The position numbers were made by a program, and so were the translations under genes. A DNA stretch of 49,123 nt from a virus: IMG/VR virus record IMGVR_UViG_3300006914_000015, positions 1-49,123 of that record; one strand, written 5' to 3'. Below, piece after piece: positions 1-49,123 of this stretch (positions are counted from its first letter, which is position 1; each line of letters starts with the position of its first letter). Below the pieces are notes generated by a model. It ran no database searches. It worked only from the letters and a program-made list of their open reading frames with translations, and was not told the origin of the DNA.

Positions 1-80
1 CTTGCGGTAGGAGATCTCGTCGATGCCGATGCGGCGCAGCCCGGCCAGCAGGTCCACCCCGGCCTGCGTGTCGGCCCAGA
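1..80. repeat. 80-bp terminal direct repeat, left copy
   Basis: Identical to the last 80 bases of the window. It lies inside the transposase gene. Overlapping the two copies closes the molecule into a circle of 49,043 bp and rebuilds one uninterrupted transposase frame. It therefore looks like an assembly overlap of a circular molecule, not a biological repeat. Confidence 0.9.
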
Positions 81-501
81 CCCGGGCGACCACCGCACCC
101 ACGGTGCGCCAGGCGATGCGCATCAGCTCGGTCACCGCGCTCTTCGAGCACACCGTGGCCAGCCACGCCACCGTCTGATCGAAGCCGTGGGTGTGACCGG
201 TGCCGTGGCGCGCCCACGGCACCGCCGCTACCACCACCCCGTGCACCGGGCAGCACACCCGTGGCGCATCGGCCTCCACGAACGCCCGTACCGTACCCAG
301 GTCCAACGCCCGCCAGCGTCGTCGTCCCTGCCCCCGATCGTACCCAGGGCTGCGCCGCCGGCAGATCCCGCACCGCCCCCGCTGGCCACGCCCCGGCCGC
401 ACCGTCGCGACGATCGCGCCCTCGTCCTCGTCGAAGGCGACACGCTCAACCACCGTCTTCTCGACCCCGAGCAACCCAGCCCATAGTCTTGCGTTACGCA
501 C
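1..501 (-). CDS. ISL3-family transposase, N-terminal part (cut by window end)
   Basis: First 167 codons of an ISL3 transposase. It begins at GTG 501, six bases after GGTGGAG; a GTG at 513 is the alternative. The N-terminal zinc-finger region shows CGIC and later CCPVHG, with an Arg-rich stretch between, as in this family's DNA-binding domain. The frame continues exactly into the fragment at the right end of the window: positions 501-1 followed by 49043-48273 give 423 aa without a stop, the normal family length. It catalyses cut-and-paste movement of the element. The GTG reads into VRNARLW and LLGVEKTV, typical of the family N-terminus. Confidence 0.9.
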   Translation of the reverse strand, partial: MRNARLWAGLLGVEKTVVERVAFDEDEGAIVATVRPGRGQRGRCGICRRRSPGYDRGQGRRRWRALDLGTVRAFVEADAPRVCCPVHGVVVAAVPWARHGTGHTHGFDQTVAWLATVCSKSAVTELMRIAWRTVGAVVARVWADTQAGVDLLAGLRRIGIDEISYRK

Positions 502-589
502 GCCGTTCTCCACCGCCTACAGTTCCGACCTTCGACAAGCCAGAACCTAGGCAGGACAACGGCGTGCGCTACTCACGACGCGCCGAACC

Positions 590-614
590 CACCCACGGAA
601 GCGTCAGGAGAGCC
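590..614. repeat. IS terminal inverted repeat (transposase start side)
   Basis: Read inward from position 614 on the minus strand this begins GGCTCTCCTGAC and continues to CCGTGGGTG. It matches the repeat at 48238-48262 at 22 of 25 positions. GGCTCT is the usual outer end of ISL3 elements. Confidence 0.9.
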
Positions 615-622
615 CTTTTTGA
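615..622. repeat. 8-bp target-site duplication (CTTTTTGA), copy 1
   Basis: CTTTTTGA directly abuts the IS end. The same octamer abuts the other IS end at 48230-48237. Matching duplications next to the two ends of one IS can sit at opposite window ends only if the molecule is circular. Confidence 0.92.
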
Positions 623-671
623 TGTAGATGATTCGGTCACAATCGTCGACCGAGCACGTACTCTCGCCCAT
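615..671 (-). pseudogene. HNH endonuclease, N-terminal fragment split by the IS
   Basis: Starts at ATG 671 after a good CGGAGG site and encodes MGESTCSVDDC followed by RIIYIKK before the IS interrupts it. Joining 671-623 to 48237-47756 gives an uninterrupted 176-aa HNH protein. The new N-terminal Cys pair (CSVDDC) plus CKAHY just after the junction form a zinc-binding module often seen at the start of phage HNH proteins. This restoration is the direct proof of insertional inactivation. Confidence 0.9.
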
Positions 672-769
672 ACGGGCACCTCCGAGATAGGTAGTCCGTC
701 AGGTCCCGGGGCGTTGCTGTGCCGCCGGGACCACCTAGTTTCTCAATTGGGTACGACAGTTCTTTCGAC

Positions 770-985
770 TCAGCCGCCGAGCAGATGCGGTGTCAACCAC
801 CCCAGCCCGAACACGAGCACCGCGCGGGCAAGCTGGTGCCACGTGCCGGTGCCCTGGGTCAGCCACCATATGGTCGCGGACAGCGTGCGCGGGTGGCCGG
901 GGCGGTCCTTCTGGATCAGGCCGGCGACCTCGATGACGAGGAACGCGGCGGCGAGGACCAGCCAGGCGTAGGACTGCCAGGTCAT
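770..985 (-). CDS. small two-helix membrane protein in the late operon
   Basis: 71 aa, starting at ATG 985 in an ATGA overlap with the preceding gene. Two hydrophobic stretches are visible: residues about 4-22 (WLVLAAAFLVIEVAGLI) and about 50-68 (ARAVLVFGLGWLTPHLL). It lies downstream of the endolysin among several short membrane proteins, so a role in lysis or membrane modification is possible but unproved. I do not recognise a family. The 98 bp between it and the HNH start holds no convincing gene. Confidence 0.7.
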   Translation of the reverse strand: MTWQSYAWLVLAAAFLVIEVAGLIQKDRPGHPRTLSATIWWLTQGTGTWHQLARAVLVFGLGWLTPHLLGG

Positions 986-1581
986 AACCAGGCCGGTTCG
1001 GTGCCGTTCCAACACAAGTTGTCCCGCGACCCGTCGCAGTGCGGTGGCGCGTGGCCGTACGCCTGGTTGCAGTCCAGCCGGTCCCCGTTCGGTGCATGAC
1101 CGATCGCGCCGCACAGCTTCGGCGGAATCCACCGGTACGCCTCGGCGGTGTTGCGCAGGATCGCCACGAGCTGGTCGCTGAGCCCGAACCGCTCCCGCTG
1201 GATCTCCAAGCTCTTCGCCAGATCGCCGGTCGCGTGCCGCTCGGTCGCGGCCTTCCAGTCGGCCAGCATCTCGATTAGGTCGACCAGCGTCATGCCGTTG
1301 ACGCCGTCGGCGAAGTGCTCGGGGTGGTGTCGGTTGGCCGCGTAGTGGTGCGCGAGGCCGTCGCCCATCGCGGCGAGGAAGCCCTTGTACTCGTCGGAGC
1401 CGTATGTGGAGTCCTTCAGCTTCGGCGTGAACTCGTTGAAGACGGCGAGCTCCGGGTCTTGCGTCTTGCTGATGTCGTGTTTCACCGACCGCTCGACGAG
1501 TTCCTTGATCGGCTCGCCCATCAGTTCGCCGACTCGGAGGCTGTGCTTCAGCGTCTCGGCCGTGCTGTCGTAGTCCGACAC
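982..1581 (-). CDS. DUF5662-like phage protein
   Basis: 199 aa from GTG 1581, preceded by GGGAG. The first ~140 residues contain VKHDISK and NRHHPEHF and read like the DUF5662 family, small phage and bacterial proteins of unknown biochemical role that resemble HD-type metal-binding folds. The C-terminal ~50 residues add four Cys and several His (LCGAIGH, LDCNQAYGH), suggesting a second metal site. It overlaps the next gene by ATGA. Family call from motifs only. Confidence 0.7.
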   Translation of the reverse strand: MSDYDSTAETLKHSLRVGELMGEPIKELVERSVKHDISKTQDPELAVFNEFTPKLKDSTYGSDEYKGFLAAMGDGLAHHYAANRHHPEHFADGVNGMTLVDLIEMLADWKAATERHATGDLAKSLEIQRERFGLSDQLVAILRNTAEAYRWIPPKLCGAIGHAPNGDRLDCNQAYGHAPPHCDGSRDNLCWNGTEPAWL

Positions 1582-1612
1582 TTGACTCCCGTTCGTACGG
1601 ATGTTCTACGGT
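1582..1612 (+). promoter_or_regulatory. putative promoter for the plus-strand gene at 1618
   Basis: TTGACT (1582-1587) and TACGGT (1607-1612) are spaced 19 bp, slightly long for a vegetative promoter. The ATG at 1618 is only six bases past the -10, so the transcript would be leaderless. It lies between two divergent genes, which is a natural promoter position. Confidence 0.45.
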
Positions 1613-1617
1613 AGGGC

Positions 1618-1926
1618 ATGGGTGAGGAGAACCACGACCGGCAGCTACGCCGAGCCCGCGCGCGCTACATGGGCGCGAAGGACCGATTCCTCGCCGCCCT
1701 CGAAACCTTCGACGATTCCGGCACCCCGATGAACCCCGGACCCGGCCCCGAGCCGTATCCGTGGACCGACGAGCAGCAGCGCATCATCCTCGACCTACTG
1801 ACGACGACGCGGGAGATGGCCGACGCGCGTCGCACATGGGACGGGATGCGGCGGGAGTGGCGGCCCGGTACGCCTGACGCAGCAGCCGCACATAGCCCAC
1901 CCCGTACACCACCAGCAGGCCGATGA
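1618..1926 (+). CDS. hypothetical protein, plus strand inside late operon
   Basis: 102 aa from ATG 1618. Residues 1-80 look like a genuine helical, charged protein (many Asp/Glu/Arg, PYPWTDEQQRIILDLL), while the last 20 residues are low-complexity Pro/Ala. It runs against the late operon and overlaps the 3' end of the minus-strand gene ending at 1784 by about 140 bp. No ribosome-binding site precedes it. A moron-type gene expressed in the lysogen is possible. No family recognised. Confidence 0.5.
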   Translation: MGEENHDRQLRRARARYMGAKDRFLAALETFDDSGTPMNPGPGPEPYPWTDEQQRIILDLLTTTREMADARRTWDGMRREWRPGTPDAAAAHSPPRTPPAGR

Positions 1927-2074
1927 ACCCCCACTGCCGGGTGACCACCGCGTAGGCGACCCACGCCGGCAGGGTGGCCAGGTTGAACCACCACCCGATC
2001 TTCGGCCGCGACGCCGCGATCAGCATCCCGGTCGCGCCGAGGATGCTTAGCCCGTACGACCAGGTCGCGGTCAA
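1784..2074 (-). CDS. small membrane protein (late operon)
   Basis: 96 aa from TTG 2074, whose bases overlap the stop of the DUF397 gene (TTGA). About three hydrophobic segments are seen in residues 5-70 (IGWWFNLATLPAWVAYAVV and GFIGLLVVYGVGYV). The last 25 residues are Arg/Pro/Ser-rich and lie opposite the plus-strand gene, so the true functional end may be earlier. It may belong to the lysis-membrane group; no family recognised. Confidence 0.6.
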   Translation of the reverse strand: MTATWSYGLSILGATGMLIAASRPKIGWWFNLATLPAWVAYAVVTRQWGFIGLLVVYGVGYVRLLRQAYRAATPAASRPMCDARRPSPASSSVGRG

Positions 2075-2304
2075 CCGAACTCGCCGGCCTTGACCGCGTC
2101 GACGAACAGCCTGAACTGAAGTTCACTGAACTTCAGGACCCCGCCGCCCGGGTTCTTCGAGTCGCGGACCAGCACCTCGCCCAGCCGCTCGGCCACCTCG
2201 ACACAGCCGTTGACGTGCGACCTGGACGACTTGTGCCACCGCAACTGCACACAGTTGAGATTCGTCGCCGACCGCGACGACTTCACCCAGATTTCGGCTT
2301 GCAC
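2071..2304 (-). CDS. DUF397 domain protein
   Basis: 77 aa. I chose GTG 2304 because AAGGAG lies six bases before it, inside the end of the upstream gene. The body fits DUF397: KSSRS, NGCVEVAE, VLVRDSKNPGG, then LKFSELQF and a final VKAGEF. DUF397 proteins are small actinobacterial proteins usually paired with XRE-type regulators. The KSSRS motif is present twice (WVKSSRS near residue 6 and WHKSSRS near residue 23), as if the N-terminal strand was duplicated. Finding it inside a phage lysis-late region is unusual. Confidence 0.8.
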   Translation of the reverse strand: MQAEIWVKSSRSATNLNCVQLRWHKSSRSHVNGCVEVAERLGEVLVRDSKNPGGGVLKFSELQFRLFVDAVKAGEFG

Positions 2305-2567
2305 CCGAACTCCTTGTACAGCTGGCGGATCTTCTCGGTCACCAGCCTGCCGCGCTGCTCCTGCGGCGTCGCGGGCGGGGTTGTCGGCTGTGGCTGAATG
2401 AGGGCGCCCAACAGGTCGCACCAGCGCTGATCGGACCTACGCTGCCGGTCAACCGTGTACCCGATCGACAGCAGCACGGCGACGACCAGGGCAACGATGG
2501 TGATCACGATCGCCCACCACGCGCGCATCGCCCCCGTCGGCGTCAAGAACTGCATCAGCCGGCTCAC
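2283..2567 (-). CDS. single-pass membrane protein, lysis region
   Basis: 94 aa from GTG 2567. One clear transmembrane helix at residues about 17-40 (AWWAIVITIVALVVAVLL), then a charged C-terminal domain with one Cys pair spread out. The layout (short N-terminus, one helix, soluble tail) fits an accessory holin or spanin-like lysis protein. It overlaps the DUF397 gene by 22 bp. No family recognised. Confidence 0.65.
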   Translation of the reverse strand: MSRLMQFLTPTGAMRAWWAIVITIVALVVAVLLSIGYTVDRQRRSDQRWCDLLGALIQPQPTTPPATPQEQRGRLVTEKIRQLYKEFGCKPKSG

Positions 2568-2577
2568 CGCACACCAC

Positions 2578-2835
2578 TCACGGCGAGGGCGATGAGGGCC
2601 GCGACGAGGAGGGTGAGGGCGATGAGGGCGGCGGCTCGGCGGTAGGCGAAGGCCGAGTCTGGGTGTTGCGGGCGAGCCAGTACGTGTTCACCGCCGCGGA
2701 CCCGGCCAGCAGCAGGAGGCTGACGGTGACTCGCACCATGTCTGGGCTGTGCACCAGGAACAGTTCGTGGGTCATCCCGCCCGTCCCGAGGCCAAGCATC
2801 ACGAGGTCCCGCAACTGGGGGAACGTGACCTTCAC
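2578..2835 (-). CDS. holin-like membrane protein (possible frameshift near its end)
   Basis: 85 aa from ATG 2835, directly after the endolysin gene. Residues 1-55 contain MLGLGTGGM and a hydrophobic helix VSLLLLAGSAAV followed by NTYWLARN, a pattern seen in actinophage lysis-cassette proteins. The C-terminal 28 residues here are Ser/Pro repeats. The -1 frame over the same stretch instead encodes a clean hydrophobic helix (AALIALTLLVAALIALAV) with better third-position GC, and stops at 2564 in a GTGA overlap with the next gene. Which end is used is uncertain. Confidence 0.6.
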   Translation of the reverse strand: MKVTFPQLRDLVMLGLGTGGMTHELFLVHSPDMVRVTVSLLLLAGSAAVNTYWLARNTQTRPSPTAEPPPSSPSPSSSRPSSPSP

Positions 2836-2848
2836 GCACGCCTACGCC

Positions 2849-3652
2849 TTAGCCGTTGCCGAGGCGCTTGGCCAGCTCGTCGGCGATCTGCGCCGCGGTC
2901 GGCACGGCCGGTACCACGTTGAGCAGCGCGGCTACGATCGCGTCCCGGTCGGACTGCGACAGGGTGACGGTGGACTGGCCGGTGGCGGCCTGTAGGTCGG
3001 CGAGCTCCGCGAGGCGGTTCTTCTTCGCCTGGTTGGTTACTTTGTAGTCGGTGCCGTTGGCCAGCTTGATGGTCACCGTGTCGTAGTCGTTCAGCAGCGC
3101 GTTGGCCTGAACGTCGGCGTTGCCGGCCTTGCGCTCGATCTCGTCCATGTCGGCTCCTACGTAGCTGATGAAGGTATTCCAGGGGTAGGCGTTGCCCGGG
3201 TCGGTGTGGTCGCCGCCGTCTTCCGGGAACGCGAGCGTGATGTCGCCGTGGCCGCAGATCCCCCGGACTCCGTTACGCACGTCCGCCGGGCCGATTTTCC
3301 GCGCCGGGATGTCGTTGTCGCGGCACACACGCGCCACCGTGCCGGCCGCCTTACGCATCACCGAATCCGGCACCTGGTTCGACAGCCCACACAGCTCGAA
3401 CTGAATGGAGATCCGGTTGCCGTGATACAGGCAGCCGTACGCCTCGTGACTGGTGTCCAGCGCCTGGATCACCTGCCGGTCGTCGACGTAGAAGTGGGCG
3501 CTGGTCTTGTCGGGGCGGGTCTGCGCGTAGGACGCCTCGGCGCTGGCGCTCGCGGTGTTGTCGGTGGCGTGTATAACCACGCAAGTCGTCGCCGGCCGCA
3601 CACCGCCGTCGCCGAGGGCGTGAACATACGGCAGGTCGGAGTAGATGGTCAT
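2849..3652 (-). CDS. endolysin: N-acetylmuramoyl-L-alanine amidase (Amidase_2)
   Basis: 267 aa from ATG 3652 in an ATGA overlap with the tail gene before it. It cuts the amide bond between muramic acid and the stem peptide, releasing progeny. Zinc ligands are read as His28 (VVIHATDN), His149 and Asp151 (HTDPG); Glu86 in QFELCG and the GHGDI motif fit the fold. Residues about 165-267 form a separate Asp/Ala-rich region with no catalytic motif, perhaps for wall binding or multimerisation. No signal peptide, so it depends on holins for release. Confidence 0.9.
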   Translation of the reverse strand: MTIYSDLPYVHALGDGGVRPATTCVVIHATDNTASASAEASYAQTRPDKTSAHFYVDDRQVIQALDTSHEAYGCLYHGNRISIQFELCGLSNQVPDSVMRKAAGTVARVCRDNDIPARKIGPADVRNGVRGICGHGDITLAFPEDGGDHTDPGNAYPWNTFISYVGADMDEIERKAGNADVQANALLNDYDTVTIKLANGTDYKVTNQAKKNRLAELADLQAATGQSTVTLSQSDRDAIVAALLNVVPAVPTAAQIADELAKRLGNG

Positions 3653-4287
3653 CCGATCTGCTCCACCTCCAGCCAGCTCGGCGCGCGGATGAACGATGAG
3701 CCGCCGGCGGACCCCTGTGCCGCCTGAATCTTGCACGTGCCCGAGGTGCCGCCGATAGTGATCGTCCCGATGGGTTGGGTCACCACACCGTTGGAGGCCA
3801 TGCCGCCGACGGTCAGCGGACCAGAGGTGGTGATCGCTCCCATGTAGACGGTCGTGGGCTCCGTGCCGGCGTCGGTAGAGGCCGGGCCGAGCATGCCCCA
3901 CTCGATCGACGCGCCGGCCGGGATCGTCCACTGCACGCTCAGGTCGTTGGCGGTTGGCGCGACGGTGTGGAAGAAGCCGGTGAAGGCATAGACGCCGCCG
4001 GCGTCGCCGGTGAACGTCAAGTTTGGCACGTCGGCCATGGTGGTCGTGGTGTACGTCTGGAGACTGCCGACGTAGAGCCGCTTCGCCTTGCGCATCCACT
4101 TGCTGCCGTTGTACCACCAGAACACGTCGGTGTCGGAGGTGTAGCACAGCATGCCCTCGACGGGCGCGGTGATGGCGCTGTCCCGCGCGGCGGCCGAGGC
4201 GAACGGTGTCACGACCTGGTCGCGCACGTTGGCGTTGGCCCACGACGACAGGACCGTGGTACCTGAGACCAATGTGGTGTACGGCAA
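3649..4287 (-). CDS. minor tail / receptor-binding region protein
   Basis: 212 aa from TTG 4287 with GGGAGG nine bases upstream. The N-terminus (WANANVRDQV, then ARDSAI and TDVFWWYNGSKW) is the conserved attachment segment of many actinophage distal tail proteins. Residues 70-212 are beta-rich (Gly/Thr/Val) with no catalytic motif. It sits between the tail hub protein and the endolysin, where host-recognition proteins normally lie. Likely a tail-tip or fibre component. Confidence 0.75.
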   Translation of the reverse strand: MPYTTLVSGTTVLSSWANANVRDQVVTPFASAAARDSAITAPVEGMLCYTSDTDVFWWYNGSKWMRKAKRLYVGSLQTYTTTTMADVPNLTFTGDAGGVYAFTGFFHTVAPTANDLSVQWTIPAGASIEWGMLGPASTDAGTEPTTVYMGAITTSGPLTVGGMASNGVVTQPIGTITIGGTSGTCKIQAAQGSAGGSSFIRAPSWLEVEQIG

Positions 4288-4315
4288 GGCCGAGCCCTCC
4301 CTATACTTCGAGTAG

Positions 4316-4342
4316 CTGGGGCCGTCTGAACCGCGGCCCTAG
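4316..4342. terminator. hairpin between minor tail genes
   Basis: A nine-base-pair stem (with GGGCCG pairing to CGGCCC and flanking pairs) around a 9-nt loop, in the 161-bp gap between the tail genes at 4287 and 4449. There is no U-run. It may attenuate transcription or protect the RNA 3' end; the rest of the gap shows nothing else clear. Confidence 0.45.
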
Positions 4343-4448
4343 ACCTGGTGGCACGCTGGCCGATTCAGCGGCAGAGAACCCGGGACTGAAGACAGCACCG
4401 TGAGGGCTCAGGTGCCATCCGGGGACGAGTTAGTGCGCGACCAGGGCC

Positions 4449-6164
4449 CTAGGCGAACCAGGTGGACGTGTCCCAGGTGCCGACATCCCAGCGGGCCACG
4501 CCCTGGTAGACGGTGGCCGACCACAAGGTGAAGGTGGTGACCCAGTTCTCGCCGGTGATCTCGTGAGAGATGCCGGCGATGTGGCAGTCCCGGCTGATGG
4601 TGATGCCGCCCGGTGGCCGGCGTACCGCCCGCACCAGGTCCCGCACCTCGCGGGTGAGCACCGCCGGGAACAGGACCGTCGGGTTGTAGCGCGGCTTGAT
4701 CTGCACCGACGCGATGCGGTCCTCGGGCTTACTGAACCGCTGGATGAAGAACTGCGCCAGCGTGGCGACCTGAAGGTCCGTCGAACACATCAAGTTGGTC
4801 TTGGACGTGTCGCGTTTGTCCTTGTACAGCGCCCTGCTCACCTCGTCGGTGACGATCTGCATGGCGCCGCCGGTACGCGACCAGGCGACGATGTTGACGA
4901 GCAGGTCCCCGTCGTAGGCCGGCTGCACGTCCGAGTAGGGCAGTTCGCCAGGTCCGTCGCCGCAGATGGCCTGGATTGTGTTGGAGCGGGCGTTGTCCAC
5001 CAGTGCCGTGGAGCGCTCGAAAGTCAGCGTGCCGTCCTTGGTGATGTACAGGCCGCCACCCTCGCTGTCCGTCGTCAACTTCAGTTCCTCGACGGCGTTG
5101 AGCGACAGGTCGGTGGCCTGCATGGTGACGTTGCCCGGGTCGACCATCCGGGAGCCGGTGTGGCCGGCGTTGTTGAGGATGCGATGGATGCGTACCCCGG
5201 ACAACTCCCCGGCGCCCACCGGTGTGACCGCCAGGCCGCCGAAGCGCGACAGCGACTCCATCTCATCGACGCAGGAGACGGTGACATACGCCCCGCCACC
5301 GTTCGGGGACGGCTGGTCGTAGGACTCTTTCCAGCTCAGCGCATAGCCCTTGTACACGTCGTAGGTGACGCCGGCCCACGTCGCGCGAATCCGCACCGGG
5401 CGCCACGGCCGAATACCGGTCACGCCGTAGGACACATACGGGCCGCCCAGATTCGCTGGGGAGAACCGGGCGTCTTGGTTGTTGAGCGTGATGGTGGCCG
5501 CACCGGTCTCCCATGCCTGCATGGTGCGGTCGAACCGGCGGTCCGTGGTGATGGACCGCACGTACGGGGAGATGTCGGTCCAGATCTCATCCGGCCCCCA
5601 GGTGGCTGCGTCCCATACCGCCGTGTCCCACGCGCCGAACCCGGTCGGGGCCGAGGAGAACGTCACCAGGTCGACGTAGATGATCTGGCTCGATGGCGGG
5701 GTTCCACCCAGTGTCGGTACCAGCGTGCCGATCGCGGCGGTCAGCGGCGCGGTGAACGTGTTGGACCGCGACTGCACGCCCGTCGTCAGCGCGAACGACG
5801 CCGATGAGGTGGAGATGTAGGCGCCGGCCGCCGTGAACCAGTTGACGCTGAACGAGAATCCACCGGACCACGCGCTGGTGGAGTTCACCACCCCGGCGGC
5901 GGTGTACTGCTGCCCCCCGATGACAGGGATGTCCTCCGACTCGGCGTAGGCCAGCACGGACACCCCGTCAGGGACGATCCTCATGCTGTAGGTGCCCTGC
6001 TGCGCAAACGTCAAGGACTGGCTGATGGTGCTGCCGTGGGGCGTCCAGCCACCGACGCCGGTCTCGAACGTGGAGTTGGCGTTGAGGACCGCCGGCTGGT
6101 TCGTGGCGGCCGATAGGGCCGCCTCCACGGTGAGGATCACGCCGTAGGGCAGGGTCAGCGGCAC
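4449..6164 (-). CDS. minor tail protein with carbohydrate-binding-like insert
   Basis: 571 aa. The segment at residues about 27-170 (NANSTFETGVGGW, then QQGTYSMRI and FTAPLTAAIGTL) reads as a CBM4/9-like jelly-roll domain. Residues ~180-571 (WTDISPYVRSI, RPVRIRA, YKGYALSWKES) are the conserved tail hub/baseplate-type body. The C-terminus repeats WDVGTWDTSTW, echoing WDTAVWDAATW near residue 180. It lies directly after the tape measure, as expected for a distal tail protein that may bind cell-wall sugars. Confidence 0.85.
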   Translation of the reverse strand: MPLTLPYGVILTVEAALSAATNQPAVLNANSTFETGVGGWTPHGSTISQSLTFAQQGTYSMRIVPDGVSVLAYAESEDIPVIGGQQYTAAGVVNSTSAWSGGFSFSVNWFTAAGAYISTSSASFALTTGVQSRSNTFTAPLTAAIGTLVPTLGGTPPSSQIIYVDLVTFSSAPTGFGAWDTAVWDAATWGPDEIWTDISPYVRSITTDRRFDRTMQAWETGAATITLNNQDARFSPANLGGPYVSYGVTGIRPWRPVRIRATWAGVTYDVYKGYALSWKESYDQPSPNGGGAYVTVSCVDEMESLSRFGGLAVTPVGAGELSGVRIHRILNNAGHTGSRMVDPGNVTMQATDLSLNAVEELKLTTDSEGGGLYITKDGTLTFERSTALVDNARSNTIQAICGDGPGELPYSDVQPAYDGDLLVNIVAWSRTGGAMQIVTDEVSRALYKDKRDTSKTNLMCSTDLQVATLAQFFIQRFSKPEDRIASVQIKPRYNPTVLFPAVLTREVRDLVRAVRRPPGGITISRDCHIAGISHEITGENWVTTFTLWSATVYQGVARWDVGTWDTSTWFA

Positions 6165-6167
6165 CGC

Positions 6168-8312
6168 TCACCCCTTGCCGAGGGCAACCTGGACGTTCCC
6201 GCCGCGGCTGTTGACGTAGGACCGCAGGACTTCGGCCACCTGCCGGCCCACCGCGTAGCCGTCGGTGCCCATGCCGGCGTTGATCGTCACCGACGCGTTC
6301 ACGGTTATGCCACCGCCGCCCATTCCGCCGGGCGCGAACCTTCCGCCGTACCAGCGGGCGGAGTCAACCGACCCGGACATCAGCCGACTGTTCGGAATGA
6401 TGCTCCCGGCCGCTGGCGCGGTGAACAGTTCCGGCCCGCGCTCACCCACGAGGTAGGTGCGACCAGCGGCCACCGGGCCGCCGGAGGCGCGGCGCTCATC
6501 CTGTCGGAACGTGAGATAGTCCGACTCATAGACGTGCTTCTCGGTGACGGTAAATCCATAGGAGGCGCCATCGAGGTGGTTCAGGTCGGCAATCAACCGC
6601 CCAAGATTGTTGATCGCGTCCGTAAGGCCACGAGTGGCGATCTCGGCCTCGGTCTTCTGGGGCACATTCTTCAGAGACCCGATCATGTCGTCGATCTGCT
6701 TCTGGGTGAAGTGTGCCTTGTGCAGCATGTCTTCCAGTGCGGCCGTGTTGTTCTGGAATGCCGCGCGCGCGGCATCCGCACCGGCACCCGCCGCGATCAT
6801 CGCTTGGTACATCTGCATATTGGCGACCATGACCTGCAGCACGGCCTCGCGGTTGGCCAACCCCTGCTTGGTGTTGAGGCTGATCAGGCCGGTGTGCTGG
6901 TCGATGGCCCGGCCGTTCTGATCGAGCGTGTCCTTCAGCGAAAGCAGGGATTCGTGCCAACCCAGCGTGGCCCGCTGCGCATCGACCAGCACACCGAATA
7001 CATGCCCGACCGCAGCGGCGACCACCGTATCGAAGGTGGCCTTCATCTTGGACGCGGCGGAGGTCAACTTATCGAAATCGTCGGCAGTCAGAGCCGCGTT
7101 CGCCGCCACGGTGGTGAGCGCTCGGCCGACCACCTCGACGTCATTGGCGCCGTTGAAGGAGTCGAAAAACTGCTTCACCCCGCGCCCAAGCGACTCGATG
7201 AACGAGCCGAACGGGATCATCCGGCCGAACTTCTCGACCAGCCCACCGACCGCCGACCCGGCAGCGATGAACCACTCGGTGAGCTTCGACGCGGCCAGCA
7301 CGATCGCACCGATGGCGGCCGCCGCCCCGACCAGCACGTACACCAGCCCACGCAGCGACTCCTGGGCACCCTTGCCGCCACGGGCCATCAAATCGAACAT
7401 CAGCGACAGGCTGGTACCGACGTGCTCCAGATCGGTGGAGAACGCCTTCAGTAGCGGTACCGCCTGCTCAAGCATGTGGTTGATGCCGGGCATCAGGTTG
7501 GTAACGAACCCGCCGAGGCCGGACGCGACCGGCACCACCAGCCGCGACAAGCTGCCGAAGTCGATCGAATGCAGGCTCTTGCCCAGCGCGTCACCGAAGA
7601 TGCCGGCAGCGGCGATCAGCGGCTGCTTGAAGTCGCTCGTGGCCGCCTTCAGCTGGGCCGACAGGCTGTGGCCCATGGCGCTGAACGCCTTCTGCACGGC
7701 CGGGTCCTGGAGCTGCCCCACCACGCCCAGCGCGATGCCACCCAAGCCGGCGGCGCCCATCAGCGCGCCGCCAACGGCCGGCAGTGCCGCCACGACCGCG
7801 GTGGCGATCGCACCCCCGACGATCGGCCCGACGGCGGGCGTCGACAGGTAGCCCTGCAGGGCGGACATGAACGACTTGCCGCCCTCGCGGCCACCGTCCT
7901 CCGCGCCTTGACGCAACGCGCCAGTGAGACGCTTCTGCAGCGACTCCAGCCCCTTCAGCTCGCGCTGCGCCCCGAACAACTTCTCCAGGACATTGGCGTC
8001 ACCGGTGCGGTTGAACTCCTGCGCGAGCGCCCGGACCTCGCCCCGGGTGTGGATGAGCCGCTGATCCAGCGTGCCGAGGCTAGTGCGGTTATTGAGGTCG
8101 TCCATCCGCACCGACGCCCTGCCCGACTCGGCGCCGAGCAGCTTCATCGCCGCCGCCGCTTTCGCGGCATCGGGCGGGATCTTGGTGATGGACCGGTCGA
8201 GCTTGTCGACCTTCCGGTCGATGCCCTCGACCTTCTCCTCGACGCCCGCCGCCTCGGCCTTGAACTGGCCGGCTTTCAGTTCCAGCCCGACGCTCACCTT
8301 GCGATCGGCCAC
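6168..8312 (-). CDS. tape measure protein
   Basis: 714 aa. The N-terminus is coiled-coil-like (KVEGIDRKVDKLDRSITKI), followed by Gly/Ala-rich hydrophobic segments (about 155-205 and 320-365) and a C-terminal NASVTINAGMG region common to actinophage tape measures. It sets tail length and may help DNA pass the membrane. By the usual ~1.5 angstrom per residue rule the tail would be a little over 100 nm, supporting a siphovirus. It follows the tail chaperone genes. Confidence 0.92.
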   Translation of the reverse strand: MADRKVSVGLELKAGQFKAEAAGVEEKVEGIDRKVDKLDRSITKIPPDAAKAAAAMKLLGAESGRASVRMDDLNNRTSLGTLDQRLIHTRGEVRALAQEFNRTGDANVLEKLFGAQRELKGLESLQKRLTGALRQGAEDGGREGGKSFMSALQGYLSTPAVGPIVGGAIATAVVAALPAVGGALMGAAGLGGIALGVVGQLQDPAVQKAFSAMGHSLSAQLKAATSDFKQPLIAAAGIFGDALGKSLHSIDFGSLSRLVVPVASGLGGFVTNLMPGINHMLEQAVPLLKAFSTDLEHVGTSLSLMFDLMARGGKGAQESLRGLVYVLVGAAAAIGAIVLAASKLTEWFIAAGSAVGGLVEKFGRMIPFGSFIESLGRGVKQFFDSFNGANDVEVVGRALTTVAANAALTADDFDKLTSAASKMKATFDTVVAAAVGHVFGVLVDAQRATLGWHESLLSLKDTLDQNGRAIDQHTGLISLNTKQGLANREAVLQVMVANMQMYQAMIAAGAGADAARAAFQNNTAALEDMLHKAHFTQKQIDDMIGSLKNVPQKTEAEIATRGLTDAINNLGRLIADLNHLDGASYGFTVTEKHVYESDYLTFRQDERRASGGPVAAGRTYLVGERGPELFTAPAAGSIIPNSRLMSGSVDSARWYGGRFAPGGMGGGGITVNASVTINAGMGTDGYAVGRQVAEVLRSYVNSRGGNVQVALGKG

Positions 8313-8325
8313 GCGAACCCCCTCG

Positions 8326-8724
8326 TCAGGTCGCGCGGATGACCGCGTATTTCACGCCCCGCTGTGGGCGCTTCGATTCGGCGTCGTTGCCCGTCTCGGC
8401 TTCAAGGATTCGGCAGGCTTCACAGGTGGACCGGTGGACCTGCCACGTGCCGGCCGTCCCTTGGTCGTGCGACACATCCCGCGGCTGGCCGCATTCCCTG
8501 CACTCGGCGGCTTCCTCTTCCAGCAGCGCCAGGAGCAGGTTTCGGTCCTCGTCCGTCCACAGCGGCTCGGGCTGGCTGTGAGTCAGTCGTCCGTCGGCGT
8601 CGTGGAAGTATCGGGTGACGGGCTCTCGGCCAAGGAGCCGTGATCGGGGTTGGTCGACGGCTCGGGCTGCCTCGACTTCGCGCCGGAGCTCCGGCTGAGC
8701 ACGGAGGCGGCGACGGAGAAAGGG
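8326..8724 (-). CDS. tail assembly chaperone, -1 frameshift extension (gpGT-type)
   Basis: Open in the -1 frame relative to the gene at 8583-9245, right after a stop at 8728-8730, and ending in TGA at 8326. The frame encodes LLGREPVTRYFHDADG, EPLWTDEDRNLLLALLEEE and a zinc-like CRECGQ ... CEACR. It has no start of its own and keeps good codon use to the end, so it should be made as a fusion to the upstream chaperone. The long form would bridge the tape measure and tail tube subunits during assembly. Confidence 0.8.
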   Translation of the reverse strand, partial: PFLRRRLRAQPELRREVEAARAVDQPRSRLLGREPVTRYFHDADGRLTHSQPEPLWTDEDRNLLLALLEEEAAECRECGQPRDVSHDQGTAGTWQVHRSTCEACRILEAETGNDAESKRPQRGVKYAVIRAT

Positions 8725-9245
8725 ATCTCAGACGAGTCGTCGTTCACACGCCACGCGGCGTTGGCCAGCTTCTGCCAGTCCCCGTCGGACAGCTTGTCGG
8801 CCAGCCGCTCCACCTGGTCGGGCTTCATGGGTGGGTCCAGTGCCGAGGCGGCAACGATGGCGCACACCCACGGGTGGTACAGGTCGAGGTACGCCTCGTC
8901 GTCCATGTCGGGCGTCTTGACCGGCCGCTTGGCCACTAGGTCCCGCCACCTGCGCCGCGGCGTCACCGCCCGGAAGACGAACGACCGCAGGTACTGCTGC
9001 ATCTGCTCGCGTAGTTCGGCCATCCGGGCGGCGATCTCGGAGCCCGGCCCGTCGCCGGCCAGGTTGGTCGCCGCCTGCGTGATGTCGCCGAGCTGCGCGT
9101 CCAGGCGCTCGTACTCGGACTTCAGGCCGCCCTTGACGCAGATAGTGACAGCGGTCTGCGCCGGCTCCGCCTCGTCGATGATGGACTCGATGTCCCAGGT
9201 CACGCCGGTCACCGCCCACACGTCGGGCAGCGGGGCGCTAGCCAC
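8583..9245 (-). CDS. tail assembly chaperone (gpG-type)
   Basis: 220 aa. Recognisable actinophage chaperone pattern: AVTICVKGGL near residue 32, a coiled stretch with AARMAELREQM, FRAVTPRRRWRDLV, then AAWRVNDDSSEIPFS near residue 175. It lies between the major tail protein and the tape measure. Ribosomes reading through make this short form; slippage at 8718-8724 yields the longer form ending at 8326. The N-terminus overlaps the preceding gene by 37 bp. Confidence 0.88.
   Translation of the reverse strand: MASAPLPDVWAVTGVTWDIESIIDEAEPAQTAVTICVKGGLKSEYERLDAQLGDITQAATNLAGDGPGSEIAARMAELREQMQQYLRSFVFRAVTPRRRWRDLVAKRPVKTPDMDDEAYLDLYHPWVCAIVAASALDPPMKPDQVERLADKLSDGDWQKLANAAWRVNDDSSEIPFSVAASVLSRSSGAKSRQPEPSTNPDHGSLAESPSPDTSTTPTDD
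8718..8724 (-). promoter_or_regulatory. programmed -1 frameshift slippery heptamer
   Basis: On the coding strand the heptamer is C CCT TTC (X XXY YYZ, with XXX=CCC and YYY=TTT) in the zero frame of the chaperone, codons ATC-CCT-TTC. It lies four bases downstream of the last stop in the -1 frame, so slippage gives the longest possible fusion. Tail chaperone frameshifting is conserved across siphoviruses. Confidence 0.78.
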
Positions 9246-9520
9246 AGCAGCACGTCATCGGTGGGCGGTACCTCGACGGGCACGGTCACCGCGTGCGTGA
9301 GGACGCCGTCGCCGCTCGGGTCGAACTGCTGTTTGCCCTTGTCATTCAGCAGCTTCATCCGCAGAGTCAGCTTCCCGTCCGCGTACGTTGGCCGCTCGTC
9401 GTGCGGCACGTGGTGCGGGTTGATGCCGTTGAGGCGTAGCCAGTCACAAAGCCGGTCGCGGAATGCGGCGTCCTTGCGGACGCGCTCCTCTACGTCGGCG
9501 TACTCGGGTTCGTCGGTCAT
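9209..9520 (-). CDS. tail-region protein of unknown function
   Basis: 103 aa, between the major tail protein and the chaperone. Acidic N-terminus, then DRLCDWLRLNGINPHHVP and a beta-rich part KLTLRMKLL; the end has CPTCGR, a possible half zinc site. Small proteins in this slot occur in many actinophages. Its start follows the strong hairpin at 9557-9592. No function known to me. Confidence 0.75.
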   Translation of the reverse strand: MTDEPEYADVEERVRKDAAFRDRLCDWLRLNGINPHHVPHDERPTYADGKLTLRMKLLNDKGKQQFDPSGDGVLTHAVTVPVEVPPTDDVLLWLAPRCPTCGR

Positions 9521-9556
9521 TGCTCTCGCAGCCCCTTGCCAGCCCCTGGAGATGAA

Positions 9557-9592
9557 GGAAGGACGGACCGGGGCTGCCGAGTCCGTCCTTCC
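9557..9592. terminator. 12-bp perfect hairpin after the major tail gene
   Basis: GGAAGGACGGAC (9557-9568) pairs perfectly with GTCCGTCCTTCC (9581-9592) around a 12-nt loop. Placed just downstream of the major tail protein it probably works as a partial terminator or RNA stabiliser, giving more tail tube than downstream chaperone message. Confidence 0.75.
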
Positions 9593-9604
9593 GTCCTTGG
9601 TTGA

Positions 9605-10084
9605 TCAGGCGACGACCGCGCGCGAGGCGTACCCGTTCTCGTTGACCATGAAGTCGACCATGAAGTCCCACACGCCATCAGGCTTCGGGTCGGTCTCGTC
9701 CGGCTCGCCCGACTCCACGCCGTACACCGACACCTTCTGCGTGGAGAGGACCGCCGTGGCCTTGTCGATACCGCGCCGCACCCACAGGTAGCCGGCGGTC
9801 CGGTACGGGAACAGGTTCCACGCGGTGTCGGTCGTGCCGTCATGGTGGAACGTCACCTTGATGGTCCAGTCGATGCGGCCCGCCCGCGCCGCGTTGGCAA
9901 CGCTGCCCAGGTTCGATACGTCCACCTTCCCGGTCGCCGGGGTGATCTCCAGCCCATCGGGGGTGATGAACGTTTCCAGCCGCGTCGAGCCGGTAGTCAG
10001 CTCCGTGACCGTCGGGGACTGGATGTTGGCGATGCTGGTGGCGAAGCCGACGATGACCCGGCCATCGATGGGAACAACGGCCAT
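9605..10084 (-). CDS. major tail (tube) protein
   Basis: 159 aa; start MAVVPIDGRVIVGFA. Beta-rich with a helix, EITPATGKVDVSNLG and WTIKVTFHHDG, then FPYRTAGYLWVRRGID. It has the size of an HK97/lambda-type tail tube subunit and is placed before the chaperones and followed by a strong hairpin. It polymerises to form the flexible tail. Confidence 0.85.
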   Translation of the reverse strand: MAVVPIDGRVIVGFATSIANIQSPTVTELTTGSTRLETFITPDGLEITPATGKVDVSNLGSVANAARAGRIDWTIKVTFHHDGTTDTAWNLFPYRTAGYLWVRRGIDKATAVLSTQKVSVYGVESGEPDETDPKPDGVWDFMVDFMVNENGYASRAVVA

Positions 10085-10086
10085 TG

Positions 10087-10356
10087 CTACTTCTCCTCGG
10101 TGTTGGCCGACGCCGAGTCGGCGGGCTCGTCGGATGTGTCAGATGCGGACTTCGCCTTGGCCTTGCTCTTCGGCTCGGGCTTCGCGTCGAGATCGGGCGC
10201 CTCCGCGTAGTCCGACAGCCGGACTTGGTCTCGCCCGTCGCGGCCCAGCGCTTCGGATACGCGCAGCCAGCCGCGCGCGCGGTGATGGTCGAGGGACGTT
10301 TCGGGGACGACGCCGACACCGCCGGTCTCCGGCAGGCGCATCACATACCAGTCCAT
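10087..10356 (-). CDS. small tail/neck-region protein
   Basis: 89 aa. Globular N-terminal 55 residues (MDWYVMRLPETGG, RGWLRVSEAL) followed by a disordered acidic/Lys-Ala tail (PEPKSKAKAKSASDTSDE). Two bases separate it from the major tail gene. It may be a tail-tube accessory or Ig-lacking decoration; no family name recognised. Confidence 0.7.
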   Translation of the reverse strand: MDWYVMRLPETGGVGVVPETSLDHHRARGWLRVSEALGRDGRDQVRLSDYAEAPDLDAKPEPKSKAKAKSASDTSDEPADSASANTEEK

Positions 10357-10371
10357 GCAGGCCTCCCAGGG

Positions 10372-10713
10372 CTAGATGCGGTAAGCCTCATAGGTCACGC
10401 CGGTGAGCGCGCCGGAGAAGTTGAGCGTTGCCACATCGCCGCCCGCCGCGTTGATCGCAGCCAGCGGTATGAACGCCATCCGCGAACCGGTCGCCGGGCA
10501 CACCTGCGACGTGGGTGTGCCGGTGTTCCCGAGCCCCGTCGTCGTCGAATCCGAGACGGTCAGCGTCGTCGCCGTACCGGTGGTGATGATGCGCAGCAGC
10601 ACACCCGTCGGGCCGAACTGGTTACGCGCGATCGTGTCCGATGCGGCTGGCGTCAACGCCGTCGGCGTCGTGAGCGCGCCATTGGACACGCTCTGGGTGT
10701 TCTGTGCCGTCAC
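10372..10713 (-). CDS. virion structural protein, hypothetical
   Basis: 113 aa, Thr/Ala/Gly-rich and beta-strand dominated (LLRIITTGTATTLTVSDS, then VATLNFSGALTGVTYEAY), without catalytic motifs or signal peptide. Start follows GGAGG. Its position between the tail terminator-like gene and the tail tube suggests a structural or decoration role; similar composition is seen in the protein at 13696-14163. Confidence 0.7.
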   Translation of the reverse strand: MTAQNTQSVSNGALTTPTALTPAASDTIARNQFGPTGVLLRIITTGTATTLTVSDSTTTGLGNTGTPTSQVCPATGSRMAFIPLAAINAAGGDVATLNFSGALTGVTYEAYRI

Positions 10714-10761
10714 CGGCGAACCTCCTAAGTGGATGCACGGAAACCGCGCACGGCGGCGAAA

Positions 10762-11208
10762 TCAGGTAGTGGCAAAGGTGCGGTACACGACGATCAGGTC
10801 CATGACGGGATCGCCGGTCGTGTCGGTGCGGGTGGGCACCCCGGCGCCCTGCTCCTGCCGGATCAGCCCACAGTCGAGGCCGGCGACAACGAGGCGCTTG
10901 TTCAGCCACGCCGCCCGGGCCCGCTGCCCGACCGCGCGCGCGGCGATCTCGGCGTCCTCCGGGGTTGAGCCGGAGACACCTCCGCCGACGCAGTGACAGA
11001 TCCAGCGGACCATCGGCGTACCGGACACACCGTCGAGGGCGTCAGCGTCACTGGGTGGCCATTCGACTGTGGCGTACGTGACCACATAGGGCGGCGCGGC
11101 CGGCGGTGACAGGTTCGGCACCCCGCCCGGGTACACCGTCAGCGACGCATCACCGCGCAGGAGTGCGATGCCGGCCGCGACGAGCGCCTGGTCGAACCCG
11201 TCGGTCAC
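10762..11208 (-). CDS. tail terminator-like (tail completion) protein
   Basis: 148 aa. FDQALVAAGIALLRGD at the start, then PYVVTYATVEWPP, a typical pattern of gpU-like tail terminators (helix then beta sandwich). It would cap the tail tube and join it to the head. It overlaps the HK97-gp10-like gene by one base. Confidence 0.7.
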   Translation of the reverse strand: MTDGFDQALVAAGIALLRGDASLTVYPGGVPNLSPPAAPPYVVTYATVEWPPSDADALDGVSGTPMVRWICHCVGGGVSGSTPEDAEIAARAVGQRARAAWLNKRLVVAGLDCGLIRQEQGAGVPTRTDTTGDPVMDLIVVYRTFATT

Positions 11209-11642
11209 TACCCGCCGTCCGGGTCGACCGTCGGGCCGCCCTCGGGCGGCTTCTCTCCAGCGATCAGCGACTCACCGAGCTCGGCGACGAAGTGCTCGAA
11301 GCGCGGCAGTTCGGCGTCCAACGCCGGGCTCAGATGCGGGATGGGCGCGTTGTTCTGGCTGCCGTACTCCAACAGCCGCCCGAGCCCGCCCTGCAGCTTC
11401 GCGCGGTCCGGGCCGACCTCGCCGACGATGGAGCCACCGCCCGACTTCACGTCGTAGCTGATCGCCCTCGGGTAGTGCGGCAGGTAACCCCGGTGCGACG
11501 CGGCGCGGATGGTCCGCTGCGCCTGCCTCTTGATATTGAGGCAGCCTTGCCCGACGATGCGCTTACCGCGCTCCTCGACTTCATCGGCAGCCTTCCGCAA
11601 GTCGGCGGCAAGCTCCTTCAGGCCCTCGGATTTGGCGCCCAT
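11208..11642 (-). CDS. HK97 gp10-like neck/tail completion protein
   Basis: 144 aa. An N-terminal helix (LKELAADLRKAADEVEERG) leads into KRIVGQGCLNIKRQAQRTI, the usual start of the HK97-gp10 family, and ends in a region with LLEYGSQNNAPIPHLSPAL as in family members. It takes part in joining head and tail. Gene order (after DUF6093, before tail terminator) agrees. Confidence 0.82.
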   Translation of the reverse strand: MGAKSEGLKELAADLRKAADEVEERGKRIVGQGCLNIKRQAQRTIRAASHRGYLPHYPRAISYDVKSGGGSIVGEVGPDRAKLQGGLGRLLEYGSQNNAPIPHLSPALDAELPRFEHFVAELGESLIAGEKPPEGGPTVDPDGG

Positions 11643-12043
11643 CAGCCGCTCGTCTCGACCATGGGGAACCGCCGCGCGGTGGCGTAGCTCTTGTGCGCCG
11701 GCCCGCGCAGCCTGAACGTCTTCCCGACCAGGCTTGCGTCAAGCAAGCAAGTTGTGATGGTCACCAGATCGTCCGGCTGCACCGCCGCGGTCGTATCCGT
11801 CACCGGCAGGTGCAACGTCAACTGGCCGATGAACGCCGCCGCCTCGCCGACCTCCGACGGGTTCGCCACAGGCGTCGCCTGCTGAACCTTGCAGGGGCCG
11901 GTGTACACCGTCGCGAGCGTCGGGGTGATGACGCCGGTCTCCGGGTCCACCGACGAGTCGGAGCGATGCCCTACAGTGCACGCGTCCTGCATCAACGCAA
12001 GCGCCGCGGTACGGCCACGCGCGATCAGGGTCGAGGCGGACAT
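11642..12043 (-). CDS. DUF6093-like head-tail connector
   Basis: 133 aa from ATG 12043, preceded by GAGGAGG. Motifs match DUF6093: LIARGRTAALALMQDAC, GVITPTLATVYTGPCKVQQ, VGKTFRLRGPAHKSYATARR. These proteins occupy the head-tail stopper slot in actinophages. It is one base from the gp10-like gene. Confidence 0.8.
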   Translation of the reverse strand: MSASTLIARGRTAALALMQDACTVGHRSDSSVDPETGVITPTLATVYTGPCKVQQATPVANPSEVGEAAAFIGQLTLHLPVTDTTAAVQPDDLVTITTCLLDASLVGKTFRLRGPAHKSYATARRFPMVETSG

Positions 12044-12053
12044 GGCCACCTCC

Positions 12054-13649
12054 TCAGCAGGTGCACGGATGCCTTGTGGTGCCGGTGTTCGGGTGGGCCG
12101 TGACGCCGGTATCCGGTCGACCGGTAGTTCCCGTGTTTGGGTGATGGGTTGTGCAGTCGCATGGCGACGCGACACCCGCGAGCACGCGGACGGGGGCCAG
12201 CCGGAACCGGGTGAACGTGGGGACGACTAGGACCGGTGCCGGCGGCAGGGCGGACGGTCCGAGCAACTGCGGCGGCGAGACCGAGGCGGGAGCGTACCCG
12301 GGCCGGACGAACGCCGCAGCAATCAGGATCGGTGCGGGTGGCAGAATCGGCGCGGCCGCCGGGAACTGCGGCGTAGCGACGACGATTTGCGGCTGGCGCG
12401 GCTGCCACGTCGAGGTGACGACCACGACCGGCGCGACTGACTGCGGCAGCGGCGACGGGGTGAGCGTGATGGTCGCGGCGAGAGGCGGCTGCGACTGGCT
12501 CGGGTTGACCCAGACCGGGGCGGACGGCTCAGGTGGGCCAGACGGGAGCGGGGCCGGGATAGCGACGACCGGCGGGGCCGACTGCGGCCGGAACTGTTGC
12601 GGCGCGACCAGGACCGACGCCGGTGACGCCTGCGGGGCCAGGAACGGCGGGGTGAGGCTGGTGGGCGCCACCTGCGCCGGGCGGAACTGCTGCGGCGCGA
12701 CGACGATGGGCGCCGCTGGTTGAGGTAGCGGCGGCGGTATGACGACGATCGGCGCGACGAGCGCGGGGCGGAACTGCTGCGCGACGACAGCTCCGGCCGA
12801 CGGCAGTATCCCGGCCGTGGCGACGGGTATCTGCGGCTGGGACACCGATATGGTGGGCGACTGCGGTACCCGCGCCTGCGGCGCCACCACGATCTGCGGC
12901 AGCCGGAGGACCTGTGGTGGCCCAATGGTGGGTGCCACCACGAGCGGACCGACCCGTGTTACCGACGACTGCTGCCGGACGATCGACACCTGCGCGTCGA
13001 AGGAGCCCGATACGGTGGTGCCGATCAGCGCGCCGAGCCACGCACCGACCTTGTCGTTGCCGGCGCAGGTTGCCTGGACCGTGCCGGAGTTACCGGCGGT
13101 TGCCTGGACCTTGTAATCGGCGGTAACGTCCGACGCGTTGTCGGTGATCTCGGTAAAGCCGGTGGGCGGGGTCCAGGCCCCGCCCGACCAGTTGGTGCCG
13201 GCGAAGAACAGCAACTCGTCCGGACCGGTCGTGGTGAACGACACGGCCGGGGTGGTGGTCGAGTTGGTATTTCCGCCGTCGCCGGTGGACGAGGTGTTGC
13301 CATCCCACGGGTTACCGCTGGCGATGCACGAGGTGAAGCGGTGAGCCTGACCCTCGGCATAGCCCGACGCCGAGAGAGTGAACGCGTAGGTACCGGAATC
13401 CGCACCGGTGGCCCGCTTCCACAGCACATTGACGCTGTGGTTGCCGGCCGAACCCGCGTTGACAGTCCGGGGACTATTCGGTGCGTGGGCGAAACCGCTC
13501 GGACCGGTAACCGCGACCGCGGAGCCGTCGATGAAGATCTCGACGACGAGGATGTCCCCGGAAGCGACGGACGCCGGCACCGCAAGGCTGAGCGTCGTCC
13601 CGCCGGTACTCGTCCACGCGCCTGAAGTGCCGAAGGCGGGTGCTGCCAC
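12054..13649 (-). CDS. proline-rich virion fibre/stalk protein with Cys-His tip
   Basis: 531 aa. Residues 1-215 form a beta-sandwich-like domain (TSTGGTTLSLAVPASVASGD, NSPRTVNAGSAGNHSVNVLW). Residues ~225-495 are an imperfect proline repeat, with VAPQQFRPA or a close form three times and many IVV/VVV-P blocks, likely an extended rod. The last 35 residues start CDCTTHHPNTG and end RHPCTC, with HPNTGTT twice: two C-x-C pairs and several His, a possible metal or disulfide knob. No signal peptide. It sits between connector genes, so a head or neck fibre is likely. Function is inferred. Confidence 0.75.
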   Translation of the reverse strand: MAAPAFGTSGAWTSTGGTTLSLAVPASVASGDILVVEIFIDGSAVAVTGPSGFAHAPNSPRTVNAGSAGNHSVNVLWKRATGADSGTYAFTLSASGYAEGQAHRFTSCIASGNPWDGNTSSTGDGGNTNSTTTPAVSFTTTGPDELLFFAGTNWSGGAWTPPTGFTEITDNASDVTADYKVQATAGNSGTVQATCAGNDKVGAWLGALIGTTVSGSFDAQVSIVRQQSSVTRVGPLVVAPTIGPPQVLRLPQIVVAPQARVPQSPTISVSQPQIPVATAGILPSAGAVVAQQFRPALVAPIVVIPPPLPQPAAPIVVAPQQFRPAQVAPTSLTPPFLAPQASPASVLVAPQQFRPQSAPPVVAIPAPLPSGPPEPSAPVWVNPSQSQPPLAATITLTPSPLPQSVAPVVVVTSTWQPRQPQIVVATPQFPAAAPILPPAPILIAAAFVRPGYAPASVSPPQLLGPSALPPAPVLVVPTFTRFRLAPVRVLAGVASPCDCTTHHPNTGTTGRPDTGVTAHPNTGTTRHPCTC

Positions 13650-13695
13650 CGGTCACCCCGCCCTAGTCGACGATGACGATATCGGTACTAATGAC

Positions 13696-14163
13696 CTAAC
13701 AGCGTTCGAAGATCATCGAGGCGCGCACGTTCACCGACGACTGCGACGTGCACCGGATCACCATGCCGTTGGACACCGCCGTGTCGTAGCCCTCGCCGAA
13801 GTTCCAGGGCCTGACGACGGTCCCGTTGACGGCCATGGTGAACGAGTCGATCGGGGTGAGTACCGTCGGCTCCGACGTGGACGCGTAGAACCCGGTGAAG
13901 CCGGCCGTGATGGATCGGCCGTAGATCTGGTTGACGGTGCCGGTGGTGTTGTTCGTGCCCGGCGTCGAGTTCGTCGCCAGCGTCGACGTGCAGATCTCGA
14001 CCAGGATGCCGGTCGCGGCCGCGGACGCGTCGAAGCCGATGTCGATAGCGCGCAGGTCGATACCGAACTGCGCCGGTGCGATGACGCACAGAATCGTCTT
14101 CGCCACGCCGCTGGACAGCGCTACCGCGGCCCCGGTCTGCAGCGAATAGCCAGCCTTAGCCAT
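13696..14163 (-). CDS. virion structural protein (beta-rich), hypothetical
   Basis: 155 aa from ATG 14163 with GAAAGGAAA upstream. Starts MAKAGYSLQTGAAVALS and is beta-rich (IDIGFDASAAATGILVEIC, FTGFYASTSEP), ending in FERC. It looks like a jelly-roll decoration or spike subunit. It lies in the accessory block between head connectors and the proline-rich fibre. No catalytic motif; no family recognised. Confidence 0.7.
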   Translation of the reverse strand: MAKAGYSLQTGAAVALSSGVAKTILCVIAPAQFGIDLRAIDIGFDASAAATGILVEICTSTLATNSTPGTNNTTGTVNQIYGRSITAGFTGFYASTSEPTVLTPIDSFTMAVNGTVVRPWNFGEGYDTAVSNGMVIRCTSQSSVNVRASMIFERC

Positions 14164-14206
14164 GCGAGTTTCCTTTCAGGCGACGAGTGCGCCGAGGGTA
14201 TACGGA

Positions 14207-14589
14207 TCAGTTCAGCGGTGCGCTGTTGTCAGGGAAATTGCGTCCTGAGCTTGTGTTCCTCGCTCGCGCGCTCCTAGGGCGATTCCCATCGCGCCAAGAG
14301 CGCGCGATATTCTCGCTATGTGTCACGGCCTCAAGGTGATCGGGATTAACACAGAGCTTTACCCGGCACGTGTGGTCGATCTCCGTTCCTCCGGCATGGC
14401 CCCACGGTGAACGAGATAGCTCGCCACATGCGCGCCCAGCAGTCGGGTAGGCCTCCCACCCGGAGCACAGATCCGGCCATAGCCGTTAGTGCCCGTGGCC
14501 CCCGTCCAGATCCAATGGCCATCAGGATCGACGAAGTACTTCCCCTGAAGTCGTTGCGCCAGAGGCTTCGGCTTTGGCCCGGTCTTCAC
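14207..14589 (-). pseudogene. HNH homing-type endonuclease with a frameshift
   Basis: Starts at GTG 14589, GTGA-overlapping the beta-helix gene. The first frame reads GKYFVDPDGHWIWTG and SYLVHRGAMPEE, then runs out of frame to a stop at 14359. The other frame continues TEIDHTCRVKLCVNPDHLE and ends at 14207. Both halves together make a normal HNH domain of about 127 residues, so about one base seems missing near 14395-14400. Either a decayed intron-less homing endonuclease or a sequencing error. Confidence 0.8.
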
Positions 14590-15734
14590 AGCGGCGTTCC
14601 ATCTGAGTCGTACACGTTGCCGCTCACGGTCTCGTCGGTGCAGTCGGTCCAAGCACCGAACGCGAAGTCGCGCCTGAACCGGTTGTTCAGCACCCGGTAG
14701 TTGGTACCGGCGCCGCCCTGCACGCAGTACAGGGTGTAGGCGCCGCCGCCCAGCAGGTTGTTCTGGATCAGCACGTTTGACGCGCCACCGACCGACGCGC
14801 GGGGGCTGATGATGGCCGAGGTGGCGTCCGTCAGCGGGTCGATGTTGTTGTGGTCGAATGTCACATTGGTCGCGCCGTCGTTGAGTTGCGCGCCATCGGT
14901 GTGCGACTCCGGGGTGGCGTACAGGTTGTGGACCCAACTGTCCCGCACGGTCACGTCGTGGAGGATGTCGAAGCCGTTCTCGCAGCCGTGGATGTTCACC
15001 CGCACCGCGTCGAGCAGCGAATCCGAGAACGCCGTGCCGGTGGTGTTGGCGCAGTCCACCTCGGAGTCCTGCACGGTCAGCCGCGCACCGGTGAAGGCGC
15101 CATCGAACGAGGCTACGGCGTAGAAGCAGGCGCCGGAGACCTTCGAGTTCTTGATGACCACACCCGGCGCGCGTACCTCCACGCAGCCGCGAATGTCCTT
15201 GCCGTCGACCACCTGCCCCGGCGTCGAGTAGACCTGGTTGCCGGTGACCACCGTCAGCGCGGTACCCGCCGGCACACCGGTGTTAGTGGCGTCGGGGAAG
15301 CCGGCCGGCGGGTCGGTAGGACTCGGCGACGGACTCACGCTGGGCAACGCGCTCGCGCTACCGGACGGCGAGGGCGACGGACCACCTGCGGTGAAGTCCA
15401 AGTGCGCGTAGAACGCGCGGCTGCCGGTCAGCGCAGTGCAGGCGCCGGCCGCTGACACCGCACGGCAGAACCGCACCCGGAACGACGCGGCGGTGAGTTG
15501 GTCGACGGAGACCATCGCCGGGAGTTCCGGCGTGACCGTCACCGAATCCGGCACGACGCCGGCCAGATGAGCGACGACACAGAAGCCGGCCGCGTCGGCG
15601 GTACAGGTGAGCCGGCCGCCCCACGAGCCCTGCACGGGCGGGACAGCGGAGGCGGGAACCATCGCCAGAGCCAGAACAACAGCGACGACGCCAGCGGCGA
15701 GCGCGGCGAGCGGTAATCGGGCCTTGCGGGACAT
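14586..15734 (-). CDS. secreted parallel beta-helix protein (virion region)
   Basis: 382 aa from ATG 15734 after GGAGGG. Residues 1-32 are a Sec signal peptide (MSRKARLPLAALAAG, then VVLALAMVPASA). Residues 35-120 form a small Cys-containing domain, 120-155 a Ser/Pro linker (PSPSPSGSAS), and 165-382 a right-handed parallel beta-helix (GVVIKNSKVSG, NVTFDHNNIDP, NVLIQNNLL) as in pectate-lyase folds and phage depolymerases. A signal peptide is odd for a virion gene. It could be a lysogenic conversion enzyme or a recruited host gene. No catalytic residue assigned. Confidence 0.82.
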   Translation of the reverse strand: MSRKARLPLAALAAGVVAVVLALAMVPASAVPPVQGSWGGRLTCTADAAGFCVVAHLAGVVPDSVTVTPELPAMVSVDQLTAASFRVRFCRAVSAAGACTALTGSRAFYAHLDFTAGGPSPSPSGSASALPSVSPSPSPTDPPAGFPDATNTGVPAGTALTVVTGNQVYSTPGQVVDGKDIRGCVEVRAPGVVIKNSKVSGACFYAVASFDGAFTGARLTVQDSEVDCANTTGTAFSDSLLDAVRVNIHGCENGFDILHDVTVRDSWVHNLYATPESHTDGAQLNDGATNVTFDHNNIDPLTDATSAIISPRASVGGASNVLIQNNLLGGGAYTLYCVQGGAGTNYRVLNNRFRRDFAFGAWTDCTDETVSGNVYDSDGTPL

Positions 15735-15742
15735 GGTCCCTC

Positions 15743-16132
15743 CTAGGCGGTGGTGACCGAGGCGGTCGGCACGACGGTCCAGTGCCAATCCGGGTCAGGG
15801 AAGCTGTATTGCGGTTGTGCGGCACCCGAATAGGCGACGGTGGCGGCCGTCAGGATGTCCCTACGTCGCGCCCGGTCCCACGTCACCTGGTGGTCGTCGG
15901 TGCCTTCAGACGCAGCACCATCCGGGTTGCGGTAGGCGATCGCCGCCAACTCCAGGCCCCACGCGAACAGCTGGTCGTCGACCAGGTCGGGCCAGTCGGT
16001 GAGGCCGGTCGCGAACTTCAGCCAGCCAGACGCCACCCGGCGGCAGACTACAGTGCTGGAGTTGTCGACGACCTCACCGCTAGACCGCGTCATGTAACTG
16101 GCGAACTCGTCGATTTCGAAGAGGTTCGCCAT
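15743..16132 (-). CDS. head-tail connector protein
   Basis: 129 aa. FASYMTRSSGEVVDN at the start and LVDDQLFAWGLELAAIAYRN match the helical gp6/gp15-like connector proteins that bind under the portal. It is in the expected position after the capsid genes. It ends eight bases before the secreted beta-helix gene. Confidence 0.75.
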   Translation of the reverse strand: MANLFEIDEFASYMTRSSGEVVDNSSTVVCRRVASGWLKFATGLTDWPDLVDDQLFAWGLELAAIAYRNPDGAASEGTDDHQVTWDRARRRDILTAATVAYSGAAQPQYSFPDPDWHWTVVPTASVTTA

Positions 16133-16139
16133 GGCCTGC

Positions 16140-16604
16140 CTACTTCTGGCCGAGTTCGGCTACGAGGTCTTCCTTCGTCATCTGCTCGGCGACCGCGCGG
16201 GCGTCCTCCTCGGACACACCCTCGTCCCGCCTGGCGACCGCGTACTCCACCCACGCCTGCTTGCCGGCGTTGCCGTGGGGTCGCTTCGGCTCCTCGGACT
16301 GATCGGCCGCCGCGAGGGCCCGACCGACGCGGTCCTGGATCGACCCGCCGCCGGTGGGCTGATCGGTCACCGGCACGTTCGGCGGCTCACCCGGGATGGG
16401 CGTACCCGCCGGTACCGCGACCAGATCGGCCTCCGGCGCGCTCTCGTCCACGACCATGCCCTTGCGCACCAGACGGTCGACGTCCTCCTGGACGGCCGCC
16501 TCGGGCACGGGCGCACCGGCATAAAAGCCCAACAGCACATGCGAGCCGGTGCTAGCGTCCTTGACGCGCATGGTGACGTACGGAGCCAGTACCTTGAACG
16601 TCAC
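16140..16604 (-). CDS. head-region protein with C-terminal helical motif
   Basis: 154 aa from GTG 16604, GTGA-overlapping the capsid stop. Residues 1-45 are beta-rich (FKVLAPYVTMRVKD, HVLLGFYAGAPVP), residues 70-105 are Pro/Gly linker, and the end (EEDARAVAEQMTKEDLVAEL) resembles an HeH/LEM-like DNA-binding helix pair used in some phage head proteins. Probably a capsid-joining or decoration protein. Confidence 0.7.
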   Translation of the reverse strand: MTFKVLAPYVTMRVKDASTGSHVLLGFYAGAPVPEAAVQEDVDRLVRKGMVVDESAPEADLVAVPAGTPIPGEPPNVPVTDQPTGGGSIQDRVGRALAAADQSEEPKRPHGNAGKQAWVEYAVARRDEGVSEEDARAVAEQMTKEDLVAELGQK

Positions 16605-17524
16605 GACGTCACCCCCGTGATCTCCTGCCCGGCGCCGGGTTCCTGCACGACCGGTACCGTCTTGCGGCGGCCCTGCAGGTCCCACGCGTCATTGGCGTCC
16701 AGCCGGATAGACTTGATCTGCACGGCAAGGTCGGCCACCGAGTAGCCGGGCGCCGAGTCCATCTCGTCGGCCATGCCGCCTAGGGCCTTGCTGTCGAGCA
16801 CGTACGCCGACGTCGCCACCGGCAGATTCGGCGTGACGATAACCTTCATGCCGGCGATCATCTGAACCTCGCCCGTGTAGACCGGGTTGTCAGTGGTCTC
16901 CCTCCGCCACAGGTTCGAGATGACCGTGTCGACCATCATCGACATGTAGCCCAGGTCCGATACCACGATGGTGTCCGGGCTGTAACCCAGGTTGCGGGCC
17001 ACGATGATGCGCTTGGCATTGAGAATATCGTTAAGGATCTTCGGGGTGCCGGCGTCCCACTTGCCCAGTGTCGCGGTGTCCGCCAGCGCCGAACCGATCG
17101 CCGACATCGTCACCGAATCCACCTGCGCGATGATCGAGTTGACGACCTTCTGCAAGGTCCGATCGACCGCCGCGCCAGCGTAGACGTTGCGCTCGATCTC
17201 CTCATCGGTGAGCCTGACCTTCTGGCCCCACTTGCTGACCGCAGCTACCGCGGCGGTACCGGTGGGCAGATTCGCAAACGGGTACTCGCTACCCGCGCTC
17301 ACCGCTTCCACGGTGCGGTCGGTGACGAACGGCTCCGTCTGCTCGTACAGCACCGCGCCGCCGGTAGAACGGAAGCGCTGCGTCAACAACTGGTCGGACA
17401 CGAACCGCAGATCGCGGAAGTTACGCAGCCGCCGCTTCAGAAGCTCCGGGCTCTGAAGGAACCGCGAAATTGACAGCGTGTCGCCCGAAAGGGTGGGCGC
17501 AGCCGCCGGGTATGTACCAGGCAT
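16601..17524 (-). CDS. major capsid protein, HK97 fold
   Basis: 307 aa. Starts MPGTYPAAAPTLSGD; GGAVLYEQTEPFVTDRTVE and KWGQKVRLTDEEIERN are in the E-loop/N-arm area, with SPDTIVVSDLGYMSMM and MKVIVTPNLP in the later core. The size is right for a protein lacking a long delta domain; scaffolding is supplied by the upstream gene. It is flanked by the decoration protein and connectors. Confidence 0.9.
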   Translation of the reverse strand: MPGTYPAAAPTLSGDTLSISRFLQSPELLKRRLRNFRDLRFVSDQLLTQRFRSTGGAVLYEQTEPFVTDRTVEAVSAGSEYPFANLPTGTAAVAAVSKWGQKVRLTDEEIERNVYAGAAVDRTLQKVVNSIIAQVDSVTMSAIGSALADTATLGKWDAGTPKILNDILNAKRIIVARNLGYSPDTIVVSDLGYMSMMVDTVISNLWRRETTDNPVYTGEVQMIAGMKVIVTPNLPVATSAYVLDSKALGGMADEMDSAPGYSVADLAVQIKSIRLDANDAWDLQGRRKTVPVVQEPGAGQEITGVTS

Positions 17525-17544
17525 TGCCTATCTCCTCTCGGATA

Positions 17545-17934
17545 TCAGGTGCGGCCGACGAAGCGGACCTTGTTGGTCGACGTCGCCGTGGTAGTGGCGA
17601 TGCCGATGAGCGTGCCGGCGGCCGACGCAGCGGCGATGCTCGTCGTGGCCGGGTCGACCTGACCCGTCGCGGCGGCCTGCACACCGCCACCGGCGGTGAT
17701 GCCGTTCGCGCAGACGATTTCGTGCTCGACGTTCTCCAGCGGCCAGATGGTCACCTTCGCGCCGGACGCCGCGTCATGCGCGAACACCCCGATGACGGTC
17801 GTCGCCGCGGCCGTACCGACGCCCGCCGTGCCGGCGCCGGAGGCGATGGCGATCGTGCCGCCCGTCACAGCCGCCGAGGTGGTCAGCGTGAACGGCTGCG
17901 CGCCGCCGGAGTAGACCGGTGTGTAGTCAGCCAC
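17545..17934 (-). CDS. capsid decoration (cement) protein, DUF2190-like
   Basis: 129 aa, Gly/Ala/Thr-rich and beta-strand dominated (AVTGGTIAIASGAGTAG, TTVIGVFAHDAASGAKVTIW). Position just before the major capsid gene and the repeated pattern fit the DUF2190/gpD-like head stabilising proteins. It overlaps the end of the protease-scaffold gene by eight bases. Confidence 0.75.
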   Translation of the reverse strand: MADYTPVYSGGAQPFTLTTSAAVTGGTIAIASGAGTAGVGTAAATTVIGVFAHDAASGAKVTIWPLENVEHEIVCANGITAGGGVQAAATGQVDPATTSIAAASAAGTLIGIATTTATSTNKVRFVGRT

Positions 17935-18466
17935 GGCTGGCCCCCTTCGCGACCGGCGGGAACAGGTGCGCGTACTCCTTGTCGATGTCCTCGTCGCCCT
18001 CGCCGACGTAGCCCGACGCCATCACCGCGAGCGCCGAGTTGCGGGTCAGGTTGTCGATGAGCGCCCGGGTGCCGGTGGGGTCTGCGTCCCACAGCCGCGC
18101 GAAGTGGGTGCGCTGCGCCGGAGTGAACTTGCCGTCCTGCACGGCCTTCGCGATGACCTGGTCCCGCTCGTCGCGCTGCGTCTTGTCGACGAACGCCTTC
18201 AAGTCCTTAATGGTGTTCTGGGTCTGCTCCCACACCGAAGACGCCAGCACGATCGTGCCGGGAGCGCCGGCCGCGTGCACCAGTTCCTTCTTCGGTGCCG
18301 CAGCCGGCTCCGGGTCGGTGTCGTCGAACAGCGCCGGCTGCGCCGGCTCGGGCGGTGGCGTGTTCTGCGGGGTGACGCCGGCCGCGGTGAGCATGGCCGC
18401 CTTCACCTCGTCATCGGAGGCATCGGCCGGAAGGCCCAGCGCCTCTCGGATCTTTGCCGGATCCAT
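17927..18466 (-). CDS. nested scaffolding protein (internal in-frame start)
   Basis: 179 aa from ATG 18466 (MDPAKIREALGLPADAS), with AAGGAAGGA a few bases upstream, inside the protease-scaffold gene and in its frame. A good ribosome-binding site placed exactly at the boundary between the protease and the helical part suggests a separate scaffold, like lambda Nu3 within C. The C-terminal helix NTIKDLKAFVDKTQRDER would bind the capsid. Inference from the site and domain layout. Confidence 0.65.
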   Translation of the reverse strand: MDPAKIREALGLPADASDDEVKAAMLTAAGVTPQNTPPPEPAQPALFDDTDPEPAAAPKKELVHAAGAPGTIVLASSVWEQTQNTIKDLKAFVDKTQRDERDQVIAKAVQDGKFTPAQRTHFARLWDADPTGTRALIDNLTRNSALAVMASGYVGEGDEDIDKEYAHLFPPVAKGASRG

Positions 18467-19693
18467 ACCGGTCCTTCCTTCGGTCGGTTCCTCCGCCTCC
18501 GGGGCGGTGGTCTGTGGGGGCTCGGCCGGGTCGTCGTCGGGGGCCGACGCGAACAGCGGCAGTGCCGACGACGCCGCCAGGGCGGTCTGCAGGTCGGCCA
18601 GGGAGCGGATGTTCAGCACGGCGGGCGGGGTCGCGCCGAGGAACGCCAGCCCGGACAGCACCAGCGAGTAGGTGCGGCCCTGGTAGTCGAAGTTGCGCCA
18701 GCCCTCGATGCTTCGGTTCGGCCACCGCTTCGGCGCCGACGCGGACAGCCACTCGGGCATGTCGACGATGTCGCCGAGCAGCACGGGCCCGCGCTCGTCC
18801 TGCGCGTAGCGGATGTTCGTCACCGACCCGAACGACGGCTCACCGTCGAACCGGTCATCGACATGGCCGAGCTTCACCGGGATCCGCTGGCCACCCGACG
18901 CGGCGAAAAAGTCAGCGGCGTCGCGCAACATCTGGTCGGTGAACTCGACGGGACCACTCGACAGCTTCCAGGCGCCCGGTCGGGCGAGTTCGACCCCGTG
19001 AAGCTCGGGCGCTGCGGCAGCCTTCACGTCGTCGGCGAAGGTGATGCCGTACTTCTTGCCGGCGGCCTTGATGCGCGCCTTGATCTGTGCGAGCTGGTCG
19101 GCGGTGTACTTGGCGGCGTTGTCCTTCTGGTTGATGTAGGACCACGCGGCGCGGCAGTGCTCCTCAGAGTCCAACGGGTACCGCTTCTTGCCGTCCTTCT
19201 GGTACCCCGGGTCGGCGTACGTCACGTCGCCGTAGGGCTTCGACGGATCGGCAGCCGCGTGCATCGCCTTCGGCAGCGTCTTAGTCGCCTTCAGGCGGTC
19301 GATGAACCCCTGCGTGACGACGCCGGTCGGCTTCATGCCCAGCCGCTTCTGCGCCGCCTTCACCGCGGCCGTTGTCTTCGGCCCGAACTTGCCGTCCGTC
19401 GCCAACTTCTGACCGGCGCCGTCGGTGAAACCGAGCCGGTTCAACTCGGCCTGCAACTGCTTGACATTGCCGTCGCCACCCTTGGCGCCGTAGCCGCTGC
19501 CGGACTGGCCGTCGAAGCCGTACTGGCCCTTCGGAACGGCCGCCCGACCGCTGTGGCCAGCAGGAGCCCGCCGGTTGGCTTGCTTCTCGGCCCGCTTCTG
19601 GGCCTGGCCGGCGAACTCACCACCGGACGGACCGGACGGGTTACGCGGATGCGCCGACTCGTCCCAGGTTGCGGCCATCAGGGCGTGCGTCAT
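17927..19693 (-). CDS. capsid maturation protease-scaffold with N-terminal peptidoglycan-binding domain
   Basis: 588 aa in five parts: N-terminal linker with ESAHPRNPSGPSGGEF; PG_binding_1-like repeat (~75-130: LQAELNRLGF, KFGPKTTAAVKAAQKRLG); DUF6582-like segment (~150-215: RYPLDSEEHCRAAWSYI); Mu gpI-type protease (~230-375: RIPVKLGHVDDR, WPNRSIEGWRNF, LSGLAFLGATPPAV); scaffold (~410-588). It trims the scaffold before DNA entry. A peptidoglycan-binding domain on a protein normally lost from the head is unusual. Confidence 0.85.
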   Translation of the reverse strand: MTHALMAATWDESAHPRNPSGPSGGEFAGQAQKRAEKQANRRAPAGHSGRAAVPKGQYGFDGQSGSGYGAKGGDGNVKQLQAELNRLGFTDGAGQKLATDGKFGPKTTAAVKAAQKRLGMKPTGVVTQGFIDRLKATKTLPKAMHAAADPSKPYGDVTYADPGYQKDGKKRYPLDSEEHCRAAWSYINQKDNAAKYTADQLAQIKARIKAAGKKYGITFADDVKAAAAPELHGVELARPGAWKLSSGPVEFTDQMLRDAADFFAASGGQRIPVKLGHVDDRFDGEPSFGSVTNIRYAQDERGPVLLGDIVDMPEWLSASAPKRWPNRSIEGWRNFDYQGRTYSLVLSGLAFLGATPPAVLNIRSLADLQTALAASSALPLFASAPDDDPAEPPQTTAPEAEEPTEGRTGMDPAKIREALGLPADASDDEVKAAMLTAAGVTPQNTPPPEPAQPALFDDTDPEPAAAPKKELVHAAGAPGTIVLASSVWEQTQNTIKDLKAFVDKTQRDERDQVIAKAVQDGKFTPAQRTHFARLWDADPTGTRALIDNLTRNSALAVMASGYVGEGDEDIDKEYAHLFPPVAKGASRG

Positions 19694-19744
19694 CGCCGCG
19701 CACCGTCCTTTCGGGAGTACGCGGGCGCGGTGCCCGAGGTCAGG

Positions 19745-22135
19745 TCAGCCGGGGCCTACGACGTGGCCGCGGGGCGGGTGGCCGTGCGCTACCCGGTTCT
19801 TGTCGCTGCCGCTGGCATAGCCGAAGACCTCGATGAACCAGCGCGACGCGTACACCTTGGCCTTTTCGGGGCCGACGTACTTCGTCAGGTGCGCCACGAG
19901 CGTCGTCCACGGCTTGGGCGAATCCACCCACTTGGCCAGACCCTCACCCCTGGTCCAGTAGTGGTGCAGCTCGTCGTGGCCGGGAGTCACGTCGTGGCCA
20001 GCCGCAGCCTGAATGAAGTCGAGCATTTCGACGATCGACGGATCGTGCTTGAGTTGCTCACCGCCCGGGTGGGCGTCGATGCCGGCGGCGGCCTGAACCC
20101 CGCCATGTTGGGCGAGCATCCCCTGGAGCTTCTTCACCTGACCCGCAGACAACCAAGTACCGTGACTGCCGTCGCGGAGGTCCCAGCTATCCGGAGCTCC
20201 CTTGGCCCGCACGCCGATGATCAGCGACCAGTCCCTAGGGTTCTGCAGGTCATGCATCTGAACCTCGTAGCGCACGGCACCCCATGAGCCGTACACGGCA
20301 CTGTGCGCCACAGGCTCGTCCGTGTACGGGAGGGAGCGATTCCCCAGATCCTCGTACTGGGCCGCCGCATCAGGTGGCAGCGACGCCAACCACTTCGCGG
20401 ACACCGCCGCGCCGGACGGGTGGTCGCCGTGCTTCGCGTAGAAGCGGTCGTACTCCTTGTTGAGTTCCCGCATGTCCGCGCCGGCCTGCTTGGCCCTGTC
20501 CGTCATCCGGGTCAGTTCAGCGCGCAATAGCTGCTGCTGTTCGGCGTCCAGCTCCACGGTGTGGCCACGATCAGCGGCGCGCCACTTGTGCGCCTCCTCT
20601 TGGAAGACACCCCCGCCCGCACCGAAGCGTAGGTGGGTTTCGCCGCCTCGCTTGATCCACGCGAGGTTGACGCGGCCTTCCTCGGCGTGGATCGTGTCCG
20701 ACCCGGCGAACGTTTCCCCCGGCTTCAGGTCGATCCGATTCGCCAGCTTCAGTACATCCCTTGTCGTGCCACCGGTACCCACCCACTTGCCGCTGTGCGG
20801 CTCGCGCGGCTCGGCCGGGTCGAACCTCGCCGCCACCGACAGCGCCCCGGCGGGCGTGGGCGGCTCCGGCGTTGGGGTGGCAGGCGTGGCCGGCTGCGGC
20901 GGGGCGGTCGCTGTGGCCGGATCCGCCGGCGGCAGCCCGTACTGCTGCCGCGATGTTTCCTCCAGCACCTGATCCGGATGCACGATCCCGGCATCGACGA
21001 GCGCCTTCAATGCCTCCGCTGTCGCCGCCTGGCGGGAGCCGATCTCGTCAAAGATGAGCCGCGGCGCCGGCTCGTCCTCGCCGAAGTTGACGTCGACCAG
21101 GTCTTCGATGACGTGTGACGTCACCGTGTCGGCGATCTGCTGCGCCAGCGTCTGCAGGCTGAGGGTGAAGAAGTCCGCGAAGGTGGTGCCCAGCGCCCAA
21201 CTGCCGGTCTGCGTGCCCAGGTTCAGGAAGTGGGCGAGGACCGCCCTGGCGATCTGCTCGTCGTGGTAGCGGATCGCCGGATCAGCGTCGGGCAGGGTTC
21301 CCTCGACACCACGTAGTACCAAGTCGGCACCGAAGGGCACCGCCGAGCCGGCGGCCTCACCCGCGCGCCACGCGGTGGCCATGTTCTTGCCGGCCGCTAA
21401 GTCCTCAGAGGAGGCACCGTCCTGGCCTTTATACAGCGGGATGCCCATGCCGTTGCGTTCGATCGTCTGCGCCTGAACCCGCAACAGCCGATCCTTGATC
21501 AGCCAATGCTTGTACGCCGGCCGCAGCAACGAGCTGCCCAGCCAGTTGCCGCCCTCGCGGTCGTGCACGTACGCCACCAGCCGGTTCACCGGAATCGGCT
21601 TCGGCACCGCGTCGCCCGACGTCCAGTACTGCTTGATCGCCACCAGGCCACCGTCGGCGGCGATGTCGATGCGCTCGATCGTCTTCGGCGGCCGCGGCGC
21701 CAACTTCCGCAGATGCGCCGCCGCACCGTCGCCGTCGACCCGGTACACCTGCTCGAAGTAGTAGTGCCCGAACACCAGCATCAGCAGCGCCTGCCGCAGG
21801 TGCTCCGGCCACGAGAAGCGGTCCTTCAGCCGCGGCGCCACCGTGGGCGTCTTCCCCACGATCGGCAACCCGAGATCGTCGGCGACGAACTTCACCACCC
21901 GCGCGCGGGCACCCGCAGGGTCGATCCGCCACGGGGTACGGCGCACCGGAAGCGTCACCGCCCGCAACACCGAAGCCACCTGCGAATCGGTACGCCGCAT
22001 CTGGTCGTACACGTAGACGGACTGCGGCCAGATCAACTCCGGCGTCGTCTCGTTGTCGTACAGCCACCAGTTGTAGTTGACGTTCTGCGTATAGCCGATC
22101 TCATTCACCGGAGCGGTAGCGGGCACGTCAACCAC
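19745..22135 (-). CDS. portal protein (DUF935/Mu gp29-like) with long C-terminal fusion
   Basis: 796 aa. Residues 1-~420 are portal: YVYDQMRRTDSQVASVLRAV, SWPEHLRQALLMLVFGHYYF, YVHDREGGNWLGSSLLRPAY, and a helix FFTLSLQTLAQQIAD. After a Pro/Ala linker (~425-455) comes a 340-residue domain with PHSGKWVGTGG and a tail HHYWTRGEGLAKWVDSPKPW seen in actinophage head proteins. Start GTG 22135; GTG 22126 (with a better site) is possible. The fused part may stay inside the head and be ejected. Confidence 0.85.
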   Translation of the reverse strand: MVDVPATAPVNEIGYTQNVNYNWWLYDNETTPELIWPQSVYVYDQMRRTDSQVASVLRAVTLPVRRTPWRIDPAGARARVVKFVADDLGLPIVGKTPTVAPRLKDRFSWPEHLRQALLMLVFGHYYFEQVYRVDGDGAAAHLRKLAPRPPKTIERIDIAADGGLVAIKQYWTSGDAVPKPIPVNRLVAYVHDREGGNWLGSSLLRPAYKHWLIKDRLLRVQAQTIERNGMGIPLYKGQDGASSEDLAAGKNMATAWRAGEAAGSAVPFGADLVLRGVEGTLPDADPAIRYHDEQIARAVLAHFLNLGTQTGSWALGTTFADFFTLSLQTLAQQIADTVTSHVIEDLVDVNFGEDEPAPRLIFDEIGSRQAATAEALKALVDAGIVHPDQVLEETSRQQYGLPPADPATATAPPQPATPATPTPEPPTPAGALSVAARFDPAEPREPHSGKWVGTGGTTRDVLKLANRIDLKPGETFAGSDTIHAEEGRVNLAWIKRGGETHLRFGAGGGVFQEEAHKWRAADRGHTVELDAEQQQLLRAELTRMTDRAKQAGADMRELNKEYDRFYAKHGDHPSGAAVSAKWLASLPPDAAAQYEDLGNRSLPYTDEPVAHSAVYGSWGAVRYEVQMHDLQNPRDWSLIIGVRAKGAPDSWDLRDGSHGTWLSAGQVKKLQGMLAQHGGVQAAAGIDAHPGGEQLKHDPSIVEMLDFIQAAAGHDVTPGHDELHHYWTRGEGLAKWVDSPKPWTTLVAHLTKYVGPEKAKVYASRWFIEVFGYASGSDKNRVAHGHPPRGHVVGPG

Positions 22136-22142
22136 CCCCGCT

Positions 22143-23789
22143 TCAGAAGCCGGCCGTCATCAGGTCGTTGGTCTCTGTACGGGTTGTCGCCAGGTCCACC
22201 ATCGGCGGCGGGGCGGCGGGCTTGGGTACCAGCCCCTTGTCGATCGCGAAGCCACGCGCCTCGTGCGCAAGTACCGCAGCTACTGCCGCGTCGACCAGCA
22301 TCCCGTCGCCGCGCTTGGCCAGCTTGAGGTAATTCTGGGTCAGTTCCTGCTCTTGGCCCGGACGAGGCTTCTTGCGGCTTCCCTTGACGATTACAGCGTT
22401 TTTACAGTGCTTAGCGAGCGTTTCTGAGCCATCGTGGGTGATCTCATTCGCGGCAAATGAGGTCGTGAACCGCTCGATCGCCTTGTCCATGCGCTGCTCG
22501 ACGTTCGTCGGGAACTCCACCACCCGGTCCGGCCACTTCGCCGACCAGGCGTCGAGGTAGTCCTGCCACCGGTATGGGTCGGCGAACATCACAGCGACGC
22601 GGTAGGCGGCGAAGGTGTCCTTGAGCTTCTGGTCGACCTCGACCGACGGGACCTTCCAGTCCGCCTTGGCGTCGGGAGGTCGCTCCCACACCTGAATCGT
22701 GAACAGCCGGCCATCCGACACGCGTGAAGCCACCAGCGCGGTCGCATCGCGGTACTTCGAGCCGTCGAACCCGAGTGTGACCACGTCTTGAGGACGCAGT
22801 CGGTCATCGGCGGCGAGCAGATCCCAGCGGACCGGATCCACGAACAGAGACTGGCCGACGACGATCTCGTTCAGGAAGAATCGGCGGCGGTCCGCTTCGA
22901 GGTGGCGGGCGGACTGGACCTCGTGCAGGATCCGGCCGCGGATGTTCACCCAGCCGCCGCGCTCTCGGGCACTGTCTCCGTACTGACGCAGCAGCTCGGC
23001 GTAAACCGCCTCAGTGTTGGTCAGATCATCGACCCGTTGGGGTTCGATCGTGTCCACCAGGACCCGCTCGTCGCCCGAATCGGCCGTGACCTGCGCCTCG
23101 GAACCCTCTGACGGGTCCCAGCCGTTGGTCAGCTCCAACCAGCGGCCGTCCATGCCGGCGACGTTGCGCTTGACCGCGCCGGCCACCTTGCGGAAACCGC
23201 CTTGCAGGGTGAACAGGTGTGACTCGGTCATCGTCAGGAACGTCATCGGGGCGCCGAGTCGCGCGCGCGCGGAGGTCGTCACCGGCTCGATTAGGCCACC
23301 GCTTGGCAGCTCTACCCGGGTCTGTCCCGCGTCCATGTTGGGCAGGTCGATGAGCGGACCACGACGGATCATCGAGAGCAGCGGCCGCCACGTGTTGTCG
23401 GTCTGATCCTCGCTGGTGCCCAGGCAGACGATCAGCGGCGACGGGTATGGGGCGCCGACAGGCTCGCCGGCAGGGTCCCAGCCATCGAAACGGGTCGGCC
23501 CGAGTGCTTCGGCGAGGATGATGGACGCCCCGAACGGGTCCTTTCCCCACTTCTGTGCCCGACGAAGCTGCCCTCCGGTGTACCGGAGGGCGTCAGGCGC
23601 CGGCCAGGGCGCCGCGTGCGTGTAAACGCGGTAGAAGTGGAGCAGGAACCGCCACATCTCGTCGGTCAGCCGGTACGGCTCGCCCATCCGGTAACCGTCC
23701 GGAATGACGCAGTGCGACTCGATCCACTCGCCGACGTCGTAGCCGAGGGTCGGGAACTCCCCCGGCTCGTTCGGGCCGCGCCAGGGCAT
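22143..23789 (-). CDS. terminase large subunit
   Basis: 548 aa. ATPase half: RRAQKWGKDPF is the Walker A-like loop, and FLTMTESHLF lies where Walker B is expected. Nuclease half: TLGFDGSKYRDATALV gives the first acidic residue, MFADPYRWQDYLDAW the second, and DAAVAAVLAHEA the last. It packs DNA into the head. It overlaps the small subunit by one base (TGATG). Confidence 0.9.
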   Translation of the reverse strand: MPWRGPNEPGEFPTLGYDVGEWIESHCVIPDGYRMGEPYRLTDEMWRFLLHFYRVYTHAAPWPAPDALRYTGGQLRRAQKWGKDPFGASIILAEALGPTRFDGWDPAGEPVGAPYPSPLIVCLGTSEDQTDNTWRPLLSMIRRGPLIDLPNMDAGQTRVELPSGGLIEPVTTSARARLGAPMTFLTMTESHLFTLQGGFRKVAGAVKRNVAGMDGRWLELTNGWDPSEGSEAQVTADSGDERVLVDTIEPQRVDDLTNTEAVYAELLRQYGDSARERGGWVNIRGRILHEVQSARHLEADRRRFFLNEIVVGQSLFVDPVRWDLLAADDRLRPQDVVTLGFDGSKYRDATALVASRVSDGRLFTIQVWERPPDAKADWKVPSVEVDQKLKDTFAAYRVAVMFADPYRWQDYLDAWSAKWPDRVVEFPTNVEQRMDKAIERFTTSFAANEITHDGSETLAKHCKNAVIVKGSRKKPRPGQEQELTQNYLKLAKRGDGMLVDAAVAAVLAHEARGFAIDKGLVPKPAAPPPMVDLATTRTETNDLMTAGF

Positions 23790-24199
23790 CAGCCGACCGC
23801 CCGGATGCGCCCCCGCACGTCCGTCGCTTCGCGCTTCTCAGCTACTTCGTCTGTCACGACCTGCCACAGCAGCAGCCGCATCGCCTTGGGCGTCAAACCC
23901 AGGCGGTCCTCCAGTGCGGTGACCTGGGCCAGCAGCGCCGCGGTGGCGTCAGGCTTTTCGGCTTCCACCATCATCCGGCAGTACCGTGCGACGGTTCGGG
24001 TCCAGCCCAACTTCTCCCACGCGACGGCCTGCGGTGTTGCCCACAGGTCCATCCACGCCACGCCTTCGGGTCCCGTGGTGCCGCCCGGCAGCGGCCATGG
24101 CGGCGGCGGTCCCTGGCGACCCTCCGCGGGAAGCAGTACCGGCCCGACGCGGGTCCTTCGGTTGGACGGCGCCTTGTCGTGCTTCGGGACCTGAGGCAA
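23789..24199 (-). CDS. terminase small subunit
   Basis: 136 aa from TTG 24199 with GGAGG eight bases upstream. The N-terminal third is Pro/Gly/Arg-rich; the rest is helical (YCRMMVEAEKPDATAALLAQ, TALEDRLGLTPKAM). Location before the large subunit and beside the noncoding repeat region indicates it selects the packaging site. Confidence 0.82.
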   Translation of the reverse strand: MPQVPKHDKAPSNRRTRVGPVLLPAEGRQGPPPPWPLPGGTTGPEGVAWMDLWATPQAVAWEKLGWTRTVARYCRMMVEAEKPDATAALLAQVTALEDRLGLTPKAMRLLLWQVVTDEVAEKREATDVRGRIRAVG

Positions 24200-24456
24200 C
24201 TACGCCACCTCCGCCCACGCAGGATCACGGCCCGGGAGGCGCGGACGCTCCTAACCCTCGGTAACTACCCCAAGGGCTGACTACAGCTAGTTACGATCTT
24301 GAAACGTGGCAAGGTCACACATTGTGGGGTGCCTGGCCCGGGGGTCCGGAGACCTTCATGATCAGTTTTTTCCCGGGTCGACTGTCACGGTAGGTAACAT
24401 CACCTAGCTCACTATCCGTGACACGCCACCGCGTCACTCCCACGCGTCACGTTGCG
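24200..24456. other. noncoding packaging/cos-like region with repeats
   Basis: 257 bp with no gene. It carries the perfect pair TGTCACGG (24383-24390) and CCGTGACA (24416-24423), an inner pair TAGGT/ACCTA, two direct GCGTCAC copies (24431-24437, 24444-24450), and the 11-mer CCTAGCTCACT (24403-24413) also found upstream of the GntR gene. In cos phages the cleavage and small-terminase sites lie here, between HNH and terminase genes. The exact nick site cannot be read. Confidence 0.6.
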
Positions 24457-24780
24457 TTAGCGCGCACCCTTGGCCCCATTGCATGAGCGACACAGCACAG
24501 CCAGGGCCTGGCCCTCGTCCCCGCCTGCCCCCACTGCCACCGGGTGGTCCGCGGTCAGGTCGCTGCTGGGGTGTGGCTCACGCTGCCACCCTGGACACCA
24601 GTCCCCGTGCACCCGCTTATGCGCCACGACGGCAGCAGCACGCCGGTCGTCCTCGCGTGCGACACGTGGTCGTCGCTGACGCTTGGCCTTGAGCGTGGCC
24701 CTGTCCTTGACCCTCTGGTGGGTGGGGCAACGCGTGGCCTGCGTGAGCGTGCCGCAGTCAAGGCAGAGTCGCAGAGGCAT
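24457..24780 (-). CDS. HNH endonuclease beside terminase
   Basis: 107 aa. CLDCG and RCPTHQ at the N-terminus form one zinc site; HGDWCPGWQ, DLTADHPVAVG and LCRSCNGAKGAR give the HNH core. Such HNH proteins are adjacent to the terminase in many cos-packaging siphoviruses and are needed for cos cutting. It is intact, unlike the two other HNH genes of this genome. Confidence 0.88.
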   Translation of the reverse strand: MPLRLCLDCGTLTQATRCPTHQRVKDRATLKAKRQRRPRVAREDDRRAAAVVAHKRVHGDWCPGWQREPHPSSDLTADHPVAVGAGGDEGQALAVLCRSCNGAKGAR

Positions 24781-24905
24781 CGTTCACCTCACCCGTTCAC
24801 CCGAGGTGTACGCGCGACGTATGGGACACCGGGAGACAGTTCGACCCGGGCCACAATGGTCCGGGTCGGCGGCGCGCTGACGAGACTGCGCCGATAATGA
24901 GATCA

Positions 24906-25337
24906 CTATGCTTCGCTGCTGGTCAGCGTGTCAAGCTGGCCGTTGGGTGTGTCGTCGCAGCGTCGGATCAGTGCGACTGCGGCGAGCAGGCTTTCGGCGA
25001 TCTCCAGTGCCTCGCTCTCGGTCAGCCGTAGGGCGCCGTCGCCGCCGTGGAGCGCGGCGACGTGGATCCGGTCGTCGTGCCGGCGCATTGAGAAGACGCC
25101 GCTGCTGCGGGTGGCCATGTCGAGTGCGTCGCCGTGGTAGTCGGTGTCGGGCCAGTTGGCGGGTTCCCAGCGGGTGGTGCCGTTCATGCTGGCCTCCACG
25201 TCGTCGCCGTCGTAGCACGTCGGCCGGGCGCGGCCGGGTAGTCGCTTCCAGTGGTGTTCGCTGGCCAGCCGGTGCACGGTGCCGAGCGGTCGCCGCCAGA
25301 TGTGGGCGACCTCGGCGGCGGTGTAGTAGCGGATCAT
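24906..25337 (-). CDS. helix-turn-helix DNA-binding protein
   Basis: 143 aa from ATG 25337 (ATGA overlap). Residues 1-45 form a MerR/excisionase-like winged helix (RYYTAAEVAHIWRRPLGTVH, then GRARPTCYDGDDVEASM). The C-terminal half ends in a two-helix block LTESEALEIAESLLAAVALI, perhaps for dimerisation. Last gene of the early operon, next to the late genes, so it may be the switch to late expression; not proven. Confidence 0.7.
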   Translation of the reverse strand: MIRYYTAAEVAHIWRRPLGTVHRLASEHHWKRLPGRARPTCYDGDDVEASMNGTTRWEPANWPDTDYHGDALDMATRSSGVFSMRRHDDRIHVAALHGGDGALRLTESEALEIAESLLAAVALIRRCDDTPNGQLDTLTSSEA

Positions 25338-25513
25338 CGGCAAGTGCACTTATCGGTCGCGCGCAGGCAGCCTCGGCAGCGCCACGTGTAGCCGTCACTG
25401 TCGTACGCGCCGAGGTAGGCCTGCCAGCGTTGACAGCGGCAACGCGGGTTCCGACCGCGACGTGTGATCTCAGCGATCAGCTCCTCGTCGGTCGCTTCGC
25501 TCAGTTCGCTCAC
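25334..25513 (-). CDS. small zinc-ribbon-like protein
   Basis: 59 aa from GTG 25513 (GTGA overlap). It has NPRCRCQRW and WRCRGCLRATDKCTCR, six to seven Cys suited to binding one or two zinc ions. Acidic N-terminal helix. Likely nucleic-acid or protein binding; no family recognised. Confidence 0.7.
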   Translation of the reverse strand: MSELSEATDEELIAEITRRGRNPRCRCQRWQAYLGAYDSDGYTWRCRGCLRATDKCTCR

Positions 25514-25722
25514 GCCGCTGCCTTCTTCCCCTCGCGGCGAGTCTGGGCCCGCCAGTCCATCCACATGGCGAGGATCAGCCCACCGACGCCGAGCACCAGG
25601 CCGATCAAGCCGCAGAGCCATATCGGCAGGTGGTCGAGCGCGCCGAGCAGTGCGGCGATGTGGATCACCGCAATGCCGCCGACAACCCAAGCCAGGATCG
25701 TTATCCAGAACCATCGCGTCAC
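25510..25722 (-). CDS. small two-helix membrane protein
   Basis: 70 aa from GTG 25722 (GTGA overlap). Two hydrophobic helices: residues ~5-27 (WITILAWVVGGIAVIHIAAL) and ~34-55 (LCGLIGLVLGVGGLILAM), then a positive tail RREGKK. It may alter the host membrane early in infection. No family recognised. Confidence 0.7.
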   Translation of the reverse strand: MTRWFWITILAWVVGGIAVIHIAALLGALDHLPIWLCGLIGLVLGVGGLILAMWMDWRAQTRREGKKAAA

Positions 25723-26390
25723 GCCGCCGCCCTCTTCCTCGCCATGACCAGCCGGTCCAGCGTCCGTAGCTGTGTGCTGTCCCACCGGTGCTGCTCGTCC
25801 CCGTCGCATAGGACCTCGGTGGGCTTGGTGGAGTCGATGGGCCGCACGATGGCGGTCAGCGTGCCGTCGCAGCGGGGGCACGGCCCGACCTCGACACGCC
25901 GGGTGCCGGACGGATACGCCAGACCCCAAGCCCGCGACACCAGCGACGCCAGCTCGTCGGCGGCCTCGCCGGCGTACTCGGTGGCGGCGAGCCACTCGGC
26001 GTGCCGAGCCACGTAGGCGCCGATCGCGCTCACCTCGTCGGTCGGCAGCCCGATGCCGCGCTCCTCGCCGATCAACTTGGCCCACGACACGAGCACGTGT
26101 CGGATCTCGGCGCGTATCGCCACCACCTCGTCGCGGGGCGGCGTGCCGCTACCGGGTTTGCTGCTGGTGCGCTCGCCCTGACCGGCAGCCTTGAGGACGA
26201 GTTCCAGCTCGCCGTGCAGCTCGGCAGCCTTGACGGGGTTCTCGCCGAGCCGGCGCAGGTGGACGGGGCAGAGCCGGAGTCCGTCGGCGGCGCGCGCGGT
26301 GAGGCACCCTCGGCACCCGTCTTGGTCGCATCCGTCACCGTGCCGGCCGGGGATGGCGCAGCCGGGCGCGACGCACAGCAGCGGGGTCAT
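25719..26390 (-). CDS. zinc-binding protein, actinophage-type
   Basis: 223 aa. An N-terminal Cys/His-rich part (PLLCVAPGC, CDQDGCRGCL, LCPVHLRRL), a helical middle (RAEIRHVLVSWAKLIGEERG) and a later ribbon VGPCPRCDG ... LCDGDEQH. This domain order occurs in actinobacterial mobile elements and phages with no known function. It may bind DNA. Confidence 0.72.
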   Translation of the reverse strand: MTPLLCVAPGCAIPGRHGDGCDQDGCRGCLTARAADGLRLCPVHLRRLGENPVKAAELHGELELVLKAAGQGERTSSKPGSGTPPRDEVVAIRAEIRHVLVSWAKLIGEERGIGLPTDEVSAIGAYVARHAEWLAATEYAGEAADELASLVSRAWGLAYPSGTRRVEVGPCPRCDGTLTAIVRPIDSTKPTEVLCDGDEQHRWDSTQLRTLDRLVMARKRAAA

Positions 26391-26659
26391 AGCGCCTCCT
26401 CGCCCCGCTTGGCGAGCCGCTCGATCTCGTTCTCCCGATCACACTCCGCCTGCATCTGATATGCCCGGACCGTGCGGGCGAGGAGTTTCACGTCGTCGGG
26501 TACCCGCTGCAGCGGCTTGGCGGGGCACCACGGGTACGGCTTGATGATGTGCTTACCGGTAGCCATGTCATACATCTCAGCGAGGTACTTCGGGTGCACG
26601 TCTTCCTCTTCGAGGAGGTCGGCAACGAGGTCCAGAACCCAGTTCGGCAGGTTGCTCAC
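26387..26659 (-). CDS. hypothetical early protein
   Basis: 90 aa. Starts MSNLPNWVLDLVADLLEEE; central KHIIKPYPWCPAKPLQRVP; helical end. Four-base overlaps join it to both neighbours. I do not recognise it; composition is soluble and acidic. Confidence 0.65.
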   Translation of the reverse strand: MSNLPNWVLDLVADLLEEEDVHPKYLAEMYDMATGKHIIKPYPWCPAKPLQRVPDDVKLLARTVRAYQMQAECDRENEIERLAKRGEEAL

Positions 26660-26868
26660 GTCCCCGTCCCTTCCTCCATCGGCAGCAGGATGGCGGTGCG
26701 TGGCCCGGTGGGGTCATGCTCGTAGGCCGGTTCGACCTCGACGCCGGGCGCGGACAGGATGGCGTCGGCAATCTCTTCGGCCGTCCAGTCGCCGGGTTCG
26801 GTCGGCACGTGGCCAGAGGCGATGATCTCGGCGAGCCACTGGCGGGCGGTGTCGCGGGGGTCAGCCAT
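26656..26868 (-). CDS. hypothetical small early protein
   Basis: 70 aa, ATG 26868. Acidic, with AEEIADAILSAPG and HDPTGPRTAILLPMEEG. Four-base overlap with the next gene. No family recognised; likely a minor regulatory or host-takeover protein. Confidence 0.6.
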   Translation of the reverse strand: MADPRDTARQWLAEIIASGHVPTEPGDWTAEEIADAILSAPGVEVEPAYEHDPTGPRTAILLPMEEGTGT

Positions 26869-27193
26869 CAGCGTTCCTCAGCTTCTCGTTGATCGATTGC
26901 CGAAAGGCCTCCTTGCGCGTCCGACCGGGGATCAGGGTGTTCTCGTCGAGTTCCAGCACGTCGTTCATCACCTCGCGGTCGCCGCCGACAACCACCGTGA
27001 CGAACAACTGGCGCCGAAAGAGTCCACGAAGCAGGGCAAGCAAGCTCACGCGCACTGCGCAGCGCACGAACGGGTCGTCGATCGGCTCCCGAAAGGCGAT
27101 CGTCTTGCCGTCCACCTCGGTTGTCACCCAGTAGCGGGGGCCGGTGACATGGGAGTCGTACGTGGCGCGGATGGACGGTCGCAGATCAGCCAT
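26861..27193 (-). CDS. hypothetical phage protein
   Basis: 110 aa from ATG 27193. Contains IRATYDSHVTGPRYWVTTEV, a beta-rich fold FREPIDDPFVRCAVRVSLLA, and a Lys/Arg helix RTRKEAFRQSINEKL. The pattern is familiar from actinophage early regions but has no assigned role that I know. Confidence 0.65.
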   Translation of the reverse strand: MADLRPSIRATYDSHVTGPRYWVTTEVDGKTIAFREPIDDPFVRCAVRVSLLALLRGLFRRQLFVTVVVGGDREVMNDVLELDENTLIPGRTRKEAFRQSINEKLRNADG

Positions 27194-27896
27194 GGTCGTC
27201 TCCGTCCTGCCCGTCGGCCGGCGTGGCGTCGGAGAGCGGGCCTTCCTGGCGGAGCAGCGTTTCCCACGACCAGCGTGCTCCCATGGGTCGGGCGAGGCGC
27301 CATCCGTCGGCCTTGTCGATGACGGGTCGCCTGGGTTCGCGCTTCCACGTCTCGCCCCTGGCACTGCGTACCGCCGTGACTTCCGGCCCGGGTTCGTACG
27401 GCAGCGCCCACTCGCGCGGCCTGTCCGGGGTGACGACCTCGCCCTCGTCCTGGATGGGTTGCCACCGAGCAAGGAAGGCTCGCGCGGCGTCCAGGTCGGC
27501 CGTGGTGGTTCCCGGGTAGGCGGCGAGCGCGACCTCGTCGTTGCCGCCTTCGGCGTATCTGACGAGGGTTTCGACGGGGAGGCGGGTGCCGTAGACGCAG
27601 GGCTGGCCGGATTTGCGACGCCGGTCGATCCAGATCTCGGCGGGACGGTCGCCGTCGTCCGGGGCGGCCTGCCCGGCGCGGTCAAGTCGCCGGATGGCCG
27701 CCACAAGGATCTCGACGAACGCAACGTGATCCCATTCGGACTTGCCCAGCGCGACGCACAAGCCGGCGATCCGGATGTGCTCCGGCGAGTCGGGGTCACC
27801 CGTGCGCCACAGGTCGATCAGCACGTCGAGGTTGTTCTCGACATCGGCCAGGGCTTGGTCGAAGGTGGCGATCTGGCCGGGGGTGACGTCATCCAT
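27186..27896 (-). CDS. protein with a DUF433-like region
   Basis: 236 aa. Residues 1-80 are helical (DVENNLDVLIDLWRTG). Residues ~90-140 read RRRKSGQPCVYGTRLPVETL and GTTTADLDAARAFL, matching the DUF433 fold, an antitoxin-like winged helix with a conserved GxPxxxGTR pattern. The C-terminal ~90 residues are Arg/Pro-rich. It may be a DNA-binding regulator or counter to a host toxin. Confidence 0.7.
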   Translation of the reverse strand: MDDVTPGQIATFDQALADVENNLDVLIDLWRTGDPDSPEHIRIAGLCVALGKSEWDHVAFVEILVAAIRRLDRAGQAAPDDGDRPAEIWIDRRRKSGQPCVYGTRLPVETLVRYAEGGNDEVALAAYPGTTTADLDAARAFLARWQPIQDEGEVVTPDRPREWALPYEPGPEVTAVRSARGETWKREPRRPVIDKADGWRLARPMGARWSWETLLRQEGPLSDATPADGQDGDDHG

Positions 27897-28146
27897 TGAG
27901 TGCCCCGTCGGTCTCGGTCCAGCCGATCGCCGCCTCGGTCGCCGTCACGTCTTCGAGCGCCTGTTCGTAGCCGGCGCGGTACGCCGATTCGACAGCGGCG
28001 CGGAAGTTGGGGCTCTCGGATAAGCCTTTAGCCACTAGGTCCGGCACGTACTCCAGTCCACGCAGCGACCCGATGTGCGCCTTCGCAGCGTCGATGAACA
28101 CCCGCTCGGGTACGGCCGCCCAGATGTCTCCGTCAGCCACGGTCAT
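27889..28146 (-). CDS. hypothetical early protein
   Basis: 85 aa, ATG 28146. Mostly helical: FIDAAKAHIGSLRGLEYV, VESAYRAGYEQALEDVTA. It overlaps the upstream gene by 14 bases. No family recognised. Confidence 0.62.
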   Translation of the reverse strand: MTVADGDIWAAVPERVFIDAAKAHIGSLRGLEYVPDLVAKGLSESPNFRAAVESAYRAGYEQALEDVTATEAAIGWTETDGALNG

Positions 28147-29155
28147 CCTCTGTCTGGCCGGTGTTGTCGGGCAGGGCGTCCACAGCGGAGGCGAGGTTGT
28201 CGAGCGCAGCGGCCTCGCGGGAGTCCAGTCCGGGGATCAGGAGCATGACCTTCCGCCACGCCTTCGCCGCGTCGACCACCCGCTCGGTGGCTTGGTCGCG
28301 TGCGGCCTGTCGCCATGCGGCGTCGAGGTCGGCGGGTGTGCCCTCGATCACCCGCTGGTAGTGGGCGACCCGGGCGGCGAGCCGGTCACGGTCGGCGGCC
28401 AACGTTTCCAGCGCCGCTACGACCTCATACGTGGTGTGCCGGTCGAGGTGCTGGCCTCGCGCGGCTCGCAGGCCGATCTCGTCGTCGAACTCCGTCGTGG
28501 GTAGTTCCCAGCCGCAGGCGATGGGGCAGCGGCGGAAGCGGTCGAGCGCGTCGCCGTCAGTGGCCCGCTGCCCGCCCGCCCCGTCCTCGGGTACCGCCGG
28601 GGCGGCTGCGCGCGGGGGGCGGGTTTCGTACAGCAACCAGCCATCGCCGCGGTCCACGTAGACATGCACCGGCCGGCCCTGCGAGTTTGCAAGTGCTTGG
28701 AAGTCGTAGCCGACGGGTCGGTGTACCACGTTGGGGCTGCGGTCCATTCGCGAGCCCCACTTGACCGCCTCAGACGGCCTGTGCGCCTCGGGTGCCTCCT
28801 GGGGTACGGCCCGGGCGGGTTCGGCCGTCTCCGTGGACGCTGGGCCGGCCTGCGGGGCGGCTGCGGCGAGACGGCGGAGGATGCTCGCCGCATGGCGTAG
28901 GCCTGGCCTCTCACGATCCGTGTTGACCTTCTCGGTGAGGGCTTCGATCACCTCGACCGCCTCGGCGAGCACCTGCTGCCGGTGAGCGGGCAGCACGGCG
29001 GCGAGGACGACATCAGCCAGGTCGCTCTCTGTCCCGACGAGGGTCATCGCGGGGTCGTCGTAAGGGCTCTCGCGCAAGTTGGATGCCCGCGAGAGGATCG
29101 CCTCGGCGGCGAGCGCGCGCAGGTCGGGGTCGGCGCGGGGCGGGGTGGCGGTCAC
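28133..29155 (-). CDS. hypothetical protein with helical and beta modules
   Basis: 340 aa from GTG 29155 (GTGA overlap). A helical N-terminus (LRALAAEAILSRASNL, AVEVIEALTEKV) is followed by Pro/Ala linker, a short beta region (GRPVHVYVDRGDGWLLYE) and a long coiled-coil-like end (ETLAADRDRLAARVAHYQRV). The architecture suggests a scaffold or adaptor protein in the early operon. Function unknown. Confidence 0.65.
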   Translation of the reverse strand: MTATPPRADPDLRALAAEAILSRASNLRESPYDDPAMTLVGTESDLADVVLAAVLPAHRQQVLAEAVEVIEALTEKVNTDRERPGLRHAASILRRLAAAAPQAGPASTETAEPARAVPQEAPEAHRPSEAVKWGSRMDRSPNVVHRPVGYDFQALANSQGRPVHVYVDRGDGWLLYETRPPRAAAPAVPEDGAGGQRATDGDALDRFRRCPIACGWELPTTEFDDEIGLRAARGQHLDRHTTYEVVAALETLAADRDRLAARVAHYQRVIEGTPADLDAAWRQAARDQATERVVDAAKAWRKVMLLIPGLDSREAAALDNLASAVDALPDNTGQTEDDRG

Positions 29156-29379
29156 GCGGTGATCCCCCGGACGGCGCGGATTTCCACATCGGCGTCGGCG
29201 GGCATGGTCCATTCGACCGCGCCGCTGTCATCCTCGTCTTCGACCGCGAGGATTACGTGGTCGGAGGTGAAGGTGAGCCATCGGAGTAGGCCGGCGACAG
29301 CCTCGGGGCCGTCGTTGGTTTGTGCATCGAAGGCAACAGACGCGCCGATGTGGCAGCGGGTCAGGTCGACGGCGAGCAT
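29152..29379 (-). CDS. hypothetical small protein
   Basis: 75 aa from ATG 29379 after AAAGGA. MLAVDLTRCHIGASVAF, then HVILAVEDEDDSGAVEW; beta-rich and acidic. GTGA overlap with the next gene. No family recognised. Confidence 0.62.
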   Translation of the reverse strand: MLAVDLTRCHIGASVAFDAQTNDGPEAVAGLLRWLTFTSDHVILAVEDEDDSGAVEWTMPADADVEIRAVRGITA

Positions 29380-29419
29380 CGCGGGTCCTTTCGGATGTCG
29401 AGGTCGAGCGGTTCGGTGC

Positions 29420-29713
29420 TCACGCGGCACCGCCAGTGGACTCGGGCTCGACGGTCACCCAGTCGCGCAGGTGGCCACCGCAGCCGGGTTCGTCGCAGGT
29501 GGCGTTCTCGTCGTAGACCAGACCGGGCAGCATCTCGACGGTGGCGTAGGCGAGGCAGAGGTAGTCGTTGATGTGCCGGCCGGTGCCCATGTCGTCCTCG
29601 ATGGCGTGCATGGTGTCGGCGAGGGCGTCGATGAGTGCGGCGCGTAGGTGGGCGGCGACCTCGGCGCGGATCCGCGCGCCTTCCGCGACCACGCGGGCCT
29701 GTTCGAGGGTCAT
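29420..29713 (-). CDS. hypothetical protein with zinc-like end
   Basis: 97 aa from ATG 29713 (ATGA). Helical MTLEQARVVAEGARIRAEV and ALIDALADTMHAIEDDMG, then CDEPGCGGHLRDW, a likely half zinc ribbon. Sits between the RuvC-like gene and small proteins. Unknown role. Confidence 0.65.
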   Translation of the reverse strand: MTLEQARVVAEGARIRAEVAAHLRAALIDALADTMHAIEDDMGTGRHINDYLCLAYATVEMLPGLVYDENATCDEPGCGGHLRDWVTVEPESTGGAA

Positions 29714-30276
29714 CGGTCGGTCTCCTCGGTGTGGTCGGGCCACGCGACGGCGTCGAGGGCGGCCCGGTGGGTGGCGGGTAGGGCGGCGATGGGATGGCCG
29801 AGGTGGTCGGCGGCGGCCGCGGCGAGGACCAACGCGTCGGCTTCGTCTTCGCCGCCGTGGAAGTTGGGGAAGCGGCGGGCCACCTCGCGCATCACGTCGG
29901 CCTTGGACGCGTTGCCCCGTCCGGTGGCGTACTTAGCGCGGCCGGTGGGACCCATGACTGCGAGCGGCATGTTGTCGGAGAGGTTCTCGGTGACGAGCCA
30001 CCACAGGCCGGCGCGGGTAGTGGCGTGGCCGGTGACGCGGGAGTAGGCGAGTCCTTCGACGACGACCAGGTCCCACTTTCCGTCGGGTCCGAGTGGAGCC
30101 TCGATGACGAGGGCGATCTGGTCGATCATCCAGCGGATGCGGTCGCGGTCGCCCCACTTGGTGTGCTTGGCCGGTTCTTTGATCAGTTCGGTGCGGTAGC
30201 GGTGGTCGATGCCGTTGGTGGTGACGACGGCGACGCCAGTGGCGGTGAGGCTGAGGTCGAGGCCGAGGATGTTCAC
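29710..30276 (-). CDS. RuvC-like Holliday junction resolvase
   Basis: 188 aa. The four acidic positions of the RNase H-fold resolvases can be seen: Asp7 in LGLDLSLTATG, Glu in LVVVEGLAYSR, and two in HGGEDEADALVLAAA; GRGNASKADVM is the usual central motif. It probably resolves recombination or replication intermediates before packaging. ATGA overlaps link it to the methyltransferase. Confidence 0.88.
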   Translation of the reverse strand: MNILGLDLSLTATGVAVVTTNGIDHRYRTELIKEPAKHTKWGDRDRIRWMIDQIALVIEAPLGPDGKWDLVVVEGLAYSRVTGHATTRAGLWWLVTENLSDNMPLAVMGPTGRAKYATGRGNASKADVMREVARRFPNFHGGEDEADALVLAAAAADHLGHPIAALPATHRAALDAVAWPDHTEETDR

Positions 30277-30956
30277 GCGGCACCGCCGATCGGCAGCACG
30301 TCCTGCGCTAGGCGGCGGGCGATCAGTTCGCAGTACCGCTCCTCGATCTCGACGCCGATGGCCTGGCGGCCGAGATTGCGAGCGGCGACGAGGGCGGAGC
30401 CGGAACCGGCGAACGGGTCGGCGATGACGCCCGGTGGGCAGGCGTCAATGAGTGCTTCCATGACGTCCAGCGGCTTTGCGTGAGCGTGTCCAGCCCGGGT
30501 GCTGTACCCGTTGTAGCCGGAAGCGGCGAGCGATCGGGTCTTGATGACCGCACTGCGCGTAGGCGTTTGGTTCGGCCAGTTGCCCAGGAGGAAGATCGGC
30601 TCCCAGTTCATCAGCCATGGATCGCGCTGACCAAAGAGGCCGGCTCCGACGACGGGCTTCTCGAAGACCAACGCCTTCTTCCAGCCGGTCGGGAAGCCGA
30701 CGCGCAAGGATCCGAAGACCAGCGCGGGCCGTTCGCTTCCCCACGACGCAAGCGCGGCATCCCGCGTGGATGTGTCCCTGTCTCCAGCGATCCCGGCATG
30801 GGCAGCGGGATTGTGCTTTCCCGCCCATGCACCGTGCCGATAGGAAACTCCCCACGGCGGGTCGGTGACGAGGACGTCGGCGGCCAGCCACTCGGTGGCC
30901 TCGCGGCAGTCGCCGTGCCACAGGGTCACGTGCTCGTCAGCGTAGTAGGGCTTCAT
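30273..30956 (-). CDS. DNA adenine/cytosine-N4 methyltransferase
   Basis: 227 aa from ATG 30956 (ATGA). LVTDPPWGVSY (catalytic motif IV) comes first and IADPFAGSGSALVAARNLG (cofactor motif I) near the C-terminus, the beta-class order. It would methylate exocyclic amino groups of DNA, most simply to protect phage DNA from host restriction. No partner nuclease is seen, so it is an orphan enzyme. Confidence 0.9.
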   Translation of the reverse strand: MKPYYADEHVTLWHGDCREATEWLAADVLVTDPPWGVSYRHGAWAGKHNPAAHAGIAGDRDTSTRDAALASWGSERPALVFGSLRVGFPTGWKKALVFEKPVVGAGLFGQRDPWLMNWEPIFLLGNWPNQTPTRSAVIKTRSLAASGYNGYSTRAGHAHAKPLDVMEALIDACPPGVIADPFAGSGSALVAARNLGRQAIGVEIEERYCELIARRLAQDVLPIGGAA

Positions 30957-31228
30957 CCCCCACCGCCTCGTCCGCACGTCGGGCACGCCTGCGGGTCGAC
31001 GACGGCCAACGCCCGGGGCCGGTCGGGGTCGCGGCGGATGGCGCCGAGGCGGGTGAGTTCACCGAGCTGGTAGGCGACCGACGACGGCGAGACGAGGCCG
31101 ACGGCGGTGGCGATGTCGCGGACGGTGGGCGGGTAGCCGTGGGCGGCGACGTGGGTGCGGATGTAGGCAACGATGGCGCGTTGGCGGGCGGACAGCGGCG
31201 GGACGACGGGCACAGGCGCCCCAGGCAC
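30953..31228 (-). CDS. LexA-type winged-helix DNA-binding protein (no protease domain)
   Basis: 91 aa from GTG 31228 with AAGGA seven bases upstream. LSARQRAIVAYIRTHVAAHG, PPTVRDIATAVGL and SVAYQLGELTRLGAIRRDP are a LexA N-terminal domain. The protein ends in CPTCGRGGGG with no S24 peptidase part. The frame stays open to TTG 31387, but that extension only translates the GGACGAG repeats into Ser/Leu runs, so I prefer the shorter start. It may bind the repeats in front of it. Confidence 0.72.
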   Translation of the reverse strand: MPGAPVPVVPPLSARQRAIVAYIRTHVAAHGYPPTVRDIATAVGLVSPSSVAYQLGELTRLGAIRRDPDRPRALAVVDPQACPTCGRGGGG

Positions 31229-31238
31229 CAGATCGTCC

Positions 31239-31367
31239 TTGATCTTGACATGTGTTTGATCTTGTACTAGCTCGTCCGTCTCCTCGTCCCTATAGACGGG
31301 GACGAGGGACGAGGACGATTTGCCTCGTCCCTGGACGAGGAGGGACGAGGTTGGGACGAGGGACGAG
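31239..31367. repeat. GGACGAG repeat cluster (origin or operator candidate)
   Basis: Nine exact GGACGAG/CTCGTCC heptamers in both orientations in 31271-31367, forming two strong inverted pairs (CCTCGTCCC with GGGACGAGG at 31282-31307, and CCTCGTCC with GGACGAGG at 31323-31340). Next to them two TTGATCTTG copies (31239-31247, 31256-31264) are 17 bp apart. The cluster ends exactly at the ATPase stop and lies between the RecA-like ATPase and LexA-HTH genes, near the primase. Iteron origin or operator. Confidence 0.7.
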
Positions 31368-32459
31368 CTAGAAACCGACATCGACAAACTCCTTGATCAA
31401 CCGGTGCAACTTTGCCCCGTGAGCCCCGCTGGAAAGCTCCACGAACTCCTCGTCGACAAGAGCAGCCAGAGCGGAACGGATATCGACCGCCTTACCTGTT
31501 ACTCGCTCTTCGACTTCCCCCTTGGTCAGCGGGCGCCCAGCCCTGGCGAGCGCATCCGACACCGACAACATCAACTTGACGTTGCGCTTCGACTCGTCCT
31601 CACCCGGCTTGGGCGGCCACAGGTCGGTCGTGGCATCCATCTCCGTCTGCGAGTCGATCGCCAGGTCGGCGAACCAGTGCAGACCTTCCCGGCTGGGAAG
31701 CGCGTGACGCCGCAACTGCCCGGGGCGGTCCTTGGCGATGAACAGCGTCGACTTGCCCAACTGCCCGACCCCGAACGGCTTGCGGTTCTCCAACACGAAC
31801 GCCGCCCCGTTGACCCCGTTGAGCTTGTGGACCGCCCCGATGGCATACCGACCACGGGACTCACTCGCCTTCGTCACATGGTCGAGCGCCACCACCGCCG
31901 GACCAAGATCGGCGATCCGCCGTAATAGCAGCTTCCCGAACCGAGCCACGTCGGTGTTGTCCTTCATCTCAAGCCCGTGCATCGACATCGCCTCGGTGAC
32001 GCCGTCCGTCACGCACAGCGTCAACTCGGGCAGTCCGAGGACATCCAGTAGCCGCGCCCAGCCGGTACCGGTGGTGACCGGCTCCTCGGGTCGCACGTAG
32101 TGGAAGTGGGCCGCGATCTCCGCCCGCGGTGCACCAACCGCCAGTAGTCGGTTCACGACGCCCACCTCGTCGTCTTCGAAGTCGAGGTACAGGACGTCCC
32201 GTCCGTCGGCCAGTTCGTCCCGGCAGGCCAGCAGCGCGAACCAGGTCTTCCCGGCCTCACTCTCCGACGCCACCGTGTGCACCCGGCCGGGGTAGAACAG
32301 CCCCACACCGTCGTTGCGCCGCCCCACAGAGGGCAGCAGTGGGCGGTAGGTGCCGTCGAGCACCGACGTGAGGTCGACAGGCGCCCAACTGGCGCCGGCC
32401 GCCTGTGCCGTGGCGATGGCGGCCTGGCGCTCTTCGAAAGTGAGGTCATCATCGTTCAC
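31368..32459 (-). CDS. RecA-like AAA ATPase (RepA/helicase-loader type)
   Basis: 363 aa from GTG 32459 (a GTG at 32486 is the alternative). Walker A ASESEAGKTWFALL, Walker B-like LTLCVTDGVTEAM, and VVALDHVTKASE with the sensor Asp-His. A winged-helix-like end (GRPLTKGEVEERVTGKAVDI) may contact DNA. It follows the primase-polymerase gene, so it is probably the replicative helicase or loader. Confidence 0.82.
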   Translation of the reverse strand: MNDDDLTFEERQAAIATAQAAGASWAPVDLTSVLDGTYRPLLPSVGRRNDGVGLFYPGRVHTVASESEAGKTWFALLACRDELADGRDVLYLDFEDDEVGVVNRLLAVGAPRAEIAAHFHYVRPEEPVTTGTGWARLLDVLGLPELTLCVTDGVTEAMSMHGLEMKDNTDVARFGKLLLRRIADLGPAVVALDHVTKASESRGRYAIGAVHKLNGVNGAAFVLENRKPFGVGQLGKSTLFIAKDRPGQLRRHALPSREGLHWFADLAIDSQTEMDATTDLWPPKPGEDESKRNVKLMLSVSDALARAGRPLTKGEVEERVTGKAVDIRSALAALVDEEFVELSSGAHGAKLHRLIKEFVDVGF

Positions 32460-33351
32460 GCGGATTCGCCTTGCCGGCGGCGACACCTGAGGCGATGGTC
32501 AGAGCGGCTTCCCGCTCGCCGAGGCCGCACGCCACGGCGGCCGAGTACAGCTCCTGAACCACGGTCGCCTCGTCGAGCAGTCCGGCGCCGAGTAGGGTGC
32601 CGACGCTGAACGCCGCCTCGTTGAGGCGGTTGTTGCGGCCCGGTTCCCTGCTGGCCCGTACGGCGGCGACCTCGTTTTCCAGCGCCTTCGCCGCGTACCC
32701 CTGGCCGCCGCCGGTGCGGGCGGCATCGAACGGGTCGGGGACCGGTTTCGGCGGATCCATCAGCTGACTGAGCAGGCTGGGCCACGGGGCGGGGTCGGCG
32801 AAGAAGTCCACCCACCGGTAGGCATGCCCCGCGGCGTGGATGCTTGGCGCGGCCACGATGTACCCACCGCGCCCCCGGGTGTCCAGACCGACCATGTTGG
32901 GACCGAAGGCGTTGGCCTTGCCCTTCACGCCGCCGTCGGGGGCCTGGTAGATGAAGTGTTCGCCACCGGACCCGGTGATCTGGGTGAGGGTGTCGGGCAG
33001 GGGCTGGCCCGCGCCGGCCAGGTAGTCGCGCAGGCGGGCCAGGGATTCGTCTCCGCCGTGCCGAGGGTCGACGTCGAGGACGGCGAAGTTGTTGGCGCCG
33101 GCGGGCAGGCCGATGTTCGCCTTCGGGTGGATCTGCCACCAGTTGTAGATGGCCTCGATGTCCGCGCTGGCGCCGTTGACACCCCGTGCGGTCATGGGGT
33201 GCTTACCCGGGGACGAGCAGGACAACCTGGACGGACAGGCGCAGGTGCCGTCCTCGGGCCACCAGACGGGGAACACGAGTAGGCCGGCGACGGCGTAGAC
33301 GCGGGCCATGGCGCCGAGTTCGCTTTCGGCGTCACGGTCGATAATCGTCAT
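32449..33351 (-). CDS. bifunctional primase-polymerase (AEP)
   Basis: 300 aa from ATG 33351. The family hallmarks are VFPVWWPEDGTC ... CSSPGKHPMT, IHPKANIGLPAG, AVLDVDPRHGG (catalytic D-x-D), and IYQAPDGGVKGK / GLDTRGRGGYIVAAPS. It starts and extends DNA from RNA or DNA primers. A helical C-terminus (NNRLNEAAFSVGTLLGAGLL) may dock the ATPase encoded next. Confidence 0.9.
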   Translation of the reverse strand: MTIIDRDAESELGAMARVYAVAGLLVFPVWWPEDGTCACPSRLSCSSPGKHPMTARGVNGASADIEAIYNWWQIHPKANIGLPAGANNFAVLDVDPRHGGDESLARLRDYLAGAGQPLPDTLTQITGSGGEHFIYQAPDGGVKGKANAFGPNMVGLDTRGRGGYIVAAPSIHAAGHAYRWVDFFADPAPWPSLLSQLMDPPKPVPDPFDAARTGGGQGYAAKALENEVAAVRASREPGRNNRLNEAAFSVGTLLGAGLLDEATVVQELYSAAVACGLGEREAALTIASGVAAGKANPRER

Positions 33352-33381
33352 TGGCGCCTCCGGTGATGTCGTAGGTTGCCG

Positions 33382-33419
33382 GGCCACCCACAGGTTGTGC
33401 ATCCGGCCTGTGGGTGGCC
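33382..33419. terminator. 13-bp perfect hairpin
   Basis: GGCCACCCACAGG (33382-33394) pairs perfectly with CCTGTGGGTGGCC (33407-33419) around a 12-nt loop, in the 92-bp gap before the primase-polymerase gene. No U-run follows. It can act as an attenuator, an RNA processing site, or a protein-binding cruciform. Confidence 0.7.
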
Positions 33420-33443
33420 GTTGTTGGAGTTGTGTGGTGTCGC

Positions 33444-33827
33444 CTAGAACGGCGGCGGCCCCGCGGTGGCCCGCCGCAGGTGTGCACGGGCGGTCTGCTT
33501 GTCGGCGTCGGTGGGTTCGGCGAGGATCCACGGCGCGGACTGGCCGGGCTTGGCAACACCCCGGCCGAGCCGCCCGAGGACCATCCGTCCGGTGCCGATC
33601 TTCGGCCGGAGTTGCCCCTGCAACGCCTTCTGGAAGATCAGCACGCCGTTGTGCTCGGTGCCGGCGTCCTTGCCGTCCAGGACGGTGACGGTGGTTTCGA
33701 CGGCGTCGGCGGGGCCGAAGGACGTGTTGATGTCCTTCTGCTCGCTGGTGGGGGCGAGGAGCAGCAGGCACCCCTCGAACTCGGTGATCTTCACTCCGGT
33801 CGAGGGGGCGTCGAACATGTCGCTCAC
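33444..33827 (-). CDS. conserved actinophage protein next to RecB-like nuclease
   Basis: 127 aa from GTG 33827 after AAAGGA. MFDAPSTGVKITEFEG, LLLLAPTSEQKD, HNGVLIFQKALQGQLRP and MVLGRLGRGVAKPGQSAPW occur together in actinophage recombination/replication regions. The beta-rich core could be an OB-fold ssDNA-binding protein, but this is inference from position. No named family recalled. Confidence 0.7.
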   Translation of the reverse strand: MSDMFDAPSTGVKITEFEGCLLLLAPTSEQKDINTSFGPADAVETTVTVLDGKDAGTEHNGVLIFQKALQGQLRPKIGTGRMVLGRLGRGVAKPGQSAPWILAEPTDADKQTARAHLRRATAGPPPF

Positions 33828-33865
33828 GTGTGTGTCCTTTCGTCTGTCTTGTGCGTGTGCGTGTT

Positions 33866-34882
33866 TCACCCTGCGGTTGCGAGGAGCTTGTGTTTGCGGC
33901 TGCGCGCGGCCGCGGTCAGCGTCTCGTTCCAGGCGCCGGCCGCTGACGCTTCGGCCCAGATGGCGGTGAGGTCCTCGACGGTGGTGGCGTTGCCGATCCG
34001 GGTGGCGAGGTCGTTGACGGTGTGCTGGCGTTTCAGCCCAGCGAGCGGGTCGGTGCCGTGTGGTACGGCAAGGTTCTTCCGCTGGCGCCACGCCCGTACC
34101 TGGGCGGCCAGCGCCGCGGCTTCCCACCCGGCGGCGATGTCGACCTGGTACAGGTGGCAGCGGCCCTGCCCGACGGGCAGGTGCATGACGATCGCCTTGT
34201 CCTGGTCGACGGCCGGCATCGGCTCGTACCGCTGGGTGAGCGCGTTCCAGATGGCGGCGCCGTGGGCGTAGAGGGCGAGCTGGATGGCGATCTCGGTCCA
34301 GGAGTAGTCGACCCGCTTGGCGGTCTTCAGGTCCCCGACGAGGTGTCGGCGGGCGTTGATCTGCGCCTGTGTGGTTTGCAGGATGCGGTCGAAGCAGCCG
34401 GCCACCTTGTACTGCGGCACCACGACGATCCGTTCGATGAGGGTCGGCACCGCGATCAGGCCGCTGGCCGACATCTCCTTGCGGTACGCCTCCACGTCGG
34501 CGCGCCACGGGTCGGGCACCACCGGCTGCTCGCCGCGGTCCAGGGCTTCGGTGAAGGAGTGCAGGGCGGTGCCGAGGTTGGCGCCGGCCGCCGACGCCGC
34601 GGCGTCCTTCGCCTGCTGGGTGACCTTGTTGAGCGTTTCCTTGTCGTCGACGCCGGCCGAGCACGCCAGGGCGTACAGGTCGCCGCGCAGCCCGATGCCC
34701 TTGGCCACCATCCGTTCGCCCCACTGGGTGAGTGCGAACGTGTCGGCGAGGGTCTTGGCGAACGTGGTGGCCCGCGTCCACGGCTGCTCCTTGCCGCCGT
34801 CGGGGTCGGGCAGCAGGTACCGGCCGTAGCGGTCACGCTTGGGCCCCGGTTGGGCGGCGGCGGCGTCGAACTGGTCGCTCAT
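33866..34882 (-). CDS. PD-(D/E)XK exonuclease (RecB/Cas4-like)
   Basis: 338 aa from ATG 34882 (ATGA with the WhiB gene). GCFDRILQTTQ and LVGDLKTAKRVDYSW give the Asp and D-x-K catalytic residues; TEIAIQLALYAHGAA is the QxxxY-type motif of RecB-family nucleases. It likely makes 3' overhangs for recombination with the neighbouring 127-aa protein. Confidence 0.85.
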   Translation of the reverse strand: MSDQFDAAAAQPGPKRDRYGRYLLPDPDGGKEQPWTRATTFAKTLADTFALTQWGERMVAKGIGLRGDLYALACSAGVDDKETLNKVTQQAKDAAASAAGANLGTALHSFTEALDRGEQPVVPDPWRADVEAYRKEMSASGLIAVPTLIERIVVVPQYKVAGCFDRILQTTQAQINARRHLVGDLKTAKRVDYSWTEIAIQLALYAHGAAIWNALTQRYEPMPAVDQDKAIVMHLPVGQGRCHLYQVDIAAGWEAAALAAQVRAWRQRKNLAVPHGTDPLAGLKRQHTVNDLATRIGNATTVEDLTAIWAEASAAGAWNETLTAAARSRKHKLLATAG

Positions 34883-35499
34883 GCCGCCCCCCGGGCCCGG
34901 TCGGCCTTCGCCGCCGCGTTGGCGGCCAGGCACCGGGCGCAGGCGGCCTCGTCGCGGCGCAGGTGCCGCTTGTAGCCCTTCGGTGTACCGCAGGCGTCGG
35001 TGTCCGGCCGGCCCTGCCCGGCGGTCTGCTGCAGCTCCCCGACCCGTCTCGCCACGTCCTGCCGGCTGCAGCCGACCCGCTCGGCGATGTCGGTGAGCGG
35101 GACCCTGGCGGCCCACATCCAGGCGATGCGTTCCTCGTCGGTGACGGGCCGGTTCACCCCCGCCGGGTCGCCGGTGCCCACGGCGGGGCTGCCCGTCGGC
35201 GTGCGGGCAGCCACGTTGTGTGGGCGGGCCGGTGCGGACGCGTGCCGGGAGGTCCACCAGTAGCCGCCGTAGACGCCGTTACGGACCTCGCGCGGGTTGT
35301 CCCGCGCCCACGCCATGCATTTGGTGCGTACGTCGCACAGGCGCTGGCAGATCCACGCGGCCTGGCCATGGTCGTCGGCACTGTGCGATGTCCATAGGTT
35401 GGGGTCCCATTCGTCGCTGGCGCAGGCGCCACGCACCCGCCAGTCGATGTCGTCGCTGGCAGAGTCCAGACCCCAGGAGGTGCCTTTCCGAAGGCTCAC
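34879..35499 (-). CDS. WhiB-like iron-sulfur regulator fused to an HTH and zinc-like tail
   Basis: 206 aa from GTG 35499. Four Cys at 26, 51, 55, 61 (GACASDEW, ICQRLCDVRTKC), then NGVYGGYW near residue 75, define a WhiB-like 4Fe-4S protein that binds sigma-factor region 4. Residues ~117-155 form an HTH (PLTDIAERVGCSRQDVARRV), and the end has ACGTPKGYKRHLRRDEAACA. Phage WhiB proteins can imitate host WhiB2-type regulators to shut host development. Confidence 0.85.
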   Translation of the reverse strand: MSLRKGTSWGLDSASDDIDWRVRGACASDEWDPNLWTSHSADDHGQAAWICQRLCDVRTKCMAWARDNPREVRNGVYGGYWWTSRHASAPARPHNVAARTPTGSPAVGTGDPAGVNRPVTDEERIAWMWAARVPLTDIAERVGCSRQDVARRVGELQQTAGQGRPDTDACGTPKGYKRHLRRDEAACARCLAANAAAKADRARGAA

Positions 35500-35633
35500 A
35501 GCAGCTCGTCCTTCACCTTAGCGTCGACGGTGGACTGCTGGCTGTCGTCGGGTTCCTCGTCGTCCTCGGTGGCGCACCAGCAGTCCGGGTCGCCGCAGTA
35601 GTAGGGCTCGTCGATGTCGTCGAGGTCGGTCAC
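35496..35633 (-). CDS. 45-aa acidic protein with Cys cluster
   Basis: 45 aa from GTG 35633, following GGAGGCACC; GTGA overlaps on both sides. YYCGDPDCWCATEDDEE has three Cys in a short acidic stretch. The tight packing between neighbours, good site and codon use make it real. Function unknown. Confidence 0.7.
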   Translation of the reverse strand: MTDLDDIDEPYYCGDPDCWCATEDDEEPDDSQQSTVDAKVKDELL

Positions 35634-35827
35634 GGTGCCTCCTCAGCGCTCGCCGGCTTCAGCTCGGTCTTCACCTGCTCGATGAGGTCAGCGGCGTCGC
35701 GTACCTCGGGCGGCACGGCTCGCAGCAGTTCGCCGAGGCAGGGCCAGTCCTTGCCGTGCCATTTCTCGTAGTCCGCGAGATCGGTGATCAGCTTCCATGC
35801 CCACGGCGGCAGGTCTCGGTACCTCAC
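35630..35827 (-). CDS. hypothetical small protein
   Basis: 65 aa from GTG 35827 (GTGA). VRYRDLPPWAWKLITDLADY, then WPCLGELLRAVPPEVRDAAD; helical. No family recognised. Confidence 0.65.
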   Translation of the reverse strand: MRYRDLPPWAWKLITDLADYEKWHGKDWPCLGELLRAVPPEVRDAADLIEQVKTELKPASAEEAP

Positions 35828-36135
35828 GTGGTCACTGCCACTTCGTCGCGCCGGGCCTGGATCAGTTCCCGCCATTCGGCGGTGAGCATCCGGTAATCAC
35901 GCTCGATCTCCGTGTAGACCTCAAAGGTGCGGGCGCGTCGATCAAAGCCGAACTCGTCCTCGTGGAAATCGACCTCTTCTGGCCGACCGTCGAAGTGGCC
36001 GTATTCCTGCCCGAGTACGCACCGGCACGGGTCGCCGAGGTCCAGCGTCTCGAGGTTGATCCGCTGCCACCAGCCGGGCCGGTGCTCGTCCAGCCACGCC
36101 GCGCCGGCGGACACACGATCGTCGATGGTGGTCAT
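35824..36135 (-). CDS. hypothetical conserved phage protein
   Basis: 103 aa from ATG 36135 (ATGA). VSAGAAWLDEHRPGWWQRI, LDLGDPCRCVLGQEYG, then acidic helical end. The LDLGDPxxCVLGQ motif is common in actinophage early proteins; role unknown. Confidence 0.68.
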   Translation of the reverse strand: MTTIDDRVSAGAAWLDEHRPGWWQRINLETLDLGDPCRCVLGQEYGHFDGRPEEVDFHEDEFGFDRRARTFEVYTEIERDYRMLTAEWRELIQARRDEVAVTT

Positions 36136-36422
36136 GCGGCGGCCTCCCACATCTCGCAACCAGTGACCATCGAGCCGGCGGCGACCGCACCAACGCCCGC
36201 CCGGCACTCGATATAGCCCTCGTTGCAGTTGCACGGCCGGCCCGGGAAGCACCAGTCGCCCGTCTCCACGACGTTGTAGTTCGCGCATGTGCGACACGCG
36301 CGGACGGCGGGGTTGTTCCAGCAGCGGCCGATGTGGACGGTCGCCGCCTTCTTGCTGGATCGGGCGCGGCGACAGTGCGGGCATTGCCACCGAGTGACCT
36401 TCAGTGCGATCGGCTCACTCAC
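36132..36422 (-). CDS. zinc-ribbon protein
   Basis: 96 aa from GTG 36422 (GTGA). WQCPHCRRARSSKKAATVHI, GRCWNNPAVRACRTCANY, CFPGRPCNCNEGYIEC: about ten Cys and one His, enough for two zinc sites. Likely nucleic-acid binding. No named family. Confidence 0.68.
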   Translation of the reverse strand: MSEPIALKVTRWQCPHCRRARSSKKAATVHIGRCWNNPAVRACRTCANYNVVETGDWCFPGRPCNCNEGYIECRAGVGAVAAGSMVTGCEMWEAAA

Positions 36423-36943
36423 CCCGCCACCGCCAGCATCTCGTCCAGTTCGGCCCGGTCGAACTCGCCGGTCTCCCACGCCGCCGCGGCGAGCCGCATG
36501 CACGTATCGGCGTCCAGCGGCGCGGTGAAGGCGCTCAGCCGGGGGTTGAAGATCTCGCCGACTTGCGTTTGAAGGTCCTGCTCGAAGTCGTGCCATATCC
36601 GTGCCCAACGAAGTTCCGTCTCAACATCAGTGACCAGCTCCGGGGCCACCGGCGCGTCACGCAGGGCGTGTAGTTCGGCGCCGAACTCCTTGGTCGCCCC
36701 TTCATGTGGTTCGGGACGGCGCGGTACCGGGCCGCGGCCGTCGACCACGTCGCGCACCACCGGCAGGTGCACAGTCCCCGCGGTGGCAGCGGTGGCCGGC
36801 GAGGGGGGCTCCTGCGGCGCCGGGTGCCGGCCGTGGGAGTGGTACCAGGCGAACAGGCGGCGGACGGTGGCGATGCCGACGAGTGCGATGACGCCGGCCC
36901 ACAGGCTGATGGCGGCGACCCAGACGATGGCGGTGGCGGTCAC
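36419..36943 (-). CDS. single-pass membrane protein
   Basis: 174 aa from GTG 36943 (GTGA). One helix at residues ~5-30 (AIVWVAAISLWAGVIALVGI), followed by a Pro-rich stretch and a soluble helical domain (ELRWARIWHDFEQDLQTQV). Likely anchored at the inner membrane with the domain in the cytoplasm. Unknown role. Confidence 0.65.
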   Translation of the reverse strand: MTATAIVWVAAISLWAGVIALVGIATVRRLFAWYHSHGRHPAPQEPPSPATAATAGTVHLPVVRDVVDGRGPVPRRPEPHEGATKEFGAELHALRDAPVAPELVTDVETELRWARIWHDFEQDLQTQVGEIFNPRLSAFTAPLDADTCMRLAAAAWETGEFDRAELDEMLAVAG

Positions 36944-37503
36944 AGCCCACCGCCGCTGATCGCGTCGTACAGCGCCATCGCCCACCGCACGTCGCCCATC
37001 GCGGTGTGCCGCTCGGTGGTCGGCGGCTCGACCCCACAGGCGCGGGACAGCGCATCGGAGTCGTCCTGCTGGCCGAGAGCCAAGCCGGCGTCCACGTCAC
37101 CCATCGACGCCCGGCCGAGCAGGTACCCGATGGCGAGGTTTTCGATGTCCTTCAGGTGGTAGTGCCACATCGGCGGCACGTCGTAGTAGGCGAGGATTCG
37201 CGCCAGTCGTTCGGTGTCGAAGTTCGGCACGGCACCGATGACGTGTGGCTGACCTACCAGCGCGCCGCTGAAAAGTTCGACGAAGTCCGCCAGGTCGAGG
37301 GCGCCGGTCGGGTCGTACCGGGCGTCATGGTCCGCCCGGAAGAACTCGGGTAGCGCCTTGGCCTTCGCCAGGTCGTGCTCGACGAAGCAGTGGTAGCCGG
37401 TCTCGCTGTCGTCCTCTTCCCGGCGTACAGCGGCCCACTCCCAGATGTGGTCGTCGGGGCTCAGCCCCGTGGTCTCGGTGTCCATGAAAACGATGGCGGT
37501 CAC
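36940..37503 (-). CDS. DnaQ-like 3'-5' exonuclease (DEDD)
   Basis: 187 aa from GTG 37503 (GTGA). FMDTETTGLSPDDHIWEWA carries the first D and E; GAVPNFDTERLARIL the second Asp; RHTAMGDVRWAMAL the His/Asp of DEDDh. It may proofread or trim ends during phage DNA synthesis. No polymerase domain is attached. Confidence 0.85.
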   Translation of the reverse strand: MTAIVFMDTETTGLSPDDHIWEWAAVRREEDDSETGYHCFVEHDLAKAKALPEFFRADHDARYDPTGALDLADFVELFSGALVGQPHVIGAVPNFDTERLARILAYYDVPPMWHYHLKDIENLAIGYLLGRASMGDVDAGLALGQQDDSDALSRACGVEPPTTERHTAMGDVRWAMALYDAISGGGL

Positions 37504-37775
37504 TTCTCGTCCTCCTTGGTCTTTGTGATCGGCGAGAAGACGCCTCGCAGCAGCGCGACGAGGACGAGCGCCCAGCCGTAGCCGATGGGCGGCAGCGCCG
37601 GCACCCACTCGGCGTGGGCGATGCCGACGGCGAGCATGAATAGCCAGCCGTGGGACAGGGTGATCAGCGCGCTGGTGATGAGCGACTGGATGAACCGGCC
37701 GTACGCCTTGCGGCGGGCTTGCCGCTTGTTCTCGGCCCGGATGAGCTTCACCAACTCGGGCGTGAAGGTGGTCAC
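37500..37775 (-). CDS. small membrane protein
   Basis: 91 aa from GTG 37775 (GTGA). A basic N-terminal helix (IRAENKRQARRKAYGRFIQS) and two hydrophobic segments (ALITLSHGWLFMLAVGIAHA, IGYGWALVLVALLRGVF). No family recognised. Confidence 0.65.
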   Translation of the reverse strand: MTTFTPELVKLIRAENKRQARRKAYGRFIQSLITSALITLSHGWLFMLAVGIAHAEWVPALPPIGYGWALVLVALLRGVFSPITKTKEDEK

Positions 37776-37978
37776 TTCGAGCGCTCCTTGTCGAGGTATC
37801 GGTACGCGTCCAGGACCCACCCCTCCGCCGCGCAGGCGGTGGTGTCGGCGCTGTCGCGGGGGTCGAGGGCGGCGGCGGCCCGGGCGTCGACCGGGTCGGG
37901 GCGGTCGAGGCGGCGGCAGATCAGGTCGATGGCGCCGAGAGGGGCGGCGATGGTCAGGCCGAGGAAGAAGCCGGTCAT
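37772..37978 (-). CDS. small membrane-associated protein
   Basis: 68 aa from ATG 37978 (ATGA). One hydrophobic helix at the N-terminus (GFFLGLTIAAPLGAIDLI) and an acidic soluble tail. Pairs with the next membrane gene by GTGA overlap. Unknown function. Confidence 0.62.
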   Translation of the reverse strand: MTGFFLGLTIAAPLGAIDLICRRLDRPDPVDARAAAALDPRDSADTTACAAEGWVLDAYRYLDKERSK

Positions 37979-38907
37979 GCGACTACCGCCTCAGCGCCCC
38001 ACAGCGGCACAGCTGTCCACCGCTGCTCACAGGAGGAGCACATAGCCCCCGACTTCGGCGGCCTCTCTGCCGTCTTTCGGTCGCGATAGGCGCCCCAGCC
38101 CCACCGGCACCGCTCCTCCGGAGCGCCGGCTGCCCGGACGGTCTGCTCCAAGCCCCGGATGTGGCTAGCGACGTCTGGGAACCAGTCACCGATCTCGTCG
38201 AGCTCTCCCGGCTTGGCGAAGGCACCGCATAGGCATTCGCCGGACATGTGGATCAGGTCGCTGACCTCATTGCGCGGGCAGTCCCGGTTCATGAAGCGGT
38301 ACGTGTTGAGGTCGAGCGCCGTCCAGTTCCGCAGAGGTGAAACCCACACTGCGGACTTCCGGCGTTCGATCTCGGGGATGTCGCGCTGGGTGCGACGAGG
38401 CGACTCAGTCAACCGTCGGCCGGCGAGGAGCACGATGCGCTGACGCCACGGGTTGTTGATCAGCTCAGCCTGGACCTGCTCGATCGCGCGCAGCTTGAGC
38501 CGTTGGTACATCTTCCAGTGTCGTGCGGGGCCGGGGAATCCTTGGACTTCACCGGTCTCCGGGTCAGTCTCGGTGATCAGATCCTCGTACCGGGATCCCG
38601 CAGGTGGGTGGCGCTCCAATAGCGGCAGCCCCCAGTCCGCGCACGTCCTGCGCACGAACTCCCGGGTCTGCTCGATCCCGATACCGGTATTCGCGTGGGC
38701 GGCGTGAGTTGCGCGGTGTCGCATGAGGTGCGCCAGTACCGTGGAATCGTTGCCGCCGGAGAACAGGATGACCGTTGCGGCGTGCTGACGGCTTCGACCT
38801 CGGCCATCACGATGTTCGGTGATCTGCTCACGAATGGCGCGATCGAGCATGTCGTGGGCTTCGGTGATGAGGCGGCTGAGCCGAGCGGCGCGGTCGAAGA
38901 TGTTCAT
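37975..38907 (-). CDS. PAPS-reductase-like ATP pyrophosphatase with extra cysteines
   Basis: 310 aa from ATG 38907. VILFSGGNDSTVLAHLM is the SGGxDS loop that binds ATP; NTGIGIEQTREFVRRTC and SPLRNWTALDLNTY follow the PAPS-reductase fold. The C-terminal half has DCPRNE, GECLCGAF, ERCRWGWG and MCSSCEQRW, a set of Cys that may hold an iron-sulfur or zinc centre. Relatives act in sulfur transfer (CysH, DndC) or nucleotide modification. The phage role is unproven. Confidence 0.82.
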   Translation of the reverse strand: MNIFDRAARLSRLITEAHDMLDRAIREQITEHRDGRGRSRQHAATVILFSGGNDSTVLAHLMRHRATHAAHANTGIGIEQTREFVRRTCADWGLPLLERHPPAGSRYEDLITETDPETGEVQGFPGPARHWKMYQRLKLRAIEQVQAELINNPWRQRIVLLAGRRLTESPRRTQRDIPEIERRKSAVWVSPLRNWTALDLNTYRFMNRDCPRNEVSDLIHMSGECLCGAFAKPGELDEIGDWFPDVASHIRGLEQTVRAAGAPEERCRWGWGAYRDRKTAERPPKSGAMCSSCEQRWTAVPLWGAEAVVA

Positions 38908-39290
38908 GCTGCACTGCTCTCTCGGTCGAACGCCGCTGCCACCGAGCAGCCCGGCTCGTGGCGAGCGATTCGGCTGGTCTTGCCGCAGCCGTGGCACCGG
39001 TATGGCCCGTCCGCCACCTCCGCCATCGTCGGGTCGTACACGCCGAAGAACGCCAGCACGCTGAGCGCGAACCCGACGCTGTCGGTAGCCATCCGGTTGA
39101 TGCCGAACTCCAACACCCACTGGCCGTCGCCGAAGTCGGTCAGTTCCAGCACGGGGAGCTGCCAGCCCTCGTGGGGCTTGGGATACCACCGGCAGTTCCG
39201 CCTGTTGGCCCACCACCCGGGCCGGAACTCGTAGCGCTCGCGGCCGTGGCGCAGGGCGGCGGCGAGCGCGCCGCGCTCGGCGCGGGTCAT
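38904..39290 (-). CDS. hypothetical protein with zinc-finger-like end
   Basis: 128 aa from ATG 39290 (ATGA). FRPGWWANRRNCRWYPKP, ELTDFGDGQWVLEF and RCHGCGKTSRIARHEPGCSV; the last is a CHC2-like zinc motif. It is translationally coupled to the PAPS-reductase-like gene (ATGA), so the two may act together. Confidence 0.66.
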   Translation of the reverse strand: MTRAERGALAAALRHGRERYEFRPGWWANRRNCRWYPKPHEGWQLPVLELTDFGDGQWVLEFGINRMATDSVGFALSVLAFFGVYDPTMAEVADGPYRCHGCGKTSRIARHEPGCSVAAAFDRESSAA

Positions 39291-39574
39291 GCGGTCACCT
39301 CGCCGACGTAACGGGCGTAGACCTTCGACGACGAGCTGCCAGCCGGCCCGACGCACTTCGCGTCGAAGGACCTAGGTGGTGCGAACGGGCCAACGCCCTG
39401 CCGGATGCGCCAGACGAGCCCACCGGCCGACCCGGGCGCCTTGTCCTCGGCGATGACCGCCCATTGGCCGGGATTCGCGCGCAAGGCGTCGGCGATCGGC
39501 TGGAACTTCGACGGTGGCTTGGGTTTGGCGTTGCCATGTTCGGTTGGCGGGTCTTCCCACCGGATGACGCTCAC
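39287..39574 (-). CDS. hypothetical conserved phage protein
   Basis: 95 aa from GTG 39574 (GTGA). KFQPIADALRANPGQWAVIA, GLVWRIRQGV, then SSSSKVYARYVG. The WAVIAED ... VWRIRQG pattern recurs in actinophage proteins of unknown role, some thought to bind DNA ends or single strands. Not assigned. Confidence 0.66.
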   Translation of the reverse strand: MSVIRWEDPPTEHGNAKPKPPSKFQPIADALRANPGQWAVIAEDKAPGSAGGLVWRIRQGVGPFAPPRSFDAKCVGPAGSSSSKVYARYVGEVTA

Positions 39575-39759
39575 CCCGCACCTCCCTGCGCGACGATCCG
39601 CACCTCGTACCGGCCGACGATGTTGTTGCAGTCGCACCATTCGGCGCACGCCTGCGGCCACGTCAGGTCCCGGTCGACGTGCCGGCCCGTCTTGTCGACC
39701 CACGACACGTCGTAGAGGCCGGACAGGACGGCGGGAGCGGGGCGGGTGCGGAGGTTCAC
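39571..39759 (-). CDS. hypothetical small protein
   Basis: 62 aa from GTG 39759. LYDVSWVDKTGRHVDRDLTW, then CAEWCDCNNIVGRYEVRIV, with three Cys. GTGA overlaps both neighbours. Unknown. Confidence 0.62.
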   Translation of the reverse strand: MNLRTRPAPAVLSGLYDVSWVDKTGRHVDRDLTWPQACAEWCDCNNIVGRYEVRIVAQGGAG

Positions 39760-39950
39760 GAGCCCATCACCTTTGACCAGACGGCGGGCGTGTACCCGTC
39801 GCCGCGCATTGCGGCGGCGGCGCCGAGTGCCAGCGTGGCGTGAACCTGCGCCTCGGCGAGGATCTGCGCTACGGCGTTCGGCGCGTTGCTCGACTCCATG
39901 GCGATTCCGAGCAGCCGCTCGGCAGCGCGATAGTGCTCTGGGCCGTTCAT
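39756..39950 (-). CDS. hypothetical small helical protein
   Basis: 64 aa from ATG 39950. HYRAAERLLGIAMESSNAPN, ILAEAQVHATLALGAAAAM: helical, Ala-rich. A motif common in short actinophage early proteins. Unknown. Confidence 0.62.
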   Translation of the reverse strand: MNGPEHYRAAERLLGIAMESSNAPNAVAQILAEAQVHATLALGAAAAMRGDGYTPAVWSKVMGS

Positions 39951-40300
39951 GACCCCAGCGCCTCTGCGGTGGCGGCCATCCGCTCCTCGCGCGTCTCCGG
40001 CGCGGCGTTGACGACGTACCAGACGCGCGGCCAGCGATCGTCGCCCATCGGGTAGCGGATGCTACGGCCGCCGTCGGCGATGTCCACGTCCAGCTCCTCC
40101 GCGACCCGCCGCACCTCGGCGCAGCGGTCCTCGAAATTGCCGTGGCTCTCCCACATCGAGTACTGCCCGTGGACGGACTGCGGCGCGGGCAGGTCGGTGC
40201 GCGCCTCGATGAAATCGGCCAGGGCGCGGATGTCGGCGACGAGTTGCGCCCGCTCCCGCTGCTCGCGTTCGGTGGCCTGGTCGGTTACCTTGGTGTCCAT
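39947..40300 (-). CDS. hypothetical early protein
   Basis: 117 aa from ATG 40300 with CAAGGAGG upstream. A helical start (REQRERAQLVADIRALADFI) leads to CAEVRRVAEELDVDIADGG. It follows an intergenic hairpin, so it may begin a transcription unit. Unknown function. Confidence 0.68.
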   Translation of the reverse strand: MDTKVTDQATEREQRERAQLVADIRALADFIEARTDLPAPQSVHGQYSMWESHGNFEDRCAEVRRVAEELDVDIADGGRSIRYPMGDDRWPRVWYVVNAAPETREERMAATAEALGS

Positions 40301-40326
40301 CTGGACCTCCTTGTCAGGTCTGGTCT

Positions 40327-40349
40327 TGGGGCCCCGGCGTTGCGGCGTC
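40327..40349. terminator. GC-rich hairpin in the early operon
   Basis: In the 156-bp gap between the genes starting at 40300 and ending at 40457, GGGGCCCCGGCG on the plus strand is followed by a short loop and CGTCGGGGC. The stem is strong but lacks a U-run. It could be a terminator or an RNA processing hairpin. The rest of the gap shows only GC-rich sequence. Confidence 0.4.
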
Positions 40350-40456
40350 GGGGCTTCGTTCTGTCTGGGTAGCCCGGCCCGGTGGGTTGGTGGCTATCGG
40401 GGAAGAAGGGCCACCGCCATGCCTGGGGGGAACGGCTCCCACCGGGCCGGGTGTCC

Positions 40457-41254
40457 TCACCCGCCGCCGTCCTCCCCGACGACGGCGGGCGTTTTGGTGG
40501 CGGCCCCCGCCCCACCCCTCGCAAAGCAGGGGCCGCCGGTCCCGTGGGGCGCGCCGTGGCGGGACGGCTCGCTCGCGCGCGGGACGAGGGTGGTGGTCTT
40601 GGCCGGCGCCGGGTTCCGAGCCGGCGGCGGGTACGCCGGCGGGTGCGTCGGTGTCGGGTGGGTGGGGCCGTCGGGTTTCGGGCCGGGGCCGGGGTGCGGC
40701 GGGTTCTTGGCGAGGTAGGCGAGGAGCCGTTCGCCCACGAGCCTGGTGTACGCCGGCGGGATGGCTTGGCATAGCTCATTGCCGGTCATCCAGTCGATGC
40801 CCATCGCCTCAGGGCCGACATAGGTGCCAACGTCGCCAGTGATGGAGACGTGCCACCCGGCCGCCCACCGCTCCCGCCGCCGACTCGTCGCGGTGAGCGC
40901 GACGTGGTCCGGATGCGCCGGCTGGGCAACGGGGAACGACGTTTCGAACCAGCGGTGCCGGTACGTCCGCAGCCCGAACATGCCACCGCACAGAACAGCG
41001 TCCGCTCGCATCGGCGCGCCGGGGACGTTCTCGATGACCCAGGGAAGCCCGAGAGGGGCAAACCGCTCTCGCGTCGCCGCCAGCAGCCAGCCGGTTCCGT
41101 CCGTACCGGCGACACTCGTCAGCGGCGTGTGGTCGCGGCATGGCGGCGAGGCGTGGATCGCGTCGAACTCGTGGCCGTGTTTAGACAGGTAGTCCAGCGC
41201 GTCGCCCTGGATGAACCCACCGCAAAAGAGATCAAGGAGCACGGGCCGGCTCAC
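40457..41254 (-). CDS. C5-cytosine methyltransferase homologue missing its cofactor loop
   Basis: 265 aa from GTG 41254 (GTGA). LLDLFCGG jumps straight to FIQGDALDYLSKHG, though in relatives ~25-30 residues with the Gly-rich SAM motif and the acidic motif II lie between. HASPPCRDH (catalytic Cys), WVIENVPGAPM (ENV motif) and RTYRHRWFETS remain. The C-terminal ~80 residues are Pro-rich. Probably not an active methylase; perhaps inactive decoy, DNA-binding remnant, or product of an in-frame deletion. Confidence 0.75.
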   Translation of the reverse strand: MSRPVLLDLFCGGFIQGDALDYLSKHGHEFDAIHASPPCRDHTPLTSVAGTDGTGWLLAATRERFAPLGLPWVIENVPGAPMRADAVLCGGMFGLRTYRHRWFETSFPVAQPAHPDHVALTATSRRRERWAAGWHVSITGDVGTYVGPEAMGIDWMTGNELCQAIPPAYTRLVGERLLAYLAKNPPHPGPGPKPDGPTHPTPTHPPAYPPPARNPAPAKTTTLVPRASEPSRHGAPHGTGGPCFARGGAGAATKTPAVVGEDGGG

Positions 41255-41397
41255 TTCCCGCCCCCCTTCGGCCGATCCCGCGGGCCGAGCAGCTTCGCGG
41301 CGTCGGTGCGCGGCGTGGTGGGCGCGTCGGTGGAGTGCTTCCCGCCGTAGCCGGACGTGGGGTTGCTGGAGGTCTCGCCGGAGTCGTGCTTACCCAC
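41251..41397 (-). CDS. 48-aa basic small protein
   Basis: 48 aa from GTG 41397, preceded by GGAGGGG; GTGA overlap with the next gene. SGETSSNPTSGYGGKHSTD then LLGPRDRPKGGGK: disordered, Gly/Lys-rich, likely DNA- or RNA-binding or simply linker-like. Unknown function. Confidence 0.62.
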   Translation of the reverse strand: MGKHDSGETSSNPTSGYGGKHSTDAPTTPRTDAAKLLGPRDRPKGGGK

Positions 41398-41548
41398 GGC
41401 GCCCCTCCCGCCATTCCTCGGCCTCGGCGAGTTCGTACAGCGCCTGGGTTTCCTCGATGTCGGTCTTCGTCAGTGGCCGGCCGGCGGCGGACCGCTCGCG
41501 GTTCTGGTCGGCGCGGCGGATGAGTGCCTCGGCGGTGTGGCGGGTCAT
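41390..41548 (-). CDS. 52-aa helical small protein
   Basis: 52 aa from ATG 41548 (TGATG overlap) to TAA 41390. HTAEALIRRADQNRERSAAG and DIEETQALYELAEAEEWREG are two helices. Charged and probably real by overlap and codon use. Unknown function. Confidence 0.64.
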   Translation of the reverse strand: MTRHTAEALIRRADQNRERSAAGRPLTKTDIEETQALYELAEAEEWREGRRG

Positions 41549-41874
41549 CAGTGCCACCCCCACAGCGCCCAGGTGACGACCGCGCCGAGGCCGGCGAGGA
41601 ACGCCGACGCGGCGAGGGCCAGGCCGAGGGCGGCGGTGGTGTTGAGTCGCCGTTCCCGCCGGACAGCGAGGGTCAGGAACTCGCCGTTGTAGTCGACGAG
41701 TAGCCGCCCGCCGTGCAGCGCGGCGGCTTCGACGATCGCCGCGTATACGTGCAGGGCGCGGTTGACGGTGTCGGTGCGGGCGTGACCGGACAGTTCGGCG
41801 GCGTCGGCGAGGGCGGTGACGGCGGACGGGACCAGGTTGACGGTCAGCTTCATGAGGTCGGTGTCGGTGGTCAT
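41548..41874 (-). CDS. RHH-like N-terminus with membrane segment
   Basis: 108 aa from ATG 41874 (ATGA). LMKLTVNLVPSAVTALADAA and ARTDTVNRALHVYAAIV look like a ribbon-helix-helix DNA-binding unit; residues ~80-105 (AALGLALAASAFLAGLGAVV) are a transmembrane helix. A membrane-tethered regulator would be unusual. No family recognised. Confidence 0.6.
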   Translation of the reverse strand: MTTDTDLMKLTVNLVPSAVTALADAAELSGHARTDTVNRALHVYAAIVEAAALHGGRLLVDYNGEFLTLAVRRERRLNTTAALGLALAASAFLAGLGAVVTWALWGWH

Positions 41875-42152
41875 CGGGACACGCCCCGCGAGATCTCGTC
41901 GTAGCGCGCCCTGGCCGACGGCTTGATCAGCATGATGATCGCCTGAAGGCGCCGCTCGCCGTCGAGGTTGTCCCGTAGCCCGTTCCACACCTTGTCGACC
42001 CGCTTCTCGCAGGTCTGCGGGTCGAGGCCGTTGTTCTCGGCGTACATCCACGAGGCGTAGTCCTCGACGGCCTGCGCCAGGACGTGCTCGACGACGGCCT
42101 CGTTGAGGGCCTGGTCGACGAATTCCTCGGGGGTGCGCTCGGTGGCCATCAC
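41871..42152 (-). CDS. hypothetical early protein
   Basis: 93 aa; GTG 42152 followed by ATG 42149, either could start. ALNEAVVEHVLAQAVEDYAS, then LIKPSARARYDEISRG: helical. First genes after the Cro-like regulator, so an immediate-early protein. Unknown function. Confidence 0.62.
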   Translation of the reverse strand: MMATERTPEEFVDQALNEAVVEHVLAQAVEDYASWMYAENNGLDPQTCEKRVDKVWNGLRDNLDGERRLQAIIMLIKPSARARYDEISRGVSR

Positions 42153-42382
42153 GCGGCCGCCGTTCCGGTCGGCGCGGGGAGGAACCGTGTCACCGGCACG
42201 CCGAGGAGTTCGGCGGCACCGTCCAACTCAGACGGCCGGAACTCAATTCGCCCGGCGAGCCGGCGCTGGATCTGCACCTGGGACAGGCCGAGCTGGGCGG
42301 CGAGCTGGCGCTGGCTCACGCGCTGGCGGGCCATCTCCGCTCGTACCTCAGCCGCCACGTATTCGGCCAGATTCTGTGTCAT
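42149..42382 (-). CDS. Cro-like XRE-family regulator
   Basis: 77 aa from ATG 42382. VSQRQLAAQLGLSQVQIQRR is the HTH, with LAGRIEFRPSELDGAAELLG after it. It is the first gene of the minus-strand early operon and diverges from the plus-strand repressor, the usual Cro position. It probably binds the shared operators and favours lytic growth. Confidence 0.8.
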   Translation of the reverse strand: MTQNLAEYVAAEVRAEMARQRVSQRQLAAQLGLSQVQIQRRLAGRIEFRPSELDGAAELLGVPVTRFLPAPTGTAAA

Positions 42383-42392
42383 GGAGGAACTG

Positions 42393-42424
42393 TCTCACTT
42401 ATAGCATGAGAGATCAAGCCTCAA
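42393..42424 (-). promoter_or_regulatory. early leftward promoter (Cro-like gene) with operator
   Basis: Minus strand: -35 TTGAGG (42424-42419) and -10 TATAAG (42403-42398), spacer 15. The -10 lies inside the inverted repeat TCTCA-N9-TGAGA (42393-42411), a likely operator. No ribosome-binding site is seen before ATG 42382. Confidence 0.55.
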
Positions 42425-42445
42425 CCGGCAGGATTGACCAAACAG

Positions 42446-42475
42446 TTGACGCGATAGCGTCACGCCATCAGACTT
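42446..42475 (+). promoter_or_regulatory. repressor promoter with 16-bp palindromic operator
   Basis: Plus strand TTGACG (42446-42451) and AGACTT (42470-42475) spaced 18. The perfect palindrome TGACGC-GATA-GCGTCA (42447-42462) covers the -35. The repressor ATG at 42482 is six bases past the -10, so it is probably leaderless and autoregulated. Confidence 0.55.
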
Positions 42476-42481
42476 ACCGGC

Positions 42482-42922
42482 ATGAGCCTTGACATGACGC
42501 CCCCGCGAGCGTCATCACTGTCCGAGCGGGTGGCTGAGGAAATCCGAGTGGTCCTGGCCAGGCGGCGCATCCGGCAGTCCCAGCTCGCCAGGGAGCTGGG
42601 AGTCAGCGAACAGTGGATCTCGGTACGGTTGTTGGGGAAGCAGCCGATCGATCTGAACGACCTCGCTCAGATCGCTGAGGCCCTCGGGGTGCAGGTGACC
42701 GACCTCATCCCCCGACCGGACGGAAACGGCCCTACCCTGCGGTATCGCACCGGCTACGAACGGCCGAGGAAGCGCCGCATCGCGCCTACGCCCCTCCACC
42801 GTTCACCCGTCGTAGGGCGCCCCGAGCGTGAGACGCATCAGCCGAACGGACGACCCCAGCCGGATCTGTCCCCTCAGCCGCTCCGCCGACCAGCCATTCG
42901 TAAGCGCCGCGCCCTGGTGTGA
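42482..42922 (+). CDS. immunity repressor, XRE-family
   Basis: 146 aa from ATG 42482. Residues ~14-70 hold an XRE domain with RQSQLARELGVSEQWISVRL and LNDLAQIAEALGVQVTDLIP. The ~75-residue tail is Arg/Pro-rich with no peptidase motif, so it is not a self-cleaving LexA-like repressor. It diverges from the Cro-like gene and is followed by the integrase on the same strand, as in lysogeny modules. Confidence 0.82.
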   Translation: MSLDMTPPRASSLSERVAEEIRVVLARRRIRQSQLARELGVSEQWISVRLLGKQPIDLNDLAQIAEALGVQVTDLIPRPDGNGPTLRYRTGYERPRKRRIAPTPLHRSPVVGRPERETHQPNGRPQPDLSPQPLRRPAIRKRRALV

Positions 42923-42940
42923 CGGGGGGTCGTCTACACC

Positions 42941-43795
42941 ATGACCAGCGTGATCGTGCCGCCGGTTGATCAGGACATGGACATCCCGACGTCATTGCAA
43001 ATCATCCGCGAGCACCTCGACTGGATGAAGGACAGCGAGAAGTTCTCCACCAACACCATCGAGGACGCCCGCCGGGTGCTCCTCGCCGCCGAGCGCGATC
43101 TCGGCGCGCTCGCCACCGCCGACGAGGGCGAGTTGCGGGCGTGGCTGGCTGGCGACGGGTGGAGCCGGCAGACGAAGGCCACCTACCGGCAGCACCTTGT
43201 CCGGTTCTTCCGCTGGGCCTTCGACGACGAGTGGATCGACTTCGACCCGTCGACCCGGCTGGCCCGGCCCCGGGTGCCGAAGGGCGTACCGCGGCCGTGC
43301 ACCGACGCGGAGGCCGACCTGGCGGTCACCGCATTACCGATGCCGTTCAAGCTCCACGCCCGGCTGGCCCGCTGGGCGGGGCTGCGCTGCATCGAGGTGG
43401 CGCGACTGCACCGCGAACACGTCACCGCGACGCAGATCTTCGTCCTCGGGAAGGGCGACAAGCCGGCCGTCCTGCCCAACCACCCGCGCATCTGGGAGCT
43501 GGTCGAGCCGCTGCCGTCCGGGCCGGTGACCCGCAAGCCTCGTAGCCAGGCCGGCCTGGATCACTGGGTGTCGACGGAGACCGCCGAGCAGCTACGCGCG
43601 ATCGGCGTGCCGATCACCATGCACCAGTTGCGGCACTGGTACGCCACGGATCTGCTCAAGACCACGGGGAATATGGAGTACGTGCGGCGGCTGATGCGGC
43701 ACGAGTCGATGGACACCACCCGCGGGTACACGCTGGTGGGTCAGACCGAGCTGCACGACGCGGTGCTCGGTCTGACCGACATCAGCGTCCGATGA
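42941..43795 (+). CDS. tyrosine integrase
   Basis: 284 aa. SAM-like N-terminal domain (TIEDARRVLLAAERDLGAL). Catalytic residues: Arg149 (WAGLRCIEVARL), Lys171 (LGKGDKPA), His228 and Arg231 (MHQLRHWYATD), His254 (MRHESMD), Tyr263 (TRGYTLVG). It would recombine attP with attB. No attachment core could be recognised from one sequence. Compact for a phage integrase, with no long N-terminal arm-binding domain. Confidence 0.92.
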   Translation: MTSVIVPPVDQDMDIPTSLQIIREHLDWMKDSEKFSTNTIEDARRVLLAAERDLGALATADEGELRAWLAGDGWSRQTKATYRQHLVRFFRWAFDDEWIDFDPSTRLARPRVPKGVPRPCTDAEADLAVTALPMPFKLHARLARWAGLRCIEVARLHREHVTATQIFVLGKGDKPAVLPNHPRIWELVEPLPSGPVTRKPRSQAGLDHWVSTETAEQLRAIGVPITMHQLRHWYATDLLKTTGNMEYVRRLMRHESMDTTRGYTLVGQTELHDAVLGLTDISVR

Positions 43796-44093
43796 CCCGC
43801 GGCCGCCGGACCGGCTGGCGCTGACGCAGGGCCAGCGTGGGCTCCTCGCTGGCGACCTCGATGCGAGGTAATCGGTCCGGCGGCAGCTGGTCGCGGCGGG
43901 CCACGACGATGACGTCTACGCGGCCGTCACGCAGCAGCGCCTGAATACTCGACCAGCGTTCACCGCTGGCCTCGTCGATGACGATCGACACCAGTTCGTA
44001 CCCTCGCGCCTCGACGTGTAGCGCGCAGGTCCGTCGCCAGCGGTCCATCTGTTCTCCAGCCGGGAGATAGATGACCGCTCGTAGATCCGACAT
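43782..44093 (-). CDS. resolvase-fold protein lacking the catalytic serine
   Basis: 103 aa from ATG 44093 after GGAGG. LRAVIYLPAGEQMDRWRRTC and VDVIVVARRDQLPPD follow the serine-recombinase N-terminal fold, but the place of the catalytic Ser (YxRVSxxxQ) reads YLPAGEQ. It is probably not a recombinase; relatives occur in actinobacterial mobile elements. Its 3' end overlaps the integrase gene by 14 bp. Confidence 0.65.
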   Translation of the reverse strand: MSDLRAVIYLPAGEQMDRWRRTCALHVEARGYELVSIVIDEASGERWSSIQALLRDGRVDVIVVARRDQLPPDRLPRIEVASEEPTLALRQRQPVRRPRVIGR

Positions 44094-44172
44094 CCCGCCT
44101 CCGGAGGGTCTGTCGGTGTACCCGTTCCTCCCGTTTGTCGGATCAACGACATGGACGTCGCACAGGTTGTGC

Positions 44173-44188
44173 CACCTAGTGACATAGG
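44173..44188. promoter_or_regulatory. 16-bp operator-like site, copy 1
   Basis: CACCTAGTGACATAGG is the exact reverse complement of 44855-44870. It lies in the 100-bp gap upstream of the resolvase-fold gene. Inside it CCTA and TAGG are inverted around six bases, as expected for a dimeric regulator such as the GntR protein. Confidence 0.6.
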
Positions 44189-44193
44189 CACCC

Positions 44194-44517
44194 TTACGGG
44201 GTAGTCGTCATGGACGGGTTGCCCTCACTCAACATGCCGATGACGGCCAGCCCGACGCAGCACAGCACCGGAAGGACGAGCGCCAGGACGGCGATGAGGA
44301 TAGCCGCCTGCGGGCCGGTGATGCCCTTGCGAGCCACCGGCTGGATGTAGACCTGGGCCGGGTACGGCGCCAGCTGCGGTGAGGGCGGCGGGATGAACTG
44401 GGCCTGTTGCGGCTGGTACGGCACGACCGGACCGGACACCTGGGCGGCCGGCGGGCCGAGGGGTTCGGCGCGGGTGGTGTCCCAACTAAGGGGGAGGTCT
44501 TCGTGTTCGGGATTCAC
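44194..44517 (-). CDS. proline-rich single-helix membrane protein
   Basis: 107 aa from GTG 44517 (GTG 44553 is possible). Residues 20-70 are Pro/Gln-rich (VVPYQPQQAQFIPPPSPQLA). A hydrophobic helix at ~80-100 (AAILIAVLALVLPVLCCVGL) anchors it. Such proteins may act in superinfection exclusion in lysogens, but this is inference. Confidence 0.6.
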   Translation of the reverse strand: MNPEHEDLPLSWDTTRAEPLGPPAAQVSGPVVPYQPQQAQFIPPPSPQLAPYPAQVYIQPVARKGITGPQAAILIAVLALVLPVLCCVGLAVIGMLSEGNPSMTTTP

Positions 44518-44565
44518 GCCGGCCAGTGTGACAAGCGGTGTCCACCGCGTCACCCGGATGATCGG

Positions 44566-44781
44566 CTACTCCGCGACGAACACTCCGCGGCCGGGCTCGC
44601 CATACACCAGGCCGCGGTCCCGCAGAAGGCCGATAGCGCGAGCGACCGTGGCCACCGAGACGCCGTAGATGTCGGAGAGCTGCTTGTAGGAGGGCAGCGC
44701 CATACCGCGCGGGTACTCGCCGAGCCCGATGCGGGCGGCGAGATCGTCCGCGATCTCCCGGTAGGACAGGTGGCGAGGCAC
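44566..44781 (-). CDS. GntR-family regulator (KorSA-like)
   Basis: 71 aa from GTG 44781, with GGAG ~11 bases upstream (GTG 44793 lacks a site). YREIADDLAARIGLGEYPRG, LPSYKQLSDIYGVSVATV and GLVYGEPGRGVFV form the full GntR winged helix, with no effector-binding domain, like the KorSA transfer/excision regulators of actinobacterial elements. It most likely binds the CCTATGTCACTAGGTG sites. Confidence 0.82.
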   Translation of the reverse strand: MPRHLSYREIADDLAARIGLGEYPRGMALPSYKQLSDIYGVSVATVARAIGLLRDRGLVYGEPGRGVFVAE

Positions 44782-44850
44782 TGTGGTGGTCACTCCTGAG
44801 TCAGCACCTCCAATCGGATCATGGATGCCTAGCTCACTTCAAGAGCATGG

Positions 44851-44880
44851 TTGACCTATGTCACTAGGTGAGCTTAGTGT
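44851..44880 (+). promoter_or_regulatory. plus-strand promoter with operator in its spacer
   Basis: TTGACC (44851-44856) and TAGTGT (44875-44880), spacer 18. The operator-like CCTATGTCACTAGGTG (44855-44870) fills the region between the two boxes, so its binder would block the promoter. Downstream lie the stem-loop block and the plus-strand genes at 45125-45911. Confidence 0.55.
44855..44870. promoter_or_regulatory. 16-bp operator-like site, copy 2
   Basis: CCTATGTCACTAGGTG, exact reverse complement of the site at 44173-44188. It lies 74 bp upstream of the GntR gene start. The nearby CCTAGCTCACT (44828-44838) is a related half-site that also occurs at 24403-24413. Confidence 0.62.
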
Positions 44881-44911
44881 AGTTGAAGCGGTCCCCCTGA
44901 GTCAGCAAACC

Positions 44912-45102
44912 CGGGGTGGATACCCGCTGCGCGGTGGCCCGGGGTAAGCACCCAGTCGTCCCACCCGGCTCGACTCAGCCCCCGGCCACCGCGCGCCCCA
45001 GACGTGCGCCGACCACCGGGGAGATAGGTCGGCGCACCAGCGTGCGGCGGCCGGGCGGGTCGGGCTCCCCGCCGAGGCTCGGGAGTTCTGCCCGGCCGCC
45101 GC
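44912..45102. ncRNA. four consecutive stem-loops (structured leader or site)
   Basis: Hairpin 1: CGGG/CCCG, 44912-44926. Hairpin 2: GCGCGGTGGCC (44929-44939) pairs with GGCCACCGCGC (44984-44994); GGGG/CCCC adds four pairs across one bulge, and AGTCG/CGACT closes an inner stem. Hairpin 3: GTGCGCCGACC (45004-45014) with GGTCGGCGCAC (45027-45037). Hairpin 4: GCGGCGGCCGGGC (45044-45056) with GCCCGGCCGCCGC (45090-45102), with inner CTCCC/GGGAG. No good gene lies here; a ribosome-binding site and ATG 45125 follow. Likely a structured 5' leader, small RNA or integration/transfer site. Confidence 0.6.
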
Positions 45103-45124
45103 GCCACCTCGACGAGGAGGAGCG

Positions 45125-45280
45125 ATGGACTGGCACTATCCGGCGCTGCGCTCCCCGTGGCTGTCCTGGCTCCCCAAGCGCTGCACGTGCGGCCGCTACC
45201 GGTGCCCGTCGCTTGTCAGGCAGGAACGCGCGCGGCGACGGCACGAGCTGGCCGAGTTCTGGGACGAGCGGCAGTGGTAG
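45125..45280 (+). CDS. 51-aa basic protein with Cys cluster
   Basis: 51 aa from ATG 45125 after GAGGAGGAGCG. WHYPALRSPWLSWLPKRCTC, GRYRCPSLVRQERARRRHEL. Strong site and stop-start overlap with the next gene support it. Cys-x-Cys and one more Cys suggest zinc binding; the Arg-rich part could bind nucleic acid, possibly the leader RNA. Function unknown. Confidence 0.7.
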   Translation: MDWHYPALRSPWLSWLPKRCTCGRYRCPSLVRQERARRRHELAEFWDERQW

Positions 45281-45519
45281 TCAAGCCGCGGTCACCGGCG
45301 CCGCCAGACCCCGAGTTCTCCGAGTGGCGGGCGCTGCGGATCGCCGAGCAGGAAGTCATCCTGGCGCGGCACTCGCCGGGCGGCGGCGACAGCTGCGAAG
45401 GATGCGCTGCGGTCGGCGGGAACTACCCCGGCTGGTCGTCTGCGTGGCCGTGCGGCAAGTACCGGGAGGCCCAGCGGCTGATCGACATGCTGTCGGGGCG
45501 AACCCCCGAGAGGGCGTAG
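45274..45519 (+). CDS. hypothetical small protein with Cys motifs
   Basis: 81 aa from GTG 45274, overlapping the preceding gene by seven bases. DPEFSEWRALRIAEQEVILA then GDSCEGCAAVGGNYPGWSS, a pattern found in actinobacterial integrative elements and phages. CEGC may bind metal. Unknown role. Confidence 0.66.
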   Translation: MVVKPRSPAPPDPEFSEWRALRIAEQEVILARHSPGGGDSCEGCAAVGGNYPGWSSAWPCGKYREAQRLIDMLSGRTPERA

Positions 45520-45521
45520 CC

Positions 45522-45911
45522 GTGCTCACCGAGACGCAGCGCCGCTGCACGGGCATCCCGATCACCTTCGACCGCGACACGCACGAGCCGGCCGCGCCGG
45601 TCGGCATGTTCGTCGTGGTGCCGCTGGAGTGCCCGCTGTGCCGGCTGCTCACCACGCGGTGGTGGGGTGTGGCGGGGTGTGCTGACGCACGTCGCGCCGC
45701 GGTTGCCGGACTAGCTGTCGCGCAGCCGTTCGACGACGACCCGGCGGAACACCCACGTCGTGCCGACCTGCGCGCCGACGAGCCGGCCGTTCTGGACCAT
45801 CTGGTGGACTGCCTGCCGGCTGACGCCCAGGATCGCCGCCGACTCGGCGAGCGAGACGAGGTCGGGGATGTGCCGGTCGCGGGCCACGAGCACACGGTAC
45901 ATGATGCTTGA
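45522..45911 (+). CDS. hypothetical Cys-containing protein, C-terminus uncertain
   Basis: 129 aa from GTG 45522, two bases after the preceding stop. Residues 1-65 look genuine (CTGIPITFDRDTHEPAAPVG, MFVVVPLECPLCRLLTTRWW). The remaining half lies antisense to the excisionase-like gene and may not be the original end, as relatives seem to stop near residue 65. Confidence 0.5.
   Translation: MLTETQRRCTGIPITFDRDTHEPAAPVGMFVVVPLECPLCRLLTTRWWGVAGCADARRAAVAGLAVAQPFDDDPAEHPRRADLRADEPAVLDHLVDCLPADAQDRRRLGERDEVGDVPVAGHEHTVHDA
45711..45902 (-). CDS. excisionase-like helix-turn-helix protein
   Basis: 63 aa from ATG 45902. LVSLAESAAILGVSRQAVHQ and NGRLVGAQVGTTWVFRR form an HTH_17/MerR-type winged helix, the fold of excisionases and small regulators. 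It probably directs integrase towards excision or represses its neighbours. It is transcribed divergently from the gene at 46002 over the TTGAC-N4-GTCAA sites. Confidence 0.78.
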   Translation of the reverse strand: MYRVLVARDRHIPDLVSLAESAAILGVSRQAVHQMVQNGRLVGAQVGTTWVFRRVVVERLRDS

Positions 45912-45921
45912 CGTGCGTCAA
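45908..45921. promoter_or_regulatory. operator TTGAC-N4-GTCAA, copy 1
   Basis: TTGACGTGCGTCAA is an inverted repeat six bases upstream of the excisionase start, where it could hide the ribosome-binding region or the start point. The same layout recurs at 45967-45980. Confidence 0.6.
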
Positions 45922-45966
45922 CGCTGCATGTGCGGGCGGGCCCGGGTGTCTAGCTGCTGCACACGG

Positions 45967-45994
45967 TTGACAATCGTCAAGCCCCCGGTACAGT
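45967..45994 (+). promoter_or_regulatory. promoter with operator copy 2
   Basis: TTGACA (45967-45972) and TACAGT (45989-45994) with a 16-bp spacer; ATG 46002 follows after seven bases, so the mRNA would be leaderless. TTGACAATCGTCAA (45967-45980) covers the -35. Both operators lie in the divergent region, so one protein could control both directions. Confidence 0.62.
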
Positions 45995-46001
45995 CATAGG
46001 C

Positions 46002-46160
46002 ATGACGACAGCCACCGCCCTCGGAAATCTCCGCGACGCCATCCGCGCCGAGATCATCGCCGAGTTCGTCGAGAAGCTCGAAGAGCTGCGCGACGGCAGC
46101 GAGATCGACCACTACCGCGACGGCATCGAGGACGCGATCGCGGTTCTCGAGGGAGAGTGA
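46002..46160 (+). CDS. 52-aa acidic helical protein
   Basis: 52 aa from ATG 46002. LGNLRDAIRAEIIAEFVEKL and EIDHYRDGIEDAIAVLEGE: amphipathic helices, very acidic. It begins the plus-strand unit that continues to 46802. Could be an antitoxin- or anti-repressor-like peptide; no family recognised. Confidence 0.66.
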   Translation: MTTATALGNLRDAIRAEIIAEFVEKLEELRDGSEIDHYRDGIEDAIAVLEGE

Positions 46161-46164
46161 CGAG

Positions 46165-46377
46165 ATGAAGACCATCGACGAGATCGCCGCCGAGCTGGTC
46201 GGTCACGGACAGGACGCCGAGGCCGTCGCCCTGACGATGATCCGCTGCCTCGACTACGACGCCGACCTGGTCCTTGACGCCGAGGCGTACCGGGCGGCCG
46301 TGCGGACGATCCTGGACGCGGCCGAGCGGGCGCGGACGACCATCCTCGCGCGGATGCGGGCGGAGCTGGGAGTGTGA
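46165..46377 (+). CDS. 70-aa helical protein
   Basis: 70 aa from ATG 46165, four bases after the preceding stop, with a GAGAGTGACGAG site. MKTIDEIAAELVGHGQDAEA, CLDYDADLVLDAEAY; helical and acidic. Unknown role, co-transcribed with the DUF6221 gene. Confidence 0.66.
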   Translation: MKTIDEIAAELVGHGQDAEAVALTMIRCLDYDADLVLDAEAYRAAVRTILDAAERARTTILARMRAELGV

Positions 46378-46802
46378 CCGGCGTGGACCTGGTGACGTTC
46401 CTGCGCGCCCGGCTGGACGAGCGGGAGGCGGCGGCGCAGTTGGCGGCTCCTTGGCCGTGGAAGTTGAACGCCGAGCGCGACGAAGTGATCGCCGAAGATG
46501 ACGAGTTGGTCGCTAACGTGTTCGCGCTGAGCAACAACCAGCTTCGCAACACTGCCACCCACATTGCCCTGAACGACCCGCAGTTCGTGCTCGACGACAT
46601 CGCGGCGAAGCGGCAGATCGTGGAGCACATCGCAGATCGGCTCAACCCAGAAGAAGCGGATGATCGATGGGAGGGAGCCGATGCCGAGACAGACGGCATG
46701 GCCACCTTCACGCTCTGCGCGCTCGCCGCGCCGTTCGCCTCGCACCCGGATTACGATCCAGCGTGGGCGCCCAGGGAGGTGACGGCCATGGGTGGCGACT
46801 GA
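46374..46802 (+). CDS. DUF6221 family protein
   Basis: 142 aa from GTG 46374 (GTGA overlap). VDLVTFLRARLDEREAAAQL, then VFALSNNQLRNTATHIALND, and DDIAAKRQIVEHIAD match DUF6221, a family found in actinobacteria and their phages with no known function. It ends just before a strong convergent terminator. Confidence 0.78.
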   Translation: MTGVDLVTFLRARLDEREAAAQLAAPWPWKLNAERDEVIAEDDELVANVFALSNNQLRNTATHIALNDPQFVLDDIAAKRQIVEHIADRLNPEEADDRWEGADAETDGMATFTLCALAAPFASHPDYDPAWAPREVTAMGGD

Positions 46803-46837
46803 ATGTCCCAATGTCGTGAACATAGAGACAGCGAAAC

Positions 46838-46861
46838 GGCCCCCGCCGAAGCGAGGGCCGC
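46838..46861. terminator. bidirectional hairpin terminator
   Basis: CGGCCCCCGC followed by CGAA and GCGAGGGCCG forms a 10-position stem with one mismatch, capped by a CGAA loop. It sits between the convergent ends of the plus-strand unit (46802) and the wrapped-around late operon (46891), so it can serve both. Confidence 0.75.
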
Positions 46862-46890
46862 GAGCATTGCTATCGCAGGTACCGCGGAGC

Positions 46891-47145
46891 CTACTCCGCC
46901 GGCTGCACCGGTTCCGTCGACTCGACCGGCTCGGCGTCGGGCTCGGGCTGGTTCGGGTCAGGCTGCGTCGGTGCGGTGGACAGGGTCACGGTGCCCTCCT
47001 TCGTGGCGATCCTCATCAGGTAGGCGATGCCGGTCTCTATGGCGGCCAGCCGCGCCAGCAAGTCCGCCGGCTCGTCGATGACCACCCGCAGGTGCACGTC
47101 ACGACAGGCCACGGCTATGGCTGCTGCCTGCGTCGCCATGGCCAC
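46891..47145 (-). CDS. late-operon end protein, hypothetical
   Basis: 84 aa from ATG 47145 (GTG at codon 17, VHLRVVIDEPADLL, is possible). A helical middle (LLARLAAIETGIAYLMRIA) and a disordered acidic/Pro tail (DPNQPEPDAEPVESTEPVQP). Last gene of the late operon. Unknown function. Confidence 0.6.
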   Translation of the reverse strand: MAMATQAAAIAVACRDVHLRVVIDEPADLLARLAAIETGIAYLMRIATKEGTVTLSTAPTQPDPNQPEPDAEPVESTEPVQPAE

Positions 47146-47276
47146 GCGATCGGGAGCGGGTCGACGAGCAGGTGCGCGGCGATGAACGCCAGCCCCAGCA
47201 GCAGCATGTTGACGGTGCCGATGTGCACACCAAACAGGGCGAGCAGGAACGTCAACAAGGCCAGGAACGCAAACAT
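47115..47276 (-). CDS. 53-aa two-helix membrane protein
   Basis: 53 aa from ATG 47276. Two hydrophobic helices, FLALLTFLLALFGVHIG and MLLLGLAFIAAHLLVD, then a basic end WPWRRRQQ. Short, with a cationic C-terminus as in small holins; located beside the holin-like gene. A second holin or antiholin is possible. Confidence 0.66.
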   Translation of the reverse strand: MFAFLALLTFLLALFGVHIGTVNMLLLGLAFIAAHLLVDPLPIAWPWRRRQQP

Positions 47277-47277
47277 C

Positions 47278-47538
47278 TCACACCGCCGTGGTTGTCACGG
47301 CCGGGTGCATCGTGCATCCGAGCCCGCAGGTCGGTCGCCCGGTGAGGCTGTTGGAGCCGATGGTGAAATGCTCGCACTGCCAGGCGGTGGGCGCTCCCAT
47401 CATTACCGGCTCGAAGTCCAGTGAGCAGATGAACTTCGCCATGCTCTCCGCATCCTCCCAGTCATCGGCCCACGGCAGGTGAAGCCGGCGTGCGGTCCGG
47501 GCCAGAGCCTCCCAGATGGCGGCTCGCAGGTACTTCAT
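47278..47538 (-). CDS. hypothetical protein in lysis region
   Basis: 86 aa from ATG 47538 (TGATG with the holin-like gene). YLRAAIWEALARTARRLHLP, then FICSLDFEPVMMGAPTAWQ and CEHFTIGSNSLTGRPTCGLG. Several Cys. It is downstream of the IS. Unknown function. Confidence 0.64.
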   Translation of the reverse strand: MKYLRAAIWEALARTARRLHLPWADDWEDAESMAKFICSLDFEPVMMGAPTAWQCEHFTIGSNSLTGRPTCGLGCTMHPAVTTTAV

Positions 47539-47759
47539 CAGTGGTTCCCCACGTACGGCCCGGTCACACCGGCCGGCGCGGCCGGCGGGGCGTTCTTGAC
47601 CTGCCACACAGCCCAGCCGGCGGTGACCCCGGCACCGATGGCGACACCCACCTCGGGCCAGCCGGGTAGTCCGCCCTTCTGGACGATGGCGGCGGCGAGC
47701 GCCGACGCGGTGGCGCCGAGGCCGGCGAGTAATGCTTTTCGTACCCTGGCCAACGTCAT
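47538..47759 (-). CDS. holin-like protein
   Basis: 73 aa from ATG 47759 (ATGA with the HNH gene). KALLAGLGATASALAAAIVQ, a middle loop with GWPEVGVAIGAGVTAGWAVW, then a short tail. Two helices and the sequence style match actinophage holins. It should form pores that release the endolysin. The IS lies upstream in its operon. Confidence 0.75.
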   Translation of the reverse strand: MTLARVRKALLAGLGATASALAAAIVQKGGLPGWPEVGVAIGAGVTAGWAVWQVKNAPPAAPAGVTGPYVGNH

Positions 47760-48237
47760 GAGCGGGGCTTCCTCTTCGCATCAGATCGGCGGCCCTGTTC
47801 GCGCCGACATGCGGGGCAGATACGAGCCTTTCCGTTGCGGGACCGCACGTAAGGATGACCCTGGGGACAGTGCATCTTGCGTGCGTTGTTCGCCATCGGG
47901 TTGCTGCCGCGAAGCGTGTTGACCCCGGCCGTAACGGGTTCCAGATGATCAGGGTTCACGCATGCGCGGTTGCGACATAGATGATCGAGAGTCATGTTGC
48001 CTGGAACCGGACCGACGAGGTGCTGGTACGCCCATCGGTGGGCGAGAGCCGATCCGGTGGTCGGCTTGAACTGGCCGTACCCACTGTAGATCTTCGATGC
48101 CGTCCACTCCCAGCAGACGCCCGACGCGTCAACCTTGGACCAGAAACGCTGTTCCTCTGTCGTGTATCCAGTGGCCGTTGCGTCACCGTAGCGACACCAC
48201 CGAACGTAGTGGGCCTTGCACAACCTACGCTTTTTGA
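47756..48237 (-). pseudogene. HNH endonuclease, C-terminal fragment split by the IS
   Basis: Reads from the IS end through KKRRLCKAHYVRWCRYGDAT. RFWSKVDASGVCWEWTASKI, AYQHLVGPVPGNMTLDHLC, NRACVNPDHLEPVT and ICPACRREQ cover the HNH core and a later zinc ribbon. Joined to 671-623 it is a complete 176-aa protein. TTG 48223 could restart translation, but the first zinc pair is lost. Confidence 0.9.
48230..48237. repeat. 8-bp target-site duplication (CTTTTTGA), copy 2
   Basis: CTTTTTGA directly before the outer end of the IS at 48238, identical to 615-622 beyond the other IS end. It belongs to the HNH coding sequence, and one copy is needed to restore the frame. Confidence 0.92.
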
Positions 48238-48262
48238 GGCTCTCCTGACTGATCCGTGGGTG
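48238..48262. repeat. IS terminal inverted repeat (transposase stop side)
   Basis: GGCTCTCCTGAC then TGAT and CCGTGGGTG. It matches the reverse complement of 590-614 at 22 of 25 positions; the three differences are in the middle four bases. Confidence 0.9.
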
Positions 48263-48272
48263 TATCTGGAGA

Positions 48273-49123
48273 TCATCTTCTGGGGAGTGTGGGTCGGTGA
48301 CCGCCGAGGCTGAGCATGGCCAGCGCGATGATGGCTTCGGCGGAGTGGAACCCGAACGCCACGCGCACGATGAGCCGGATCTTGGTGTTCATCGACTCGA
48401 CGAGGGCGTTGGACAGGCCGTGTTCGATCGAGGCGACGATCGCGTCGCGGTTGCGCACGACCCGTTGGGCAAGCGCTACGAAACTGGACAGTCGGCAGCG
48501 GCGAGCCCAGCTGATCCACCGGTCGAGTGCCTCGACCGCTTCGGGTGGGCTACGCCGGGCGATGGCGAACACGGTGCGCAGCCCTTCCTTCAGCGCCCAG
48601 GCTCGGTGCAGCGCCGGGTTCGTCTTGGCGATCCAGGCCAACTGCTCCCGCTGCCGCTCGGTCAGGTTCTCCGGGTTCTTCCACAGCGCCCAGCGGGCAT
48701 CCTTGAGCGCCTTGGTCACCCCGGTCGGGCTCTTGTTGCGGCTGTGACCGCGGGCCGCGCCACGGGCGGTGTTCCAGGCGATGCGCCGCTGTTCATCCAG
48801 CGCCGCGGTGGCCCAGGTGACCACGTGGTACGGGTCGGCGCCGCGGATGGCCTGCGGGCAGTGCTCGGCGAGGACCTCGCTCATCCACCTGGCGCTGTCG
48901 GAGGAGATATGGGTCAGCTGTGCGCACCGCTCGGGCCCGAGCCGGGTGAAGAACGCGGCCAGGCTGGCCTGGTCAGCGCCCTTACCGGCCCAGACCAGCC
49001 GGCCGGTGTCGTGGTCGACCACGACCAACAGGTACTTGTGGCCCTTGCGGTAGGAGATCTCGTCGATGCCGATGCGGCGCAGCCCGGCCAGCAGGTCCAC
49101 CCCGGCCTGCGTGTCGGCCCAGA
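48273..49123 (-). CDS. ISL3-family transposase, C-terminal part
   Basis: The DDE catalytic core. GIDEISYRKGHKYLLVV gives the first Asp, THISSDSARWMSEV the second, and NALVESMNTKIRLI the Glu; RGADPYHVVTWA and AWNTARGAARG are ISL3 signature stretches. Stop at 48273. The upstream part continues at 501-1 on the other side of the circle, giving 423 aa. Full-length and with all three catalytic acids, so the element should be able to move. Confidence 0.92.
   Translation of the reverse strand, partial: WADTQAGVDLLAGLRRIGIDEISYRKGHKYLLVVVDHDTGRLVWAGKGADQASLAAFFTRLGPERCAQLTHISSDSARWMSEVLAEHCPQAIRGADPYHVVTWATAALDEQRRIAWNTARGAARGHSRNKSPTGVTKALKDARWALWKNPENLTERQREQLAWIAKTNPALHRAWALKEGLRTVFAIARRSPPEAVEALDRWISWARRCRLSSFVALAQRVVRNRDAIVASIEHGLSNALVESMNTKIRLIVRVAFGFHSAEAIIALAMLSLGGHRPTLPRR
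49044..49123. repeat. 80-bp terminal direct repeat, right copy
   Basis: Exact copy of bases 1-80, inside the transposase gene. See the left copy: it is consistent with a circularly closed contig. Confidence 0.9.

Follow-up and report, generated by a model that had tools for sequence, protein, structure and literature searches.

The hairpin-dense block at positions 44912-45102 of the phage genome studied here probably forms the structured 5' leader of a rightward transcript, or makes up the body of a short RNA; near its 5' end this RNA is predicted to pair with the ribosome-binding site of the mRNA for a divergently encoded GntR-type repressor. The RNA structure of this leader is well supported; its antisense action on the repressor mRNA is predicted from the sequence. 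The feature that explains most about the locus is a pair of short repeats that was absent from the initial annotation of the block.

Organization of the repressor/leader locus

The window, that is, the whole stretch of DNA analysed (49,123 nt), is an entire IMG/VR virus record and represents a 49-kb phage genome, in which the tailed-phage functions terminase large subunit, portal, head protease, major head protein, tape measure and endolysin were recognised. To the right of the tyrosine integrase gene follow a leftward GntR gene, an intergenic stretch whose final 190 nt form the hairpin block, and small rightward ORFs that begin at 45125 (Table 1). The 51-aa ORF with its ribosome-binding site, and the promoter and operator, all of which the initial annotation had placed around the block, are present as described, and its view that the block encodes no protein holds, as no coding signal was found there in any frame. 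The 51-aa ORF has no family match, and neither this ORF nor the overlapping 81-aa ORF has a homologue among the viral contigs.

Table 1. Positions of the genes and sequence elements at the repressor/leader locus.
Feature	Position	Strand	Remarks
Tyrosine integrase gene	42941-43795
GntR-type winged-helix repressor gene	44566..44793	-	75 aa, without effector domain; Pfam GntR, E 2e-14
Repeat copy 1, CCTGAGTCAGCA	44795..44806	.	UGCUGACUCAGG in the repressor mRNA; shares bases with its AGGAG Shine-Dalgarno site
Rightward promoter, TTGACC-N18-TAGTGT	44851..44880	+	pattern match in relatives
Palindrome ACCTATGTCACTAGGT, likely repressor operator	44854..44869	.	in the promoter spacer
Repeat copy 2, CCTGAGTCAGCA, proposed antisense seed	44896..44907	+	predicted to lie in the first 25 nt or so of the rightward transcript
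Leader hairpin 1	44929..44994	+	11-bp perfect stem (44929-44939/44984-44994) plus inner stem
Leader hairpin 2	45004..45037	+	11-bp perfect stem (45004-45014/45027-45037), 12-nt loop
Leader hairpin 3	45042..45104	+	13-bp perfect core (45044-45056/45090-45102), 18 pairs when extended; inner stem
First rightward ORF	45125..45280	+	51 aa, Arg/Cys-rich; GAGGAGG ribosome-binding site directly 5'
Second rightward ORF	45274..45519	+	81 aa; overlaps the 51-aa ORF; no family match

An XRE type repressor gene (phrog_4583) at 42149-42382 heads the leftward operon, and the main immunity role may be held by this repressor rather than by the GntR gene. An excisionase-like HTH_17 gene (45711-45902, minus strand) is nested in the rightward ORF 45522-45911, and an ISL3-type transposase (48273-49100) at the record's right end is read leftward, so that the record may include an insertion or host flank. 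ORF 2071-2304 presumably resembles, as judged by eye, a DUF397-type protein, a family of actinobacterial chromosomes.

While a generic sigma-70 scan made no call at the rightward promoter, the pattern TTGA(C/A)-N17-19-YANNNT is found at 36 of the 85 homologous loci, where 0.8 would be expected; no leftward sigma-70-like promoter was found. Copy 2 of the repeat starts at a median of 17 nt past the -10 box, and this spacing should place it no more than a few tens of nucleotides from the inferred 5' end of the rightward RNA. The palindrome in the promoter spacer is the likely repressor operator. Palindromes with an arm score of at least 7 occur at 20 of 86 loci (4.4 in shuffles); at many loci a gap of 13-29 bp separates the palindrome from copy 2 downstream of it (CTAGGTCATACAGTGACCTAG, ACCTACGTCAGATAGTGACGTAGGT, CTACACAAGCATTTTGTGTAG), and in the window and several other loci it lies inside the rightward promoter.

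The repeat pair and the direction of its divergence

The exact 12-nt repeat CCTGAGTCAGCA occurs just twice in the genome (44795 and 44896), in an orientation that makes the rightward RNA and the repressor mRNA complementary. Because copy 1 overlaps the Shine-Dalgarno site of the repressor gene and copy 2 should lie in the rightward RNA, this complementarity covers the ribosome-binding region.

Relatives of the GntR repressor are present in phage pMLP1 of Micromonospora, in IMG/VR contigs and in 130 of 355 Micromonosporaceae genomes; a class-wide search returned mostly general GntR regulators. When the divergent regions of these relatives are read side by side, their layout is constant and their sequence varies: a GntR-type repressor gene and a rightward promoter face away from each other, the promoter has a predicted palindromic operator, a sequence at the repressor's Shine-Dalgarno site is repeated at the predicted start of the rightward RNA, and a GC hairpin leader comes next. 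This module recurs at about 85 loci in phages and Micromonosporaceae chromosomes, with differing seed sequences (CTGGGTTGGC, CTTCGTTCGGCA, CTCCGGTTGGTTCGGC, TGCRGTCGGTTGGC and more in other clades). The repeats are direct and mostly 11-20 nt long; the first copy adjoins the start of the repressor gene, and the second lies 82-161 bp away, past the rightward promoter. When any spacing from 75 to 165 was allowed, pairs with a score of at least 11 were detected at 86 of 194 non-redundant GntR loci, compared with 6 at control spacings, and copy 1 overlaps the repressor's Shine-Dalgarno site at 59 of the 70 loci for which such a site could be assigned. Outside viral records, repeat pairs were found in Micromonosporaceae only, with one weak exception (L196). 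Since many modules reside on long Micromonosporaceae contigs, the module is not purely a phage device. A single genome can carry modules with different seeds (for example loci L076 and L117 in G001; L227 and L255 in G246), a difference that would keep the modules apart.

The main rival to RNA pairing is a pair of DNA sites: the two repeats would be bound by the GntR (or another) protein, each just past a divergent promoter, and the hairpins would be an ordinary mRNA leader. The model for such an arrangement is provided by the KorSA/SCO3932 regions of actinomycete integrative elements, which likewise combine a GntR-family repressor, a divergent partner and two related intergenic sites; in the divergent region next to its own gene, the KorSA homologue SCO3932 protects a pair of asymmetric sites, one of which covers the neighbouring start site (PMC8584621). 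Direct repeats naturally suit protein sites, and the variable spacing (about 82 to 161 bp) is allowed by two independent sites. However, KorSA-type proteins are larger than the 75-aa module repressor and possess an effector domain, their sites act as DNA, and the module already contains a GntR-operator-like palindrome elsewhere, in the promoter. Copy 1, moreover, tracks the Shine-Dalgarno site, an overlap by which the module repeats differ from the KorSA sites.

The two readings predict different patterns of divergence between the copies. DNA sites would accumulate differences without direction, whereas paired RNAs would tolerate changes that keep a G·U pair and not the opposite transitions. 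We scored as compatible a C in copy 1 with a T in copy 2, or an A with a G. At spacings of 75-165 and scores of at least 10, the copy-to-copy differences comprise 24 wobble-compatible transitions, 2 incompatible ones and 5 transversions; in unique contexts, 17 compatible transitions face 2 incompatible ones (p 0.0007). The direction is the same at every scoring threshold tested; for thresholds that leave eight or more unique transitions, p ranges between 0.0001 and 0.07. As the counts derive from related loci, these p values are approximate, but all clades agree in the direction. A G-U intermediate is visible in the near-identical loci L079/L080 and L272/L273. The repeats thus diverge mostly in a way that retains RNA pairing in the transcribed orientation, unlike KorSA-type sites. 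Our own first reading of the repeats as repressor operators was dropped in view of the Shine-Dalgarno overlap, the separate palindrome and this wobble bias; it is thus improbable that the copies serve as the operator, and we consider the DNA-site pair unlikely.

Predicted duplexes are more stable for cognate than for non-cognate pairs of RNAs (-46.5 versus -34.9 kcal/mol), a difference that follows from the repeats and is not an independent proof of pairing. The accessibility of copy 2 gave no signal, with a predicted single-strandedness of 0.35 versus 0.33.

The hairpin leader as a structured RNA

The perfect stems of 11, 11 and 13 bp that the initial annotation had listed, with inner stems in the first and the third, were confirmed; the small fourth stem (about 45107-45120) exists, but it is weak and overlaps the Shine-Dalgarno region of the 51-aa ORF. 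The fold of 44905-45125 has a predicted energy of -136.7 kcal/mol (z -4.3 on the plus strand and -3.1 on the minus strand), and no dinucleotide shuffle was as stable on either strand. A set of three non-overlapping stems, each 10 bp or longer, within 191 nt did not occur in any of 1000 dinucleotide shuffles, and among 1632 sliding windows of the phage genome it occurs in the block alone. The claim that its density is far beyond that of other gaps in the genome thus stands for stem density but not for folding z, for which equal or lower values were obtained at 33617 and 43740. The stretch 33617-33807, in or near the gene 33444-33827, has the lowest z of the coarse genome scan (-5.7). A second hairpin-dense spot, 43690-43900, is located where the integrase gene ends, opposite a convergent ORF (GCCGCCGGACCG ... 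CGGTCCGGCGGC); it is a candidate terminator or attP.

Known RNA families and direct homologues were sought for the block. No Rfam covariance model reached its gathering threshold in the window, and none had an E value of 1 or below in 44790-45140. The phage collection contains no DNA homologue of the leader, and blastn matches of 30-100 nt in Micromonosporaceae were judged to be chance GC-rich matches. The covariance search proposed in the initial annotation, carried out with a single-sequence model of hairpins 2-3, returned nothing from the 355 Micromonosporaceae genomes, which is weak evidence as none of them is a known match; in 26 related loci it gave weak matches only. The sequence of stem 3 was also tried as a family signature: the pattern GCGGCGGCCGG..CCGGCCGCCGC retrieved 48 viral-contig stretches, whose mixed context marks it as a common stable stem rather than a family. 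In four unrelated viral contigs a 14-bp GCGGCGGCCGG stem (L041 3454-3540, L045 1879-1960, L047 3162-3240, L064 901-980) sits right before an ORF of 57-71 aa, and the bases that directly follow the stem on its 3' side are complementary to its loop GCTGGCGGGCC; by this complementarity it is a candidate leader pseudoknot of the ORF.

Evidence for RNA comes from the relatives. A perfect stem of at least 9 bp is present in the 160 nt past copy 2 at 59 of 85 loci (69%, versus 9.4% in shuffles); the corresponding values for a downstream control are 17% and 10.7%. The leaders fold better as rightward RNA than as the reverse complement (mean z -2.00 versus -1.58, paired p 0.004), and departures from perfect stems favour G·U over A·C (31:21, versus 86:130 in shuffled sequences; p 0.012). 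In the clade that was formally tested, consisting of eight loci (L155, L156, L158, L159, L162, L165, L170, L279), a 14-bp leader hairpin is paired in 112 of 112 cells, four of its pairs have two-sided changes, and each one-sided change retains a standard pair via G-U in the rightward RNA. A second clade, inspected by eye, behaves alike, with CCGUGGG/CCCACGG swapped for CCCAAGGG/CCCUUGGG. This strand bias, the excess of G·U and the covariation in the tested clade point to the leader hairpins being RNA of the rightward transcript, and support the earlier suggestion of a structured RNA or regulatory leader. That the window's own stems are of the same kind rests on the shared architecture.

It had also been suggested that the leader is sensed by the small basic protein encoded next to it. 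The first downstream ORFs give this idea no support, as they are unrelated between loci and clades while the leader architecture persists; they are short and presumably resemble membrane, DivIVA-like or Cys-rich proteins.

The hairpins might instead act as an attenuator or antitermination element of the rightward operon, with the repeat pair being a separate matter. Several hairpins between a promoter and the first gene would fit such an element, for which the put RNA of phage HK022, a conserved two-hairpin element that suppresses downstream terminators, is a precedent. Unlike put sites, however, the leader shows no sequence conservation between clades. No canonical terminator was seen in the window or the relatives; the window stems lack a U-tract, and T enrichment after the leader stems of relatives is mild (0.19 versus 0.13). 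We regard this reading as doubtful, on a par with the DNA-site pair.

A role of the block as a recombination or transfer site (attP or single-strand origin), as raised in the initial annotation, is very improbable. Palindromes near an integrase gene of a mobile genome would suit such a site, but the block is about 1 kb from that gene, beyond the repressor gene, no tRNA was found in the window, and the same layout is shared by modules on long Micromonosporaceae chromosome contigs; the sequence is also asymmetric, with departures confined to G-U and a strand bias in its folding, which points to an RNA that is single-stranded and stems from one strand. Least credible of all is chance pairing, which a GC content of about 68% might foster: the shuffles, proposed earlier as a check, refute it for stem density, and the arrangement is unique in the genome and recurs in homologous modules.

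Relation to known circuits and a possible mutual-silencing switch

Among the closest known systems are IstR-1/tisB, OhsC/shoB and OrzO/zorO, in which an antitoxin RNA transcribed divergently to its target pairs through its 5' end, over 18-21 nt, with the neighbouring mRNA's 5' UTR (PMC3919570). In the module, too, the 5' part of an RNA is complementary to the 5' UTR of its predicted target (over 12 nt in the window, 11-19 nt in relatives). A promoter-like sequence that might drive divergent transcription is suitably placed at the 36 of 85 loci mentioned above. The module differs from these systems in that the predicted pairing, of 11-19 nt, lies over the Shine-Dalgarno site, that the RNA may double as an mRNA leader for small ORFs, and that the host is an actinobacterium. 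In contrast to type I toxin-antitoxin systems, its predicted target is a GntR winged-helix DNA-binding protein and not a small hydrophobic toxin.

The phage antisense RNAs c4 (P1/P7), sar (P22) and OOP (lambda) tune the lysis-lysogeny decision, and c4 pairs around a ribosome-binding site (PMC12197685). Whereas c4 and sar silence an antirepressor and OOP silences cII, the predicted target of the module RNA is the repressor itself, and its promoter is under the predicted control of that same repressor.

The module hairpins resemble in their placement the ESAS of cluster K mycobacteriophages, inverted repeats located just 5' of the starts of non-structural genes (PMC3203893). The ESAS, however, are repeated at many genes, while the window has one place with three such stems, and departures within the ESAS lack the support for RNA pairing that those of the module's leader hairpins provide. 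The 13-bp SAS GGGATAGGAGCCC abutting start codons has no match in the window within one mismatch (8 weak matches versus 18 expected). We found no paper describing the GntR/leader module in the openly accessible literature.

Under the RNA-pairing reading of the repeats, the circuit would most likely work as follows. With the repressor bound to the palindrome, the rightward promoter would be off; without repressor, after its loss or before its synthesis, the leader RNA would appear. Its 12-nt seed CCUGAGUCAGCA, near the RNA 5' end, is exactly complementary to UGCUGACUCAGG of the repressor mRNA, and pairing would block translation of the repressor, keep its level low and thereby lock the rightward unit on, as in a double-negative switch. 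The GC hairpins 3' of the seed might stabilise the RNA, separate the seed from the downstream mRNA, or act as an attenuator. We infer here that the leader is transcribed, that pairing takes place in vivo, which of the RNAs regulates the other, and what the hairpins do; this direction of regulation is how the Shine-Dalgarno overlap is most simply read.

We put forward only tentatively, as a possibility of somewhat less than even weight, that the module is an RNA-armed bistable switch in which a small GntR repressor and the structured leader RNA made from the promoter under its control silence each other, the RNA acting via the repressor's ribosome-binding site, and that phages and Micromonosporaceae chromosomes carry many such switches with private seeds. 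If so, RNA pairing, and not a Cro-like protein, would set both the switch and its specificity, and actinobacteria and their phages would possess a class of circuits with an RNA counter-repressor. This would explain why a conserved repeat pair is found at the ribosome-binding site of small GntR genes and beside the divergent promoter, and the modules might yield a large number of orthogonal RNA switches whose seeds are short and easy to read.
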